A stretch of DNA of 64,000 bases, from NCBI GenBank assembly GCA_015491865.1, contig WFVD01000026.1:1-64000 (forward strand), in the 5' to 3' direction. Positions 1-64,000 of the stretch are shown here, piece by piece; position 1 is the first letter of the stretch, and every line of letters begins with the position of its first letter. The position numbers and the translations under genes are program-made. The notes beneath the pieces are model-generated. The model was given only the letters and a program-made list of their open reading frames with translations. It searched no databases and was not told the DNA's origin. The stretch comes from Gammaproteobacteria bacterium (GTDB lineage Bacteria > Pseudomonadota > Gammaproteobacteria > SZUA-140).

Positions 1-274
1 AATTCACCGGCACCACGCCCTGCTCATTAAACTTTTTCCTGTTCCCCACCACCCAAACCAGCTCAGAGCGTGAGCGGCTTCTAATCCAGTGGCAGCTCAC
101 TGCGGTGTTTTTGCTGGCGGTTTTACGTAATAATTTTTTGACCGCATTGAGGCCTTCCTGGGTAATCACGGTTTGCCAGGTGTTGTCGCCGATGCGGTCT
201 GCGAAGCTGTCGAGTACCCGGCGGGTGCGGTTGAGCGCCTTTTTTTCGCATTGTGAGACGAAGGTGACCATCAT
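1..274 (-). CDS. cas3f: Type I-F Cas2-3 fusion (Cas3f), N-terminal part only
   Basis: The 5' end of a gene that runs off the left window edge; 91 codons are visible. They match the Cas2-like N-terminal domain of type I-F Cas2-3: an opening MMVTFVSQCEKKAL, then TWQTVITQEGLNAVKKLLRK, then KNTAVSCHWIRSRS and NRKKFNEQGVVPVN. In this family the Cas2 domain docks on Cas1 for spacer integration, and the following HD nuclease and helicase domains (outside the window) degrade targets recruited by the Csy complex. Two adjacent ATGs are possible (274 and 271). AAGGA about 9 bases upstream of the first lies inside the end of the KilA-N gene, whose stop is only 3 bases away, so the two are almost certainly cotranscribed. 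Confidence in the family is high; completeness of the gene cannot be judged. Confidence 0.92.
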   Translation of the reverse strand, partial: MMVTFVSQCEKKALNRTRRVLDSFADRIGDNTWQTVITQEGLNAVKKLLRKTASKNTAVSCHWIRSRSRSELVWVVGNRKKFNEQGVVPVN

Positions 275-277
275 GGT

Positions 278-1111
278 TTATTGATCCTTTTCTGATTTTT
301 TGATGGTGTTATCTTCAATTAACAGCTTCATCTGTGAAATGGCTATCTGGTTCAGACGTGTCAGTCGTTCATTCTGTGGCAATCCTTCATTGATGAAAAC
401 GGTGTTCAGATTTTCCATATTGGCCAGACAGACCAGTTGGGCAGTATTGGCATAATCACGGATATTGCCCCTTGTATCCGGGTTTTCCTTTCGCCATTGG
501 GCTGCTGTTTTGCCAAACAGGGCCACATTCAGCACATCCGCCTCACTGGCATAAACAAAATTGATTTGCTCTTTGGTCAAATGTTCAGGAATCAGATTTT
601 CTTTAATGGCGTCAGTATGAATTCGATAATTTATTTTTGTAATATTTCGACGAATATCCCAGCCAAGTTGTTCCTTTTCCTGGTCTTTTAGCTGTTGAAA
701 CTCTTTAATGAGGTATATCTTGAATTCGGCGCTTATCCACATTGCAAATTCGAACGCAATGTCTTTATGCGCATACGTTCCGCCATAACGTCCCGCTTTG
801 GCAGTTACGCCAATGGCATTGGTTTTGGATACCCACTCTTTAACGCTGATTTTGTAACTATTTAATCCGGCAGAGCTTTTAATTATGGCGAATTCGCCAT
901 AATTAAAATCAGGGTTGTGTATTCGCTCCCATATACCCAGGTATTCAACGGTGTTTCGATTTCTGAGCCAGTCAGATATGAAAAATTCACCACCCTTTGC
1001 TTTCAACATATCGGTAAGTGACATGTAGTCATTTGCTGTGACTGTGATATGTTCACCCTGTATCTCCCTGTTGTTTAGCCGATGTTTCGTTAGACTTATG
1101 TCCCATAGCAA
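278..1111 (-). CDS. KilA-N domain protein embedded between cas1 and cas2-3
   Basis: A 277-residue protein with a KilA-N DNA-binding domain over about residues 18-145. The family landmarks are NDYMSLTDM, WLRNRNTVEYLGIWERIHNP, TNAIGVTAKAGRYGGTYAHK and DIAFEFAMWISAEFKIYL. The C-terminal half is helical and has no motif I know. KilA-N domains are typical of phage and large-DNA-virus proteins, and no biochemical role is assigned here. The TTG start at 1111 is chosen because the domain's first strand (around IQGEHITV) lies upstream of the first ATG (1024), and an AGGT sits about 9 bases before the TTG; ATG 1024 would clip the domain. With TTG the gene overlaps the cas1 3' end by 59 bases. Sampled 60-base lines counted by eye are 28-45% GC against 50-67% in cas1, which suggests recent acquisition. 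Confidence 0.85.
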   Translation of the reverse strand: MLWDISLTKHRLNNREIQGEHITVTANDYMSLTDMLKAKGGEFFISDWLRNRNTVEYLGIWERIHNPDFNYGEFAIIKSSAGLNSYKISVKEWVSKTNAIGVTAKAGRYGGTYAHKDIAFEFAMWISAEFKIYLIKEFQQLKDQEKEQLGWDIRRNITKINYRIHTDAIKENLIPEHLTKEQINFVYASEADVLNVALFGKTAAQWRKENPDTRGNIRDYANTAQLVCLANMENLNTVFINEGLPQNERLTRLNQIAISQMKLLIEDNTIKKSEKDQ

Positions 1112-2033
1112 TATTTTTTACCTGGTCGAACATAAAATCCAGCGCTTTGTGGTCGGTAAAGGCTTGCAGACACTGCTGGCGAAATTCCTGCTCGGTGGCA
1201 TTTTCTTTGGCGCAGATGAATGACCAGGGCAGCACCAGCGTGTCCTTGATTAGATCAGCCACGTCAAATACCAACGCGCCGCGGCGGGTCTTGCCGTGCA
1301 TGACGGCGAAGCCGTGGGGAATGCCCAGCACCCATAGCGTGGTCGCGGCGAGGCCATAGGCCAGATAGTTGCCATGATTGAGAAAGTCGTTGGCGCTATC
1401 GACGGATTCTCTGGTGCGAACAAAATCGCCGTGTTTGGTTCGGTTGGCGGCGATTTTGTACAGCCGTTTGGTCAGTTCGGCTTCTATTTGTAATAATTTG
1501 CTGACTTTCTGTGCTTGTTCGATGCCAGCCAGCGTGTGACCCAGCACTGAAGCGATGTCCTCATCCTGCGAATGAAAGCCTGCGTCGATTAAATTCCGGT
1601 CTTTTGCCCAGACCGTTTGCATAAACCGGATACGTGCGGTTTGAAAGTGTTTGGCCGCCTCAAGCCGTTTCTGCTCGTCGAACCAGAACCCCATCCAGCC
1701 CTGTATATATTCGGTAGGCCGATATTCGCTTTGCGGCGACAGCCACTCTACTTCGGTTGCAGCCAACAGGGGTGTCCCCCCTCCGCCGCAAAAACCTATT
1801 AACACTCCTGCTGATGACAACATACGAACAGCCGCCTGGGTTAGCGATGTACCCGTGCCCAGTAAGATGACGGTTGTATTGGCGATAGGGATATTCCAGT
1901 ACTGGTTATCTTCTTTCGCCTCCGTTAAATAGAGTACGCGCCCATCCTTTTGCATCACGCGGCATTTTTCGAGGTAATAAATATTGGCGCGCTTGGAATG
2001 CAGTATTGCTTTTAGATCAGTTAGTTGTTCCAT
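1053..2033 (-). CDS. cas1f: CRISPR-associated endonuclease Cas1, subtype I-F
   Basis: 326 residues, the usual length for Cas1 of subtype I-F. Cas1 integrates new spacers together with Cas2 (here the Cas2-3 fusion encoded two genes downstream). Family landmarks: ILHSKRANIYYLEKCRV near the start, YWNIPIANTTVILLGTGTS, FCGGGGTPL and SPQSEYRPTEY. The metal-site residues appear intact: Glu184 in QIEAEL, His246 in MHGKTRRG, and Asp257/Asp260 in FDVADL. The start at 2033 fits the family N-terminus, but its ribosome-binding site is weak (GAAGAAG). A 13-codon upstream frame with a much better site overlaps this start. In most I-F loci cas1 is followed directly by cas2-3; here a KilA-N gene intervenes. 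Confidence 0.95.
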   Translation of the reverse strand: MEQLTDLKAILHSKRANIYYLEKCRVMQKDGRVLYLTEAKEDNQYWNIPIANTTVILLGTGTSLTQAAVRMLSSAGVLIGFCGGGGTPLLAATEVEWLSPQSEYRPTEYIQGWMGFWFDEQKRLEAAKHFQTARIRFMQTVWAKDRNLIDAGFHSQDEDIASVLGHTLAGIEQAQKVSKLLQIEAELTKRLYKIAANRTKHGDFVRTRESVDSANDFLNHGNYLAYGLAATTLWVLGIPHGFAVMHGKTRRGALVFDVADLIKDTLVLPWSFICAKENATEQEFRQQCLQAFTDHKALDFMFDQVKNIAMGHKSNETSAKQQGDTG

Positions 2034-2062
2034 GTTTTCTTCTTCTGATTATTTGATTTCAT
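2021..2062 (-). promoter_or_regulatory. Possible 13-codon leader ORF overlapping the cas1 start
   Basis: On the minus strand an ATG at 2062 follows a GAGG with 6-base spacing, a near-ideal ribosome-binding site. It opens a 13-codon frame reading MKSNNQKKKTWNN and stopping at 2021. The frame runs across the cas1 ATG (2033) in another register, ending 13 bases inside cas1. Ribosomes stopping there could re-initiate at cas1, whose own site is poor. This is seen in sequence only; a role in translational coupling or attenuation is inference. Confidence 0.35.
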
Positions 2063-2161
2063 AATCACCCTCTCCAAAAGAAAAGATCAACGCCAGCAAT
2101 ATCCCCTAAGCCTCATCTTCCAATCCTTATGAAGTGGATAGGGATAGTTATACACGGCACA

Positions 2162-2182
2162 CTCCCTCATCCGGCGAGGGAG
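2162..2182 (-). terminator. Hairpin just after the WYL gene, weak terminator candidate
   Basis: Perfect 7-bp stem CTCCCTC/GAGGGAG with a 7-base loop, 11 bases past the WYL stop codon at 2194. On the minus strand no T-run follows it, so it would be a poor intrinsic terminator. Read-through from the WYL gene into cas1 is possible. Confidence 0.3.
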
Positions 2183-2193
2183 GCGGCTATTTT

Positions 2194-3162
2194 CTATTTA
2201 TATTGTTCGACGGCTGCCGTCAGTGCCTCTTTCACCCTCTGCCGCAGCCCCTCTGGTGCAATCACCTTAACGTCTGCCCCATATTTCAGAATATCCATCA
2301 CCAGTTCACGCGGGTCACTATAGGGAATGCGTAACTCATAACGGCCATCATCAAGAAAGCGTCTCTGCTGTTCTGGGTGCCACTGCTCATCGGCCACCCA
2401 GCGAGCGCGTTCGGCAGAGAAATGAAGCACTGCCTGCTCAGTTACCGTACCTGCAAAAATACCGTATGCGCTGGTGTAATGGGCGGTGAGGGTCGGTTGC
2501 GACACATCAATCGCCGGGGTGGAGTGGCGTTTTACCGCTGTAATGCAGTCGAGCGAAAAACTGCGCAGCGCCTCGCGTGCGTGGCACCATGCATCGAGAT
2601 ACCAGTTATCCCGATAATGGACCAGGTGTTGTGGCGAGATAGTTCGCTGCGTCGTTTCACCACGGCTCCGACCGCGATAGTGAATTTCTACTCGCTTACG
2701 CTCTACCAGCGCAGAGGCAAGAAGCGTGAAAATGGCATTATCCACCTTGCGAGCTGCCATCTGTAAGATTTGTACCCGGCGCGCTATTTTGCCATCACCT
2801 AACGGTTTGAGCGCGAGGATATCTTTAATGCGCTGTTTGAGTGGTGCTAACTGTTCATCAAGCAGCCCAGGGTGTAGCCCGCCGAGTAGCTCCTGTACAA
2901 TCAGCAGGGCATTGAGCTCTCCGCCATTCAACCACAATCCCGGTAGCTGGTAAGGGGCACCTTCATCGGTGTCGAAATAATAACCATTGGCGCTGCGGTC
3001 ATATTTTAGCGGTGCACCGAGGTAGTCACGCATATCTTCGATGGTGCGCTCGATGGTGGCCTGCGAACATTCCATCTTCTGCTCCAGCTGCTTGCGTGAC
3101 ACCGGGTGGCGTGCATTGACCAGCAGCGTATGCAGAGAGTAGATACGATCAAAACGATCCAT
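2194..3162 (-). CDS. HTH-WYL transcriptional regulator upstream of cas operon
   Basis: 322 residues. An N-terminal winged-helix HTH (about residues 1-65, starting MDRFDRIYSLHTLL) is followed by a WYL domain whose name-giving residues are seen at 187-189 (DNWYLDAW), and a C-terminal WCX-like segment to the end. WYL regulators bind small ligands or nucleic acid and often control defence operons: the CapW/BrxR family on CBASS and BREX, and the WYL protein sll7009 on a cyanobacterial CRISPR locus. This gene lies 160 bases upstream of cas1 on the same strand, so regulation of the cas genes is a reasonable inference. An upstream ATG (3210) exists, but MDRFDRIYSL is the normal family start. It could equally be an unrelated regulator. 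Confidence 0.85.
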   Translation of the reverse strand: MDRFDRIYSLHTLLVNARHPVSRKQLEQKMECSQATIERTIEDMRDYLGAPLKYDRSANGYYFDTDEGAPYQLPGLWLNGGELNALLIVQELLGGLHPGLLDEQLAPLKQRIKDILALKPLGDGKIARRVQILQMAARKVDNAIFTLLASALVERKRVEIHYRGRSRGETTQRTISPQHLVHYRDNWYLDAWCHAREALRSFSLDCITAVKRHSTPAIDVSQPTLTAHYTSAYGIFAGTVTEQAVLHFSAERARWVADEQWHPEQQRRFLDDGRYELRIPYSDPRELVMDILKYGADVKVIAPEGLRQRVKEALTAAVEQYK

Positions 3163-3321
3163 AAGTGTTTTCTTATGCGTGAGTAAAAAACCTTTATGGC
3201 ATATTATCACCTGAATGTATGTAGGGTTTTTCTGATATGTGGAGAGTGCTTGAAAGCAGGTGTGCTTGTTGTTTGAGTATGAGAAAATCCCGCCTTCGAA
3301 TGGTTGATTGATGAGGCGGGT

Positions 3322-4083
3322 ATGGCGAGCGAGTTACAGGCACTGATTTTTGATGTGGACGGCACCCTGGCGGACACTGAGCGAGATGGTCACCGTGTGG
3401 CATTTAATGCGGCATTTAAAGAGGCGGCGCTTGGCTGGGTCTGGAGTGAGGCGCTTTATGGTGAACTGCTGACGGTGACGGGTGGTAAAGAGCGGATCCG
3501 TTTTTATCTGGAAAAATTTAACACTGAGTTTGAAAAGCCGGCACAGTTCGATGAGTTTGTTGCTGCGCTGCATGCTGCTAAAACACGCCATTTTGTTGAG
3601 ATGATGGGGCGTGGTGAGATTCCGTTAAGGCCGGGTGTTGAGCGGCTGATCAGGGCGGCGCGTACAGCCGGATTACGGCTTGCGATCGCGACCACCACTA
3701 CCCCCGCCAATGTTGAGGCGCTGGTGAGCAGTACGCTGGGCAGTGGTGCGATGGAGTGGTTTGAGGTGATTGCCGCGGGCGATATCGTACCGGCTAAAAA
3801 ACCTGCGCCCGATATCTATGAGTATGCGCTTGAGAAGATGGGGCTTGCGGCGGATCAATGTATCGCCTTTGAAGATTCATTGAACGGAATTCTCTCTTCG
3901 CAAGGGGCGGGACTGAAAACAGTTATCACGGTAAACGGTTATACCTGCCACGATGACTTCACGGGTGCGGTGGTAGTGCTGGACCAGATGGGTGAGCCAG
4001 ATGCGCCGTGTCGGGTGTTGCAGGGTGATATCGATATGAGATACCTTGATCTGGCGGCAGTCAGAAGAGTGTTTCAGGCGTAA
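3322..4083 (+). CDS. HAD-superfamily phosphatase, CbbY/beta-phosphoglucomutase-like
   Basis: 253 residues from ATG 3322, preceded by AGGCGG. HAD motifs are in order: the nucleophile and acid Asp in FDVDGTLADTE near residue 10-13, the Thr of motif II in ATTTTPANV, Lys in PAKKPAPDIYEYAL, and the final acidic pair in AFEDSLNG. A helical cap lies between motifs I and II. The overall pattern resembles CbbY, which in autotrophs removes phosphate from the inhibitor xylulose-1,5-bisphosphate, but the wider group also has other sugar-phosphate substrates. No Calvin-cycle gene is adjacent. The gene is divergent from the WYL-cas cluster and marks the end of that region. Confidence 0.85.
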   Translation: MASELQALIFDVDGTLADTERDGHRVAFNAAFKEAALGWVWSEALYGELLTVTGGKERIRFYLEKFNTEFEKPAQFDEFVAALHAAKTRHFVEMMGRGEIPLRPGVERLIRAARTAGLRLAIATTTTPANVEALVSSTLGSGAMEWFEVIAAGDIVPAKKPAPDIYEYALEKMGLAADQCIAFEDSLNGILSSQGAGLKTVITVNGYTCHDDFTGAVVVLDQMGEPDAPCRVLQGDIDMRYLDLAAVRRVFQA

Positions 4084-4126
4084 TCGAACAGTTACAGGTT
4101 GTTGAACGGCGGCTTGCTGGCCGTCG

Positions 4127-4579
4127 TTATTTCCCTCTTTTCTTGCCGCTCTTTTTTTTGTCGGGATACCCTTTTTCTGCACTTATTTTCACATCAATGT
4201 TGTACTGCTGCTGTAGTGCGCCAGTGACGTTGTAGATCATTGAGTCACCCGGGAGGATTGCACGGTACGGGTTTTTAATTTTGTACCAGCAGGGGTTATC
4301 GGGTACCAGTGAGTGAATGCCGAGTTCATCCATGGCCAGCGCATACCAGCCAAAGCGTTCAACCTCGTTGGCAAAGCCATCCATGTTGACACCGGATGTC
4401 AGTACCATTTCAACTGCTTTATCGTGAATACGGTTCTGTTGTGCAATATTGAGTTTGTTAAAGGTATATTTTGCAAAGACCAGGTTGCTTGCGGCGCGAT
4501 GACGGCGGCGCATGTTAACCAGCTTGATCGCAACCACTAACGCCACGACTGTCGCTATGATATATAGTGCAATTTCCAT
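4127..4579 (-). CDS. Small membrane-anchored protein of unknown function
   Basis: 150 residues. One transmembrane helix at about residues 3-21 is followed by a basic stop-transfer stretch (MRRRHR), then a soluble domain with no motif I recognise, and a very basic C-terminus rich in lysine (PDKKKSGKKRGK). It lies 23 bases downstream of the SPOR-protein gene on the same strand and is probably the last gene of the argS-SPOR transcript. Convergent with the HAD phosphatase gene 43 bases away. Confidence 0.7.
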   Translation of the reverse strand: MEIALYIIATVVALVVAIKLVNMRRRHRAASNLVFAKYTFNKLNIAQQNRIHDKAVEMVLTSGVNMDGFANEVERFGWYALAMDELGIHSLVPDNPCWYKIKNPYRAILPGDSMIYNVTGALQQQYNIDVKISAEKGYPDKKKSGKKRGK

Positions 4580-4602
4580 TGAGCCCTCCCCTTCTTAACG
4601 CG

Positions 4603-5196
4603 CTAGTCCGATTTGATTTTTAGCAGCATAAAATCAAGATTGTTCTTTCTCAGTTGTGAGCGTGTTCTGTTGAGTACCTTCATCTCTTTGATCGGGCCGA
4701 TGCGTACGCGGTGCCAGGTGTTGTCATTATCGATGGTAACGGTCTGGATCGAAGACTCAAACCCTTTGAGTGCCAGCTGCGCTTTAAAGGCGTCGGCATC
4801 GGCGTAATGTCTGAAAGAGCCCACCTGTAACACATAAGTGCCCGGCTTTTTAAGTTTAGGCATTCTGAGTGCCGCCTCTTCATCTGGTTCAGGGATAAAG
4901 ATCTCCATCTCGGGCAGCAGGGTGTAAAAGTCGAAGCGGGACTTCTCCGGGGCTGTCTCAACCTGCGCTGGCTGACTGGTGGTGATTGGTGGTTGGCTGT
5001 TACTCGTCGCAGGCGCTGTTGCCACTTCGGCTGGCGGTTGGTTGAGTTGTGTATAGAGATAGAAGCCGAGCCCGATCACCAGCCCAATGATCATCCCCAT
5101 CACTAATGAACCCCAGCCGATACCGCCCTGTTTTTTTGCAGCCGTTTTTTTTCTGGTTGCGTTACGCCCTGCAGGCGCTTTGTAATCTTTTGTCAC
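4603..5196 (-). CDS. SPOR-domain membrane protein (FtsN-like)
   Basis: 197 residues. A basic cytoplasmic N-terminus (RKKTAAKK), one transmembrane helix at about 27-49, a proline/alanine/threonine-rich periplasmic linker to about 115, then a SPOR fold beginning YVLQVGSFRHYADADAFKAQ and ending RSQLRKNNLDFMLLKI. SPOR domains bind glycan strands lacking stem peptides at the division septum, so a role in cell division or envelope upkeep is likely. The gene starts 2 bases after the argS stop. The order priA-argS-SPOR gene is also found in Pseudomonas. It resembles FtsN in layout but cannot be proved orthologous from sequence alone. Confidence 0.85.
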   Translation of the reverse strand: MTKDYKAPAGRNATRKKTAAKKQGGIGWGSLVMGMIIGLVIGLGFYLYTQLNQPPAEVATAPATSNSQPPITTSQPAQVETAPEKSRFDFYTLLPEMEIFIPEPDEEAALRMPKLKKPGTYVLQVGSFRHYADADAFKAQLALKGFESSIQTVTIDNDNTWHRVRIGPIKEMKVLNRTRSQLRKNNLDFMLLKIKSD

Positions 5197-5198
5197 AA

Positions 5199-6959
5199 CT
5201 ACATCTTTTCAGGTGCGCTAACACCCAGCAGACCGAGGCCGTTGCTGATCACCTGGCGTGTCGCCCTGATCAGTGCAATACGTGCGTTGCGTAGTGCTGC
5301 ATCATCCACGATAAACTGGTGTGCGTTGTAGTAGGTGTGAAAGTCGTTAGCAAGGTCGCGCAGATAATAGGCAAGCTGATGCGGCTCGTGCGCCAGCGCA
5401 GCAGATTCAACCACCTCTGGGAAACGTGTTAGCTGTGTGATCAGGGCGAGCTCATGTTCGTTGTCGAGCAGTGATAGCGCATCCTCTTCAGGCGGCTGCC
5501 ACGTTAGTCCTTTCTCTTCCAGCTGGCGGAGTACGCTACAGACCCGCGCATGGGCGTACTGGATGTAATATACCGGGTTGTCGTTCGATTGTGATTTGGC
5601 AAGGTCAAGATCAAAGTCCATGTGCTGTTCACATTTGCGTAGCACGTAGAAGAAACGGGCCGCATCGTTGCCGACCTCTTCGCGCAGCTGACGCAGGGTG
5701 ACAAACTCGCCGCTACGGGTCGACATCTGCGCCTTCTCGCCGCCGCGATAGAGAATTGCAAACTGTACCAGCAGCACGTCGAGTTTATCGACATCGTCGC
5801 CGAGCGCTTGCAGTGCTGCTTTCACACGCGGCACATAGCCGTGGTGGTCGGCACCCCACACATCGATGACGCGATCGAAGCCGCGTTCCAGTTTCTCCAT
5901 GTGGTAGGCGATGTCGGAGGCAAAGTAGGTCGCCTGCCCGTTTTCACGAACCACCACGCGATCTTTTTCATCGCCAAAGTCGGTTGAGCGAAACCACCAT
6001 GCCCCCTTCTCCTGATAGAGATGGCCGCTCGCCTTCAGGCGGCCGATGGCGCGATCGATCGCGCCGGAGGTGACCAGTGAGTTTTCTGAAAACCACTTCT
6101 CATAGATGACGCCGAACTCCTGCAGGTCTTCACGGATATCGTTAAGGATGCTGTTAAGGGCGGCATCAAAGACGGTTCGGTAGCCCTCCTGGCCCAGCAG
6201 GTTTTTTGCGCGCTCGATCAGCGCATCAATATGGCGCTCTTTATCGCCATCCGTTTCCCCTTCATCTGGGTGCAGCCCGCTCATTACGGCCGCGGCAGGC
6301 TGTTTTAGCGCATCGCCATGGGCCTCTTTTAGCGCCGCTGCGATCTCGTAGATATACTGCCCTTTATAGCCGTTGACCGGAAAGGTGATCACCTCGCCGC
6401 ACCCTTCGAGGTAGCGCAGCCAGGTGCTGGCGGCGAGGATATTCATCTGCCGTCCCGCATCGTTGACGTAATATTCACGATGCACCTCAAAGCCCGCAGC
6501 GGCGAGCAGGTCTGCCACGGTTGCGCCATAAGCGGCGCCGCGTCCGTGGCCAACGTGGAGAGGGCCGGTTGGGTTGGCCGAGACAAACTCAACCTGTACC
6601 CGTTTGCCGCGCCCGATGGTGCTGTGGCCAAACGCCTCGCCGCGCTCAAAGATCTGCCTGATCACGGCGCGGGTGGCGCCCTCGTTCATGAAAAAGTTGA
6701 TGAAGCCGGGGCCGGCAATCTCAACATGAGTGACCAGCTCAGAGGTGGGCAGTGCTGCGACGATCTTCTGCGCCAGATCGCGCGGTTTGTACTGCGCCTG
6801 TTTGGCCAGCATGAGGGCGATATTGCAGGCGAAGTCGCCGTGACTTTTATCGCGGGTACGCTCGATCTGGATATTGAGGGTGATCGCTTCAGGCAGGTCG
6901 CCGTTTTGCTGCAATGTCTCGATCGAACGGGTGATGAGTGTTTGTATTTGGCTTTTCAT
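5199..6959 (-). CDS. argS: Arginyl-tRNA synthetase
   Basis: 586 residues, full length for class I ArgRS. The N-terminal Add-1 domain is present (about 1-110). The catalytic HIGH motif reads HVGH at 135-138 within [15 protein letters not shown]. The KMSKS loop is degenerate ([10 protein letters not shown]), as is common in this family. The C-terminal DALR anticodon-binding domain ends in [11 protein letters not shown]. It charges tRNA-Arg with arginine. The SPOR-protein gene follows immediately, so the two are probably cotranscribed. It is separated from priA by 119 bases. Confidence 0.98.
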
Positions 6960-7078
6960 TAACGCTTTGGAATATCAGTGAGTTTTAAAAGGCTGTCGCA
7001 GCGAGCTATTATCAGGGGTGAGCAAGGCCGCCACAAGTAAATTTTTTGCTGCGTTTTAGCGTCCCTGAGAGAATGCCA

Positions 7079-9295
7079 TTAAGAGAACTCCATCGCATCG
7101 ACATCAATGGACCAGCGCACCTTTTTTGCCAGCGGCAGTTGTGAAAGTTGTGCTAGCCAGCGGTGCAGAAAGTGATGTAGTTGTGCGCGCTGATCGGCCT
7201 GGATTAGTAGTTGTGCGCGATAACGTCCCGCTCGTCTCTCCATGGCAGCGGGGATCGGTCCTAGCAGCTCGGCGGCATTGGGTAGTTGAACTCCTGCTTC
7301 GCGTGCGGCGCTAAGAAATTCATTCGGCATCTCACGGCTGCTTGCCTCGGCGCGCAGCAGCGCGATGTGGCGGAATGGCGGCAGTAGCGCCTGCGAGCGT
7401 TCAGTTAACAGCTCGCTGGCAAAACGGCTGTAATCGTGAGCGATGATGCCGTTAAGCAGCGGATGCTCCGGGTGGTGGGTCTGGATCAACACCTCGCCGC
7501 GGCTCTCACCGCGTCCCGCCCGCCCGGCTACCTGAATGATCAGCTGTCCCATCCGCTCACTGGCGCGGAAGTCCAGCCCAAAGAGCCCTTGGTCGGCATC
7601 GAGTATCCCCACCAGGGTGACGTTGGGAAGGTGGTGCCCCTTGGCCAGCATCTGGGTGCCGAGGAGGATCTGGCCACGCCCCCCTTCGACCTGTTTAAGC
7701 AGCATCTGTAACGACCCTTTTCGGCGGGTGCTATCACGGTCGATGCGGATGATCTCATGGTCTGGAAACCGTTCGTCAAGAGCCTCGGCGGCACGCTCGG
7801 TTCCCTGCCCCAGTGGGCGTAGATCGACACTGCCGCAGCCGGGGCACTGGTTGTCGATGCGGCGCTGACTGTCGCAGTGGTGGCAGCGCAGCAGGCGCTG
7901 TGACTTGTGCAGAATCAGGTGGGCATCACAGCGCTGACAGTGGGCGAGCCAGCCGCAGTCGTGACAGATCAATGTGGGCGCATAGCCGCGGCGGTTGAGG
8001 AATAGCAACACCTGCTGCCCGTTGTCGAGGTGGTGCTGGATCGCCTGCAACATCGCCGTTGAAAACCCTTCGTTCAGTTTCTGCTGGCGCAGATCCAGCA
8101 GTCGGATCTGTGGGTGTGCGGCGTTGCCGGCGCGCTCTGGCAGGATGATCTGTTGAAAGCGCCCCTGGCGGGCGTTGTGCAGGCTCTCCAGTGAGGGGGT
8201 GGCGGAACCGAGCACAACGGGAATGGCCGCCTGTTGCGCTCGTCGAATCGCCACATCGCGTGCGTGGTAGCGAAACCCCTCCTGCTGTTTGAATGAGAGG
8301 TCGTGCTCCTCATCGATGAGGATAATGCCGAGGTTTTTTATCGGCGTGAAGACTGCCGAACGGGTACCGATGATGATCGGTGCATCCCCCGCCCTTGCCT
8401 GTAACCAGCTGTTAAGCCGCGCCCTGTCGTTAAGGGCGGAGTGCAGCAGTGCGATGGGCACTGCAAAGCGGGCCTGAAAGCGTTTTAGCAGCTGCGGTGT
8501 CAGGCCGATCTCGGGTACCAGAATCAGCGCCTGTTTTCCCTCCTGCAGCACTTTTTCTACTGCGCTGAAGTAGACCTCGGTTTTGCCGCTGCCGGTAACG
8601 CCATCAAGCAGCAGCGTCTGAAAGCGGCCGAGGGCGTGGTGGATTGCGTCGCAGGCGGCGTGCTGTGCAGCGTTGAGTGGCGGGGCGCTGCCGCTCTCGG
8701 TCGCCCTGGTGAGCAGGGGGGTCTGCTGCTGGATCTCAACCCACCCTTTATCGAGCAGATGACGCATGATGGCGCGCCAGTTCTCAAACTGTAGATCGAG
8801 TTCATGGGCGCTAAGCGCTTTTTGCGATGCCTGCAGCAGTGCCAGCAGTGCGCGCTGACGGGGCGCACGTTTCAGCGTGGTGGGGTCGATGGCGCTCCCG
8901 GCCTCAGTGAGTGACCACACCTTTTCACCTGTCACACGGGCGGGCTCGCCCTGGCGTAGCAGGGTCGGCAGGGTGGCTGAAAGCACTTCGCCAATGGGGT
9001 AGTGGTAGTAACGGCTGGCCCACTGTGCCAGCGACTGAATCGCAGGCGAGAGGAGCGGTTCATGGTCGAGCAGCTCCAGTACAGGCTTTAGGCGTGCGCG
9101 GTCGATACGGCTCTCATCTGCAAGCGCGACCACTATGCCGATCTTTTCGCTGCGACCAAACGGAATACGCACCCGCATGCCGGGGGCGATCTGCGCTGCT
9201 GAGTGGCCGTCGGGCAGTCGATAGTCGAAGGTTTGCGGCAGTGGCGAAGGGATAGCGACCTGTAAGACTCTGGGGAAGGCGCTGACTGTTTGCAT
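7079..9295 (-). CDS. priA: Primosomal replication restart helicase PriA
   Basis: 738 residues, standard length. An N-terminal 3'-OH/fork-binding domain (about 1-110) is followed by a superfamily 2 helicase core with Walker A GVTGSGKTE at 232-240 and a DEEH motif (ILIDEEHDLSFKQ). The zinc-binding cysteine region has paired CxxC motifs (CHDCGW, CQRCDA, CHHCDS, CPGCGS), and the QVAGRAGRG motif VI is intact. PriA reloads the replisome at collapsed forks. Its upstream region holds four DnaA-box matches, which is suggestive for a replication gene. Confidence 0.98.
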   Translation of the reverse strand: MQTVSAFPRVLQVAIPSPLPQTFDYRLPDGHSAAQIAPGMRVRIPFGRSEKIGIVVALADESRIDRARLKPVLELLDHEPLLSPAIQSLAQWASRYYHYPIGEVLSATLPTLLRQGEPARVTGEKVWSLTEAGSAIDPTTLKRAPRQRALLALLQASQKALSAHELDLQFENWRAIMRHLLDKGWVEIQQQTPLLTRATESGSAPPLNAAQHAACDAIHHALGRFQTLLLDGVTGSGKTEVYFSAVEKVLQEGKQALILVPEIGLTPQLLKRFQARFAVPIALLHSALNDRARLNSWLQARAGDAPIIIGTRSAVFTPIKNLGIILIDEEHDLSFKQQEGFRYHARDVAIRRAQQAAIPVVLGSATPSLESLHNARQGRFQQIILPERAGNAAHPQIRLLDLRQQKLNEGFSTAMLQAIQHHLDNGQQVLLFLNRRGYAPTLICHDCGWLAHCQRCDAHLILHKSQRLLRCHHCDSQRRIDNQCPGCGSVDLRPLGQGTERAAEALDERFPDHEIIRIDRDSTRRKGSLQMLLKQVEGGRGQILLGTQMLAKGHHLPNVTLVGILDADQGLFGLDFRASERMGQLIIQVAGRAGRGESRGEVLIQTHHPEHPLLNGIIAHDYSRFASELLTERSQALLPPFRHIALLRAEASSREMPNEFLSAAREAGVQLPNAAELLGPIPAAMERRAGRYRAQLLIQADQRAQLHHFLHRWLAQLSQLPLAKKVRWSIDVDAMEFS

Positions 9296-9418
9296 GGCGC
9301 GGACTCTACCATGTTCGTCGTCCGCTGCCCACGACTCAGTATGGCTGGATTACCATCGGAATCTTACGAGGAATCTAGTAAAAACCTGTAACTCATTGTG
9401 GCAAAAGAAGATTAACGA

Positions 9419-9631
9419 TTATCCACAAAAGCTGTGGATAACTCTGTGGAAGGATTGGGGTCATCGCGGCGAAAGCCTCGTTTTTATTGACTTTGTGTTA
9501 AATTGATCAAATTTTAAGCGGCAAGATTAATTCATTAAAAAACAATTGGTTAACATTTTTATTAAATTTTATGACAGGTTGGACGGGGCTGCTGTGGAAA
9601 AAAACCGGCTGAAAATAATAGCTGTGTATAA
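9419..9631. other. DnaA-box cluster flanking an AT-rich block (candidate oriC or DnaA-control site)
   Basis: This fills the 487-base gap between priA and hemJ. Two perfect TTATCCACA boxes face each other at 9419-9427 (plus) and 9433-9441 (minus). A TTATACACA box lies at 9623-9631 (minus) and a TTTTCCACA at 9593-9601 (minus); all four fit the DnaA consensus TTWTNCACA. Between the pairs, 9481-9570 is about 80% A+T by hand count, resembling a duplex-unwinding element. GATC sites are scarce (one in the AT block), unlike enterobacterial oriC. No gene is credible here. Whether it is the chromosomal origin, a DnaA titration site or priA regulation cannot be told from this window. Confidence 0.55.
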
Positions 9632-9782
9632 GATTTTTCTATTGACATAAAAAAATCACTGCTGGCTTATGAAGATAGGCCGAGGTGGTGTGATTTTGCT
9701 CGCATAACTGCCTGTAATGAGTAGTGAAGTTTGCTGCCGCATCGTGGCGATAACTTACAGAAACAGTCGGAAATAAGCGTGA

Positions 9783-10208
9783 TCAGAACGGTTTGACGAT
9801 GACCAGGATAATGATGGCGACAAGCAGCAGCACGGGCAGCTCATTGAACCAGCGATAGAATAGGTGGCTATGCCGGTTATGGTCCAGTTTGAATGCCTTC
9901 ACGATCCTGCCGCAGTAGAAGTGGTAGCCAATCAGTACCGCCACCATCATCAGTTTGAGGTGGAGCCATCCCATCTCGGCGTAAAGCGCCCAGCCGTAGT
10001 CAAACAATAACCAGAGGCCAAAGATCGTGGTGAGCATGGCGCCAGGGGTCATGATGCCGAAGTAGAGCTTGCGTTCCATCACCTTAAAGCGTTCGTTACT
10101 GATCGCATCACTGCTCATCGCGTGATAGACAAAGAGCCGCGGCAGATAGAATAGCGCTGCAAACCAGGTGACCATGAAGATGATATGGAAGGCTTTGACC
10201 CACAGCAT
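9783..10208 (-). CDS. hemJ: Protoporphyrinogen IX oxidase HemJ
   Basis: 141 residues with four predicted membrane helices, starting MLWVKAFHIIFMVTWFAALF and containing LPRLFVYHA, the N-terminal signature of HemJ (TIGR00701 type). The early conserved histidine is at residue 8. HemJ oxidises protoporphyrinogen IX to protoporphyrin IX in bacteria lacking HemG or HemY. Another haem gene, hemB, lies about 10 kb to the right. The single-gene setting suggests its own transcript. Confidence 0.93.
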   Translation of the reverse strand: MLWVKAFHIIFMVTWFAALFYLPRLFVYHAMSSDAISNERFKVMERKLYFGIMTPGAMLTTIFGLWLLFDYGWALYAEMGWLHLKLMMVAVLIGYHFYCGRIVKAFKLDHNRHSHLFYRWFNELPVLLLVAIIILVIVKPF

Positions 10209-10283
10209 TGTTGATATCCCTGAAGAGTTGATTCAGGCGCTAGTATATAGGTTTGAGCGGCGTGCGGCGCGTCGGTAGCGGGA

Positions 10284-10742
10284 TTATTTACACCATTCTG
10301 AGATGGCGGTGCGCGCATCAGCGAGCTGTTTAACACGATCTTCATCGGTGACGTAGGTACGATTGCCCTGATCATCTTCACTATAGAGGCGGCTAATTGT
10401 CTGTAACTTGTGAAGACGATCTTTTGCTGTTTTACAGTTCTTCTCACGCGTTGCCTGAAGCGCCTTCAGATCCTTCTCGGCATCTTTCTCTTCTTTGTTG
10501 CTGGGCTGATTCTTTTTTGTAGTGTCCTCGGCAGGCTTGCTGGCCGCAGGCGGAGGCGCAACGTCTGGGGTAAAGAGCTCTATTTCGATCTGTTCTGCGC
10601 CTGCAACTGTTGGACGGTCACTGAAAATAACGTTGCCGTTTTCATCGACCGATTTGTAAAAACGCGCCGCGGTGACATCCAGTGCAATCAGTAACATGGC
10701 GCTACAGAGCGTGATCGATAAGCCTTTTCTCCCTCGTGACAT
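10284..10742 (-). CDS. DUF4124-containing exported protein
   Basis: 152 residues. An N-terminal signal peptide (basic RGRKG, hydrophobic SITLCSAMLLIALDV, cut near TAA) leads into a DUF4124 domain reading RFYKSVDENGNVIFSDRPTVAGAEQ. A charged coiled-coil-like linker follows (about 75-115), then a C-terminal segment with two cysteines (KNCKTAKDRL and ISEWCK) that could form a disulfide. The family is common in gammaproteobacteria, and its function is unknown. It probably acts in the periplasm. It is 54 bases downstream of fetB on the same strand. Confidence 0.8.
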   Translation of the reverse strand: MSRGRKGLSITLCSAMLLIALDVTAARFYKSVDENGNVIFSDRPTVAGAEQIEIELFTPDVAPPPAASKPAEDTTKKNQPSNKEEKDAEKDLKALQATREKNCKTAKDRLHKLQTISRLYSEDDQGNRTYVTDEDRVKQLADARTAISEWCK

Positions 10743-10796
10743 CTTTTGTAGTGCTCCTGTGTAAGGTAGGATAGTGAGCTTATCGGCAATATAGCG

Positions 10797-11600
10797 TTAG
10801 ACAACAGTCTTTTGCAGTCGATCCAGGCGAAGTCGCTCCCGCTGGTCGAAGAGATGGCGAGCGCCCATTGCAACGGCAAAAATGGTACCAAAGCCGGTGC
10901 CGGCGGTGACCATAAACATAATCAATATCTGATAATTGACCGCCTCCATTGGAGGGGCACCCGCAAGGATCTGGCCGGTCATCATGCCCGGCAGGCTAAC
11001 GATTCCGGCGATGGCCATGGCGTTGATGATCGGGATCATTCCGCTGCGAATACTTTCGCGGCGAATATCGCTGATCGCAACGGCCGGTTGCTGCCCTAGC
11101 ATCAGGCGCGCTTCGATGATGTCGCGCTGCTGCCAGGCTGTCTGGGTCAGGCGGTCGAGTCCCAGTGCGATGCCGTTCATGGTGTTGCCAAACATCAATC
11201 CGAGCAGCGGGATCGCATATTGCGGTGTGTACCAGGGGTCGGCAGAGATCACGACGGTCAAGATAAGCAGTGTGACAACGATTGTGGAGATAAAGAGCGA
11301 TAGCGTGCCGAGGGCAAAGCTCTGGATGCCGCTAAAACGGCGCTGCTGGCGCACCATCACTTCACGTCCGGCGGCGATCAGCATGACCAGTGAGACCAGG
11401 ATAATCCAGCCAGGATGGGTGGTTTCGAAGAGTAGTTTAAGCACTAGTCCGATCAGCATCAGCTGGATGACCGTTCTTAGCGCGGCGACGAAGAGTGAGC
11501 GACCGAGGCCGAGTCGCATCTGAAATGAGAGCAGTGCCAGCATAACGATCAGCAGCGCGGCCAGCGAGAGGTCCCAGACAGAGAGAGAGATTAGTTCCAT
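10797..11600 (-). CDS. fetB: ABC exporter permease, FetB/UPF0014 family
   Basis: 267 residues from ATG 11600; a GTG two codons earlier is also possible. About seven membrane helices. Family landmarks: ALRTVIQLMLIGLVL, the GREVMVRQ cytoplasmic loop, LLGLMFGNTMNGIALGLDRL and SLPGMMTGQILAGAPP. In E. coli FetAB is linked to iron export and oxidative-stress resistance; transfer of that role is inference. The ATG overlaps the end of the ATPase gene by 10 bases, so translation is coupled and the two form one transporter. Confidence 0.88.
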   Translation of the reverse strand: MELISLSVWDLSLAALLIVMLALLSFQMRLGLGRSLFVAALRTVIQLMLIGLVLKLLFETTHPGWIILVSLVMLIAAGREVMVRQQRRFSGIQSFALGTLSLFISTIVVTLLILTVVISADPWYTPQYAIPLLGLMFGNTMNGIALGLDRLTQTAWQQRDIIEARLMLGQQPAVAISDIRRESIRSGMIPIINAMAIAGIVSLPGMMTGQILAGAPPMEAVNYQILIMFMVTAGTGFGTIFAVAMGARHLFDQRERLRLDRLQKTVV

Positions 11601-12217
11601 CTGCACTCGCCTGCGCTTTTTAACGCTCCCGCCTCTAGCACAAAATGGCGGGTTGCGACCCGCTGCAACTGGCGCGGTTCATGGCTCACCCAGATGGTGG
11701 CACAGGGGTGCTGTGAGCGGTATTCGGCAACCAGCGCCTCAACTTTATCGGTGTTGCCGGGGTCGAGGCTCGCTGTTGGCTCATCCAGTAGCAGTACCTG
11801 AGGGTGGTTGGCGAGCAGGCGTATCAGCGCGAGTCGCTGGCGTTCACCGCTGGAGAGGGTGGCTGTGGCGGCATCAAGAATGTCTGCGCGCAGTGTTAGC
11901 CGCTCCCGCCAGAGTGAACATTCTGCGAGATCGCACTCAGTGGGAAAATGTTCACGGACACGCTCCCCCCACCACTGGCTAACGGCGGGGAGATAGCCGA
12001 CCCGTAGTCGCCATTGTGAGCCACGAAACTGCTCAGATGAGACCCCATCGAGTAACACCTCGCCACGATGCGGGTCCAGATCGCTGATCGCACGCAGCAG
12101 CAGGCTTTTGCCACAGCCCGAATCGCCACTGAGTGAGACAGATTCGCCGCTGGCAACGGTCAGGTTGAGCGGGCCAACGTGAAGGGTGTGCAGATTTCTG
12201 ATTTGCAGCCGGCTCAG
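11591..12217 (-). CDS. fetA: ABC transporter ATP-binding protein, FetA-like, with probable CTG start
   Basis: 208 residues if translation starts at CTG 12217. Walker A GDSGCGKS lies at 31-38, the ABC signature LSSGERQ at 121-127 and Walker B LLLDEPTASLD at 142-152, with WVSHEP as the His switch. A start at the first in-frame GTG (12058) would remove Walker A, so the true start must be upstream. Between the in-frame TGA stop and Walker A no ATG, GTG or TTG occurs in frame. The CTG at 12217 sits 6 bases after a strong GGGAGG. That makes CTG the likely initiator unless a base is misread. It partners with the FetB-like permease. Confidence 0.85.
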   Translation of the reverse strand: MSRLQIRNLHTLHVGPLNLTVASGESVSLSGDSGCGKSLLLRAISDLDPHRGEVLLDGVSSEQFRGSQWRLRVGYLPAVSQWWGERVREHFPTECDLAECSLWRERLTLRADILDAATATLSSGERQRLALIRLLANHPQVLLLDEPTASLDPGNTDKVEALVAEYRSQHPCATIWVSHEPRQLQRVATRHFVLEAGALKSAGECRWN

Positions 12218-12424
12218 CGGGCACCTCCCGGCCGTTTTTCGACCACCAATTCAGGATGAGACCTTTGCACGAGACAATCGCGAGTAAAAATGGCTAGTGC
12301 AACGGTATCGATAGTATATCGTGTTGATTCTCTTCTGCACGTCCGATCAAGGGGTTTCTTTGCAAGGGGGCCGTCGTGCGCTGTTCTTTGCCTGTTAACA
12401 GACCGCTGAGAACGATGGATAAAA

Positions 12425-12451
12425 AAAGGGGTGCCAGTGGCACCCCTTTGG
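12425..12451 (-). terminator. Rho-independent terminator of glnK-amtB
   Basis: Perfect stem AAAGGGGTGCC / GGCACCCCTTT around a 3-base loop, ending 23 bases beyond the amtB stop. On the minus strand it is followed by a run of Ts, completing an intrinsic terminator. The remaining 12218-12424 between fetA and this site shows no gene. Confidence 0.88.
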
Positions 12452-12473
12452 TTTTTCAGGTTACGGGTGAGCC

Positions 12474-13745
12474 TTAGTTGTGACCACGTGAACCTGTAAA
12501 CTCAGGGTAGGCCTCCAGACCGCAGTCTGTGATGTCCAGCCCTTCGTACTCTTCCTCTTCGGTGACACGAATACCCATCACAGCTTTGATGATTGCCCAG
12601 GTGATGAGACTGGCGACAAAGACCCAGCCAAAGATCACACCGACACCGGTCAGCTGACCCATAAAGGTGGCATCAGCGTTTGACAGTACAACCGCCATTA
12701 CGCCCCAGATACCGACGACACCATGGACCGAGATCGCACCAACAGGGTCATCAATCTTCATCTTATCCAGACCGAGGATTGAGAAGACAACCAGTACACC
12801 ACCGATAGCACCGATGAAGGTTGACAGTAGCGGACTTGGGTCCAGCGGCATGGCGGTGATCGCAACCAGTCCCGCCAGCGCGCCGTTGAGCACCATGGTG
12901 AGATCCGCTTTCCCGAACATCAGGCGGGCGGTGAGCAGCGCCGCAATCACACCGCCGGCAGCTGCGGCATTGGTGTTAACAAAGACCTTGGCTACTGCGT
13001 TCGCTTCGCCAACGTCCGAGAGCTTAAGCTCTGAACCGCCGTTGAAACCGAACCAGCCGAGCCACAGGATGAAGGTACCCAGTGTTGCCAGCGGCATGTT
13101 GGCGCCGGTGATCGGGTTGATCTGGCCGTTTGGCCCATATTTTCCTTTACGTGCACCCAGTAGTAGCACCCCTGCAAGCGCCGCTGCGGCACCTGCCAGA
13201 TGAACCGTGCCTGAGCCGGCGAAATCGACATAACCGACACCGCCGTCAGCAGTCAGGAAGCCGCCGCCCCAGTTCCAGAAGCCCTGTAGCGGGTAGATGA
13301 AGCCGGTCATGACGACACAGAAGATGAGGAATGCCCAGAGCTTCATGCGTTCAGCCACTGCGCCCGAAACGATCGACATGGCGGTTGCGACAAACACAAC
13401 CTGAAAAAAGAAGTCAGAAAGGTTCGAGTAGTAGATGTCGCCACCGCTGGCGATCACGTCGGCCGCACTGTTATCACTACCGCCCAGGATGCCATGCAGG
13501 CCAGGCCAGAAGGTGCTTGAAGCGCCATCGCCAGGGTACATGATACCGTATCCCATCAGCAGGTACATCACACAGGCGATGGAATAGAGTGTGATATTTT
13601 TGGTTAGAATTTCGGTTGTGTTTTTGGCACGCACCATGCCTGCTTCCAGCATGGTAAAGCCCGCGGCCATCCACATAACGAGTGCACCGCATACCAGAAA
13701 ATAGAAGGTATCGAGTGCATATTGTACTTCTGTTATTGCTTCCAC
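12474..13745 (-). CDS. amtB: Ammonium transporter AmtB
   Basis: 423 residues with about 11 membrane helices and an outside N-terminus. The twin pore histidines are His182 (TVHLAGAAAAL) and His341 (SVHGVVGIWG). Family landmarks: LEAGMVRAKNT near residue 34, and GFIYPLQGFWNWGGG. It conducts ammonia/ammonium into the cell and is shut by unmodified GlnK binding its cytoplasmic face. The C-terminal tail (EEEEYEGLDITDCGLEAYPE) carries the usual GlnK-contact region. It follows glnK by 38 bases in the classic operon. Confidence 0.97.
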   Translation of the reverse strand: MEAITEVQYALDTFYFLVCGALVMWMAAGFTMLEAGMVRAKNTTEILTKNITLYSIACVMYLLMGYGIMYPGDGASSTFWPGLHGILGGSDNSAADVIASGGDIYYSNLSDFFFQVVFVATAMSIVSGAVAERMKLWAFLIFCVVMTGFIYPLQGFWNWGGGFLTADGGVGYVDFAGSGTVHLAGAAAALAGVLLLGARKGKYGPNGQINPITGANMPLATLGTFILWLGWFGFNGGSELKLSDVGEANAVAKVFVNTNAAAAGGVIAALLTARLMFGKADLTMVLNGALAGLVAITAMPLDPSPLLSTFIGAIGGVLVVFSILGLDKMKIDDPVGAISVHGVVGIWGVMAVVLSNADATFMGQLTGVGVIFGWVFVASLITWAIIKAVMGIRVTEEEEYEGLDITDCGLEAYPEFTGSRGHN

Positions 13746-13783
13746 ATTTACATCCTCCAGAAAATAGGAATTAGAACCCCGGA

Positions 13784-14146
<363 letters not shown>

Positions 14147-14233
14147 TTATCCCGATCGCTCGGAAATTGAGCCTCCTGCGACAAGCATCCTGGGGGTGCC
14201 GACAGGAAAAATAAATTCAATACTACGGCTCTT

Positions 14234-14250
14234 TTGCATACGGTGTGCCA
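14234..14250 (-). promoter_or_regulatory. Sigma-54 promoter for glnK-amtB
   Basis: On the minus strand TGGCAC, five bases, then ATGCA matches the -24/-12 consensus TGGCAC-N5-TTGCA with one mismatch. It lies about 112 bases before the glnK start. This fits nitrogen-limitation control by RpoN and NtrC, as known for glnK-amtB operons elsewhere. Confidence 0.85.
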
Positions 14251-14346
14251 CTCTTAATAACTCTTTAAATAACATGTAGATAGTCTGTTCTTTAAGTTGT
14301 TCCTTCGGGTTTTATGCACCAGCAGGGAGAGCGCGCACTATGCTGA

Positions 14347-14361
14347 GCACTGGTTTGGTGC
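14347..14361. promoter_or_regulatory. NtrC-like binding site upstream of glnK promoter
   Basis: GCACTGGTTTGGTGC is a GCAC-N7-GTGC dyad matching the core of the NtrC consensus TGCACC-N5-GGTGCA. It lies about 100 bases upstream of the sigma-54 -24 element. A half site TGCACC occurs at 14315-14320. The position is right for an enhancer. The same dyad falls about 100 bases before ubiK and might affect that gene too. Confidence 0.6.
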
Positions 14362-14459
14362 GTCTTTCTCCCTGCGGCGGGGGTGGTGAAATGCCAGAAA
14401 AATTGCGTACACTACACGCTTGCTTATTGAGTGGGTCTATTGCCCGAGTGGGATTAAAA

Positions 14460-14705
14460 ATGATTGATGCCAAAACCGTAGAAGAGTTTACAAAGCGAAT
14501 CTCCGACGCCCTGCCGCAGGGGGCGCAGCTGATACAGCAGGATATTGAGAAAAATGTCCGTGCAGTGGTGAGTAGTGGATTTGAAAAACTTGATCTGGTT
14601 TCCCGTGAAGAGTTTGAGGTGCAGAGCGCGGTGCTGGCGCGTACCCGTGAAAAACTGGAGGCGCTGGAGAAGCGGGTCGCGGCACTTGAGGCTACTATCC
14701 AGTAG
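14460..14705 (+). CDS. ubiK: Ubiquinone biosynthesis accessory factor UbiK (BMFP family)
   Basis: 81 residues from ATG 14460, starting MIDAKTVEEFTKRISDALP and ending in the coiled coil REKLEALEKRVAALEATIQ. This is the normal BMFP/YqiC/UbiK layout: an amphipathic N-terminal helix and a trimerising coiled coil. UbiK helps the Ubi complex, acting with UbiJ. The frame is open upstream, but the extra 40 residues look random and contain the NtrC site, so the later ATG is preferred. The next gene, comM, starts 64 bases downstream on the same strand. Other ubi genes in the window are ubiD and two ubiH-type hydroxylases. Confidence 0.88.
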   Translation: MIDAKTVEEFTKRISDALPQGAQLIQQDIEKNVRAVVSSGFEKLDLVSREEFEVQSAVLARTREKLEALEKRVAALEATIQ

Positions 14706-14769
14706 TGTAAGTTATCTCAGGCTCGTCACAGGATGTGACGGCCTTGATGTTTAGCAACGGAGTGCAGAT

Positions 14770-16296
14770 ATGTCGCTTGCGACCCTCTATAGCCGCGCTC
14801 AGGTGGGGATTAACGCCCCGCTGGTCACGGTTGAAGTTCACCTTGCCAACGGCCTGCCGGCCCTCTCGATAGTCGGTCTCCCTGAGACGGCGGTCAAAGA
14901 GAGCAAAGAGCGTGTGCGTGGCGCTTTGCTCAATAGTCAGTTTGAATTTCCGGCGCGCCGAATCACCATCAACCTCGCTCCTGCGGATCTGCCCAAAGAG
15001 GGTGGGCGCTATGATCTTGCGATTGCGCTCGGCATTCTGGCCGCCTCGGGGCAGCTCCCCATCCAGCAGCTGGGCGACTATGAATTTATCGGTGAACTGG
15101 CGTTGAGTGGTGAGTTGCGCCCGGTGCGCGGTGTATTGCCGGTTTCGATGGCGGCGTCTGCCAGTGGGCGCACACTGGTCGTGTCGCTCGATAATAGCAA
15201 CGAGGCGGCGCTGGTCGAGGGGTCAACCGTGCTTGGGGCGCGTCACCTGCTGGATGTGTGTGGCCATCTGCACGGCAACCAGCCCCTTAAGCCGCACGCT
15301 TATGCTGGTGATGGTTGTGAACCGAGTGGTTACCCCAATCTCTCCGATATTCGTGGGCAGCACCACGCCAAACGCGCCCTGGAGATCTCAGCGGCTGGAG
15401 GTCATAGCTTGTTGATGATCGGTCCCCCTGGCACTGGTAAGAGCATGCTGGCAAGTCGCCTGCCCGGTATTTTGCCGAAGATGAGTAAAAAAGAGGCGCT
15501 GGAGTCGGCTGCGGTCAATTCGATTAGTCACGACGGCTTTGTGCCCGCAACGCTCAACCGGCGTCCATTCCGCACCCCCCACCACACCGCTTCCGGGGTG
15601 GCGCTGGTGGGGGGTGGCAGTCAGCCACGGCCGGGTGAAATTTCGCTTTCACATAACGGCGTGATGTTTCTCGATGAGCTGCCGGAGTTTGATCGGCGCG
15701 TGCTGGAGGTGCTGCGTGAACCACTGGAATCAGGAAAGATCGTCATTTCGCGAGCGGCACGGCAGGCGGAATTTCCCGCCCGTTTTCAATTGATTGCCGC
15801 CATGAACCCCTGTCCCTGCGGCTATCTGGGGGATAAAAATGGGCGTTGCCAGTGTAGCCTGGAGCAGGTGCGTCGTTATCGCTCGCGGCTGTCGGGGCCG
15901 TTGTTAGATCGTATCGATATGCACATTGAAGTGCCGGCAGTGCCGTTTGATGAGCTGAAAACAGCGCCAGTGTCCGCAGAAGATTTAAGTGCGATGGCAC
16001 GGAAACGGGTGCAGGCTGCGCGTGACCGTCAGTTGAGCCGCTGCGGCAAGGCGAACCACGCGCTGGGGATTCGGGAGATTGAGAACAGTTGCCAGCTCAG
16101 CGCAGAAAGTGCCCGTTTGTTAGAACAGGCAAGCCAGCAGCTGGGGCTTTCCGCGCGGGTTTATCACCGAATTTTAAAGGTTGCACGGACGATTGCCGAC
16201 CTCGCCTCCGTTGAGGCGATCACCACGCAGCACATTAGTGAGGCGATCTCCTACCGCCGCCTCGACCGGCGGGTAGCGCCTGGTGGCATCGCTTAG
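14770..16296 (+). CDS. comM: YifB/ComM family Mg-chelatase-like AAA+ helicase
   Basis: 508 residues, family length. The N-terminal ChlI-like Lon-substrate-binding fold (about 20-140) opens with SLATLYSRAQVG. The AAA+ core has Walker A GPPGTGKS at 218-225 and Walker B VMFLDELPEF near 300. It also has NPCPCGYLGD with a second cysteine pair, and a C-terminal helical lid (LSARVYHRILKVARTIADL). In Vibrio and others ComM drives branch migration during natural transformation. No other competence gene is adjacent. Confidence 0.94.
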   Translation: MSLATLYSRAQVGINAPLVTVEVHLANGLPALSIVGLPETAVKESKERVRGALLNSQFEFPARRITINLAPADLPKEGGRYDLAIALGILAASGQLPIQQLGDYEFIGELALSGELRPVRGVLPVSMAASASGRTLVVSLDNSNEAALVEGSTVLGARHLLDVCGHLHGNQPLKPHAYAGDGCEPSGYPNLSDIRGQHHAKRALEISAAGGHSLLMIGPPGTGKSMLASRLPGILPKMSKKEALESAAVNSISHDGFVPATLNRRPFRTPHHTASGVALVGGGSQPRPGEISLSHNGVMFLDELPEFDRRVLEVLREPLESGKIVISRAARQAEFPARFQLIAAMNPCPCGYLGDKNGRCQCSLEQVRRYRSRLSGPLLDRIDMHIEVPAVPFDELKTAPVSAEDLSAMARKRVQAARDRQLSRCGKANHALGIREIENSCQLSAESARLLEQASQQLGLSARVYHRILKVARTIADLASVEAITTQHISEAISYRRLDRRVAPGGIA

Positions 16297-16742
16297 GGAT
16301 CTGTCGTCTGTGCCGTCGCTTTACGGGCAAGGTTAATTTTGTGAGAGGCGATATGGATCGTGTTGTCATCCACATGTAAAAACAGCGTCAGGATCTCATC
16401 GGCAAGCTGGTCACCGTAGCGGGTGCTGATTTGATAGATGTAGAATTTTCCACTGAAGACGGTATTAACGGTATTACTTTTGAATGAGTATTGGGTCAGT
16501 GGCCCCAGCTTTTTCGCCTGGTCCTGCAGAAACATCGCCCAGTGGCCCTGCTGGTCTGGCTCGTAGAGTGCGACGGCTTTGGCTAATTCACCATTCTTGA
16601 GTAGCGTGTAATAGCTTTCGGCAATACGCATCGCTTCATCTTCATCACCAACCGGAACGCTGCCCGAGGAACACCCCGTCAGTGCAGCAATTAGTACAAG
16701 CAGTGGCAAAAAAAGGCTTTTAGTGTAAGCGCTGCGAATCAT
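16293..16742 (-). CDS. Predicted lipoprotein of unknown function
   Basis: 149 residues from ATG 16742. The lipoprotein signal peptide ends in the lipobox LTGC at about residues 21-24, so the mature protein should be lipid-anchored. The rest (YYTLLKNGELAKAVALYEPD, then a beta-rich region) looks like a small NTF2/DUF4878-type fold, but I cannot name it. The last bases overlap the comM stop codon by 4 on the opposite strand. Confidence 0.7.
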   Translation of the reverse strand: MIRSAYTKSLFLPLLVLIAALTGCSSGSVPVGDEDEAMRIAESYYTLLKNGELAKAVALYEPDQQGHWAMFLQDQAKKLGPLTQYSFKSNTVNTVFSGKFYIYQISTRYGDQLADEILTLFLHVDDNTIHIASHKINLARKATAQTTDP

Positions 16743-16875
16743 GGTCTCTCCCAAACGGCGTAAAGAATCTCTGGCCGTGATTATAGGTAAATCCTTGTCC
16801 TATTTATACCAGAATAAAACCCGCTGGATTGATGAGTTATATATACGATGCAATTATGTCGAACAGTTCTGCTTT

Positions 16876-17289
16876 TTATTGTTCAACCGCCGTCGGGCGT
16901 CTCTCCCAGATTTTCTTGATGCAGGTCGAGAGATTCATCGGGTCGAAGGGTTTGGGGATGACATCCAGTGCCCCCATCGCTTTGAAGTTGGCAACCTCGT
17001 GTGGCTGCACCTTGGCCGTCATAAAGATGACCGGGGTCTGTGCAAAATGGTGCTCACGCCGCAGCGCAGATAGGGTGCCAGGCCCATCCATGCCCGGCAT
17101 CATCACGTCGAGTAGAATGACATCAGGGTTAAAACGCTGGATCTCGTCGAGGTGCTCCATCGCATCACTACCAGAGTTGTAGATTTGCACCTCAAAACCA
17201 CCGACGGCCTCCAGTGCGACCCTGGCTACCGCCTGAATATCGGGCTCATCTTCCACATAGAGCACCCGTTCTATCGCTGTATCACTCAT
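16876..17289 (-). CDS. Single-domain response regulator (CheY-like)
   Basis: 137 residues from ATG 17289, which has GGAG 7 bases upstream; the longer open frame lacks conserved sequence. A receiver domain only: acidic pair in YVEDEPD, phospho-acceptor Asp in ILLDVMMPGMDG, Thr in VIFMTAKV and Lys in IPKPFDP. No output domain is present, so it must act by binding a partner. No histidine kinase is adjacent. The stretch LYVEDEPDIQAVARVALE is common to stand-alone regulators of gammaproteobacteria. Confidence 0.88.
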   Translation of the reverse strand: MSDTAIERVLYVEDEPDIQAVARVALEAVGGFEVQIYNSGSDAMEHLDEIQRFNPDVILLDVMMPGMDGPGTLSALRREHHFAQTPVIFMTAKVQPHEVANFKAMGALDVIPKPFDPMNLSTCIKKIWERRPTAVEQ

Positions 17290-17597
17290 TATTATGCTCC
17301 CTAGTTCCACTAAAGCAGATCCCGTTACGCTCTTCGACAAGCATCTCGGGAGACTCTTCGCTGGCGATGAGTGACGGTAGACTGCATAAGGGGCTGGGTT
17401 AAAAACGAGGCCAGAGCTGACCCAGTTCATCGCTTCCTTGCGTCAATCAAATTCATCCAGTACTCCCGGTTATCGACAGGGTGACCACCATACTTGATCC
17501 TGCACCTGAATATAGATTAATGATGTAGAGGGCGCCGTTGAGTTAGGCGGTTAATTCGCCGCTTCACATCTCGTCATGACAATTAATCAGAGGCTGA
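17290..17597. other. 308-base intergenic region without a recognised gene
   Basis: Upstream region of the response-regulator gene and downstream region of the phosphofructokinase gene, both on the minus strand. It holds a short GGCG/CGCC inverted repeat near 17545-17565 but no clear terminator, RNA gene or coding frame. Confidence 0.5.
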
Positions 17598-18860
17598 TTA
17601 AATCTTGAAATCGGTATTCAACCGTTTTTTAACCGCGACTTTTTTAAGCTGAACATATTGTGGCAGGCCATTTTTATAGGGTGGGTAGTCTTCGCCCTGG
17701 ATGAGTGGTGAGAGGTAGGTTCGGCAGCGCTGGGTGATGCCAAAGCCATCTCTGGTGATAAAACTGGCGGGCATCATTTTTTCGACATTGGCGACACGGG
17801 AGAGTTTTGCCTCCCCAATTTTCCAGCGGTAGGGGCTGTTTGAGGTGCGTACGATGGTGGTCATCACCGCATTTCTACCCGCCAGCGCAAATTCAACGGC
17901 CGCCTTGCCGACTGCGTAAGCCTGCTCGACATCACGTTTTGAGGCGATATGGCGTGCGGCACGTTGTAGGTAGTCAGCCACCGCCCAGTGATGTTTGTAG
18001 CCCAGTCTGGACTTAATCAGTTCAGCCACCACCGGCGCAACCCCGCCTAGCTGTGCATGGCCAAAGGCATCGCTACCGCCCGCCTCGGCAAGGAACTCGC
18101 CCTTGCGGTTGCGAACACCCTCCGAGACGACAATCGCACAGTAGCCGTACTGCTTCACACACGCCTTTACTCGGGCGAGGAATTTAGTCTGAACAAAGGG
18201 GACCTCCGGGAAAAGAATGATGTGCGGCGCGTCACCCTCTTTTTCGGCCGCGAGACCACCGGCCGCGGCGATCCAGCCTGCGTGGCGGCCCATCACCTCC
18301 AGCACAAAGATTTTGGTTGATGTCCTGGACATCGATGCGACATCGAAGCCCGCCTCGCGAATAGAGACGCCAACATACTTGGCGACAGAGCCGAAGCCGG
18401 GGCAGTTGTCGGTGAACGGCAGGTCGTTATCAACCGTTTTGGGGATACCGATGCAGGTGATCGGATAGCCGAGTTCTCTGGAGATTTGTGACACCTTGTG
18501 GGTGGTGTCCTGCGAATCCCCTCCGCCATTGTAGAAAAAATAGCCGATGTTATGGGCCTTAAAGACCTCGATGAGCCGCTCGTATTCGGCGCGGTTCTCA
18601 TCCAGCCCTTTAAGTTTGTGGCGACAGGAGCCAAAGGCGCCGCTGGGGGTGTGGCGCAGCGCAGCGATGGCGCGTGCCGACTCCTTGCTAGTATCGATCA
18701 GCTCCTCAGTGAGCGCGCCGATGATGCCGTCGCGTCCGGCGTAGACCTTGCCGATCTTATCCTTATGTTTGCGTGCGGTTTCAATAACGCCACAGGCGCT
18801 GGCGTTGATTACCGCAGTGACACCACCCGACTGCGCATAAAAGGCATTTTTCTTTTTCAT
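17598..18860 (-). CDS. pfp: Pyrophosphate-dependent 6-phosphofructokinase
   Basis: 420 residues. The phosphate-donor loop reads GGGDS at 112-116 and is followed by PKTVDND at 140-146. The Asp in GGGDS and the Lys of PKTVDND are the known hallmarks of PPi-PFK, as opposed to the Gly/Gly pattern of ATP enzymes. It reversibly interconverts fructose-6-phosphate and fructose-1,6-bisphosphate using PPi/Pi. In methanotrophs and sulfur-oxidising symbionts such enzymes have been linked to an energy-saving Calvin cycle; that use here is inference. The start is supported by GGGGAG 5 bases upstream. It is divergent from adk. Confidence 0.93.
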   Translation of the reverse strand: MKKKNAFYAQSGGVTAVINASACGVIETARKHKDKIGKVYAGRDGIIGALTEELIDTSKESARAIAALRHTPSGAFGSCRHKLKGLDENRAEYERLIEVFKAHNIGYFFYNGGGDSQDTTHKVSQISRELGYPITCIGIPKTVDNDLPFTDNCPGFGSVAKYVGVSIREAGFDVASMSRTSTKIFVLEVMGRHAGWIAAAGGLAAEKEGDAPHIILFPEVPFVQTKFLARVKACVKQYGYCAIVVSEGVRNRKGEFLAEAGGSDAFGHAQLGGVAPVVAELIKSRLGYKHHWAVADYLQRAARHIASKRDVEQAYAVGKAAVEFALAGRNAVMTTIVRTSNSPYRWKIGEAKLSRVANVEKMMPASFITRDGFGITQRCRTYLSPLIQGEDYPPYKNGLPQYVQLKKVAVKKRLNTDFKI

Positions 18861-19097
18861 CTGACTCCCCTTGATATGTTCGGATGCAGAAAACAGTATC
18901 GAATGTCGCGATAGCTATTTGAAACGGTAAACCCAAAGCAATAACGTTGACTTACCTATGGCACTCAAGTAGTTTTACCATCGATGGCAGGGTTTCGCCA
19001 GCAGAGCCTGCTGGTTGCCAGTGAACTTGGTGTAACTTTATGAAAGTTAAAATATAAATAACAAACATCAGACTTCTATTTCAGATAAGGTCAACGA

Positions 19098-20465
19098 ATG
19101 AAAATCGTATTGCTGGGAGCACCAGGCTCTGGAAAGGGCACGCAGGCAAAATTGTTAACAACCCAATATGGGGTACCTCAAATCTCAACCGGTGACCTGC
19201 TGCGTGCAGCAGTCAAGGCGGGATCCCTATTGGGTGTACAGGCCAAAGCGGCGATGGACGCAGGGCGTCTGGTTTCCGACGAAATTGTGCTGGCGATGAT
19301 CAAGGAGCGGCTTGCGCAGCCTGATGCCAGAAACGGCTTTATTCTGGACGGCTTTCCGCGCAATATCCCGCAGGCGGAAGCGCTGGATATCATGCTCGAC
19401 AAGCTGGACCAGGCGCTGCAGGGCGCGCTGTTGATCGATGTCGATTTTGATTCCCTGATTCAGCGCCTGACCGGCCGTCGCACCTGTGAATCGTGTGGTC
19501 AGATGTACAATGTCTACACCTCTCCCCCCAAACTGGATGATCAGTGCGATAAATGTGGCGGAAATCTGCACCATCGCGCAGATGATAATGAAGAGACCAT
19601 TGGTAACCGCTTACGTGTCTACGAAGCGCAGACCGCACCGTTGATCGACTACTACAAGGGGCAGAATCGACTTCGCACTATCCAGGGGATAGGTGATATT
19701 GAAGATATTTTTAGTGCAGTTTGCAAGGTGGTCGATGAGTTGCCGGAGGTGGTTGAATTTTCGTTACCCGGCACTAAAGAGACTGTTGAAGCGACCCCGC
19801 CTGAAGAGATGCCAGCGGTGATTGATGCCGAAGAGACTGCCTCCCCAGTGAAGGCGAAACCAGCGAAGCCTAAAGAAGAAAAACCGGCTAGCAGGGTTGC
19901 CCCTGAAAAGAAAACTGCATCTAAAAAGGCGTCGCCCAAAAAAAAGAGTGTGACTAAAAAACGTGCAACGGTAAAAAAAGTTGCCCCAAAAAAGAAGGCT
20001 GCCAATAAGAAAAAGGTCGCTATTAAAAAGTCGGCAGCAAAAAAGAGAAGTGCGACAAAAAAAGCGGTGACCAGAAAGAAGGCGGTCGCAAAGAAAAAGG
20101 CCACTGTTAAAAAGGGAGTGGCTAAAAAGAAGGTGGTGACAAAAAAAGCAGCTGTAAAGAAGAAGGTCGCCAGCAAGAAAAAGGCTGCCACTAAAAAAGC
20201 GGCGGTTAAAAAGAGAAGCGTGACAAAGAAAGTGGCCACAAAAAAAGCGGTGACCAGAAAGAAGGCGGTTGCAAAGAAAAAGATAGTAACAAAGAAAAAA
20301 TCGGCGGCAAAAAAGGGATCGCTAAAAAAGGCTGTTGTTAAAAAGAAGCGAACGGTACAAAAGCCGACAACTAAAAAGGCTGTGAGCAAAAAGAAGGCGG
20401 CGGTAAAAAAGCGCGTGGTGAAAAAGAAAACCGTGGCAAAGAGAAAAAGCGCCAGGCGCAGATAA
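19098..20465 (+). CDS. adk: Adenylate kinase fused to a histone H1-like lysine/alanine tail
   Basis: 455 residues, about twice the normal 215. Residues 1-215 are a complete long-form adenylate kinase: P-loop GAPGSGKGT at 7-15, NMP-binding STGDLLRAA, and a zinc-type LID with Cys130, Cys133, Cys150 and Cys153, then DDNEETIGNRLRVYE. It makes 2 ADP from ATP and AMP. Residues 219-250 are an acidic, proline-rich linker. From about 251 to the end there is a lysine/alanine/valine/threonine tail of KK-containing repeats (KKAVTRKKAVAKKKA), like bacterial H1 proteins of the AlgP/Hc1 kind. The frame is unbroken and there is no internal stop. A tail of this kind would bind DNA or RNA without sequence specificity, or polyphosphate; that is inference. 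Confidence 0.95.
   Translation: MKIVLLGAPGSGKGTQAKLLTTQYGVPQISTGDLLRAAVKAGSLLGVQAKAAMDAGRLVSDEIVLAMIKERLAQPDARNGFILDGFPRNIPQAEALDIMLDKLDQALQGALLIDVDFDSLIQRLTGRRTCESCGQMYNVYTSPPKLDDQCDKCGGNLHHRADDNEETIGNRLRVYEAQTAPLIDYYKGQNRLRTIQGIGDIEDIFSAVCKVVDELPEVVEFSLPGTKETVEATPPEEMPAVIDAEETASPVKAKPAKPKEEKPASRVAPEKKTASKKASPKKKSVTKKRATVKKVAPKKKAANKKKVAIKKSAAKKRSATKKAVTRKKAVAKKKATVKKGVAKKKVVTKKAAVKKKVASKKKAATKKAAVKKRSVTKKVATKKAVTRKKAVAKKKIVTKKKSAAKKGSLKKAVVKKKRTVQKPTTKKAVSKKKAAVKKRVVKKKTVAKRKSARRR
19850..20465 (+). repeat. Degenerate codon-level repeats encoding the H1-like tail of Adk
   Basis: AAA/AAG-rich tandem repeats of mixed 9-30 base units encode the basic tail. For example, the block for KKAVTRKKAVAKKK appears near 20060 and again near 20245 with nearly identical bases. 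Such DNA is prone to slippage, so tail length may vary between strains. Confidence 0.75.
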
Positions 20466-20494
20466 GCAATATCGCTGAATCAAGAGTCGAGTAG

Positions 20495-21523
<1,029 letters not shown>

Positions 21524-21625
21524 ACTTTATACTTTGAACCCATGACCGGGTATGCGGTGAAGGTTATTCTGCTGCCCACTTTATCTGATCAATGAGATCA
21601 AATTATCCTATCGAAGGGACCACCT

Positions 21626-22300
21626 ATGTCTAATTATGTCTATCGCATGTTTGGCAGTTCACCTATGCGCCCGCTACAGAACCATATGGAGCAGGTGCAT
21701 CTGTGTGCAGCTGAGCTGGTTAATTTTTTTGAGGCTGTAATTGAGCAGGACCAGCCGCGTATTGTTGCTTCCCAGGAAGCTGTGGTTAAGCTGGAACACG
21801 AAGCTGACAAGCTAAAAAAATCGCTGCGTCTGAGCCTGCCAAAAGGGATGTTCCTTCCGGTTTCACGGCGTGATCTACTCGATATGTTGACGATGCAGGA
21901 CAATATTGCCAACAAGAGTAAAGATATTGCGGGTCTGATGCTGGGGCGTCAGATGGTGCTACCAGAGGTGGTTGCCCCCCTATTTCTGACCTATGTGAAA
22001 CGCAGTGTCGATGCGATTGCGCAGGCCGACTCCGTGATCAACGAACTTGATGAGCTGGTCGAGACCGGCTTCCGTGGTCGTGAGGTAAAGGTCGTTGAAA
22101 AGATGATCAAAACCCTGAATCAGATCGAAAGTGATACCGATGAGATCCAGGTTCAAATCCGTTCCGAGATGTTCGCGATTGAAAAAGCGCTGCCACCGAT
22201 CGATGCGATGTTTATTTACCGCATCATTGAGTGGGTGGGGGAGCTTGCGGATCTTGCACAGCGTGTTGGCAGCCGCCTGCAGTTGATGCTGGCCAAATAA
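21626..22300 (+). CDS. DUF47/PhoU-like phosphate transport regulator
   Basis: 224 residues, all helical, of the DUF47 (TIGR00153) family related to PhoU. The PhoU-like pattern EAVVKLEHEADKLKKSLR is seen near residue 50, with a second copy around NQIESDTDEIQVQIR. Such proteins accompany Pit-type transporters and are thought to modulate them. The Pit gene starts 16 bases downstream, so this is a two-gene operon. Confidence 0.9.
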   Translation: MSNYVYRMFGSSPMRPLQNHMEQVHLCAAELVNFFEAVIEQDQPRIVASQEAVVKLEHEADKLKKSLRLSLPKGMFLPVSRRDLLDMLTMQDNIANKSKDIAGLMLGRQMVLPEVVAPLFLTYVKRSVDAIAQADSVINELDELVETGFRGREVKVVEKMIKTLNQIESDTDEIQVQIRSEMFAIEKALPPIDAMFIYRIIEWVGELADLAQRVGSRLQLMLAK

Positions 22301-22316
22301 GCACGAGGAATTTCAA

Positions 22317-23570
22317 GTGGAATACGCATATATTTTTATCATACTGGCCTGCATCTTCGGTTTTTTCATGGCGTGGGGGATCGGTGCAAATGACGTTGCT
22401 AACGCCATGGGTACTTCGGTCGGTTCCGGTGCTGTTACCATTAAACATGCGATCATCATCGCCGCAATCTTTGAGTTTAGTGGTGCATTGCTGGCGGGTG
22501 GTGAGGTCACACAGACCATCCGTAAAGGGATGATCGACACCACATCACTGGCCGCCACACCAGAGTTGCTGGTGTTTGGCATGCTGGCCGCGCTGCTGGC
22601 TGCAGCTGTGTGGTTACTGGTTGCTTCATACTACGGCTGGCCTGTCTCTACTACGCATTCAATTGTGGGTGCGATTGTCGGTTTTGCCGCTGTCGGTATC
22701 GGCATGGAGGCGGTGATGTGGGGCAAGGTCGGGACGATCGCGATGAGCTGGATCATCTCACCGCTAACTGCGGGCGTGATCGCCTACGTGCTCTTTATGA
22801 GCGTGCAAAAGCTGATTATCGACACATCAGACCCCTTTGCCAACGCAAAACGTTATGTGCCGTTCTATATCTTTCTTGTTGGCTTTATTATTTCACTGGT
22901 CACGATGTTTAAGGGGTTAAAACATGTCGGACTGGATTTAACCACCTTTCAGGCCTATCTGTTCTCGGTGCTGATCGGGATCGGCATGGCGTTGATCAGT
23001 AAATATTTCATCAACCGAATTAAACATGAACCCGCTGAAGACAAGGACTTTCACTACACTAACGTTGAAAAGGTCTTTGCAGTGCTGATGATTGTGACCG
23101 CCTGCGCGATGGCTTTTGCACACGGCTCCAACGATGTGGCGAATGCAGTGGGCCCGATTGCTGCGGTTGTCGGCATTGTAGAGAGTGGAGGCGAAATTGC
23201 CGCGAAATCAGCGCTGCCGATCTGGATTCTTTTGCTGGGTGGCATCGGTATTGTGGTAGGTCTGGTGACCTACGGCCACCGTGTCATCGCCACCATCGGT
23301 ACCAATATCACTGAGCTGACACCCAGCCGCGGTTTTGCCGCCACCCTCGCGGCGGCAACCACCGTGGTGGTGGCCTCGGGTACCGGCATGCCAATCTCGA
23401 CGACTCACACCCTGGTGGGTGGCGTGCTGGGTGTCGGACTGGCACGCGGTATCGGTGCGCTTAATATGCGAATTATTCGTACCATCTTTATGTCCTGGGT
23501 GATCACCTTGCCGGCGGGCGCGGGCCTTGCGATCATCTTTTTCTTTACCTTGAAAGGCATTTTTGGCTAA
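22317..23570 (+). CDS. pit: Inorganic phosphate transporter, Pit family
   Basis: 417 residues with about 10-11 membrane helices. The two inverted PiT signatures are visible: GANDVANAMGTSVGSGAV near residue 24 and GSNDVANAVGPIAAVVG near 266, together with WPVSTTHSIVGAIVG and PISTTHTLVGGVLG. It is a low-affinity metal-phosphate/H+ (or Na+) symporter. GTG is the start. It is cotranscribed with the DUF47 gene; aroE follows at 15 bases. Confidence 0.95.
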   Translation: MEYAYIFIILACIFGFFMAWGIGANDVANAMGTSVGSGAVTIKHAIIIAAIFEFSGALLAGGEVTQTIRKGMIDTTSLAATPELLVFGMLAALLAAAVWLLVASYYGWPVSTTHSIVGAIVGFAAVGIGMEAVMWGKVGTIAMSWIISPLTAGVIAYVLFMSVQKLIIDTSDPFANAKRYVPFYIFLVGFIISLVTMFKGLKHVGLDLTTFQAYLFSVLIGIGMALISKYFINRIKHEPAEDKDFHYTNVEKVFAVLMIVTACAMAFAHGSNDVANAVGPIAAVVGIVESGGEIAAKSALPIWILLLGGIGIVVGLVTYGHRVIATIGTNITELTPSRGFAATLAAATTVVVASGTGMPISTTHTLVGGVLGVGLARGIGALNMRIIRTIFMSWVITLPAGAGLAIIFFFTLKGIFG

Positions 23571-23585
23571 AGGGGTTGCGGATTA

Positions 23586-24425
23586 ATGTCTTCACTGTTT
23601 GATTTTGATGCGGAACCCGACCGCTATGCGGTGATGGGAAACCCCATTTCGCATAGCAAGTCGCCGCAGATCCATGCGGCGTTTGCGAGTCAGACAAAAC
23701 AGCGCCTGGTTTACAGCGCAATTCAGGTCGATGTGGGCGGTTTTGAGCAGGCGGTGGGAAACTTTCGCGCCAGTGGCGGCAAGGGGCTGAATGTTACCGT
23801 ACCGTTCAAGCAGGAGGCGTGGGTGCTGGTGGATGAGCGCAGCGAACGTGCCGTACAGGCCGGTGCCGTCAATACGGTGAGTTTTGGTGATGATGGTCGT
23901 AGCATCGGTGATAACACCGACGGCATCGGCCTGATACGTGACCTGATGGAAAACCACGGCATTGAATTATGCGGCGCCCGTATTCTATTGCTCGGCGCTG
24001 GCGGCGCGGTGCGGGGTGTCCTGGGGCCGATGATCGCGCAGCAACCTGCTGAAATTGTGATCGCTAATCGAACCGAAGAGCGGGCGATGGCACTAGCGGC
24101 AGAGTTTAATCGCACCGAACTACTGCGCGGCTGCGGTTTTCAGTCGGTCGGTGAGCAGCCTTTCGACATCATCGTCAATGGTACGGCGGCGAGTCTTCAG
24201 GGCGATCTTCCACCTGTTCCGGCAACGGCCGTCAGCGATACCACCTGCTGTTATGACATGATGTACGGCAGGGAGCCGACTGTATTCATGCAGTGGGGGC
24301 GTGAGCAGGGAGCCGAGCAAGTGGTTGATGGCCTTGGCATGTTGGTGGAACAGGCGGCCGAATCTTTTTTTATCTGGCGCGGTGTGCGCCCACAGACCGC
24401 AGCAGTGATCGCTGAACTGCGTTAA
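23586..24425 (+). CDS. aroE: Shikimate dehydrogenase
   Basis: 279 residues. Substrate motif NPISHSKSPQIHAAF, catalytic Lys75 in NVTVPFKQEAW, the partner Asp in DNTDGIGL, and the NADP loop GAGGAVRGVL followed by NRTEERA. It reduces 3-dehydroshikimate to shikimate in aromatic amino acid synthesis. It is the last gene of the rightward run after pit, and convergent with the next gene 16 bases away. Confidence 0.95.
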   Translation: MSSLFDFDAEPDRYAVMGNPISHSKSPQIHAAFASQTKQRLVYSAIQVDVGGFEQAVGNFRASGGKGLNVTVPFKQEAWVLVDERSERAVQAGAVNTVSFGDDGRSIGDNTDGIGLIRDLMENHGIELCGARILLLGAGGAVRGVLGPMIAQQPAEIVIANRTEERAMALAAEFNRTELLRGCGFQSVGEQPFDIIVNGTAASLQGDLPPVPATAVSDTTCCYDMMYGREPTVFMQWGREQGAEQVVDGLGMLVEQAAESFFIWRGVRPQTAAVIAELR

Positions 24426-24441
24426 TCTCGCTGAACGCTGT

Positions 24442-25368
24442 TTACAATGTGCTGCGTGCCGCCAGTTCCCGTGCCAGTGTTTCGATATGCTGGCTATTCT
24501 CCAGGCGGCGCTGCCAGTGTGCTGGTATCGCATCGACACCGAGGTAAGCGCCAGCCATCGCTCCTACCATTGCCCCCATTGTGCCGCGGTCACCACCGTG
24601 TGACACTGCGCATAAAACACATTCAACAAAGGCGTGCGGGTGGGTTAGAAAGCAGAACAGCGCAAAGGCCATCGACTCATTAACGGCCGACTGCGTGCCG
24701 AGCTCGCTGGCCGCTTCTGCGACGGTTGCGTGACTTGCAACCAGCTTCAGGACTAGCTGTAATTTCTCTTTGAGGCGGGTGGTCTCGGCAAACTCAACCA
24801 GGCGCGTACCGTAGACCTGTGGGGCAAATGGGCGCTGGCTATTGAGGTGCAGTGACATCGCGACCGCCTTGGCGAGTACCGCGGCACCGTCGATGCCAAC
24901 CGGGTGGGCGTGGGTGATCTCAGCCGTTTTTTTGGCCATCTCATAGAGGTCAGGTGAGCGGTGGAGGTAGAGGCCCAGTGGCGCAACACGCATCGCGGCC
25001 CCATTACCAAATGAGCCACTGCCATCACAAAGGCGCAGCGCGGCAGCGGTGTAATCGATCGCCTCATTTTCTACAATGGCAAATACCCCGGAGGTGACCA
25101 CTCCATAGTTTCGCCACGGCTCTTCTTTGTGGTACTGGCGAAATTTATCACCCAGCAGCTGCTGGTCGATAGTGCCCTGACTGATGAGCTGTTCTGCGGT
25201 GGCTAGCGACATCACCGTGTCGTCGGTATAGCAGAGCTCACCATCACCGTTTATCGATTCGAGCAGATCGTCTCTGTTATTGATCTCAAGTGCGCGTTCG
25301 CCGATGGCGTCGCCCAGTGCGCTGCCGATCATGGTGCCCATAAAACGTGAGTGTAAATCAATCGCCAT
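24442..25368 (-). CDS. ADP-ribosylglycohydrolase-family protein with altered metal motif
   Basis: 308 residues of the DraG/ARH fold. GSALGDAIGE lies near residue 15, the first metal motif YTDDTVMSLA at 47-56, and GNGAAMRVAPLGL near 122. The second metal motif reads GGDRGTMGAMVGA at 258-270. In most ARH enzymes this is GGDxDT, with both aspartates binding metal; here the second Asp is Gly262 (codon GGC, one base from GAC). The family removes ADP-ribose from proteins or hydrolyses related bonds. The substrate is unknown, and activity could be altered or lost. It stands alone and is divergent from the hydrolase gene. Confidence 0.88.
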   Translation of the reverse strand: MAIDLHSRFMGTMIGSALGDAIGERALEINNRDDLLESINGDGELCYTDDTVMSLATAEQLISQGTIDQQLLGDKFRQYHKEEPWRNYGVVTSGVFAIVENEAIDYTAAALRLCDGSGSFGNGAAMRVAPLGLYLHRSPDLYEMAKKTAEITHAHPVGIDGAAVLAKAVAMSLHLNSQRPFAPQVYGTRLVEFAETTRLKEKLQLVLKLVASHATVAEAASELGTQSAVNESMAFALFCFLTHPHAFVECVLCAVSHGGDRGTMGAMVGAMAGAYLGVDAIPAHWQRRLENSQHIETLARELAARSTL

Positions 25369-25501
25369 CTATAAAACCCGGTATCTCTAAAGTGGTCATA
25401 AAGCAACATTATACCTGTTTGTGTGGTGTGCGGGTTGTTTCACTGTAAAGTGACAATATATGATGTCGACAGGAACTGGTTATTGATTAAGGAAGAGGCC
25501 G

Positions 25502-26326
25502 TTGACTATTTTTATCTGGATCATCGCTACCCTGGTGGTGCTTTATCTGCTGCTTATTGTGAAGCTCTATCTGCTGCAGGCGCGCCATATCTACTCTCCG
25601 ACGGACGAGATTGTCACCACACCCGACAAGCATGGGATGAGATTTGAGGCGGTGGACTTTGAGAGCAGTGATGGGCTGATGCTCCATGGCTGGTATGTGC
25701 CATGTGCTGTTGATGCTGAAGGCCAGGCGCGTGTCGTGCTCTTTTTTCACGGTAACACCGGGAATATCTCCGATTGCATCGATAGCTTGAAGATGTTTCA
25801 TCAACTGGGGCTGTCGACCTTTATCTTCGATTATCGCGGCTACGGTCGTAGCCAGGGAAAGCCCTCCGAGCAGGGGACTTATGACGATGCCGAGGCGGCG
25901 TGGAACTACCTGTTACGTGATCGCGGCACCAAGCCAGAAGAGATCATCGTGCTGGGCCGTTCACTGGGTGCTGCTATCGCGTCGGCGCAGGCGGCGCGTC
26001 ACATGCCGGGGGCGCTGGTGATTGAGTCAACTTTCACCTCTGCTCCGGAGCTGGCGGCCGAGATGTTCCGTATCTTTCCTGCGCGCCTGATGAGCCGTTA
26101 TCAATATAATGTGCGGGAAAATGTGACTAATATTCACTGCCCGATATTAGTTGTGCATAGCCGTGATGATGAAGTGATCCCATTTCATCACGGTCTGCAG
26201 CTCTATGAAGCAGCCAACGAACCGAAGCACTTTCTGGAGATCAGTGGGGAGCATGCGCAAGGGTGTTTCACCAGCGGCCCGGTTTATATTGATGGCCTTA
26301 AGCGCTTTTTGAATAGCGTTTATTAA
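25502..26326 (+). CDS. Membrane-anchored alpha/beta hydrolase (BEM46/YfhR type)
   Basis: 274 residues from TTG 25502, which has AAGGAAGAGG just upstream. An N-terminal membrane helix (about 3-22) is followed by an alpha/beta hydrolase. The oxyanion stretch is FFHGNTGNI, nucleophile Ser154 in GRSLGA, acid Asp223 in SRDDEVIP and His251 in SGEHAQG. The substrate is unknown. Its stop codon overlaps the mgtC-like stop on the other strand. Confidence 0.88.
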   Translation: MTIFIWIIATLVVLYLLLIVKLYLLQARHIYSPTDEIVTTPDKHGMRFEAVDFESSDGLMLHGWYVPCAVDAEGQARVVLFFHGNTGNISDCIDSLKMFHQLGLSTFIFDYRGYGRSQGKPSEQGTYDDAEAAWNYLLRDRGTKPEEIIVLGRSLGAAIASAQAARHMPGALVIESTFTSAPELAAEMFRIFPARLMSRYQYNVRENVTNIHCPILVVHSRDDEVIPFHHGLQLYEAANEPKHFLEISGEHAQGCFTSGPVYIDGLKRFLNSVY

Positions 26327-27015
26327 TCTCCGGTGGGTACAAGCGTAAATTCCAGCACATGATCGATATTGGTCAGGGCTTCTGAGAGCTTTCTGAAATT
26401 CTCTGTGTCGATAGCATCGATGGTCATCTGATACTGAAATATTTTCCCTTCACAATCGAGCTGATAACTCAGTTTTGTACTGTTAATGTGATGTTCGCTG
26501 ATCAATGCACATAGCTCATCTTCACTCATGATTTCATGGCGAGGGAAGCGAACAATCAGCTGGCCGTAATGTACCGATGGGATGGTGCCTTCAACCCAGC
26601 GAAAGAGCGACAGCACGCCGAGGGTGAGCAGTGTGGCGAGCATGGCTGCGTAGTAGAATCCCATCCCGATGACGACACCGATCGATGCAGTGATCCAGAT
26701 GGAGGCGGCAGTGGTGAGGCCGCGAACGGAGAGGCGTTCCTTAAAGATAACACCCGCACCGAGAAAGCCGATGCCGGTCATAATGCCCTGCGCCATTCGG
26801 GTTGGGTCGACCCGGATGGTTTCGAGTGGCGCATGGCGCACCAGGTCCCATTGAAAGACACCGAGAACCATCAGTAGCGCGGATGAGACGCAGACCAGCG
26901 TGTGGGTGCGGAAACCAGCGGGACGGCCGTGGTGAGAGCGTTCAAGGCCGATCAGGCCGCCAGCGATGGCGGCAAGTAGTAGTCTTGTGGTGATGACCAG
27001 GTATTCGTTTTCCAT
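26323..27015 (-). CDS. MgtC/SapB family membrane protein
   Basis: 230 residues. Four to five N-terminal membrane helices contain the family motif GGLIGLERSHHGRPAGFRTH and the pattern MTGIGFLGAGVIFKE. A soluble ACT-like C-terminal domain (about 150-230) follows. MgtC-type proteins inhibit the F-ATPase or affect magnesium/acid tolerance in pathogens; plain SapB-like members such as this have no settled role. It is transcribed toward the hydrolase gene. Confidence 0.9.
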   Translation of the reverse strand: MENEYLVITTRLLLAAIAGGLIGLERSHHGRPAGFRTHTLVCVSSALLMVLGVFQWDLVRHAPLETIRVDPTRMAQGIMTGIGFLGAGVIFKERLSVRGLTTAASIWITASIGVVIGMGFYYAAMLATLLTLGVLSLFRWVEGTIPSVHYGQLIVRFPRHEIMSEDELCALISEHHINSTKLSYQLDCEGKIFQYQMTIDAIDTENFRKLSEALTNIDHVLEFTLVPTGD

Positions 27016-27082
27016 CTATCGCTCAGTGTTGCGTAAATCCGTTGCACTCTAATTCATGTTAACGGCCGCTTGCGCCCATTTG

Positions 27083-28258
27083 CTAAACTCGTTTTTCGGA
27101 ACTGAACAGATCAAGAATCTCATTTTTTGAATTCATTGCATCTTTATAGCCCAGGGCGATCAGTTCACGGCAAAAGGCCTTTTCGAAGAGCAGATAGCTG
27201 ACCAGCGTTGAGCCGTGGTTACCGTTGGCGCCGACACCGCGTAGCAGAAAACGTAAAGAGCGCGGCAGCAGATGTGAATAGCGTGCGGCGATCTCATCGA
27301 TGTCACGACTGGGTGAAATGCACAGCACTTCGACGGGGCGTAGCGTTACCCCTCCGCGCACCAGTTTGCGTGTCGGGATCAGGCTGATGGTTTTGTTGAT
27401 ACGCTCGACTCGTTCCAGGTCTGAGTCGAGTCCATCGAGAAAGATGCTGTTCATCACATGGCCAAGAATGTCCGCCATTGGTGGGTAGCTGGTGATCTGC
27501 TTACGCTCGGGCGTGGTGGGTTTCGATTCCTGTACCCCGACAACCAGTATTCGGTCGGCTCCCAGATGCAGCGCAGAACTGAGCGGAGCGGTCTGGCGCA
27601 TCGAACCGTCACCAAAAAACTCACGGTTGATCTTGATGGCAGAAAATAGCAGTGGAATGGCCGATGAGGCCATCAGGTGTGAGAGGTTAAGGGTGGTCGG
27701 GCAGCCGATGCGGCGTTCGCGAGCCCACGGCTCGATCGATTCGGCGCCTTGATAAAAGGTGACAGAGTGGCCCGAGTGGTAGCCTGAGGCGGTGATGCCC
27801 AGGGCATGCAGGTGGCCGTCATCAATCACCTGCTGAATCTTGCTGTAATCAAAATACTGATTTAATAGCCCAACGAGAGGTGTACGGTCGAGCAGCGAAT
27901 GTGGATTGTATCTCCCCAGTCCCCCCAGCATCATCGCGGTTAGCCAGTGACTACCGGTTTTAAAGATACCGGTAGTATCGGTGCGAAAGACCTGTTCCGC
28001 CTCGAAGTTTTTCCATACATGGCTCAGCCGCATCACCCCTTTGCGAAAGTGGTCGGCGTGGATCGCCAGCGCGGTCGCATTGATGGAACCGGCAGAGGTG
28101 CCGGTGATGACAGAGAAAGGGCTGGTTGTGCCATACTCTTTGGGCAGTACTCGCGCCACCGCCTTGAGGACCCCCACCTGATAGGCGCCACGTGCGCCGC
28201 CGCCAGGCAATACCAGTCCGACACGTGATTCAGGGCTGTTTTTTTGTAACCACTTCAT
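27083..28258 (-). CDS. Patatin-like phospholipase
   Basis: 391 residues. Oxyanion motif GGGARGAYQVGVLKA at 20-34, nucleophile elbow GTSAGS with Ser55, and the catalytic Asp in FFGDGSMRQTAPLS. The C-terminal part resembles the DUF3336-free RssA-type group. It probably hydrolyses membrane phospholipids or acyl esters. No signal peptide is seen, so it is cytoplasmic or peripheral. Confidence 0.9.
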   Translation of the reverse strand: MKWLQKNSPESRVGLVLPGGGARGAYQVGVLKAVARVLPKEYGTTSPFSVITGTSAGSINATALAIHADHFRKGVMRLSHVWKNFEAEQVFRTDTTGIFKTGSHWLTAMMLGGLGRYNPHSLLDRTPLVGLLNQYFDYSKIQQVIDDGHLHALGITASGYHSGHSVTFYQGAESIEPWARERRIGCPTTLNLSHLMASSAIPLLFSAIKINREFFGDGSMRQTAPLSSALHLGADRILVVGVQESKPTTPERKQITSYPPMADILGHVMNSIFLDGLDSDLERVERINKTISLIPTRKLVRGGVTLRPVEVLCISPSRDIDEIAARYSHLLPRSLRFLLRGVGANGNHGSTLVSYLLFEKAFCRELIALGYKDAMNSKNEILDLFSSEKRV

Positions 28259-28406
28259 CGATCAGTTGGTCTTCTATCCATCTTTTGGTTAATTTGTCCG
28301 GGGCGAATATTCTATTTTGATCAAAAAGTTATTCGAATAATCCTGATAAATGCAAGATAACACCACGACGCCAAAGGCGCAAAAGTAAGACGGTGAAAGG
28401 GTGTTG

Positions 28407-29885
28407 CTATCTGTTCGTCGATGGAATGCCGAGCGAATCCCACATCGCATCAACACGCCGTTTAATTTCACCATCCATCGTGATCGGTTCACCCCATTCG
28501 CGTGTGGTCTCCCCCGGCCACTTGTTGGTGGCATCGAGCCCCATCTTGGAGCCAAGCCCGGATACCGGTGAGGCAAAATCGAGATAGTCGATCGGTGTGT
28601 TTTCAATCATCGTGGTATCTCGCGCCGGATCCATGCGGGTGGTGATCGCCCAGATCACATCTTCCCACTCTCGGATGTTAACGTCATCATCGGTCACAAT
28701 CACAAATTTGGTATACATAAACTGGCGCAGGAAGGACCAGATGCCGAACATCACCCGCTTGGCATGTCCGGGATACTGCTTCTTAATACTGATAATCGCA
28801 AGCCGGTATGAGCACCCCTCCGGTGGCAGATAAAAGTCGACGATCTCCGGAAACTGCTTTTGCAGGATCGGGACAAAGACCTCGTTGAGCGCCACACCGA
28901 GCACTGCCGGTTCATCAGGGGGACGGCCGGTGTAGGTGCTGTGGTAGATCGGGTCGGTTCGATGGGTGATGCGCTCAACGGTAAAAACAGGGAAGGTATC
29001 GACCTCATTATAGTAGCCGGTGTGGTCGCCAAACGGCCCTTCCGGCGCCTCGTCACCCGCTTCGAGATAGCCCTCCAGCACATATTCGGCACTGGCGGGA
29101 ACCTGCAACTCGCTGCCGATACAGCGTGCAACCTCTGTTTTGGAGCCGCGCAGCAGTCCGGCGAAGGCAAACTCAGAGAGGGTGTCGGGTACCGGGGTGA
29201 CGGCAGCAAGAATCGTGGCCGGATCTGCCCCGAGCGCCACTGCCACCGGAAAACGTTCGCCGGGATGCTTTTGCTGCCAGTCGCGAAAATCGAGTGCGCC
29301 GCCGCGATGCGACAGCCAGCGCATGATCACCCTGTTTTTGCCGATCACCTGCTGACGGTAGATGCCGATGTTCTGGCGCGCTTTCTCTGGCCCTTTAGTG
29401 ACAACAAGGGCCCAGGTGATCAGCGGGCCAGCATCGCCCGGCCAGCAGGTCTGTACCGGGATCTTTGAGAGATCGACCTCATCACCCTCGATCACATGCT
29501 GCTGGCACGCGGCATTTTTAACAAACTTTGGCGCCATGTTGATCACCTGTTTGTAGATTGGCAGTTTCTCCCAGGCATCCATCACCCCTTTGGGTGGCTC
29601 CGGCTCTTTAAGCGCTGAGAGCAGTTTGCCGACATCGCGTAGCGCCTCAACCGAGCTCTGCCCCATCCCCATTGCGACCCGCTTCGGGGTGCCGAAGAGG
29701 TTACCCAGCACCGGCACATCGTAACCTCTGGGGTTTTCGAACAGCAGTGCGGGGCCGCCTGCGCGCAGGGTTCGGTCGCAGATCTCGGTCATTTCAAGAT
29801 TGGGATCGACCTCTGCAGCGATGCGAATCAGTTCACCCTCTTTTTCGAGGCGCGCGATAAAATCACGTAAATCTTTATATTTCAT
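28407..29885 (-). CDS. ubiD: 3-octaprenyl-4-hydroxybenzoate carboxy-lyase UbiD
   Basis: 492 residues, full length. It begins [19 protein letters not shown] and contains the conserved prFMN/active-site region with [14 protein letters not shown] (catalytic Glu-Arg-Glu family) and [17 protein letters not shown]. It decarboxylates the prenylated 4-hydroxybenzoate ring during ubiquinone synthesis and needs prenylated FMN from UbiX, which is not in the window. It is 14 bases downstream of the exonuclease III gene, so the two may share a transcript. Confidence 0.96.
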
Positions 29886-29899
29886 AATGGCTGTTTTAC

Positions 29900-30676
29900 T
29901 CAGTCTGCAAATTCGGCCACCACCGGGGCGTGGTCCGAGGGTCGCTCCAGGCTGCGTGGTGAGGTATCAATATGACACGATACGGCATGTTTGCACAGCA
30001 CATCGCTGGCCAGGATCAGATCGATACGCAGTCCGAGATTGCGTCGAAATGCAGCAGCACGATAATCCCACCAGCTAAAACAGCCTTCGGGTTGATCAAA
30101 GAGTCGAAAGCAGTCCTGCAGGCCGCAGGCGGTGATCTGTTGTAGCGCCGCACGCTCCTGCTCGCTACATAAAATTTTGTCATGCCACTTTGTCGGGTCG
30201 CACACATCACGCTCATCCGGTGCGATATTGAAATCACCAACCACCAGCAGGCGCGGGTGTTGTTGCAGTTGTGAGGCGATGTATTGTCGAACATGGTTAA
30301 TCCACTCGAGTTTGTAGTGGAACTTGTCACTGCCGAGGCGCTGTCCATTGGGTACATAGAGGTTGATGAGACGCAATCCATTATAGGTGGCTGCCAGTAT
30401 GCGACGCTGCGGATCATCCAGCCCGGGAATGTCGGTGATGATCTCATCTGCATCAAAATGGCGCGAGATGATCGCCATCCCGTTATAGCTTTTCTGCCCG
30501 CTGTAGATCACTTTATAGCCCGCCACTTCCAGCGCATCTGCCGGAAAATCGCTGTCCTGCACCTTGGTTTCCTGTAGTGCGACGATCTCCGGTTGTTCAT
30601 TTGCCAGCCAGTCGAGCAGCTGTGGCATGCGTACCCGCAGTGAATTGACATTCCAGGTGGCGATCTTTTTATTCAT
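29900..30676 (-). CDS. xthA: Exodeoxyribonuclease III
   Basis: 258 residues of the exonuclease III/AP endonuclease family. Motifs in order: [18 protein letters not shown] (metal Glu), [16 protein letters not shown] (Asp-Asn pair) and the closing PSDHAPVV catalytic His. It repairs abasic sites and trims 3' ends. It is followed closely by ubiD. Confidence 0.95.
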
Positions 30677-30823
30677 GGCGGTGGCAGTGTCACTTACAAC
30701 GATTGTTTGATGGATTCACAATGGTTTCTGTGTTTGTATTTTAGAAAAGGATGACCCCGCCGATAGGAAAAGTGCATACCAATGATACAAAACGTTTTAA
30801 AACTAAAAATATAGCAATGATTG

Positions 30824-30835
30824 TGTTATATAACA
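30824..30835. promoter_or_regulatory. 12-bp palindrome in the beta-oxidation operon promoter
   Basis: TGTTATATAACA is a perfect palindrome 36 bases before the acyl-CoA dehydrogenase start. A second perfect palindrome, AAAACGTTTT, lies about 30 bases further upstream (around 30788-30797). The region is AT-rich and contains TATAAC-type -10 candidates. It is a plausible operator for a TetR-type fatty-acid regulator (PsrA-like), but neither site matches FadR. Confidence 0.4.
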
Positions 30836-30870
30836 AAACTGTATAACGCTAGCTCAGAAGGGACGAGAAC

Positions 30871-33297
30871 ATGGAGATGCTTACCTGGTTTGCAGGATTT
30901 GCTGTTGTAGTCGGAACTGCCGCGTATCAACGTCTGCCCCTGGCACTATCCACACTACTGCTGGTCGTTTTTCTAATCTGCTGGAGTCTCTTCTTTGAGC
31001 CGAGCGCCGCATCGTTCTATCTCGCATGGGGCACCTTTCTTCTGTTTGCGATACCACTTAACCTGCCGCCACTGCGTAGACGGTTCTTTAGTAACTATAT
31101 ACTCAGGGCTTTTCGTAAAGCGTTACCGGCGATGTCGCAAACAGAACGTGAAGCGCTGGAGGCTGGCTCCGTCTGGTGGGATGGCGAGCTCTTTAGTGGC
31201 CGTCCAAACTGGCAACGGCTGCTCTCATTCCCTGCTCCGCGTCTGACCGCCGAAGAGCGCGCCTTTCTGGATGGCCCGGTGGACGACCTGTGTCGTATGG
31301 TCAATGACTGGCAGGTGACCGAGGAGTTACATGATCTTCCGCCAGAGGTCTGGCAGTTCATTAAAGATAAAGGTTTCTTCGGCATGATCATTCCGAAGAA
31401 ATATGGCGGTCTTGAATTTTCAGCGCTGGCCCATTCAGCGGTGGTGATGAAGATCTCCAGTCGCAGCACCACGGCAGCGGTGACGGTAATGGTGCCCAAC
31501 TCACTTGGCCCTGCTGAGCTGTTGCTGCACTACGGTACCGAAGCGCAGAAAGATCACTACCTGCCGCGTCTCGCACGTGGTGAAGAGGTGCCCTGTTTCG
31601 CCTTGACTGGCCCGGATGCCGGCAGCGACGCCAGCAGCATGCCCGATCTCGGTGTGGTTGAGAAGGGGGTGTTCGAAGGTGAAGAGATTGTCGGCATTCG
31701 CCTTAACTGGGCCAAGCGCTACATCACTCTCGGGCCGGTGGCAACGGTACTGGGGCTTGCCTTTAAGTTAAAGGACCCCGATCAACTGCTGGGGGTTAAA
31801 GAAGATTTAGGGATTACACTGGCACTGATTCCAACGGATACCCCGGGTGTGTCGATCGGCACACGCCATGCGCCGCTCAACATCATGTTTCAGAACGGCC
31901 CCAACTGGGGAAAAGATGTCTTTATCCCGATCTCATGGGTGATCGGTGATAAAAGTGGCGTGGGTAACGGCTGGCGGATGTTGATGGAAAGCCTCGCCGC
32001 GGGACGCTCTATTTCACTGCCTGCGCTGAGTACCGGTGGGGGTAAGCTGGCGAGCCGTGCAACGGGCGGGTATGCGCGCATTCGCAAGCAGTTTAAAACG
32101 CCGATCGGCAAGTTCGAAGGGGTTGAAGAGGCGCTCACCCGAATCGCCGGTAACACTTATATGATGGATGCCGCACGAACCATCACTGCCAGTGCGGTTG
32201 ATCTGGGGGAGAAGCCGTCGGTCGCCTCGGCGATTGTTAAATATAATCTCACCGAACGGATGCGCTCGGTGATCAACGACGCGATGGATGTGCAGGGTGG
32301 AACAGGTATCTGCATGGGGCCACGCAATCTGATCGGGCGCGTCTATCAGGCGATCCCGATTAGTATTACGGTTGAAGGGGCCAACATTTTAACCCGTACG
32401 TTGATCACCTTTGGGCAGGGAGCGGTGCGCTGTCACCCCTATGTTCTGAAAGAGATGCAGGCGGTTGGCGATAGCGACACCAGACGTGGTGCGATTGACT
32501 TTGATCGCGCCTTTATTGGCCACATCGGTTTTACACTTAGCAATATTACACGCGCGTTTTATCTTGGCATCACCGGCGCTCGCTTTGTACGCGTGCCAGG
32601 GGACAGGCGCGCGAAAAAATATTACCGCCAGCTAACACGGATGAGTTCAGCCTTTGCGCTGGTCTCTGATATCGCTATGCTGGTACTGGGCGGTGAACTG
32701 AAACGAAAGGAGAAGTTATCGGGCCGACTTGCTGATGTATTAAGCCATCTCTATCTCGGCTCTGCCGCATTGAAACGTTTTGAAGACCAGCAATGCCCCG
32801 CAGAAGACTGGCCGCTGCTGGAGTGGTCCTGTCAGGAGTCGTTGTACATCATTCAGAAGCGGTTGCATGAGCTGCTGGCCAACTTCCCAGACCGTGCGGT
32901 AGCGCGCTGTTTGCGCATGCTTATATTTCCACTGGGTAAGCCCTATGCCGGGCCTGATGACCGTCTGGGTCACAAAGTGGCCGGTCTTATTCTGGAACCT
33001 TCAGAAGCGCGTGATCGCCTGACCCGTGGTGTCTTTACCACTGACGACACCAGTGAGCCGATGGGGCGTATTGAAGATGGGCTGGTCAAAGTGATTCTGG
33101 CAGAGCCGGTAGAGAAAAAGATTCAGCAGGCGCAGCGCAAGGGTGAACTACCTGGCGGCGTGGGTGAAGCGGTTCTTCAGGCGGCGATTCAGCAGGGGGT
33201 GATCGATGAAAAAGAGGCGGTGCTGGTACGCAATGCGGTTTCTGCAAGAAGTGAAGTGATCAAGGTGGATGACTTCCCTCAGGATTACTGGCAATAG
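30871..33297 (+). CDS. fadE: Membrane-associated acyl-CoA dehydrogenase (FadE type)
   Basis: 808 residues, the long FadE form. The N-terminus holds two membrane helices (about 3-55), and a second stretch PPLRRRFFSNYILRAFRKALP leads into the acyl-CoA dehydrogenase fold. Family landmarks: GFFGMIIPKKYGGLEFSALAH, FALTGPDAGSDASSMPD, GRSISLPALSTG and NDAMDVQGGTGICMGPRN. A C-terminal extension typical of FadE (about 600-808) is present. It introduces the first double bond of beta-oxidation. It is the first gene of a five-gene fatty-acid operon. Confidence 0.94.
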   Translation: MEMLTWFAGFAVVVGTAAYQRLPLALSTLLLVVFLICWSLFFEPSAASFYLAWGTFLLFAIPLNLPPLRRRFFSNYILRAFRKALPAMSQTEREALEAGSVWWDGELFSGRPNWQRLLSFPAPRLTAEERAFLDGPVDDLCRMVNDWQVTEELHDLPPEVWQFIKDKGFFGMIIPKKYGGLEFSALAHSAVVMKISSRSTTAAVTVMVPNSLGPAELLLHYGTEAQKDHYLPRLARGEEVPCFALTGPDAGSDASSMPDLGVVEKGVFEGEEIVGIRLNWAKRYITLGPVATVLGLAFKLKDPDQLLGVKEDLGITLALIPTDTPGVSIGTRHAPLNIMFQNGPNWGKDVFIPISWVIGDKSGVGNGWRMLMESLAAGRSISLPALSTGGGKLASRATGGYARIRKQFKTPIGKFEGVEEALTRIAGNTYMMDAARTITASAVDLGEKPSVASAIVKYNLTERMRSVINDAMDVQGGTGICMGPRNLIGRVYQAIPISITVEGANILTRTLITFGQGAVRCHPYVLKEMQAVGDSDTRRGAIDFDRAFIGHIGFTLSNITRAFYLGITGARFVRVPGDRRAKKYYRQLTRMSSAFALVSDIAMLVLGGELKRKEKLSGRLADVLSHLYLGSAALKRFEDQQCPAEDWPLLEWSCQESLYIIQKRLHELLANFPDRAVARCLRMLIFPLGKPYAGPDDRLGHKVAGLILEPSEARDRLTRGVFTTDDTSEPMGRIEDGLVKVILAEPVEKKIQQAQRKGELPGGVGEAVLQAAIQQGVIDEKEAVLVRNAVSARSEVIKVDDFPQDYWQ

Positions 33298-33324
33298 CAC
33301 GACTGGAAAATAGAGGACCTATAA

Positions 33325-34638
33325 ATGGCGACACGTAAGAAGAAAAAGGCGGGTGGTGCTGTATATATTGTTGATGGCAGCCGCACTCCATTTTTAAAAG
33401 TGACGGGTACCCCTGGCCCTTTTCTCGCATCGGACCTGGCCGTTGCCGCATCACGACCGCTACTGGCGCGCCAGCCCTTTGAGATATCTGCACTGGACGA
33501 GGTGATCGTAGGCTGTGTGATGCCAACACCAGACGAGGTTAATATTGCCCGCATCATCGCACTGCGCCTCGGTTGTGATCAACATCTACCGGCCTGGACA
33601 GTGCAACGCAACTGCGCCTCTGGTCTACAGGCACTCGATTGCGCCTATCAGAACATCAAAGATGGCCGTTCTGATCTGGTGCTGGCTGGTGGTGCCGAAT
33701 CGATGAGCCACGCCCCTGTGCTGTTAAACGATAAAATGGTCGGCTGGCTCGGCGAATGGACTGGCGCGAAAAAGCTGGCTCAAAAAATAAAGACATTAGG
33801 CAAGCTGCGCGGTGTCCATCTGAAGCCGATTATTGGGCTGCTGCGCGGCCTGAGTGACCCTGTGATTGGGTTGTCGATGGGGCAGACGGCGGAGAATCTT
33901 GCATACCGTTTTGGCATTAGCCGTGAAGCGATGGATGCCTTTGCGGTCGATAGCCATAAGCGCCTGGCGGCCGCGCAGGAAGGGGGTTATTTTAATGATG
34001 AGATTGAGGCTCTCTATGACAGCCGCGGTAAAAGTTATCAGCAGGATAACGGGGTGCGCGCCGATAGCTCGGTTGAAAAACTTGCCAAGTTACGTCCGGT
34101 CTTTGATCGTAAGTTTGGCAAAGTGACCGCCGGTAACAGCGCACAGATCACAGATGGTGCGGCGATGTTATTGCTGGCCAGTGAATATGCCGTTGAGAAA
34201 TATGGCCTGAAGGTGATGGGGCGCATCATCGATAGCGAATGGGCCGGGCTGGATCCTGCACAGATGGGGCTTGGCCCTGCACATGCAATGGCGCCGATTC
34301 TGAAGCGGCAGAAGATGGCGGTCAGCGATATCGATTACTGGGAAATCAACGAAGCCTTCGCTACCCAGGTGCTCGCCTGCGTAGAGGCGTGGCAGGATGC
34401 AGAGTACTGCAAAAATGAGCTGGGGCTAAAAGAGCCGCCAGGCAAGATCGACCACACCCGGCTCAATATTGATGGGGGTGGTGTTAGTCTTGGTCATCCG
34501 GTCGGTGCCAGCGGTGCCCGCATTGTGCTGCACTTATTGAATATACTGGAACGTAACGACGCACAGCACGGCATGGCCAGTCTCTGTATTGGTGGCGGCC
34601 AGGGTGGTGCGATGTTAGTGACAAGAGAAAAGGGATAG
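33325..34638 (+). CDS. fadI: Acetyl-CoA C-acyltransferase (thiolase, FadI/FadA type)
   Basis: 437 residues. Nucleophile Cys97 in QRNCASGLQALD; NEAFATQVLACVEAW; His in SLGHPVGASGARI; and the closing catalytic Cys in CIGGGQGGAM. It cleaves 3-ketoacyl-CoA with CoA. The order acyltransferase then hydratase/dehydrogenase, and the 437-residue length, match the FadI-FadJ pair better than FadB-FadA. It lies 27 bases after fadE and ends on the base before the next start. Confidence 0.94.
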   Translation: MATRKKKKAGGAVYIVDGSRTPFLKVTGTPGPFLASDLAVAASRPLLARQPFEISALDEVIVGCVMPTPDEVNIARIIALRLGCDQHLPAWTVQRNCASGLQALDCAYQNIKDGRSDLVLAGGAESMSHAPVLLNDKMVGWLGEWTGAKKLAQKIKTLGKLRGVHLKPIIGLLRGLSDPVIGLSMGQTAENLAYRFGISREAMDAFAVDSHKRLAAAQEGGYFNDEIEALYDSRGKSYQQDNGVRADSSVEKLAKLRPVFDRKFGKVTAGNSAQITDGAAMLLLASEYAVEKYGLKVMGRIIDSEWAGLDPAQMGLGPAHAMAPILKRQKMAVSDIDYWEINEAFATQVLACVEAWQDAEYCKNELGLKEPPGKIDHTRLNIDGGGVSLGHPVGASGARIVLHLLNILERNDAQHGMASLCIGGGQGGAMLVTREKG

Positions 34639-36666
34639 ATGGCGATGGCAGAGAATAGACATTGGCGAACAGAGCGTGATGCCGACGGTATTGCATGGCT
34701 ACATTTTGATATGGCTGACACCAGCACCAACGTACTATCGGTTGAGACCATTGCCGAATTTGATGCGCAGCTGCGTGATATTGAATCGAACCCACCAGAA
34801 GGGCTGGTGATTCTTTCTGACAAGGCGAGTGGTTTTATCGCGGGTGCTGACATCAAGGGCTTTACCAGTATGGAGAGTGCCGAGCAGGCGGCAGAATTTA
34901 TGCGCGGTATGCATACGATACTGAATCGGCTGGAGTCGTTTTCATTCCCAACGGTGAGCCTGATTAGCGGCTTCTGTTTAGGTGGCGGTCTGGAGCTGGC
35001 GTTGGCAACACGTTACCGCATCGCTGATGAAGACCCAAAGACTCGCCTCGGCCTGCCTGAAGTGCGCCTCGGTATTCATCCCGGTTTTGGTGGTACCGTA
35101 CGAGCACCACGCTTGGTCGGGGCACCCACCGCAATGGATATGATGTTGAGTGGCCGCACATTAAGTGCCCGTGCGGCGAAGAAAGTCGGACTCATCGATC
35201 ATGCCGTACCGGAAAGACAGCTGCTACGCGCGGCAAAGATGATGATTGCAGAGGCGCCTGCCGCCCATCGTCCTGGTCGCCTGGCACGCCTCTCAAACCA
35301 CTCACTGGTTCGGCCGCTGCTGGCAAAATACCTGAAGCGTACTGTCGCTAAAAAAGCGAATCCCGGCCATTACCCGGCACCTTACGCGATGATTGATCTG
35401 TGGTGCAGACACTTTGATAACCCCAACAAGATGTATGTCGAAGAGGCGCGCTCTGTTGCCGCGCTTGTGGTGGGTGATGCGGCACAGAACCTGATTCGTG
35501 TTTTCTTTCTGCAGGAGGAGATGAAGGCGCTGGGACGTAAAAACAGATTTCATGCAGAGCGAGTTCATGTTGTGGGTGCCGGTGTGATGGGCGGTGACAT
35601 TGCAGCGTGGTGCGCACTGCGAGGGTTACAGGTGACGCTGCAGGACCAGTCTCCGGAACGGATCGCACCGGCCATGAAACGTGCACATGCGCTATTCAAA
35701 AAGAAACTGCGCCAGCCGCGTCTGGTTCAGGCTGCCATGGATCGACTGATGCCTGATGTTAAGGGGCTCGGTGTTGAGCGTGCCGATGTCATCATTGAAG
35801 CGATCTTTGAAAATACGGAAGCGAAACAGAATCTCTATCGTGCGCTTGAACCGCGCATGAAGCCAACAGCACTGCTCACCACCAACACCTCCAGTATCCC
35901 ATTAGAGGTGCTAAGCGAAGCGCTGGAAGAGCCGAAGCGGCTGGTTGGTCTCCATTTCTTTAACCCTGTTGCCAGGATGCAGCTGGTGGAGATTGTAAAA
36001 GGAAAGCAGACCAGTCAGTCGATAGCCAACCAGGCAGCGGCCTTTGCGCGTCAGATCGATCGCCTGCCTCTGCCGGTTAAGAGTAGTCCTGGTTTTTTAG
36101 TTAATCGAATCCTGATGCCCTATCTCCTGGAAGCCGTTGTGCTGGAGAGTGAAGGGGTGCGCCCGGAATTGATCGATAAGGCTGCGACAGATTTCGGCAT
36201 GCCGATGGGCCCCATTGAGCTTGCCGATACAGTGGGGCTTGATATCTGCCTGGCAGTGGCGGAGACATTAGCTGAGAGCCTGGAAGTGGAGGTGCCTGCC
36301 AAATTGCGTTCGATGGTTAGCGCGGGTGATCTCGGGCGTAAGAGCGGCAAAGGCTTTTATAGCTACAGCAAAGGCAAGCCGGAAAAAGCGAAGACAGAAG
36401 GGGCGTCAATGGCTGCCGACCTGACTGACCGCATGATGTTTCGTATGCTAAATGAAGCGATGGCGTGTCTGCGTGAAAGGGTGGTTGACAGCGATGATCT
36501 GCTCGATGCCGGGGTTATCTTTGGGACTGGTTTCGCACCATTTCGCGGCGGTCCGATGCACTATATTCACACCAGTGGCCATCAATCGATGAAAGATAAG
36601 ATCGACCAGTTGAGCGCCCAATATGGAAACCGCTTCAAGCCCGATGCGGCATGGGATCGCTTATAA
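34639..36666 (+). CDS. fadJ: Bifunctional enoyl-CoA hydratase/3-hydroxyacyl-CoA dehydrogenase (FadJ type)
   Basis: 675 residues, close to FadJ length. The crotonase half (about 10-200) has SGFIAGADIKGF, GGGLELALATRYRIA and GLPEVRLGIHPGFGG. The NAD-binding half starts with HVVGAGVMGGDIAAWCA near residue 310, then NTSSIPLEVLSE, HFFNPVARMQLVEIV and a C-terminal KSGKGFYSY domain. It hydrates enoyl-CoA and oxidises the 3-hydroxy product. It abuts the thiolase gene with no gap, so the two make one complex. ATG 34639 or 34645 may be the start. Confidence 0.94.
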   Translation: MAMAENRHWRTERDADGIAWLHFDMADTSTNVLSVETIAEFDAQLRDIESNPPEGLVILSDKASGFIAGADIKGFTSMESAEQAAEFMRGMHTILNRLESFSFPTVSLISGFCLGGGLELALATRYRIADEDPKTRLGLPEVRLGIHPGFGGTVRAPRLVGAPTAMDMMLSGRTLSARAAKKVGLIDHAVPERQLLRAAKMMIAEAPAAHRPGRLARLSNHSLVRPLLAKYLKRTVAKKANPGHYPAPYAMIDLWCRHFDNPNKMYVEEARSVAALVVGDAAQNLIRVFFLQEEMKALGRKNRFHAERVHVVGAGVMGGDIAAWCALRGLQVTLQDQSPERIAPAMKRAHALFKKKLRQPRLVQAAMDRLMPDVKGLGVERADVIIEAIFENTEAKQNLYRALEPRMKPTALLTTNTSSIPLEVLSEALEEPKRLVGLHFFNPVARMQLVEIVKGKQTSQSIANQAAAFARQIDRLPLPVKSSPGFLVNRILMPYLLEAVVLESEGVRPELIDKAATDFGMPMGPIELADTVGLDICLAVAETLAESLEVEVPAKLRSMVSAGDLGRKSGKGFYSYSKGKPEKAKTEGASMAADLTDRMMFRMLNEAMACLRERVVDSDDLLDAGVIFGTGFAPFRGGPMHYIHTSGHQSMKDKIDQLSAQYGNRFKPDAAWDRL

Positions 36667-36715
36667 TCTGCTTCTGCTCTGTAAAAGTTAATCATTATTC
36701 TCATTGGCGAATGCG

Positions 36716-38542
36716 ATGACCAATAACACCTCACCCAGCGCTTCATCAGTTATCACGCCCGAAGAGGCCGGCACATTGGCGGGTCTGTTACGCGAGCGTA
36801 TCAAACGAACGCCTGAGAGCACCGCCTACCGCTACTATCTGAATCATGAAAACCGTTGGGCTAAACTGAGCTGGCGTGAGTTAGGTCGTCGTGTCATCAA
36901 GTGGCAGATCGCTCTGAGGTCAGAGGGACTGCAGCCTGGTGAGCGCGTGGCGATCATGCTGCGAAATAGCGTGCAGTGGGTCGCGTTTGAGCAGGCAGCG
37001 CTTGGGCTGGGGCTGGTCGTCGTGCCGCTCTATGTCAACGATCGCCCCGATAACATTCTCTATATTTTACAGGATACAGATGCGAAGGTGCTGCTACTCG
37101 AAGGACGAGAGCAGTGGAACCCGCTTTCATCCATCATCGATGACGCGAAAGGCTTAACGCGAGTGGTCAGTCTGCATCCCGATATCAATGAAAAGACTCA
37201 CCCATTGGTGCGTGCTAAAGCGGCGTGGCTACCGAGCGATGTGATGACCAGCGGTGAAACAGTAGAGACCGTTGATGTCGATAGCGATTCACTCGCCACC
37301 ATTGTCTATACCTCCGGCACTTCTGGGCGCCCAAAAGGGGTCATGTTGAGCCATCGCAATATTCTGTGGAATGCACATGCAGGGCTGGATGTGGTTGCCA
37401 TTAATCAGGACGATCTGTTCCTCTCTTTTTTACCGTTATCACACATGTTTGAACGGACTGCCGGCTATTATCTGCCGATGATGAGTGGTGCGACGGTTGC
37501 CTATTCGCGTTCAGTCACGCTGCTGGCCGAAGACCTTGTAACAATAAAACCCACTGTACTGGTTTCAGTGCCGCGAATCTTCGAGCGCGTACAGGGAAAA
37601 ATAGTGGCGCAACTCGAACAGCGCCCACCGCTGGTACAAAAGCTGTTTCACACGGCGATGCAGGTTGGCTGGGACTATTTTAATTACGAACAGGGGCGCA
37701 GCGAGTGGAAGCCGATGTTTCTGCTATGGCCGTTATTAAAAAAACTGGTGGCCGATAAGGTCATGGCGAAGCTGGGTGGGCGTATTCGCGTCACGGTCTG
37801 TGGTGGTGCGCCTCTTTCCGATGGTGTTGCGAAGATGTTTATCGGGCTGGGTTTGCCGATGGTGCAGGGGTATGGCCTGACTGAAACCAGCCCGGTGATC
37901 AGCTGTAACCGCATCGAAAAAAATGATCCGCTCAGTGTAGGTCCACTGCTTAAAGATGTTGAGGCGAGGATAACTGAAGAAGGCGAGCTGATTATTCGCA
38001 GCCCCGGGGTGATGCACGGTTACTGGAATAATTCAGAAGGGACAGCAGAGGTGATCAAAGGTGGCTGGTTCCATACCGGCGACAAAGCAGAGATACGCAA
38101 TGGCATGCTTTATATCACTGGGCGTTTGAAAGACATTATCGTTCTATCGAATGGTGAAAAGGTGCCACCATCCGATATGGAGCTGGCGATTACACAAGAC
38201 CCGTTATTTGAACAAGTGATGATTATTGGTGAAGGCCGACCCTATCTTGCCGCACTGCTGGTACTGGAGCCGGAGCAGTGGCAACGTTTTGCAAAGAGGC
38301 TTGGCGTGGCTCACGATGATGCTGCTGTGCTGCAGTCGGCCGTAGTAGAGAAAGCGCTGGTAAAACGGGTCGGGGCGATGCTCAAAGATTTTCCTGGCTA
38401 TGCACAGGTGCGGCGTGTCTGCGCGCAACTGGAACCGTGGTCAATCGAGAATGAGATGCAGACACCGACGCTTAAGCTGAAGCGTAACAGGATACTCAAA
38501 CATCAGGCCGATGATGTGGCGCGTATTTATGAGGGGCACTAA
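36716..38542 (+). CDS. Long-chain fatty acyl-CoA synthetase (AMP-forming)
   Basis: 608 residues from ATG 36716; a TTG four codons earlier is in frame. AMP-binding motif YTSGTSGRPKGVMLSHRN near 200, GYGLTETSPV near 385, TGDKAEI near 455 and GRLKDIIVLSNGEKVPP near 475. It activates free fatty acids to acyl-CoA for the beta-oxidation enzymes encoded just upstream. Its family resembles FadD15/FAA1-like synthetases rather than E. coli FadD. It has a weak ribosome-binding site. Its stop codon overlaps the thioesterase start (TAATG). Confidence 0.92.
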   Translation: MTNNTSPSASSVITPEEAGTLAGLLRERIKRTPESTAYRYYLNHENRWAKLSWRELGRRVIKWQIALRSEGLQPGERVAIMLRNSVQWVAFEQAALGLGLVVVPLYVNDRPDNILYILQDTDAKVLLLEGREQWNPLSSIIDDAKGLTRVVSLHPDINEKTHPLVRAKAAWLPSDVMTSGETVETVDVDSDSLATIVYTSGTSGRPKGVMLSHRNILWNAHAGLDVVAINQDDLFLSFLPLSHMFERTAGYYLPMMSGATVAYSRSVTLLAEDLVTIKPTVLVSVPRIFERVQGKIVAQLEQRPPLVQKLFHTAMQVGWDYFNYEQGRSEWKPMFLLWPLLKKLVADKVMAKLGGRIRVTVCGGAPLSDGVAKMFIGLGLPMVQGYGLTETSPVISCNRIEKNDPLSVGPLLKDVEARITEEGELIIRSPGVMHGYWNNSEGTAEVIKGGWFHTGDKAEIRNGMLYITGRLKDIIVLSNGEKVPPSDMELAITQDPLFEQVMIIGEGRPYLAALLVLEPEQWQRFAKRLGVAHDDAAVLQSAVVEKALVKRVGAMLKDFPGYAQVRRVCAQLEPWSIENEMQTPTLKLKRNRILKHQADDVARIYEGH

Positions 38543-38949
38543 TGAGTAGATCAACCAGCGAACAGCTGCCATTAGATAAACAACCGACCACGCGCATGGC
38601 TGCGCGCCCGGCCGATACCAATGCAGCAGGGGACATCTTCGGTGGGTGGATCATGTCACAGGTTGATATTGCCGGCAGCATTGCCGCTTATCGTCGCGCC
38701 AGAGGACGAGTGGTTACTGTCGCCGTTAACGAGTTTCAGTTTCACAAACCGGTTTTTGTTGGTGATCTGATTAGCTGTTATGCCGATGTCATGAAAGTGG
38801 GGCGAACCTCAATCACCGTCTATGTTGAGGTGTATGCTGAACGTCATCGTCCCGGTGGCGAAGATGAAGTGATTAAGGTGACAGAGGCCACGCTCACCTT
38901 TGTCGCTGTGAGTGAAGATCGGCAACCGCGGCTGGTGCCGGGTCAATAG
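38542..38949 (+). CDS. Acyl-CoA thioesterase, YciA/hotdog type
   Basis: 135 residues with a single hotdog fold. AARPADTNAAGDIFGGWIMS carries the YciA-type active-site Asp, followed by FHKPVFVGDLISCYADV. It hydrolyses acyl-CoA. Its start shares one base with the preceding synthetase stop, so translation is coupled. Pairing a synthetase with a thioesterase may balance CoA during fatty-acid use. Confidence 0.9.
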   Translation: MSRSTSEQLPLDKQPTTRMAARPADTNAAGDIFGGWIMSQVDIAGSIAAYRRARGRVVTVAVNEFQFHKPVFVGDLISCYADVMKVGRTSITVYVEVYAERHRPGGEDEVIKVTEATLTFVAVSEDRQPRLVPGQ

Positions 38950-39025
38950 CGTTGCCTTTAGTGGCTCGCCAGCGTGGCGACCTTCCTTCACGCCTGGAAT
39001 CGACAACATCTACCACAAAACAGAG

Positions 39026-39754
39026 TTATCCCCTGGAGGCTTTGCTCAACTGGAACAGTTGAGTGACCTGCGAAAAAGTGTCATCCAGCGGCGCTTCAAT
39101 CGATATCCTTTCACCATTGATGGGGTGGGTGAAACTGAGTTCCGCCGCATGTAGCAGCAGCCTGTGGCAGTCATACCTGTTTCGAAATAGCCGGTTATGT
39201 TTACCATCACCATGGGTGGTGTCACCGATGATCGGGTGAAAGATATGTTTCATATGGCGGCGGATCTGATGCTTGCGCCCTGTCTCTGGCGTGACCTCGA
39301 TTAACGAATAGCGAGCACTCTGGTAGCGGCCGACGGCATGCGGTAGCTCGACGGTTGCCACACATTGGTAGTGGGTGACCGCTGTTTGGGCCGCTTTATT
39401 CTGGGAGGCGTTCTGATCGCTCATCTGATCCAGCTCTTCATTGAGCGGGTAGTCGATCACCTCATGCCTTTTAGTGTAACCACGCACAACCGCAAGGTAG
39501 CGCTTTTGTGGCTTGCCGGTGGTGAACATTTCAGTCATGAGCCGTGCTGATTCCGGGTTAAGTGCAAACAGTAACACCCCCGAGGTGGGCTTATCGAGCC
39601 GGTGGAAGGGGTAGACGCGCTGCCCTATCTGGTCTCGCACCTGCTGCAATGCAAAGGCTGTTTCGTGGCGATCGATCTTCGAGCGGTGCACCAGCAGCCC
39701 GCTGGGTTTATTGACCGCGATGAATGAGAGGTCTTGATACAGGATTTCTAACAT
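39026..39754 (-). CDS. truC: tRNA pseudouridine synthase, TruC-like (RluA family)
   Basis: 242 residues, full length for TruC. Catalytic Asp54 in FHRLDKPTSGVL, preceded by DLSFIAVNKPSGLLVHRS; TPETGRKHQIRRHMKHI is near residue 168 and HRLLLHAAEL near 205. TruC makes pseudouridine 65 in tRNA. The length and missing S4 domain separate it from RluC/D. It is convergent with the beta-oxidation operon. Confidence 0.9.
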   Translation of the reverse strand: MLEILYQDLSFIAVNKPSGLLVHRSKIDRHETAFALQQVRDQIGQRVYPFHRLDKPTSGVLLFALNPESARLMTEMFTTGKPQKRYLAVVRGYTKRHEVIDYPLNEELDQMSDQNASQNKAAQTAVTHYQCVATVELPHAVGRYQSARYSLIEVTPETGRKHQIRRHMKHIFHPIIGDTTHGDGKHNRLFRNRYDCHRLLLHAAELSFTHPINGERISIEAPLDDTFSQVTQLFQLSKASRG

Positions 39755-40035
39755 CAGTTTTGACGGTAATCAAAAGTCGAGAATAAGAGGTGATAAGGCT
39801 GTTCAATTGAGGTGAGATGAATAAGCACTTACAAAATCCCGACCCCAGCGGTAAGGTATTAACCCTAGAATATCTGTTTGTTTTTCATAGACTAAGGGCG
39901 TTTTTTGTTAAATGTTTATAGTAACCTACCGACATAATAAACGTTCAAATAACCTTTCGTAAAATAATAATATTCATATGATCATGCAAGTAGAGAGGTT
40001 AATAAGGGCGGCTTCAGGAGGGGGTTACTCAATTT

Positions 40036-40374
40036 ATGCCAACGTTAGCAATCAGTGACATTGAGGTGGGAATGGTTCTGTCGGCAGACGTCAAAGACCG
40101 AGGTGGCCGGATGCTGCTTAAATCGGGCGTTGAGCTGACTGAAAAGCATCTGAAAGTGTTCAAAACCTGGGGGATTAGCCGGGTTGAGATTGAAGGGGAG
40201 GAGTGTGTGACATCACTTCAGGAGGTGATTGATGCTCACCCCGAATTAAAGCTGGAGGCGGAATCAGCGGTTAAAGAGCCTTTCATGCATGTCGATATCG
40301 AGCACCCGTTTTTTAGTGAATTGATCGAGCTATGGATAGAACGACGCGTTAAGAGGCGTGCCGCGGAGATATGA
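40036..40374 (+). CDS. Small protein resembling the N-terminal segment of HD-GYP/HDOD signalling proteins
   Basis: 112 residues. The core IEVGMVLSADVKDRGGRMLL followed by TEKHLKVFKTWGISRVEIEG is a pattern often seen at the front of HD-GYP and related regulators, here standing alone. The C-terminus is charged (ERRVKRRAAEI). GGAGGGGG lies about 13 bases before the ATG. It overlaps the HDOD gene by 4 bases (ATGA), the first of two such overlaps in this operon. Function unknown; signalling by partner contact is inferred. Confidence 0.8.
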   Translation: MPTLAISDIEVGMVLSADVKDRGGRMLLKSGVELTEKHLKVFKTWGISRVEIEGEECVTSLQEVIDAHPELKLEAESAVKEPFMHVDIEHPFFSELIELWIERRVKRRAAEI

Positions 40375-41222
40375 GTCAACCCAACCCTCAACGGCTCATT
40401 GCGGGTGTAACGCAGGTTGCATCACTGCCCGAGATTTATATGAAGGTCGAGATGGCGATGGGGAATGCACGCTCGTCGAGTAAATACCTTGCGGGGATAT
40501 TAAGTGAAGATACCGCCCTGACAGCGAGAATTCTGCGCCTGGCCAACAGCTCATTTTTTAGCTTTCCAGGGAAGGTTGATACCGTCGCACAGGCTGTCAC
40601 GGTGATTGGGACACGCCAGTTAAGAGAGATTGTACTGGCAAGTTCGATTGTTGCGGTCTTCAAGGAGATGCCTGAAGGGTTGGTTGATATGCAGTCATTC
40701 TGGCGCCATAGCATTGCATGTGGCGTGGCCTGCCGGGTGATTTCAACACACCGCCGAGAGACGAATGTTGAGAGCGCTTTTGTATCTGGTCTGCTGCACG
40801 ATATCGGTCGTTTAGTTTTATATAAGGAAAAGCCGGTCGAGATGGGTGAGTTAATCAACTGTTGCCTTGAAAGAGATGAACTGCTTTATAAGGCAGAAAA
40901 AGAGCACTTTGGTTTTGACCACGCTCTGCTGGGTGGGTTGCTGCTTAAAGAGTGGAAGTTACCCGCGAGGCTGATTGAAACAACCGCCTGTCATCACGCG
41001 CCTGAGCGCGCAAAAGAGTTTGTGATAGAGACGGCGACGGTTCATGTCGGTGACATACTGGCCAATGCGCTTCAATCTGGCGATAGTGGTGAAAGGTATG
41101 TGCCGCCACTCGCAACAAAGGCGTGGAAGATACTGGGGCTGGAAGCTGGTGCGGTTGGGTCAATCGCCAGTGAGCTGGATAAGCAATACTCCGTCGCCGT
41201 AGAGTTCGTATTGAGTGAATGA
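40371..41222 (+). CDS. HDOD-domain signalling protein
   Basis: 283 residues, HDOD domain over about 12-215. Opening SLPEIYMKVEMAMGNARSS, then LARSSLTA-like LTARILRLANSSFFSFPG, and the HD-like core SGLLHDIGRLVLYKEK. HDOD proteins lack HD phosphatase activity as a rule and serve as docking modules, often in chemotaxis, secretion or stress. It overlaps the small protein before it and the kinase after it by 4 bases each, so the three are translated as a unit. Confidence 0.9.
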   Translation: MSQPNPQRLIAGVTQVASLPEIYMKVEMAMGNARSSSKYLAGILSEDTALTARILRLANSSFFSFPGKVDTVAQAVTVIGTRQLREIVLASSIVAVFKEMPEGLVDMQSFWRHSIACGVACRVISTHRRETNVESAFVSGLLHDIGRLVLYKEKPVEMGELINCCLERDELLYKAEKEHFGFDHALLGGLLLKEWKLPARLIETTACHHAPERAKEFVIETATVHVGDILANALQSGDSGERYVPPLATKAWKILGLEAGAVGSIASELDKQYSVAVEFVLSE

Positions 41223-43414
41223 AGATGAGTAAAAAGAGATGCTCACTGACTCATGATGAAGAAGATAAGAGCGATACCCGCCTGCTCTCCTCTTACACCG
41301 CGCTGATTGATGGCCTGCGTGAGATCGCAACCCCTGATGATGTGATCACCAATACTACAGGCCCCGTCACCGTGGATGACATTCTTGAGGCGACCAGTAT
41401 TCGGATACGCAAGTTATTAGCGCTGAAGGCGCACGCTTTTCTTATTGCCAATGATGATTTCGAGTTTGAGATTTACACTTGCCGACCGAAGATCTCGCGG
41501 GGCTTTCTGGCCAGGTCTGTCGAAAGCTGGATTGACGATGGCCTTTTTTCGTGGGCATTGAATCAGAATCGAGCGGTTATCCAGCATGATCAGGGTGGGG
41601 GTGACGCACATGTTCTACATGTTATTACCACGCGCTCACGTACGGTCGGCATGTTTGTCGGGCGTATCGCACCCGATGCCACGATTGATGACGGTATTCT
41701 TGCACTGCTTTCTGTTGTGCTAATGAACTGTGCCAGCGGGCTAGAGTCACTGGAGTTGCATACAGCACTACAGCAACACAACGAAAACCTCGAAACATTG
41801 ATCCATGAGCGCACCGCAGAGCTTGAGATTGAGAGAGACCGTGCTGAAAGGGTTGCCGCTGAAAAGAGTCTGTTTCTTGCGACCATGAGCCATGAAATCA
41901 GAACACCTATGAACGGGGTGATAGGGATGGCGCAGCTGCTAAAAGAGAGCGGCCTCAATCAGGAGCAGCAGGGGCTCACCAACACAATACTGCAGTCGGG
42001 TCAGGCGCTGGTTCATTTGATTAATGATGTGCTGGATATCGCAAAGGTAGAAGCGGGCAGGCTAGAGCTGGACCTTGCACCATTCGACATGGTTCAGTTA
42101 TTTAATAGTGTGGTTGATCTACTAAAACCGCAGGCGGCAGCCAAAGGGGTCTCTATCTCCCTTGAATTTAACGAGCATATCGACCGCTATGTGATCGGTG
42201 ATGCGGGACGCATCAGGCAGGTGATCCTGAATCTTGTTGGCAATGCGATCAAGTTTACGCCCGATGGTGTTATCAGAGTCTCTATTGATATCTGTGATCA
42301 GTGCGAAGGGAAGCAGTTTTACATTTCGATTGAGGATAACGGTATCGGTATTCGCGAAGAAAATATCGGTCGCCTGTTTAACCCTTTTGAGCAGAGTGAC
42401 AGCTCTATATCAAGCAAGCATGGCGGAACAGGGCTGGGGCTTGCCATTTGTAAACAGCTTATTGAACTGATGGGGGGGGATATTGGTGTGACGAGTGAGT
42501 ACGGCAGAGGGTCAACCTTCTGGCTAACACTGGCCCTTCCGCATTCAGATGATAGTGAAATAGCGCAGCAGGGCCTGTTATCTCAGGCGGAGGAGAAACA
42601 GATAGTCGGCGACTCTACGCTGCAGGGATCAGTACTTGTAGCGGAAGATAATGAGGTCAACCAGAGAGTAATCTCATTAATGTTAAAGTCGTTAGGTCTC
42701 AGCTGTACAGTAGCGAATAATGGTCTGGAGGTGTTTGATCATCTTGGCGATAGTGCGTATGACCTGATTCTAATGGACTGTCAGATGCCGAGATTAGATG
42801 GCTATCAAACCACAAAACGGATACGCAACGGAGGAGATGATTTTCATAACATTCCAATTATTGCATTAACAGCGAATGCGATGGAGAGTGATCGAAAAGC
42901 GTGCCATGCTGCAGGCATGGATGATTTTCTTGCCAAGCCGATTGATCAATCTAAATTAAAACAGCTCCTCGAGAAATGGCTGAATCCTCGGACAGAGCAG
43001 CCATCATCTGTCAACGCTGATTCTGTCAGGGTGGAAGGAGAAACGGAGCCATCAGCCAATGATGATGAGCTGATCGACTGCACTGCGTTACAGTCGCTGA
43101 TTGATATTATGGAAGATGAGTTCACAGGGCTGTGTGATATCTTTATTCAGAATAGTAAATTAAAGATGGCCAAATTAAGTGCGGCAATTGCGGCTGAAAA
43201 TAGCGCCGAGGTAGTCGGGATTCTTCATTTTCTAAAGGGGAGTTGCTCATCAGTTGCCGCCGTTCAATTAACAGCAATGGTGACCAGAATAGAAACGCTG
43301 GCAAAGCAGGGTGAACTTAAAGAGATTGAGCAGCAACTGCCGGCGCTGGAGCGCTGCTACCGTAATACGATAGACGAAATTAACCGGTTAGCTGCCTGTC
43401 GATCCGGTCACTGA
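41219..43414 (+). CDS. Hybrid sensor histidine kinase with receiver and Hpt domains
   Basis: 731 residues. An N-terminal GAF-like sensor (about 20-185) and a coiled coil (186-215) come first. The dimer/phosphoacceptor domain has His225 in ATMSHEIRTPMNG, and the ATPase has the N-box NLVGNAIKF at 338-346 plus GGTGLGLAICKQL. The receiver has Asp520 in LILMDCQMPRLDGYQ, and the C-terminal Hpt has His670 in ILHFLKGSCSSV. This is a complete phosphorelay in one chain, BarA-like but with a soluble sensor and no membrane helices. No separate output regulator is in the operon. Confidence 0.93.
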   Translation: MKMSKKRCSLTHDEEDKSDTRLLSSYTALIDGLREIATPDDVITNTTGPVTVDDILEATSIRIRKLLALKAHAFLIANDDFEFEIYTCRPKISRGFLARSVESWIDDGLFSWALNQNRAVIQHDQGGGDAHVLHVITTRSRTVGMFVGRIAPDATIDDGILALLSVVLMNCASGLESLELHTALQQHNENLETLIHERTAELEIERDRAERVAAEKSLFLATMSHEIRTPMNGVIGMAQLLKESGLNQEQQGLTNTILQSGQALVHLINDVLDIAKVEAGRLELDLAPFDMVQLFNSVVDLLKPQAAAKGVSISLEFNEHIDRYVIGDAGRIRQVILNLVGNAIKFTPDGVIRVSIDICDQCEGKQFYISIEDNGIGIREENIGRLFNPFEQSDSSISSKHGGTGLGLAICKQLIELMGGDIGVTSEYGRGSTFWLTLALPHSDDSEIAQQGLLSQAEEKQIVGDSTLQGSVLVAEDNEVNQRVISLMLKSLGLSCTVANNGLEVFDHLGDSAYDLILMDCQMPRLDGYQTTKRIRNGGDDFHNIPIIALTANAMESDRKACHAAGMDDFLAKPIDQSKLKQLLEKWLNPRTEQPSSVNADSVRVEGETEPSANDDELIDCTALQSLIDIMEDEFTGLCDIFIQNSKLKMAKLSAAIAAENSAEVVGILHFLKGSCSSVAAVQLTAMVTRIETLAKQGELKEIEQQLPALERCYRNTIDEINRLAACRSGH

Positions 43415-43440
43415 GGGTGAAAAAATGGCACAATAACGCC

Positions 43441-44976
43441 ATGACACCGATTATCCTTGCTACCCTCAACGCACGCTATTTCCACACCTCTCTCGGACTT
43501 CGTTATCTGCTTGCCAATATGGGGGAGCTGGAGAGCGATACCGCTATTCGTGAATTTATTATCGATGCACGCCCAATCGATGTCACCGAAAAACTGCTGC
43601 TTGCACAGCCGCGTATTATCGGGCTAAGCGTCTACATCTGGAATATAGAGCAGACCACGCAGCTGGTTGCCCTGCTGAAGCAGGTTAGCCCGGAGACGAT
43701 TATCGTACTCGGTGGCCCCGAGGTGAGCTTTGAGCATGATAAACAGCCGATCGTGGCGATGGCTGACTATGTGATCTGCGGCGCGGCCGACCTGGAATTT
43801 TCTGCACTATGTCGTGAGCTGCTGGCCGGTCGACCACCGCCGCGCAAGATCATCAATGCTATCCCGTTCAAGCTGTCAGAACTGAAGCTACCATACTACC
43901 TCTATAGCGATGAAGATATAAAAAATCGCCTGATCTATGTCGAGGCGTCGCGTGGTTGCCCGTTTAAATGTGAGTTTTGTCTGTCGGCACTGGATAAGAG
44001 CGCCAAACCATTTGATCAAACAGCATTTCTCAATGAGATGCAGCTGCTTTATGAGCGCGGTGCGCGCCACTTTAAATTTATCGACCGCACCTTCAACCTA
44101 AAGATTAAAGATAGCATCCGCATCATGGCGTTCTTTTTAGCGCGGATGAGTGATGATCTCTTTCTCCATTTTGAGCTGATCCCTGATCATCTACCCGAAG
44201 CGTTGCGTGAAATGGTTCAGCGATTTCCCGAAGGCTCATTACAGTTCGAAGTCGGTATTCAGAGTTTTAACCCCGAGGTGCAGGCGTTAATCAGCCGCAG
44301 GCAGGATAATGAAAAGAGCGCTAAAAATCTGAGCTGGATTCGCAATAACAGCCATGCCCACATTCATGCCGATCTCATCATCGGTCTGCCAGGTGAAGAT
44401 ATCAACAGTTTTGCCGCGGGCTTCAATCGGCTCGCTACACTTAATCCACATGAGATACAGGTCGGCATTCTCAAGCGGCTTCGCGGTACACCACTGGTGC
44501 GCCACACAGAAGAATATGAGATGCGTTACAACCCAAATCCACCCTACAACATCCTTAGTACAAGTCGTATCGACTTTTTTACCATGCAGCGCCTCAACCG
44601 CTTTGCCCGCTATTGGGAGATGATCAGTAACTCCGGTCGTTTCAGAAAAGCGCTGGTATTGGTGCTGGCCGATAACGCCTTTGACGGGTTTATCAGGTTG
44701 AGTGACTGGCTGTTTAAAGAGACTGGCCAGACACATCGGCTGGCACTAAAACGGCTGTTTGAGCTGCTGCACCGTTATCTAACCGAGGAAGCTGATGTGA
44801 GTAATAAAGAGACGACAGCGGTGTTGCGACAGGATCATCAGGCCTCTGGCCTGAGTTCAGTGCCCGCGTTTTTGATTGAGCAGCCGAGCCAGCAGCAGAA
44901 GAGATCAGCTAAGCGAAGTCTGGAGCGTCGGCAGGCCAGGCATCGGGCGTCAGGGGAAAAAGAGTCATGCGCTTAA
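43441..44976 (+). CDS. B12-binding radical SAM protein (DUF4080 type)
   Basis: 511 residues from ATG 43441. The N-terminal cobalamin-binding Rossmann domain (about 1-135) contains VLGGPEVSFEHD. The radical SAM cluster is CPFKCEFC with Cys173, Cys177 and Cys180, and is followed by a TIM-barrel core and a C-terminal DUF4080-like helical domain. Such enzymes carry out methylations or rearrangements on unknown targets. The last 40 residues are glutamine/arginine-rich and look disordered. It lies shortly after the kinase gene but is probably a separate function. Confidence 0.9.
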   Translation: MTPIILATLNARYFHTSLGLRYLLANMGELESDTAIREFIIDARPIDVTEKLLLAQPRIIGLSVYIWNIEQTTQLVALLKQVSPETIIVLGGPEVSFEHDKQPIVAMADYVICGAADLEFSALCRELLAGRPPPRKIINAIPFKLSELKLPYYLYSDEDIKNRLIYVEASRGCPFKCEFCLSALDKSAKPFDQTAFLNEMQLLYERGARHFKFIDRTFNLKIKDSIRIMAFFLARMSDDLFLHFELIPDHLPEALREMVQRFPEGSLQFEVGIQSFNPEVQALISRRQDNEKSAKNLSWIRNNSHAHIHADLIIGLPGEDINSFAAGFNRLATLNPHEIQVGILKRLRGTPLVRHTEEYEMRYNPNPPYNILSTSRIDFFTMQRLNRFARYWEMISNSGRFRKALVLVLADNAFDGFIRLSDWLFKETGQTHRLALKRLFELLHRYLTEEADVSNKETTAVLRQDHQASGLSSVPAFLIEQPSQQQKRSAKRSLERRQARHRASGEKESCA

Positions 44977-45019
44977 GGGTTGGGTGTTTATTGAGATATC
45001 GTTTTGCTACGCTGCCTGA

Positions 45020-46228
45020 CTACCGCGCCAATGCAGGCAGATCCCCTTTGTACCCCATCGCATGCAGCATGATCTGATTTTTGAGTGGTGGCAGTTTATC
45101 GGTAATCGCAAGCCCTTCGTTGCGTAGCCATTTGAGTGGCAGGGCTTCGCTGCCAAAGAGTTTTTTGAAGCCGTCCATCGCTGTCATCATGATCAGGTTG
45201 TCCCCTTTACGCCAGCGTTCATAACGGCGCAGCACATGCGTGGCGCCGATATCTTTGCCTTTAGCATGGGCATCGAGTAACACTTCAGCGAGTGCAGCGG
45301 CATCGAGCAGTCCAAGGTTAACCCCCTGCCCTGCTAATGGGTGGATGGCGTGTGCGGCATCTCCAATCAGTGCGAGGTGGTTGCCAATATAAGTTTCGGC
45401 GTGCTGGCGCTTGAGTGGAAAGGCACCACGTGGACCGGTCTCAATGACGTTGCCGAGGCGATGTTCCGAGGCGAGTGACAGTGCCTTCATAAACGCCTCA
45501 TCATCCATCGCTAACAGTTCATCCGCATGCGCTGGCGTGGTTGACCAGACGATCGAACAGCAGCCGTTATTGAGTGGCAAAAAGGCGAGTGGACCGGTTG
45601 GCATAAAGCGTTGCCACGCAGTTTCCTGGTGGGGTAGTTCGGTGCGGATCGTCGTGACCACACCGCTCTGGTTATAAGGCCAGCCGTTGGTCTCGATGGC
45701 AGCGTGTTGACGTACACGCGAGTTGGCACCATCGGCACCAACAACAAGGCGTGCGGTGATCTCGCCGCGCTCTTTCAGTGTTAATTTAATCCGTTCGCAA
45801 GAGTTCTCCTGATCTTCTAGCATTTCTGGGCAGAGTAACACTACGTTGTCGAAGTCATCGATACGCTTGGTCAGCGCTGCCTGGATCACACGGTTTTCAA
45901 CAATGTGGCCAAGCTTGTCCTGTGCGATATCGGCGCTATCGAAATGGACCGCGCCGTTGCCTTCACCATCCCACACCTGCATCTCGCGGAAGGGGCTGAC
46001 GCGCATTGCGGCCATCGCACGCCATGCGCCAAGATTGGTAAAGATCTGCTGTGATGCGGCGGTGATCGCCGAGCAGCGCATGCCAATGCTATCTTCCGTC
46101 CACTCCATCTCAGCCGGGCGCGCCTCGATAACGGCTACTTTTAGATCGCTACCGCCCAGTGCGCAGGCGAGCGTGGTACCGACCATGCCGCCACCGATAA
46201 TCACTACATCATAATCAGCGCTCATCAT
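45020..46228 (-). CDS. ubiI: UbiH/UbiF/VisC-type ubiquinone hydroxylase
   Basis: 402 residues, an FAD monooxygenase. Dinucleotide motif VIIGGGMVGTTLACALGG, the DG motif VVGADGANSRVRQHAA, and GDAAHAIHPLAGQGVNLGLLD near 300. It hydroxylates the ubiquinone ring (C5, C1 or C6). Position beside ubiH and pepP is that of E. coli visC (ubiI), which is why the symbol is offered, but the exact carbon cannot be told by sequence alone. Confidence 0.9.
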   Translation of the reverse strand: MMSADYDVVIIGGGMVGTTLACALGGSDLKVAVIEARPAEMEWTEDSIGMRCSAITAASQQIFTNLGAWRAMAAMRVSPFREMQVWDGEGNGAVHFDSADIAQDKLGHIVENRVIQAALTKRIDDFDNVVLLCPEMLEDQENSCERIKLTLKERGEITARLVVGADGANSRVRQHAAIETNGWPYNQSGVVTTIRTELPHQETAWQRFMPTGPLAFLPLNNGCCSIVWSTTPAHADELLAMDDEAFMKALSLASEHRLGNVIETGPRGAFPLKRQHAETYIGNHLALIGDAAHAIHPLAGQGVNLGLLDAAALAEVLLDAHAKGKDIGATHVLRRYERWRKGDNLIMMTAMDGFKKLFGSEALPLKWLRNEGLAITDKLPPLKNQIMLHAMGYKGDLPALAR

Positions 46229-46258
46229 TCGTCCTTATAAAAGATTTTATTCGACATT

Positions 46259-47485
46259 TTATGAGAGTGGGATGCCGCGTGCGAGCCTGGGCAGTTTTCC
46301 CGCGAGCCCCATCGTCTGGCGCATCAATGCACGTTTAAGCGGCGGGATCATATCCATCGCCAGCAGGCCGCTGTTGCGTCCAATCACTAGTGGTGTGATC
46401 TGGTTTGAGAAGATGCGTACCAGTCCATCGGTCAGACCTGCTATACAATCCTGATCACGTTTACGCCATTGGTCGTACCGGGTTAAAACCGACAGCGCAC
46501 CGATCTCCCCCTCTTTCGCCCCAACGATCACCTCTGCCAGTGCGGCGACATCTCGAATGCCAAGATTAAAGCCCTGACCTGCGATGGGGTGGAGCACATG
46601 AGCGGCGTTACCGATTAATGCGAGCCGTGGGCGGATCTGTTCATCGGCTCTCACCAGGGCCAGTGGATAGGCGTTGCGCCGCCCAACCTTCTGTAGTCTC
46701 CCGAGGCGCATGCCGAAGCGCTGCTGTAACTGCGTCAGAAAGGTTTTATCATCCCACCCCATCACTTCATCAACCCTGTTTCGATTAACCGTCCATACGA
46801 GTGAACAGCGTCCGCGGGACATCGGCAGCAACGCCAGTGGGCCGCTATCGGTAAAGCGCTCATAGGCGATATGGTGGTGATCTTTGCCGGGGGTGATGTT
46901 GGCGATCACCGCGCTCTGGTTGTAGTCATCCGAGCTGTAGCTGATGCCGGCCAGTTGGCGCACAACGGAATGGCCACCATCTGCACCCACGATCAGTTTG
47001 CTGGTTAAGGTTTCATTTTTTCCATCTCGTTCGATCACCACTTCGGCGCAGTCTGCATTGATCGTGAAGTTCTTCAGCTGCGCCGGGCAGATCAGTTCAA
47101 TGTTGGGCAGTGAGGTCAGCTGCTCTGCAAAGCACTGGCCGAGGTCGCGGTTCTCAACCACATAACCGAGTGCCGGGTACCCTTCGTGTGCGGCATCCAT
47201 ACGGGTCGTACCGAAGTGGCCGCGGTCTGAGACATGAATCTTTTTGATCGGCGTTACGATCGCTTCAATTTGTTGCCACAGCCCCATCCCCTCAAAGATT
47301 TTACGTGCACCAAAGGCGAGTGCGATGCTGCGGTCGTCATAACTCGGTTGTGATGAGGAGCGGAACGGCACCGCCTCAATTACGCCAATACGTAACGGTT
47401 GATTGCCCAGCGCACAGGCGAGGCTCGCACCGACCATACCGCCGCCGATGATTAACAGATCAAAATGTTGTGCTGTTTTTTCCAT
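46259..47485 (-). CDS. ubiH: 2-octaprenyl-6-methoxyphenol hydroxylase UbiH
   Basis: 408 residues, the same FAD-monooxygenase fold as its neighbour: LLIIGGGMVGASLACALGNQ, VGADGGHSVVRQLAG, and GNAAHVLHPIAGQGFNLGIRD (Asn replaces the more common Asp before AAH, as in E. coli UbiH). It hydroxylates C1 of the ubiquinone precursor. pepP ends 8 bases upstream, so the genes pepP-ubiH-ubiI form the conserved operon. The tandem probably arose by duplication. Confidence 0.92.
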   Translation of the reverse strand: MEKTAQHFDLLIIGGGMVGASLACALGNQPLRIGVIEAVPFRSSSQPSYDDRSIALAFGARKIFEGMGLWQQIEAIVTPIKKIHVSDRGHFGTTRMDAAHEGYPALGYVVENRDLGQCFAEQLTSLPNIELICPAQLKNFTINADCAEVVIERDGKNETLTSKLIVGADGGHSVVRQLAGISYSSDDYNQSAVIANITPGKDHHHIAYERFTDSGPLALLPMSRGRCSLVWTVNRNRVDEVMGWDDKTFLTQLQQRFGMRLGRLQKVGRRNAYPLALVRADEQIRPRLALIGNAAHVLHPIAGQGFNLGIRDVAALAEVIVGAKEGEIGALSVLTRYDQWRKRDQDCIAGLTDGLVRIFSNQITPLVIGRNSGLLAMDMIPPLKRALMRQTMGLAGKLPRLARGIPLS

Positions 47486-47493
47486 ATCGTTTT

Positions 47494-48807
47494 TTAACGG
47501 GTTGTCGCCATCAGCGCTTCAATCTCATCCACACTCTTTGGTACCCCTTCACTTAGAATCTCATAGCCATCTTTTGTGACCAGCACATCATCTTCGATCC
47601 GTACTCCGATGCCCCACCATTTTTTGGCGACCCCTCTGCTGCCGGGTTGAATGTAGATGCCGGGTTCGACAGTCAATACCATGCCCGCCTCGAGCAGACG
47701 CCACACGCCGTCGATCTTGTATTCGCCGACGTCGTGCACATCCATGCCGAGCCAGTGGCCGGTTCGGTGGACAAAGAAGCGGCGGTAGGCCTCATCTTTG
47801 ATGAGTGTACGCAAATTGCCTTTAATTAGCCCCAGTTTCTGCAGCCCTTTGGTGATGATACGCACGGCGGCGTGGTGAGGGTCGTTCCAGTGGTTGCCCG
47901 GTTTAACCGCCTCGATTGCAGCCTCCTGCGCCGCCAGAACGACCTCATAGATCGCTTTCTGGGGTTCCGAAAAATGTCCATTGACTGGGAAAGTTCTTGT
48001 GATATCAGAGGCGTAGCACTGTTTTTCGGCGCCGGCATCGATCAAAACCAGATCGCCATCCTTTAGCTCACGATCATTCCTTATATAGTGGAGCACACAG
48101 GCGTTGTCGCCCCCACCCACAATGGGCTGGTAGGCCTGTTCACGGCAGCCGTGCTGCGCGAACTCATGCCGAAGTTCCGCCTCTAGCTGGTATTCCATCA
48201 TCCCCGGAGTGCAGACCTGCATCGCACGGCAGTGGGCTTTGGCCGAGATTCTGGCCGCGTCACGCATAATCTTGATCTCGCTGCGGCTTTTGAAGAGGCG
48301 CATTTCGTGCAGCAGGTGGTCGAGTGCAACAAATTCATTGGGTGCATGGACCCCGACACGCGATTTCTCGCGCACCTGGTTTAACCACTCCATCATTTTA
48401 TGGTCAAACTCTGCCGTAAACCCCATGCTGTAAAAGACCTTTTCACGATCTTCGAGCAGTCCGGGGAGGATCTCATCGAGATCATCAATCGGAAAGGCGT
48501 CGTCGGCACCAAATGTTTCACAGGCTCCGGCTGGTCCTGCACGTGGTCCGTTCCACATCTCCATCTTCGGGTCGCGCTCTTGGCAGAAGAGGATGTATTC
48601 GCCCTGCGGTCGCCCCGGCACCAGAACGGCCACCGAGTTGGGCTCATTAAAGCCGCTAAGGTAATAGAAGTTACTGTCAGGGCGATAGGCGTGCTCGACA
48701 TCCCGGTTACGCATCTGTACTGGTGCCGCAGGCAGGATGGCGATGCTGTCGCGTCCCATCATCTGCATTAAACGGCGTCGCCGCCGAGGGTACTCTTTTC
48801 TGTTCAT
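47494..48807 (-). CDS. pepP: Xaa-Pro aminopeptidase PepP
   Basis: 437 residues. An N-terminal creatinase-like domain (1-170) with FYYLSGFNEPNSVAVLVPG is followed by the pita-bread metallopeptidase. Metal ligands are in LIDAGAEKQCYASDITRTFP, VHRTGHWLGMDVHD, TVEPGIYIQPGS and GVRIEDDVLV. It removes N-terminal residues preceding proline using two manganese ions. It is the second gene after the UPF0149 gene in the operon. Confidence 0.95.
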   Translation of the reverse strand: MNRKEYPRRRRRLMQMMGRDSIAILPAAPVQMRNRDVEHAYRPDSNFYYLSGFNEPNSVAVLVPGRPQGEYILFCQERDPKMEMWNGPRAGPAGACETFGADDAFPIDDLDEILPGLLEDREKVFYSMGFTAEFDHKMMEWLNQVREKSRVGVHAPNEFVALDHLLHEMRLFKSRSEIKIMRDAARISAKAHCRAMQVCTPGMMEYQLEAELRHEFAQHGCREQAYQPIVGGGDNACVLHYIRNDRELKDGDLVLIDAGAEKQCYASDITRTFPVNGHFSEPQKAIYEVVLAAQEAAIEAVKPGNHWNDPHHAAVRIITKGLQKLGLIKGNLRTLIKDEAYRRFFVHRTGHWLGMDVHDVGEYKIDGVWRLLEAGMVLTVEPGIYIQPGSRGVAKKWWGIGVRIEDDVLVTKDGYEILSEGVPKSVDEIEALMATTR

Positions 48808-48840
48808 GCCACCATCAGCCTTTCAATTTGGGTTGCGAAC

Positions 48841-49455
48841 TTAGTGCAGTACTTTATCTTCAGGCGGCTCATCATCGCCAGCCGAATGTAGCTCTTCAAA
48901 GATCAGCTGTACCCCGATGCGCACATACTCAACCAGTTCAACATAGGCAAACTCATCTTGCTCGGTCTCTTCTGTATCGCCATGGCCCGCCTGTGAAAAT
49001 TCGACCAGATCACGGCTGATCTCGCCCACTTGCTCGGGGAGTGCGGAAAAATCCTTGATGCCGCCGACGGCAAGCCCAAACAGAAACGACTGGCACCATT
49101 CAGCCAGCGCCTCGGTACGCTGCGCCAGCGGGCTTTCGTCATCCGGCAGCAATGGGTAGAAGTCACATTCACCACTACCGAACTGACGCACTGTTTCGCG
49201 GTGTAGCGCCTGCAACAGCTTGCCATCTTCGTCGGCATTGAGGTCATGCCGACATGAGCTGCCGGCGGCGATTAAGTTCTGTGGGTCATCTGAGGTGAGC
49301 GGGTCGAGGTTCTCTTCATCCATCAATGCCATCCACCCATCACAGTCAACATAGCCGCGTGCACATATCAGCCCACATAGCAGTCCGTGGCCTGCGGTGG
49401 CGCTGACCATCAGACCGAGATGCGACAGCGCATCTTCCACTCTAGCTGTTTCCAT
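48841..49455 (-). CDS. UPF0149 (YgfB/YecA-like) protein
   Basis: 204 residues, helical. Family pattern: AGHGLLCGLICARGYVD near 20, LAEWCQSFLFGLAVGG near 120 and DEFAYVELVEYVRIGVQLIF near the end. Function is unsettled; in gammaproteobacteria it heads the pepP-ubiH operon, as here. It is divergent from the zapB-like/zapA pair across a 214-base gap. Confidence 0.88.
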   Translation of the reverse strand: METARVEDALSHLGLMVSATAGHGLLCGLICARGYVDCDGWMALMDEENLDPLTSDDPQNLIAAGSSCRHDLNADEDGKLLQALHRETVRQFGSGECDFYPLLPDDESPLAQRTEALAEWCQSFLFGLAVGGIKDFSALPEQVGEISRDLVEFSQAGHGDTEETEQDEFAYVELVEYVRIGVQLIFEELHSAGDDEPPEDKVLH

Positions 49456-49669
49456 CTCTACTCCATTCTACTGTTACGTTATATGTTAATATGGCAAGCG
49501 AAAAAATAGCGTACACAAAACTGGCTGACATTAACCGTTAATAAAACAAGGGGATAGCGTGTCACCGCAGGATGCCCTGATAATTAAAGATGGATGCTAC
49601 CATCTCTGCGCCAGATTCCACAGTGTTCAGGCGTTGACCCGGTGGTGACGGCACTTTATATTGACACCT

Positions 49670-49903
49670 ATGACGGCTGAAAAAAATTTTTATTGCGAAG
49701 AGCAAAAGATCAAAAAACTGGAATTTTCTATCGACGAGCTGGCGCGTATCTGCGAACGCCTGCAGCAGGAGAATGTTCAGCTGCGAAATGAACGCGCGCA
49801 ACTGCTGGCAGAGCAGGGGCAGTTAGCGGAAAAGAACTATCTTGCGCGAGATAAAATGGAAAAGATGATTACTCGCCTGAGGCATATGGAGTCTGAGCTG
49901 TGA
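49670..49903 (+). CDS. Small coiled-coil protein, TIGR02449/ZapB-like
   Basis: 77 residues from ATG 49670; an in-frame TTG lies three codons earlier. It is an almost continuous coiled coil (IKKLEFSIDELARICERLQQ and following). This small family sits directly before zapA in gammaproteobacteria and is assumed to act in cell division, like ZapB. Its stop overlaps the zapA GTG start (GTGA). Confidence 0.82.
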   Translation: MTAEKNFYCEEQKIKKLEFSIDELARICERLQQENVQLRNERAQLLAEQGQLAEKNYLARDKMEKMITRLRHMESEL

Positions 49904-50214
49904 GCGGTGAAAGTGTCCCGATTACGATTAAAGTACTGGATAAGGAGTTTCGCATCGCCTGCCCCGAATCTGAGCAGGCTTCGCTGCTGGAGTCGGCAAA
50001 TTACCTGAGTGACAAAATGCGGGAAGTGCGCGATACCGGCAAGGTGATCGGGATGGATCGCATCGCTGTGATGACCGCGCTAAATCTGGTACATGAATTG
50101 CTACAGAGTAAATCCGAGCAGGCAAATTTCAGCCGAGACTTTAGCCGCCGTCTTGAGCTGTTGCAGGATAAAATTGATAACGCGCTCAACAATAGTAAGC
50201 AAATGGAGTTATAA
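49900..50214 (+). CDS. zapA: Cell division protein ZapA
   Basis: 104 residues from GTG 49900. It begins with the ZapA strand VPITIKVLDKEFRIACPESE, then the helix LLESANYLSDKMREVR and the C-terminal coiled coil. ZapA bundles FtsZ at the Z-ring. It overlaps its ZapB-like neighbour by 4 bases. The 6S RNA promoter lies inside its last codons. Confidence 0.93.
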   Translation: MSGESVPITIKVLDKEFRIACPESEQASLLESANYLSDKMREVRDTGKVIGMDRIAVMTALNLVHELLQSKSEQANFSRDFSRRLELLQDKIDNALNNSKQMEL

Positions 50215-50215
50215 T
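50210..50215 (+). promoter_or_regulatory. -10 element of the 6S RNA promoter
   Basis: A perfect TATAAT spans the zapA stop codon. The -35 region 17 bases upstream (around CAACAA) is weak. Transcription would begin near 50222, slightly before the closing stem of the 6S fold, leaving a short hairpin leader (ATTCGGT/ACCGAAT at 50220-50241). Confidence 0.6.
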
Positions 50216-50242
50216 AGCCATTCGGTCACAAACCACCGAATT

Positions 50243-50430
50243 GGGTACTCCCTGTGGTGTACGTCTCTGAGCTGGGTATTCTCTTGAGCCTAATTATATA
50301 CCCCGGGAATAGACTGCGGATGTTATTGTGCAGGCCTGCGTAAGCGGGAAGCCTACGATGTTCCAACCGTTCCCACCTGAACCTCTGGTTCAAGGGCAAA
50401 GGTTCACCACGGCACTTGCGGGGATTACCC
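50243..50430 (+). ncRNA. ssrS: 6S RNA
   Basis: About 188 bases between zapA and ygfA, the conserved place for 6S RNA. The ends pair: GGGTA-C-TCCC at 50243-50252 with GGGA-T-TACCC at 50421-50430, and TGGTG near 50254 with CACCA near 50405. The 3' half carries the conserved ACCTGAACCTCTGGTTCAAG region, close to the ACCTTGAACC...GGTTCAAGGG of E. coli 6S. 6S RNA mimics an open promoter and sequesters sigma-70 RNA polymerase in stationary phase. The exact 5' end is uncertain by roughly 20 bases. Confidence 0.9.
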
Positions 50431-50476
50431 TTCTACTTTCATATAGACCATCTCTTCTCTGAGGGGCTGTGATTAC

Positions 50477-51067
50477 ATGGTCGATCGTTCCCAAATGCGT
50501 CAGCAGATGCGTCAACAGCGCAATGCGCTCTCTACACAGCAACTGTCTGATGCGGCACACAATGTGGCGCGCGCAGTTAGCCGCAGCTCTCTCTTTCGCA
50601 ATAGCCAGCACATCGCCTGCTATATCGCTAATGATAATGAACTGAGCCTTGAATTGTTGATCGAGCGTATCTGGCAGGAGAACAAGTGCTGCTATCTGCC
50701 CGTGTTAGATTCCATCCATCGAAACCGGCTCTGGTTTGCCCCTTATCAACCTGGCAGCAAGATGTGCTTAAACCGCTTCGGTATCGCTGAACCCGTTTAT
50801 GAAAAAGGTTCACTGCTTCGTGCACAGTCGCTTGAGTTGGTGATGGTGCCGTTAGTTGCCTTTGATAAAGCGGGCAACCGCCTCGGCATGGGCGGTGGTT
50901 TTTATGATCGTAGTCTGGCCTTTCTATTGCGCAGACGCTGTTGGTATAGACCGCGGCTATGTGGTGTGGCGTACGATTTTCAGCAAGTGAATTTTTTACC
51001 TGTTCAATCGTGGGATGTCCCACTGAACGCTATCGCTACTGATAGCGGAATCTACACATCACGCTAA
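50477..51067 (+). CDS. ygfA: 5-formyltetrahydrofolate cyclo-ligase
   Basis: 196 residues. The start reads MVDRSQMRQQMRQQRNALS, the signature motif is RLGMGGGFYDRSL, and the end has WDVPLNAIATDSG. It converts 5-formyl-THF to 5,10-methenyl-THF using ATP. It follows 6S RNA, as in enterobacteria, where the two are cotranscribed. Confidence 0.93.
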   Translation: MVDRSQMRQQMRQQRNALSTQQLSDAAHNVARAVSRSSLFRNSQHIACYIANDNELSLELLIERIWQENKCCYLPVLDSIHRNRLWFAPYQPGSKMCLNRFGIAEPVYEKGSLLRAQSLELVMVPLVAFDKAGNRLGMGGGFYDRSLAFLLRRRCWYRPRLCGVAYDFQQVNFLPVQSWDVPLNAIATDSGIYTSR

Positions 51068-51096
51068 CAATCTCCCAGCGCTATGTTTGGTGTTTA

Positions 51097-51118
51097 TCGA
51101 TCAAACTATTTTGATCGA
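51097..51118. repeat. 22-base perfect inverted repeat after ygfA
   Basis: TCGATCAAA and TTTGATCGA are perfect 9-base arms around a CTAT loop. No T-run follows on the plus strand, so it is a weak terminator at best; it could be a protein-binding dyad. It lies 30 bases after the ygfA stop. Confidence 0.6.
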
Positions 51119-51695
51119 CAAGAGGTGTCGAGATCAGCGAGTTTAGCTTCGCTTACTTAAGCGTAACAGAGATAAGATGCAGTGCTATCAATAGATCAGA
51201 GTTATTCAGTGTCATCTGTTTGGCTGTTGATATCTCAGTAATGAAGTTGGTCGGTTTGTTATTAACTTAAAAAATAGATCATCAGGTTACTGTATTGTAG
51301 GTGTTTTGTATAAAACACAATATATTGTAGCCCCGTTGTGGTTTTATCTACCAAGTATCGCGTTAATGGTTATGTTTATGTTTGTATGAAAACGTAACTG
51401 TTTAGCGATAGTTTCTTAAAGCAGTGAACTATCAGGAACGTTGGATCTTTATATTATGTGATAAAGTTTTAATGCGTGTTGTTACCCTTTGCCTGTTAAT
51501 TAAAGTTAGTGAGCGTGGTTGTATGGCTGTCCAGTGTTTGTTTTGTAGACACAAAAATTTACAGTTACAAGTTCAAGAAAAAAAATAGTGTGTCGATACA
51601 CGCGGTTGTACAGTAAAAACTTTTTGTGCGAGACACTAGCATTATGCGCAGAGATGTTTATACTAATTTGCGGATAACATTCTGGAGGATGAGTA
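51119..51695. other. 577-base AT-rich gap before the H1-like gene
   Basis: No convincing gene, RNA or array was seen. A TATACT at 51659-51664 could be the -10 of the H1-like gene promoter. A 21-codon ATG frame at 51522 has no ribosome-binding site and is not called. The length of the gap makes an unrecognised small RNA possible. Confidence 0.5.
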
Positions 51696-52064
51696 ATGGC
51701 GACAAAACGTTCTGCAACCAAGAAGAAGGTGGCGGCAAAGAAGAAGCCTGCTGTCAAAAAGAAAGCTGTAACCAGGAAGAAAGCGGTAACCAAGAAAAAA
51801 GTAGCGACCAGGAAGAAAGCAGCTACTAAAAAGAAAGCGGCAACCAAGAAAAAAGCAGCCAAGAAAAAAGTAGCGACCAGGAAGAAAGCGGTTACTAAAA
51901 AGAAGGCAGCCACCAAGAAAAAAGCAGCCAAGAAAAAAGTAGCGACCAGGAAGAAAGCAGCTACTAAAAAGAAAGTGGCTACCAAGAAAAAAGCAGCCAA
52001 GAAAAAAGCAGCTACTAAAAAGAAAGTAGCGACCAGAAAAAAGGCAGTTAGAAAGAAGAGATAG
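51696..52064 (+). CDS. Histone H1-like lysine/alanine-rich DNA-binding protein
   Basis: 122 residues built almost only of Lys, Ala, Thr, Val and Arg, in repeats such as VATRKKAATKKKAATKKK; about half the residues are lysine or arginine. It has no globular domain. GGAGGA sits 8-9 bases before the ATG, a strong site, and a good terminator follows, so it is a real, separately expressed gene. It resembles bacterial H1 proteins (AlgP, Hc1, BpH1) that compact DNA. Its composition mirrors the tail of adenylate kinase at 19850-20465. Confidence 0.88.
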   Translation: MATKRSATKKKVAAKKKPAVKKKAVTRKKAVTKKKVATRKKAATKKKAATKKKAAKKKVATRKKAVTKKKAATKKKAAKKKVATRKKAATKKKVATKKKAAKKKAATKKKVATRKKAVRKKR

Positions 52065-52119
52065 GGGCCGATAACATCAGACACCCTCTTTACTGGGTGT
52101 CGTTAACCCCGATGTGTAA

Positions 52120-52151
52120 ACAAAAGGTCCATGGCTGGGCCTTTTGTTTTT
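52120..52151. terminator. Intrinsic terminator after the H1-like gene
   Basis: ACAAAAGG / CCTTTTGT stem around a 12-base loop, followed on the plus strand by TTTT. On the minus strand the stem is followed by TT and an AT-rich stretch, so it may also serve ilvA, which ends 33 bases away. A second hairpin, GACACCC / GGGTGTC at 52080-52101, precedes it. Confidence 0.85.
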
Positions 52152-52184
52152 CAGGCCACCAGTAAGTTGGCGGCAGTTGTGCTG

Positions 52185-53732
52185 TTATGGCGCTTTGCCT
52201 AAAAAGAGGCGATAGGCGGGGTTGTCTGCCTCTTCCCAGTAATCATATCCCAGGCTGTCAAAATAACTCATTAATTCAATATGTTCCGCCCGCTTTACCT
52301 GCAGGCCGACGAGCACGCGCCCGTAGGCTGATCCGTGGTTGCGGTAGTGAAACAGGCTGATGTTCCAGCGCTGGCCGATGAGCGTTAGAAATTTAAGTAG
52401 TGCGCCGGGTCGTTCTGGAAACTGGAAGCGAAACAGCACTTCATCATCAATCGATTCGGCATGTCCCCCTACCATATGACGGATGTGCAGCTTTGCCATC
52501 TCATTATCGGTGAGGTCGGTGACGCGATAGTTGCCGTTGGTGAGACGGTCGATTAATGCATTTTTCTCTTTATCACCACGCGACAGTTCGATACCGACAA
52601 AGATATGAGCCTCGCTATCATCCGCATATCGGTAATTGAACTCGGTAACGCTGCGTTTACCAATGAGGTTACAGAACTTCAAAAAACTACCCGGCTGTTC
52701 CGGGATGGTCACGGCAAGTAGTGCTTCGCGCTGCTCGCCGACCTCAGCACGCTCTGCAACATGACGCAGGCGGTCGAAATTGATATTGGCGCCACTATCG
52801 ATGGCGATCAGATATTGATCTCGACATTTTTCACGTGCGACATACTTTTTTAGTCCAGTGACAGCCAGTGCGCCGGCGGGTTCTGCAATCGAACGGGTGT
52901 CATCAAAGATATCTTTGATACCGGCGCAGATCTCATCGGTTGAGACCAGGATCACCTCATCGACATAGTGCTGCGCGACCCGGAAGGGTTCAGCGCCGAC
53001 CTGACGTACTGCGACACCATCGGCAAAGATACCGACCTGATCAAGCACCACGCGCTCACCTTTCGCAAGCGCATGGTGCATACAGGGGGCATCTTCAGGT
53101 TCAACACCAATCACCTTTGTGGTTGGAGATTTTGCTTTGATATATGCCGCAACACCGGCGATCAAACCGCCGCCACCGACCGGTACGAAGATGGCATCGA
53201 TATGTTTTGTGCTCTGCTGCAGTAGCTCTACAGCAACGGTCCCCTGTCCTGCGATCACCTCTTCATCGTCATACGGGTGAACAAAGGTCAGTTCCTGTTC
53301 AATAGCTAGCCGTCTGGCATGTTCATACGCTTCGTCATAGGTGTCACCATGCAGTACGATTTGAGCCCCTTTCTCGCGTACCGAATTGACCTTAATCGCA
53401 GGCGTTGTCTTTGGCATGACAATCAGCGCGTCGATCCCTTTCTGCTGCGCGGCCAGTGCAACTCCCTGGGCGTGGTTGCCCGCTGAGGCAGCGATTACCC
53501 CTTTTTGTCGGTTTTCATCTGGCAGGCTGGCGATTTTGTTGTAGGCACCGCGCAGTTTAAATGAGAAAACCGGTTGCAGATCTTCACGCTTCAGCAGCAC
53601 TTCATTTTTGAAGCGCCTGGAGAGTGTTGGCATGATATCCAACGGGGTTTTGATGGCGACCTCGTAGACTGAGGTGTTTTCAATTTTTTCGACATATTTC
53701 TTCAGCATCGGCATAAGGTAGCAGCTCGACAT
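52185..53732 (-). CDS. ilvA: Threonine dehydratase, biosynthetic (IlvA)
   Basis: 515 residues. The PLP-dependent catalytic domain (to about 340) has Lys59 in FSFKLRGAYN, ASAGNHAQGVAL and the glycine-rich PVGGGGLIAGV. Two ACT-like regulatory domains follow (about 340-430 and 430-510), the layout of the isoleucine-inhibited enzyme. It deaminates threonine to 2-oxobutyrate for isoleucine synthesis. The start at 53732 is backed by AGGA 7 bases upstream. It is divergent from rpiA, a pairing common in gammaproteobacteria. Confidence 0.96.
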   Translation of the reverse strand: MSSCYLMPMLKKYVEKIENTSVYEVAIKTPLDIMPTLSRRFKNEVLLKREDLQPVFSFKLRGAYNKIASLPDENRQKGVIAASAGNHAQGVALAAQQKGIDALIVMPKTTPAIKVNSVREKGAQIVLHGDTYDEAYEHARRLAIEQELTFVHPYDDEEVIAGQGTVAVELLQQSTKHIDAIFVPVGGGGLIAGVAAYIKAKSPTTKVIGVEPEDAPCMHHALAKGERVVLDQVGIFADGVAVRQVGAEPFRVAQHYVDEVILVSTDEICAGIKDIFDDTRSIAEPAGALAVTGLKKYVAREKCRDQYLIAIDSGANINFDRLRHVAERAEVGEQREALLAVTIPEQPGSFLKFCNLIGKRSVTEFNYRYADDSEAHIFVGIELSRGDKEKNALIDRLTNGNYRVTDLTDNEMAKLHIRHMVGGHAESIDDEVLFRFQFPERPGALLKFLTLIGQRWNISLFHYRNHGSAYGRVLVGLQVKRAEHIELMSYFDSLGYDYWEEADNPAYRLFLGKAP

Positions 53733-53831
53733 CGGTTTTCCTACTGGAATCAGCTATTAAACGGTGGCTTCTCATGACTTTTTTCCCCTTCACAGGTATC
53801 ATTTCACGCATCAAAAGATTGGAGAGTGGAA

Positions 53832-54488
53832 ATGACACAAGATGAAATGAAAAAGATGGTGGCCCATGCGGCGCTGGAATACGTCGAAGCAGGGGCGATT
53901 ATTGGCGTGGGCACCGGCTCTACGGCTAACCATTTCATTGATGCCCTGGCGGGTATCAAACATAAAATTGACGGCACGGTTGCCAGTTCTGAAGCGACCG
54001 CGGAGCGGCTAAAAGGGCACGGCATCGCTGTTTTTGAACTCAATGAGGTGAGTGATATTCCGGTTTATGTCGATGGTGCAGATGAGTCAAACAAGTATCT
54101 GCATCTGATTAAGGGTGGCGGCGGTGCGTTGACACGCGAAAAGATCATCGCCGCCGCGAGTGACAAGTTTGTCTGTGTCGCCGATGGTAGCAAGATGGTC
54201 GATCTGCTCGGCACATTTCCATTACCTGTTGAGGTGATCCCGATGGCGCGCAGCTATGTCGCACGCGAGATCGTTAAGATGGGTGGCCAGCCGGTCTGGC
54301 GTGAAGATTTTATCACCGATAACGGTAACCAGATTATCGATATTCACAATCTTTTGATTATGGATCCGGCCAAGATGGAGACGGCACTTAATAACATCGT
54401 CGGTGTTGTTACCAACGGCCTGTTTGCGATTCGCCCTGCTGATGTGCTGCTGCTCGGTACCGAAACGGGTGTCAAAACCATTACTTAA
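53832..54488 (+). CDS. rpiA: Ribose-5-phosphate isomerase A
   Basis: 218 residues from ATG 53832, which has GGAG 7 bases upstream; a GTG two codons earlier is also open. Motifs: [34 protein letters not shown] with the catalytic Glu/Lys region, and the closing [19 protein letters not shown]. It interconverts ribulose-5- and ribose-5-phosphate in the pentose phosphate and Calvin pathways. Confidence 0.96.
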
Positions 54489-54511
54489 TCGGGATTAATG
54501 ATCTACGCACC

Positions 54512-54712
54512 ATGCAGAAGCTTCTGATCATTGTCGGTGCGGTATTGCTGATCATCGGTCTGCTATGGCCGTGGATCGGCAAGCTGGGGCTGGGCAGGCT
54601 GCCTGGCGATATCGCCGTCGAGAAGGAGGGGTTTAATTTCTATTTCCCGTTGATGACGTCGGTTATCATAAGTATCATCTTATCGCTGCTCTTCTGGCTG
54701 TTTCGTAAATAG
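54512..54712 (+). CDS. DUF2905 family small membrane protein
   Basis: 66 residues with two membrane helices and the family motif GLGRLPGDIAVEKEGFNFYFP between them. The function is unknown. It lies 23 bases after rpiA on the same strand and is probably cotranscribed. Confidence 0.9.
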   Translation: MQKLLIIVGAVLLIIGLLWPWIGKLGLGRLPGDIAVEKEGFNFYFPLMTSVIISIILSLLFWLFRK

Positions 54713-54792
54713 CCGGAAGAGTCCCTGCGAAGTGCGCCTTGCCATGAGAGCTGGCAGATCAACTGTCGCGACAAAAAGTGGGTGACAATGTA

Positions 54793-57700
54793 CTAGAGCA
54801 GCACTCGCTCAATTCCACCTTTCTTTACCCTGTCGATAAAGCTGCGCTGCCATTTCTCACCAAAATAGCGGTTTACCAGCTCAACGACGATATATTTTGG
54901 CGCCATACCGGTGACATCGCTATAGCGTGATAGCCCCTGTTGGCAGGCGGGGCACGAGGTCAGCAGGCGCACCTCATCGCAGTCGACTTTTGGTTTGTCG
55001 ATGAGCGTTTCAATCCCGTTAAGCAGCTCCTCTTCTTTGCGAAAGCGCACCTGGGTCGCGACATCGGGTCGTGAAACCGCGAAGGTACCGGCTTCGCCAC
55101 AGCAGCGATCCGTCAGTGTTGTGGCACCATTCAGCAACTGGCTGGTTACCTTGAGCGGTGAGTGGTGCTTCATCGGCGTGTGGCACGGGTCGTGATAGAG
55201 GTATTGCACCCCGTCAATGCCCTCGACCGTGATCCCTTTCTCCATCAGAAACTCATGGATATCCATCAGGCGACAGCCGGGGAAGATCTTTTCGAACTCA
55301 TATTTCAGCAGTTGATCCATGCAGGTGCCGCACGAAACCACCACCGTTTTGATGTCGAGGTAGTTGAGCGTGTTGGCGACGCGGTGGAACAGCACGCGGT
55401 TGTCGGTGGTGATCTGTTTGCCCTTCGCCTGGTCCCCCGACGAGGTTTGTGGATAACCACAACAGAGATAGCCTGGCGGCAGCACAGTCTGTACGCCGCT
55501 TTCATAAAGCATGGCCAGTGTTGCCATGCCGACCTCACTAAAGAGGCGCTCAGAGCCGCAGCCGGGAAAGTAAAAGACCGCCTCAGCATTCTCATCCGCC
55601 TTCGCAGGATCACGCAGGATCGGAATCGCCTTTTCATCTTCAACGCCCAGTAGCGCACGTGTGGTCTGGGTCGGGATATCCGCCGGTAGCGGTTTTTTCA
55701 TAAAGTGGATCACTTGCGTCGGCACTGATGGCCTGCCGGTCGTCGATGAAGGGCGCGCATTCGACGCTTCAGCCGGCGTCAGCGCCTTGAAGAGACGGTG
55801 CCCCAGGCGTTGTCCGGCATAGCCCCACTGTAACATCAGTTTACGCATGACCTTGATCGCGGTTGCGCTGGTGATGTTGAGGAATGCCATCGCCACTCTA
55901 GGGCCGGGCTTCAGTTTAAACGGCAGGCGATGCTTTAGAATGGTGCGCATGCGGATCGACACTTCACCAAAGTCGATATTGACCGGGCAGGCGGGTAGGC
56001 AGCGGTGACAGATGGTGCAGTGATCGGCGACATCTTCCATCTCATCAAAATGGCGAACCGAAATACCGCGGCGCGTCTGTTCTTCATAAAGAAATGCTTC
56101 GATCATCAGGCCGGTGGCCAGGATCTTGTTACGCGGCGAGTAGAGCAGGTTGGCGCGCGGCACATGGGTGGAGCAGACCGGCTTGCACTTGCCACAACGT
56201 AAACAGTTACTGATGTCGTCATTAAGTGCACCCAGGTCGCTCTCTTCAAGAATCAGCGCTTCCTGTTGCAATAGCCGCAAAGAGGGGGTGTAGGCGTTCT
56301 CAAGGCCGGAGCCGGCTAGCAGTTTGCCGCGATTAAAAAAGCCATCTGGGTCGATGCGCGCTTTGTACTGTGCAAAGGCATCGATGCTCTGCTCATCCAT
56401 ATACTGCATCTTGGTAAGGCCGATGCCGTGTTCGCCAGAGATAACGCCGCCGAGCATCCGGGTGATCTCCATAATGCGATCGACGATCCGTTCCGCTTCG
56501 CGCATCATCTCGTAGTCGTTGGAGTTAACCGGGATGTTAGTGTGCACATTACCGTCACCGGCGTGCATATGCAGTGCGACAAAGAGTCGGCTGGAGCGAA
56601 TCTCACGATGGATCTCATCGAGGCGCTCGCGCACCGGCGAGAGCGCCTCGCCGCCAAAAATCTCTTTAAGCGGCTGTTCGATCTCGCGGCGGTAGGAGAT
56701 GCGCACATCGCGGCGCAGCAGTAACTGAAAGAGGGTGTCATCGGCCTGCACCTTCGCTGCATCCGCCTGCGTGAGCAGTGCACTGTGTGTGCTGGCAGCG
56801 GCATCCATCTGTTCAATCAGCGCCTGCCAGCGTTGCTGGACCGCTTTCAACTGAACGCACGCCGCATCACGTTTACTGAGAATGATGGCATCACCTTCTT
56901 CGCTCGCTTCAAATTGATCAGAGAGCGGCATGGTGGCCAGCTCATCATCAAGAAAGGCGATCACAGCATCGATCATGCGCAGCTTGTTGCTGGTTGACTG
57001 TTCGATGTTGATCCGTTCTATCTGCTCGTTATAAGTTGCGAGATTTTCGAGCGGGATCACCACATCTTCATTGATCTTGAAGGCGTTGGTGTGTGAGGCG
57101 ATGGCGGCAGTGCGGCCGCGGTCCTGCCAGAAGCGGCGGCGAGCCTCGGGGGTGACGGCGATAAAGCCTTCGGCCTCACGCTCGTTGGCGATGCGTACCA
57201 CAGCGGATGCTGCGCGCGCCACCTCATTGTCATGGTGGCCACCGATATCGATTAATAACAGCATCTTCGGCATCTCGGAGCGCAGCGCCTTGGTGGAGTA
57301 ACCCACCGCGCGCAGGTAGCGCTCATCGAGATGTTCCATGCCGGAGAGCAGGGTCTCGGTCTGCTGTTCGATGTGATCTTTGATTGCGATAATCGCCGAC
57401 ACCGCTGGGTTTGTGTCCGAACCAAAAAACTCAAGGCAGATCGTGCGGGTAAACTGGGGCTGTTTGTGCAAGATAAAGCGTGCCGAGGTGATAAAACCAT
57501 CGCACCCCTCTTTCTGAACGCCGGGCAGGCCGCCGAGGAACTTATCGGTCACATCTTTGCCGAGGCCGCGACGACGGAAGGCGTGGCCGGGAAACAGCAG
57601 CGTTTCGGCCGGTCTGGTGGGTGTTTCGCCATCGGCAGCAAAATAGCTGACACGGAACTCAACCTCCTCCTGGTCGTGAATCTTACCGAGGTTGTGGTTG

Positions 57701-58653
57701 ATGCGTTCCACTTCGAGCCACTGTGCATCAGGTGTCACCATGCGCCATGAGACCAGGTTGTCGAGAGTAGTGCCCCATAAAACCGCCTTTTTGCCGCCGG
57801 CATTCATCGCCACATTGCCGCCAATGGTAGAGGCGTCCTGCGATGTAGGGTCAACTGCAAAAACATAACTTTGTGATTCGGCGCGTTCAGCGACACGGCG
57901 TGTCACCACGCCACATTCGGCGCGGACGGTAGCCACCGGTTCGGCTACCCCTTCAAGCTGACGCTGTTCAACCTGTCCCAGCCCTTCCAGTTTTTCTGTA
58001 TTGATTACCGCAGTTTCCGCAATGAGTGGTACCGCTCCGCCGGTGTAGCCGGTGCCGCCACCGCGCGGGATGATGGTCAGTTCAAGGTCGATGCAGACCT
58101 CAACCAGGGCGCGCACTTCATCTTCCGTATCTGGCATCAGCACCACAAAAGGGAGTTCAACACGCCAGTCTGTCGCGTCGGTGACATGTGACACACGAGC
58201 GATGGCGCTGAAATCGATATTATCAGCACGTGTCACCTTAAGCAGTCGCGCCTCGGCCTTGTTGCGCTGCGCCTTCAGTTTCGGCAGCCAGGTCTCAAAC
58301 CGGCGTACCGCAACGCGTGTTGCCTCCAGCAGGCTAAGGGCAGTGTCATTGTTGTCGGCGCGCTCAATGGTCTGGTCGAGGCGGTGATGGAGCGCCTTGA
58401 CCAGCGCCTGCCAGCGCTTGCTGCTCCCAATCAGATCGTCCTGGATGTAGGGGTTTCTTGTGACCACCCACATATCCCCCAGCACCTCGAACAGCATGCG
58501 TGCCGAGCGCCCGGTGCGACGCGAGCCGCGCAGTTTGTTTAGCTGCTGCCAGCAAGGCTCGCCCAGAAAGCGGATAACAATCTCACGATCTGAGAAAGAG
58601 GTGTAGTTATAGGGGATCTCGCGAATCCGCGATGTGGAGGTGGTTGGTTGCAT
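54793..58653 (-). CDS. Giant FAD-binding and Fe-S oxidoreductase (GlcD-GlpC type fusion)
   Basis: 1286 residues, three modules in one chain. A long N-terminal region (1-170) precedes a PCMH-type FAD domain with [17 protein letters not shown] and an FAD-oxidase C-terminal domain containing [15 protein letters not shown] and [15 protein letters not shown]. Next is a 2[4Fe-4S] ferredoxin-like part with [11 protein letters not shown] and [14 protein letters not shown]. Two cysteine-rich CCG domains follow with [12 protein letters not shown] and [10 protein letters not shown]. The layout suggests oxidation of a 2-hydroxy acid such as lactate or glycolate with electrons passed to quinone; the substrate is not known. 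Confidence 0.92.
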
Positions 58654-58821
58654 TCTCGATTTGATTTATAAAGATTTATTGTTGAAGGCCGATGGTATTT
58701 TCAATGGCATCTGGGGGTGTAGTTTAACACGCATTGCTCTCGCTGAGCAGTATCACCATGGATGTTATAAACAATGAAGCGGGCTTAAAAACCCTGGAAA
58801 ATAACAGATTACGATGCGTGG

Positions 58822-59949
58822 ATGACAATGCCAGAAGCCGAAAACAAGCGCGTGATACCCTTGGAAGAGCTTGATTGCGATAAGCTCGCCACACAACTTC
58901 ATCGCTGCTCACCGCTGTCAACCATGGCTGCAGCGCAAATCCCGGTGCTTATTTCACTGGCGGTGGTGGAAAGATTCCCCTCCGGAACGCAGCTTTATAG
59001 CGACGGTGTTCCTGATGATGTGGTGCTTTATCTGCTGAAGGGTGGTTTAGAGATCACTCAGGGCGGCAAAACGGCTACCATCCAGGCCGATTCAGCGCTG
59101 GCACTCAAACCCATTTCCAGTAAACATTTCGCCTCGGCAGCCATTACCACTTCAGGTGAGGTGGATCTGGTTAGTATCGAAAAAGAGCTGATCGAGACCC
59201 TGACTGCGTGGGGCCAGATCTCAGCCCCTGAGACAGAGGTGGTGATGAGCGAAGAAGGGATCGTCACCATTGACCGTGCCAGCTGGCTGAACTCAATGAT
59301 CAAGTCTCCCACTTTTAGAAAACTGCCTGCGGCGAATATTGAACAGCTGCTTAATAAACTGGAGCCGATACGTGTAAATGCCGGTGACCTGATCATCAGG
59401 CAGGGGGACCAGGGCGACTACTTCTATATGATCAACAATGGTGTGGCGCTGGTAACCATTAATCCGGAGAATGATGAAGACTCGGTGATTATGGCGGAGC
59501 TTAACGAGGGAGCAAGCTTTGGTGAGGCGGCGCTGATCTCTGATAACCCCAGGAATGCCACCGTTACGATGATGGAAGATGGCGTTCTGTTGCGCCTTGC
59601 AAAAGAAGATTTTATTAATCTCCTGAAACAGCCAACCCTGCGCTGGGTCGAGTTTGAGAAAGCGACCAGTATCATTAAACGTGGTGCAAAATGGATCGAT
59701 GTTCGAACGGTCGAAGAGTTCCAGCGAGGCCATATCCCGGGTGCAATCAATATTCCGATGCGGGATCTGCACAGGGTAGCGCGGGAGCTGAGCAGTAAAA
59801 TTCCTTACATCTGCTATTGCGAAAGCGGTACGCGTAGTTCAGCTGCTGCCTTTGCGCTCTCTCAGTATGAGGTTCGTACCGCGGTACTCAAGGGTGGCAT
59901 CGAGGCGCTGCCCGAGGAGTCTCTTGAAGTGAGTAATGCCGCCGCCTGA
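58822..59949 (+). CDS. Cyclic-nucleotide-binding domain protein with C-terminal rhodanese
   Basis: 375 residues. A degenerate first cNMP-like domain (about 30-130) is followed by a well-formed cNMP-binding domain (about 165-275) with FGEAALISDNPRNATV at 233-248, including the ligand Glu235 and Arg244. A rhodanese domain (about 285-365) has catalytic Cys333 in CYCESGTRSS. No DNA-binding HTH is present, so it is not a CRP-type regulator. It could couple cAMP-like ligand binding to sulfur transfer; that is inference. The ClC gene follows at 139 bases. Confidence 0.9.
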   Translation: MTMPEAENKRVIPLEELDCDKLATQLHRCSPLSTMAAAQIPVLISLAVVERFPSGTQLYSDGVPDDVVLYLLKGGLEITQGGKTATIQADSALALKPISSKHFASAAITTSGEVDLVSIEKELIETLTAWGQISAPETEVVMSEEGIVTIDRASWLNSMIKSPTFRKLPAANIEQLLNKLEPIRVNAGDLIIRQGDQGDYFYMINNGVALVTINPENDEDSVIMAELNEGASFGEAALISDNPRNATVTMMEDGVLLRLAKEDFINLLKQPTLRWVEFEKATSIIKRGAKWIDVRTVEEFQRGHIPGAINIPMRDLHRVARELSSKIPYICYCESGTRSSAAAFALSQYEVRTAVLKGGIEALPEESLEVSNAAA

Positions 59950-60088
59950 TTTAGCTGCCGTATTTATTAAGGGCTGTTAACACCCGTAAGCTTTCCCGAA
60001 TACTTGCCCGTGGAGAGGCGCGCTTTGCTAGAATGCAAAGCACCATTCATGTTCAAAACAGCTAGCAATTAACAAACGCCACCATAAA

Positions 60089-61831
60089 ATGGGCACCCTG
60101 AAGTCACACCTTAATCGCAGACTTACAAATCTTCGCCTTTCAATGGCCACCGTTGAGAGTGTGCCGCAGCTTGTGTTGCTGGGGGCGCTCAGCGGTATCA
60201 TCGCCGGTTTAGTGATCGTCGCCTTTCGTATCTTGATCGAACATACCCAGATGAGTTTTCTGCCCGGCGCGGATGCTGAAAACTACGAGGCGTTGTCGCC
60301 GGTGATGCGCATACTGCTTGCGACCGCTGGCGGGTTAGTGGTTGGGCTGCTGTTTCAATACATCGCAAAAAGCGCCGGACAGGTTGGTGTGGTTCATACC
60401 ATGGAGCGACTCGCCTACCATCAGGGGCGTTTACCGCTGCGTAATGCGATCTGGCAATTTATTGGTGGTGCCACCACCATTATTAGTGGCCATTCAGTGG
60501 GGCGTGAGGGGCCGAGTGTTCATCTTGGTGCCGCAAGTGGTAGCTTGCTGGGGCAGTGGATGCAGCTGCCAAACAGTAGCACTCGAACACTGGTTGCCTG
60601 CGGTGTTGCGGCCGCGATTGCGGCATCGTTTAACACCCCGCTCGCCGGCGTTATTTTTGCGATGGAAGTGGTGCTGATGGAGTATACCATTGCCGGTTTT
60701 ATTCCGGTGATTATGGCGGCGGTGCTTGCAACGATCGTCTGCCACTGGTTTTTTGGTGCAGAGACCGCCTTCATCGTTCCTGATACCGGGTTTGCCACCA
60801 TTGCCGAGTTACCGTTTGTGTTGATCCTTGGGCTGGTGATTGGTGTGCTTGCCGCTGTTTTCATTGAGCTGTTACAGCGCTTCTCTCGCATAAGTGCTCC
60901 GTTCCCTTTATGGCAGCGCACTACGATGGCCGGGTTTATCATCGGCATCTGTGCGTTAGCGACCCCGCAGATCATGGGGATTGGTTACGATACGGTGAAT
61001 GCCGCGATGCTAGGTGAGATAGCTATCGGGATGTTAATCGCCATTACACTGGTGAAGATAGTGGCGACTACCGTTGGGCTGGGTTTAGGGCTGCCTGGTG
61101 GTTTGATCGGGCCGACGCTGGTGATTGGTGCTACAGCAGGTGGCGTGATTGGCATTATCGCGGATCTGCTTTTCCCCGGTAGTATCTCATCTCCGGGCTT
61201 TTACGCCATCATCGGCATGGGTGCGATGATGGGGGCAACGCTACATGCACCGCTGGCAGCGTTGATCGCGATGTTAGAGCTGACCGCAAACCCGAGTATT
61301 ATTCTGCCCGGCATGCTGGCGATTGTGATGGCAGATCTGATCAACTGTCACCTGTTTGATAAGCCATCGGTCTTTGTTATGTTGATTAAAGAGCGTGGCC
61401 TCGATTTTCATGATTCAGCACTCGCGCAGACGCTACGCCGCATTGCGGTAGCAAATGTGATGGAAAGAGCTGTTGTGGCCGCAGCGCAACAGATTACCGT
61501 TACCGAGGCAAGAGCGATATTAGAAAAATCCCCCAGCTGGATCGCCATCAGTTACGGTAATCATCAGTACTCGCTATTGCCGGCAGCAGATCTTGCGCAA
61601 TACCTGCTTGCTGAAACAGAACCTGTTTCCGATATGGTAGACCTTCTTGATATTCCAGCAACAAGGCTTGATGCTTATACGATTCATCTACAGGCATCAC
61701 TGCAGGAGGCGCATGAGATGATATCCGCTGCGGGATGTGAGGCGCTATGTGTCATGCATAATGGTGTGGATGAGGAGCAGATCGTAGGCGTTATCACTCA
61801 GGAGACGATCGAAACGCACTATCAGTCATAA
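60089..61831 (+). CDS. ClC-family chloride channel/antiporter, atypical filter
   Basis: 580 residues. About 16-18 membrane-helix segments of the ClC fold (to about 435), then a CBS-like C-terminal pair (about 445-575). The gating glutamate is Glu140 in GHSVGREGPSVHLGAA, and the third filter motif is GGLIGPTLVIGA. The first filter motif, usually GSGIP, aligns to GQVGV at 97-101, so the selectivity serine is missing. Ion preference is uncertain. The convergent HD-GYP gene ends 5 bases beyond its stop. Confidence 0.9.
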   Translation: MGTLKSHLNRRLTNLRLSMATVESVPQLVLLGALSGIIAGLVIVAFRILIEHTQMSFLPGADAENYEALSPVMRILLATAGGLVVGLLFQYIAKSAGQVGVVHTMERLAYHQGRLPLRNAIWQFIGGATTIISGHSVGREGPSVHLGAASGSLLGQWMQLPNSSTRTLVACGVAAAIAASFNTPLAGVIFAMEVVLMEYTIAGFIPVIMAAVLATIVCHWFFGAETAFIVPDTGFATIAELPFVLILGLVIGVLAAVFIELLQRFSRISAPFPLWQRTTMAGFIIGICALATPQIMGIGYDTVNAAMLGEIAIGMLIAITLVKIVATTVGLGLGLPGGLIGPTLVIGATAGGVIGIIADLLFPGSISSPGFYAIIGMGAMMGATLHAPLAALIAMLELTANPSIILPGMLAIVMADLINCHLFDKPSVFVMLIKERGLDFHDSALAQTLRRIAVANVMERAVVAAAQQITVTEARAILEKSPSWIAISYGNHQYSLLPAADLAQYLLAETEPVSDMVDLLDIPATRLDAYTIHLQASLQEAHEMISAAGCEALCVMHNGVDEEQIVGVITQETIETHYQS

Positions 61832-61836
61832 AACGC

Positions 61837-62973
61837 TTATCCAAATGGCTGCTCCTTAAATATCTGCTGGATCTCTTCAACCTCTTTCTGATGGGTGAGT
61901 AGCGCCTCCACGCAGTCTGTATCGAGTTTCTCACCTGCCATCTCATGCAGGGCGGCAAAGGCCTTTTCGTTACTCCAGGCCTCTTTATATGGGCGGCGGC
62001 TGGTTAACGCATCAAAGATATCGGCAACGGCAACGATGCGTGCCTCGAGCGGGATATCATCGCCAACCCTTCCTTCCGGATAGCCACTGCCATTGATCGC
62101 TTCATGGTGACAGAGCGCAATATTGCGCAGGATGTCTGTTTGATTAATGCTGCCGAGTGCAAAATTATCAACCAGTGCATCGATCATCTCTCGACCTCTA
62201 TGGACGTGTGTTTTCATCACCGCCATCTCTTCTTCTGTCAGGCTACCGGATTTAAGCAGGATGTTGTCGGGGATCGCAATTTTACCGATGTCATGTAACG
62301 GTGAAAACATAAAAATATATTCGATGTAGCTGTCATCCAGTTGGTACTTTTCTGCCAGTACCTGTGCAATCAGGCGGCTGTAGCGCGACATACGGTCAAG
62401 GTGGCTGCCGGTCTCCGGATCGCGCTGGTGAGTAATCTGGCCGGTGGTTTTGATCGCTGCAGAGAGGGTCTGAATAGAACTCATCTCATTGATCACCATC
62501 AGGGCGATAATATGGCCATGAAGATCAAGCTCTGCCAGCACCCTTTCATTAAATACCTCTTTCTCATAAGAGTTAAAAAAAAGAAAGCCAAAGAAGAGAC
62601 CATTATTAAACATGGGGGTTGTATAGCTTGCGGCATACCCCTGGCGACCGAGGCGCTGGGCGTGCTCTCTATTGCTATCTTCAAAGGTCAACATGTTATT
62701 GATGACGCGCGGTTTACCAAGTTCAAGGATCTTCTTTAGTGAGGGTGCGTTATCAATGACTGTCTGATAGTGGTCCAGCGGGTTGTCTTCACCACTGCTG
62801 TGCAGATAAGTATGGAGCACTTTCGTCTCCTGGGAGTATAACGCGACCGCAATGCGTGCGATAAAGGGATGATTTTTCTGTACAGCCTTATGGGCAGAAA
62901 CAATTTTCTCTTTTAACGGCGCACGATGATTAAGAAAGGTTAGCGCATCATGATGAGAATAATCGTGATCCAT
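61837..62973 (-). CDS. HD-GYP domain cyclic-di-GMP phosphodiesterase with GAF-like sensor
   Basis: 378 residues from ATG 62973, which has GGAG 8 bases upstream; an open frame extends 36 codons further, but without a convincing start. An N-terminal GAF-like domain (about 20-175) is followed by an HD-GYP domain: HQRDPETGSHLDRMSRYS, PLHDIGKIAIPDNILLKSG, HVHRGREMID, then HHEAINGSGYPEG and VADIFDALTSRRPYKEAW. The GYP loop has Asn where Asp is usual (HHExxDG). It should hydrolyse cyclic di-GMP. Confidence 0.92.
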   Translation of the reverse strand: MDHDYSHHDALTFLNHRAPLKEKIVSAHKAVQKNHPFIARIAVALYSQETKVLHTYLHSSGEDNPLDHYQTVIDNAPSLKKILELGKPRVINNMLTFEDSNREHAQRLGRQGYAASYTTPMFNNGLFFGFLFFNSYEKEVFNERVLAELDLHGHIIALMVINEMSSIQTLSAAIKTTGQITHQRDPETGSHLDRMSRYSRLIAQVLAEKYQLDDSYIEYIFMFSPLHDIGKIAIPDNILLKSGSLTEEEMAVMKTHVHRGREMIDALVDNFALGSINQTDILRNIALCHHEAINGSGYPEGRVGDDIPLEARIVAVADIFDALTSRRPYKEAWSNEKAFAALHEMAGEKLDTDCVEALLTHQKEVEEIQQIFKEQPFG

Positions 62974-63123
62974 AACTCTGACTCCACAGGGTGGTCTTGC
63001 TAATAGAGAGCACCCGTTGTGATCTGTGAGTTGAGGACTATAGCATGTGTCGAGATCTCGATGCATCAGGATTGCACTCAAACAACAGGGGTTTTCAGGT
63101 GCGCTTCTGAGTCACTGAGGTTT

Positions 63124-64000
63124 TTACAGGCGATCAGTCCGCAGTTTGGCAGGCACAATCTCAGCAAGAAGATTTCCCAGCGGCGCAAGCTCATCATAGC
63201 GTTTGCACACATCATCCAGATAAGACAATGTCCGTGGGATATCCTGAAGATAAGCGGGTTTGCCGTCACGAATGTCAAGTCGAGCAAAGATGCCGAGCAC
63301 CTTCAGATGGCGCTGTGCTCCCATCAGGTCAAACCATTTGATGAACTGAGCTTCGCTTACATCGTCAATAATACCATTCGCTAACAGGCGCTGATGGTAG
63401 CCGCGTACCCAGCCAAGCAGCTGTGTATGCGGCCATGCGATATAACAATCCTTTAGCAGTGATACCAGGTCGTAGGTGATCGCGCCGATTACAGCATCCT
63501 GAAAATCGAGTACACCGGGATTATCTTTATCAACGACCATCAGGTTACGGGCGTGGTAATCACGGTGTACCAGCACCTGTGGCTGTAGAAGCGCTGACTG
63601 CGCCAGCTGTTCGAAGCAGTGGCTTAGTGTGGCATGTTGTCTCTCAGTTAGTTCAATATTGAGATGGTTGCCAATATACCATTCGCGCATCAACTCCATT
63701 TCGCCTATCAGTCGTGCATGATCATAGGGGGGCAACTGCGTATCACCTTCAGTGGTGGTCTGAAGTCGCAGCAGCGCATCAAGGGCATCACTATAGAGCT
63801 GATCAACCGTTTCAGCATTCAGTCGATCGAGATATTGCACCGTGCCCAGGTCAGAGAGCAGCAGGTAGCCCTGCTCAAGATTCTGCTGCAACACACGTGG
63901 CACATTGAGGCCTGCTTTGGCCAGCAGATTGGCGATATTAATGAATGGTACGCAATCTTCCTTTTCGGGGGGGGCGTCCATAATAATCAGGCTTTCACCG
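63124..64000 (-). CDS. amgK: Aminoglycoside-phosphotransferase-family kinase (AmgK-like), 5' end outside window
   Basis: About 291 residues are visible; the start is beyond the right edge. The frame enters the window as GESLIIMDAPPEKEDCVPF, then LEQGYLLLSDLGTVQYLD, the catalytic loop VLVHRDYHARNLMVV (HRD-type Asp) and the metal motif VLDFQDAVIGA. This matches AmgK, which phosphorylates N-acetylmuramate/N-acetylglucosamine at the anomeric carbon in peptidoglycan recycling (partner MurU, not seen here). An ATG at 63981 is internal to the conserved region and is not the true start. Confidence 0.88.
   Translation of the reverse strand, partial: GESLIIMDAPPEKEDCVPFINIANLLAKAGLNVPRVLQQNLEQGYLLLSDLGTVQYLDRLNAETVDQLYSDALDALLRLQTTTEGDTQLPPYDHARLIGEMELMREWYIGNHLNIELTERQHATLSHCFEQLAQSALLQPQVLVHRDYHARNLMVVDKDNPGVLDFQDAVIGAITYDLVSLLKDCYIAWPHTQLLGWVRGYHQRLLANGIIDDVSEAQFIKWFDLMGAQRHLKVLGIFARLDIRDGKPAYLQDIPRTLSYLDDVCKRYDELAPLGNLLAEIVPAKLRTDRL

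What the first reader, a model, noticed from the sequence alone, without database searches (positions are those of the whole stretch)
9419..9631. Four DnaA boxes around an AT-rich block next to priA
Two opposed perfect TTATCCACA boxes, then ~90 bases of about 80% A+T, then two further consensus boxes on the minus strand, with no gene between priA and hemJ. This is the layout of an origin: boxes beside an unwinding element. GATC is scarce, so no SeqA/Dam system is implied. Alternatives are a DnaA titration or reactivation site, or DnaA control of priA.
Basis: partly seen in the sequence, partly recalled or inferred. Interest (0 to 1): 0.6.

Follow-up and report, generated by a model that had tools for sequence, protein, structure and literature searches.

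The report
DARS-like DnaA-recharging site beside priA
The DnaA boxes beside priA are not the chromosome's replication origin; they match a rigid, widely conserved DNA element of the DARS kind, which in E. coli recharges the replication initiator DnaA with ATP, and it recurs at this spot in many families of gammaproteobacteria far from E. coli.

Summary
The boxes are real. They are best explained as a DARS (DnaA-reactivating sequence), not an origin. The GC-skew minimum lies at dnaA-dnaN on another contig; the contig with this site has steady positive skew. A DARS1/DARS2 consensus fits this site with 0 mismatches; datA has 4, oriC 8. Anchored on box II, relatives share a Fis consensus at -78, an IHF consensus near -110 and a DnaA box at -187 to -192; the A+T-rich "unwinding element" is the Fis/IHF stretch. 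A DARS core occurs in 303 of 369 sampled genomes of the class (reversed pattern: 0). In 31 of 70 genomes, nearly all from different families, it lies upstream of priA, always in the same orientation. This genome has a second copy between polA and gspC, plus Fis, both IHF subunits and Hda. In five single-contig genomes the two copies flank dnaA on opposite sides. The order core-Fis-IHF-distal box differs from E. coli DARS2 (core-IHF-Fis-box V). Biochemical activity is inferred, not shown.

The parts
9419..9427 (+). DnaA box I of the DARS-like core (TTATCCACA)
   Evidence: Perfect consensus; opposed to box II with a 5-bp gap, as in E. coli DARS1 and DARS2
9433..9441 (-). DnaA box II of the core (TTATCCACA); reference point for the offsets given here
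   Evidence: Perfect consensus; nearly invariant in 53 relatives
9445..9453 (-).
   Evidence: 3 bp beyond box II, same direction, as in DARS1 and DARS2; the letters TCCACA are 91-100% conserved in relatives
9505..9519 (-). Predicted Fis site GCTTAAAATTTGATC
   Evidence: Exact match to GNNYANNNNNTRNNC at offset -78; 24 of 53 relatives match exactly at -78 or -77, and only 2 exact matches fall at all other offsets together
9540..9552 (-). Predicted IHF site TAACCAATTGTTT (one mismatch to YAANNNNTTGATW)
   Evidence: Offset -111; 44 matches with at most one mismatch at -109 to -111 among 53 relatives
9623..9631 (-). Distal DnaA box (TTATACACA)
   Evidence: Offset -190; 37 R boxes at -187 to -192 among 53 relatives
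9593..9601 (-). Extra DnaA box (TTTTCCACA), specific to this lineage
   Evidence: Found at this offset only here and in the nearest relative
9481..9575 (.). A+T-rich arm (80%) that holds the predicted Fis and IHF sites
7079..9295 (-). priA, neighbouring gene, start codon on the core side
   Evidence: NCBIfam NF004067 and TIGR00595 above cut-off
9783..10208 (-). hemJ, neighbouring gene on the distal side
   Evidence: NCBIfam TIGR00701 above cut-off

Best explanation
A composite DARS (DnaA-reactivating sequence). ADP-DnaA binds boxes I, II and III; the molecules on the opposed boxes I and II meet head to head through their AAA+ domains and let go of ADP; apo-DnaA leaves and takes up ATP. Fis at about -78 and IHF at about -110 bend the A+T-rich arm and fold the distal DnaA box towards the core, which would time or gate the exchange. 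With a second copy elsewhere on the chromosome it would rebuild ATP-DnaA for the next initiation at oriC beside dnaA. Shown here: box geometry, conserved site positions, distribution, the second copy, and the presence of DnaA, Hda, IHF and Fis genes. Inferred from E. coli: nucleotide exchange, actual binding of Fis and IHF, and timing.
For: Core geometry identical to E. coli DARS1 and DARS2, 0 mismatches to a shared consensus, against 4 in datA, 8 in oriC and 7 in the E. coli priA region. Core in 303 of 369 genomes of the class, reversed pattern in none. Upstream of priA in 31 of 70 sampled genomes, always in one orientation. Fixed Fis, IHF and distal-box offsets in 53 relatives, also at many copies not beside priA. 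Second copy in this genome with an IHF-like site at -110 and an R box at -180. Two copies on opposite sides of dnaA in five of five single-contig genomes examined. Fis, IHF-alpha, IHF-beta and Hda genes present.
Against: No biochemical or genetic test. The order of Fis and IHF sites and the direction of the distal box differ from E. coli DARS2. Box III and the IHF site of the window itself are imperfect. DiaA, which stimulates DARS assembly in E. coli, was not searched. A role in controlling priA could add to the conservation at this place.
Confidence: 0.85

Rival explanations
1. It is the chromosomal origin oriC, or a second origin: DnaA boxes beside an A+T-rich unwinding element.
For: Boxes around an 80% A+T stretch without a gene.
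Against: Skew minimum at dnaA-dnaN on C8 with its own boxes; steady positive skew on C26. The core geometry is that of DARS and is absent from E. coli oriC and from this genome's dnaA-dnaN cluster. The A+T-rich stretch is accounted for by conserved Fis and IHF consensus sites. Most genomes with the core beside priA or elsewhere carry more than one copy.
Confidence: 0.03
2. A DnaA-controlled promoter of priA: DnaA bound at the core represses or activates the replication-restart helicase gene.
For: The core lies 10-520 bp from priA in 29 of the 31 genomes with a priA-linked core. DnaA represses uvrB from the promoter that overlaps DARS1 in E. coli (PMC6015884). A conserved motif resembling GACAAnnnnTTAGC lies between the core and priA.
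Against: In G082 and G064 the core is 1.2 and 1.8 kb from priA, in G082 with another ORF between. The same module is found away from priA in many genomes, including a second copy here. A simple promoter operator would not need the 190-bp layout. This does not exclude control of priA as an added role.
Confidence: 0.08
3. A datA-like site (IHF-dependent hydrolysis of DnaA-bound ATP) or a plain titration site for DnaA.
For: A DnaA box, an IHF site and further boxes in a row resemble the general plan of datA; consensus boxes would also hold DnaA.
Against: The best place in the E. coli datA region has 4 mismatches to the core, against 0 for DARS1, DARS2 and this site. Mere titration does not call for fixed spacing or for Fis and IHF sites.
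Confidence: 0.06

Closest known systems
E. coli DARS2 (upstream of mutH)
   Same: Three-box core with identical spacing and directions; IHF and Fis sites on the same side of the core; a further DnaA box about 190-197 bp from box II
   Different: In DARS2, in the same frame, IHF sites are at -83 and -99, Fis at -137 and the box at -197 points the other way; here Fis is at -78, IHF at about -110 and the distal box at -190. Different genomic neighbours.
E. coli DARS1 (upstream of uvrB)
   Same: Same three-box core, 0 mismatches to the shared consensus; upstream of a DNA-maintenance gene
   Different: No R box at -190 and no IHF or Fis consensus at the offsets found here
E. coli datA
   Same: DnaA boxes combined with an IHF site
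   Different: Lacks the DARS core geometry
E. coli oriC
   Same: DnaA boxes, A+T-rich stretch, IHF and Fis sites
   Different: No core geometry in oriC; this site is not at the skew minimum or beside dnaA

Membership tests
DARS (DnaA-reactivating sequence) | Core of three DnaA boxes, I and II opposed, III beside II, with the DARS1/DARS2 spacing | tested here: met
   0 mismatches to the consensus shared with DARS1 and DARS2; gaps 5 and 3 bp
DARS (DnaA-reactivating sequence) | Stimulates release of ADP from ADP-DnaA, depending on boxes I and II | not testable with these tools
   Needs purified proteins
DARS2 subtype | IHF and Fis sites at fixed places beside the core | tested here: met
   Positional peaks at about -110 and -78 in relatives; binding itself not tested
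DARS2 subtype | E. coli order core-IHF-Fis-box V and location by mutH | tested here: not met
   Order is core-Fis-IHF-distal box, distal box reversed, location by priA
DARS (DnaA-reactivating sequence) | Host has the DnaA cycle: Hda, IHF and Fis | tested here: met
   Hda above cut-off; Fis, IHF-alpha and IHF-beta above cut-offs
oriC | Lies at the GC-skew minimum, usually beside dnaA | tested here: not met
   Minimum at C8:54,611 by dnaA-dnaN
datA | datA arrangement of DnaA boxes around an IHF site; promotes hydrolysis of DnaA-bound ATP | tested here: inconclusive
   The datA region lacks the DARS core, but datA's own spacing was not modelled against this site and hydrolysis cannot be tested here

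The most novel reading that the evidence does not exclude
This is the common, perhaps ancestral, form of DARS: a rigid core-Fis-IHF-distal-box module of about 215 bp, often in two copies on opposite chromosome arms, one of them often upstream of priA. E. coli DARS1 and DARS2 would be derived versions. Similar cores also occur in some families of the phylum outside this class, so regulated recharging of DnaA would be older and wider than stated, and in many lineages physically tied to the replication-restart gene.
Probability: 0.5. Interest if true: 0.75.

Novelty: new variant of a known kind. Interest (0 to 1): 0.62.

Why it matters
The literature read here describes the DARS2 core in E. coli and related gammaproteobacteria at the E. 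coli location (PMC4245941, PMC8682772) and DARS-like sequences by uvrB and mutH in Vibrio cholerae (PMC6090056). Finding the core in most sampled genomes of the class, with a strict composite layout and a recurrent place upstream of priA, makes DnaA reactivation testable in bacteria where little beyond oriC is known, and gives a large comparison set for what Fis, IHF and the distal box do. It also warns that origin finders based on boxes plus A+T-rich DNA can pick DARS sites.

Tried and rejected
Origin: rejected on skew and the position of dnaA. The box at 9593 as part of the conserved unit: only in the nearest relative. The other DnaA-box clusters of this genome at C18:91.8 kb and C19:25.2 kb as further DARS copies: they lack the core geometry. 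A genome-wide uniqueness test in E. coli K-12 was not possible (record not held); instead the DARS1, DARS2, datA, priA and oriC regions were compared directly, and two sampled genomes with E. coli-like DARS1 and DARS2 sequences (G491, G497) had exactly two matches each. Literature searches for a DARS or DnaA boxes upstream of priA found no description of this; the held library lacks most subscription papers, including the original DARS paper of 2009. Match lists of the genome searches were cut, so the counts 31 of 70 and copies per genome rest on the listed matches only.

Full report
WHAT IS THERE. The window is contig C26:1-64000 of a 2.54 Mb genome in 31 contigs. Its closest priA relatives are MAGs labelled Chromatiales bacterium HyVt-459 (96% protein identity) and Thiotrichaceae bacterium NORP103 (82%). 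Between priA (7079-9295, -) and hemJ (9783-10208, -) lie perfect DnaA boxes at 9419 (+) and 9433 (-), boxes at 9593 (-) and 9623 (-), and an 80% A+T stretch at 9481-9575. The opposed pair is unique in the genome.

NOT AN ORIGIN. dnaA is on contig C8, followed by dnaN. The cumulative GC skew of C8 has its minimum at 54,611, in the dnaA-dnaN region, where there is another cluster of boxes. C26 has positive skew almost throughout, with no switch at the priA gap. Only these two contigs were profiled.

CONSERVATION UPSTREAM OF priA. In about 55 of 80 priA loci from other gammaproteobacterial genomes (records labelled Chromatiales, Methylococcaceae, Piscirickettsiaceae and others) the opposed pair lies upstream of priA with the same 5-bp gap, usually with a third box 3 bp further on, and often with a DnaA box 187-192 bp away. 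A few have about 177 bp, roughly one helical turn less. Anchored on box II, 53 sequences show three positional peaks: exact Fis consensus at -78/-77 in 24 (2 exact matches at all other offsets together); IHF consensus with at most one mismatch at -109 to -111, 44 matches; R box at -187 to -192, 37 matches. For IHF, an exact match somewhere in the arm is found in 20 of 53, against 2% of shuffled arms.

IDENTITY OF THE CORE. E. coli DARS1 (TTATCCACTATTCCTGTGGATAACCATGTGTA) and DARS2 (TTATTCACCTTTTCTGTGGATAGAGTTGTGAA) have the same three boxes and gaps as the window (TTATCCACAAAAGCTGTGGATAACTCTGTGGA). One consensus fits all three with 0 mismatches; the best places in the E. coli datA, oriC and priA regions have 4, 8 and 7. 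[quoted passage not shown] They also show that the IHF and Fis sites and their positions matter for DARS2 (PMC4245941).

DISTRIBUTION. At up to 3 mismatches the core is in 303 of 369 genomes of the class, with none for the reversed pattern in any. In a second sample, almost one genome per family, the listed matches could be compared with the place of priA in 70 genomes. In 31 the core lies within 2 kb upstream of priA, always on the strand opposite to priA; a 32nd, at 2.8 kb and in the other orientation, is in a genome with many copies and is not counted. Of 76 genomes with listed matches, 45 have two or more separate copies. The same Fis, IHF and distal-box plan is seen in many copies not beside priA. 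A looser core pattern also hits some families of the phylum outside the class.

SECOND COPY AND ARMS. This genome has a second core at C8:214293 (1 mismatch), between the polA neighbourhood and gspC, with an IHF-like site at -110 and a DnaA box at -180. In five single-contig genomes with two listed copies (G019, G034, G132, G080, G106) the copies lie on opposite sides of dnaA: -249 and +999 kb; +253 and -977 kb; +114 and -530 kb; +1031 and -997 kb; -250 and +621 kb. Taking dnaA as the origin there is an assumption, and five of five has a chance of about 3% if arms were random. E. coli DARS1 and DARS2 also lie on opposite replichores (PMC4585315).

MACHINERY. The genome has Fis (downstream of a dusB-like gene), IHF-beta (downstream of an rpsA-like gene), IHF-alpha (after a pheT-like gene) and Hda above its curated cut-off. 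Hda implies that ADP-DnaA is made (established for E. coli), which is what a DARS recharges. DiaA was not searched.

DIFFERENCES FROM E. COLI. In DARS2, measured in the same frame, IHF sites are at -83 and -99, Fis at -137 and the intact box at -197 in the opposite direction. Here the order is Fis, IHF, distal box. So by its core it has the anatomy of a DARS, but it is not a copy of DARS2; the functional criterion, ADP release, could not be tested.

MECHANISM. Most likely ADP-DnaA on the core exchanges its nucleotide; Fis and IHF bend the arm; the distal box, folded back by IHF, supplies or gates DnaA. The first step is carried over from E. coli; the role of the distal box is inference. Control of priA may coexist, as DnaA repression of uvrB does at DARS1 (PMC6015884). 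But the module also sits away from priA, in G082 with an ORF in between and in many genomes at other genes, so priA control cannot be its general reason.

NOVELTY. The core and its likely action are known from E. coli. What I did not find described is the place upstream of priA, the order Fis-IHF-distal box at fixed offsets, and the spread over most of the class. Absence from the held papers is weak evidence of newness.

Noticed in passing
L021:14293-14560 (genome C8:214293-214560): Second DARS-like core of this genome, between a small ORF next to polA and gspC, with an IHF-like site and two further DnaA boxes.
   Followed up: yes
L001:1791-1834 (genome C8:54374-54417): Probable oriC: three DnaA boxes between dnaA and dnaN in A+T-rich DNA, at the GC-skew minimum of the contig.
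   Followed up: partly
window 9380-9400 (minus strand): A motif resembling GACAAnnnnTTAGC is conserved between the core and priA at about +43 to +54 from box II in many relatives; no explanation found (promoter part or further protein site).
   Followed up: partly
window 19098-20465: Adenylate kinase ORF with a long C-terminal tail of Lys/Ala-rich, histone-H1-like repeats; unusual fusion or read-through, not examined.
   Followed up: no
window 278-2033: A Cas1-like ORF (1053-2033) overlapping a KilA-N-like ORF (278-1111) at the start of the contig; names by eye only.
   Followed up: no
genomes G041 and G400: Some genomes carry many DARS-like cores (8 and 6 matches) instead of one or two.
   Followed up: no
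genomes G382, G388, G391, G410, G418 and relatives: Perfect DARS-like cores in families of the same phylum but outside this class; neighbours and full layout not examined.
   Followed up: no
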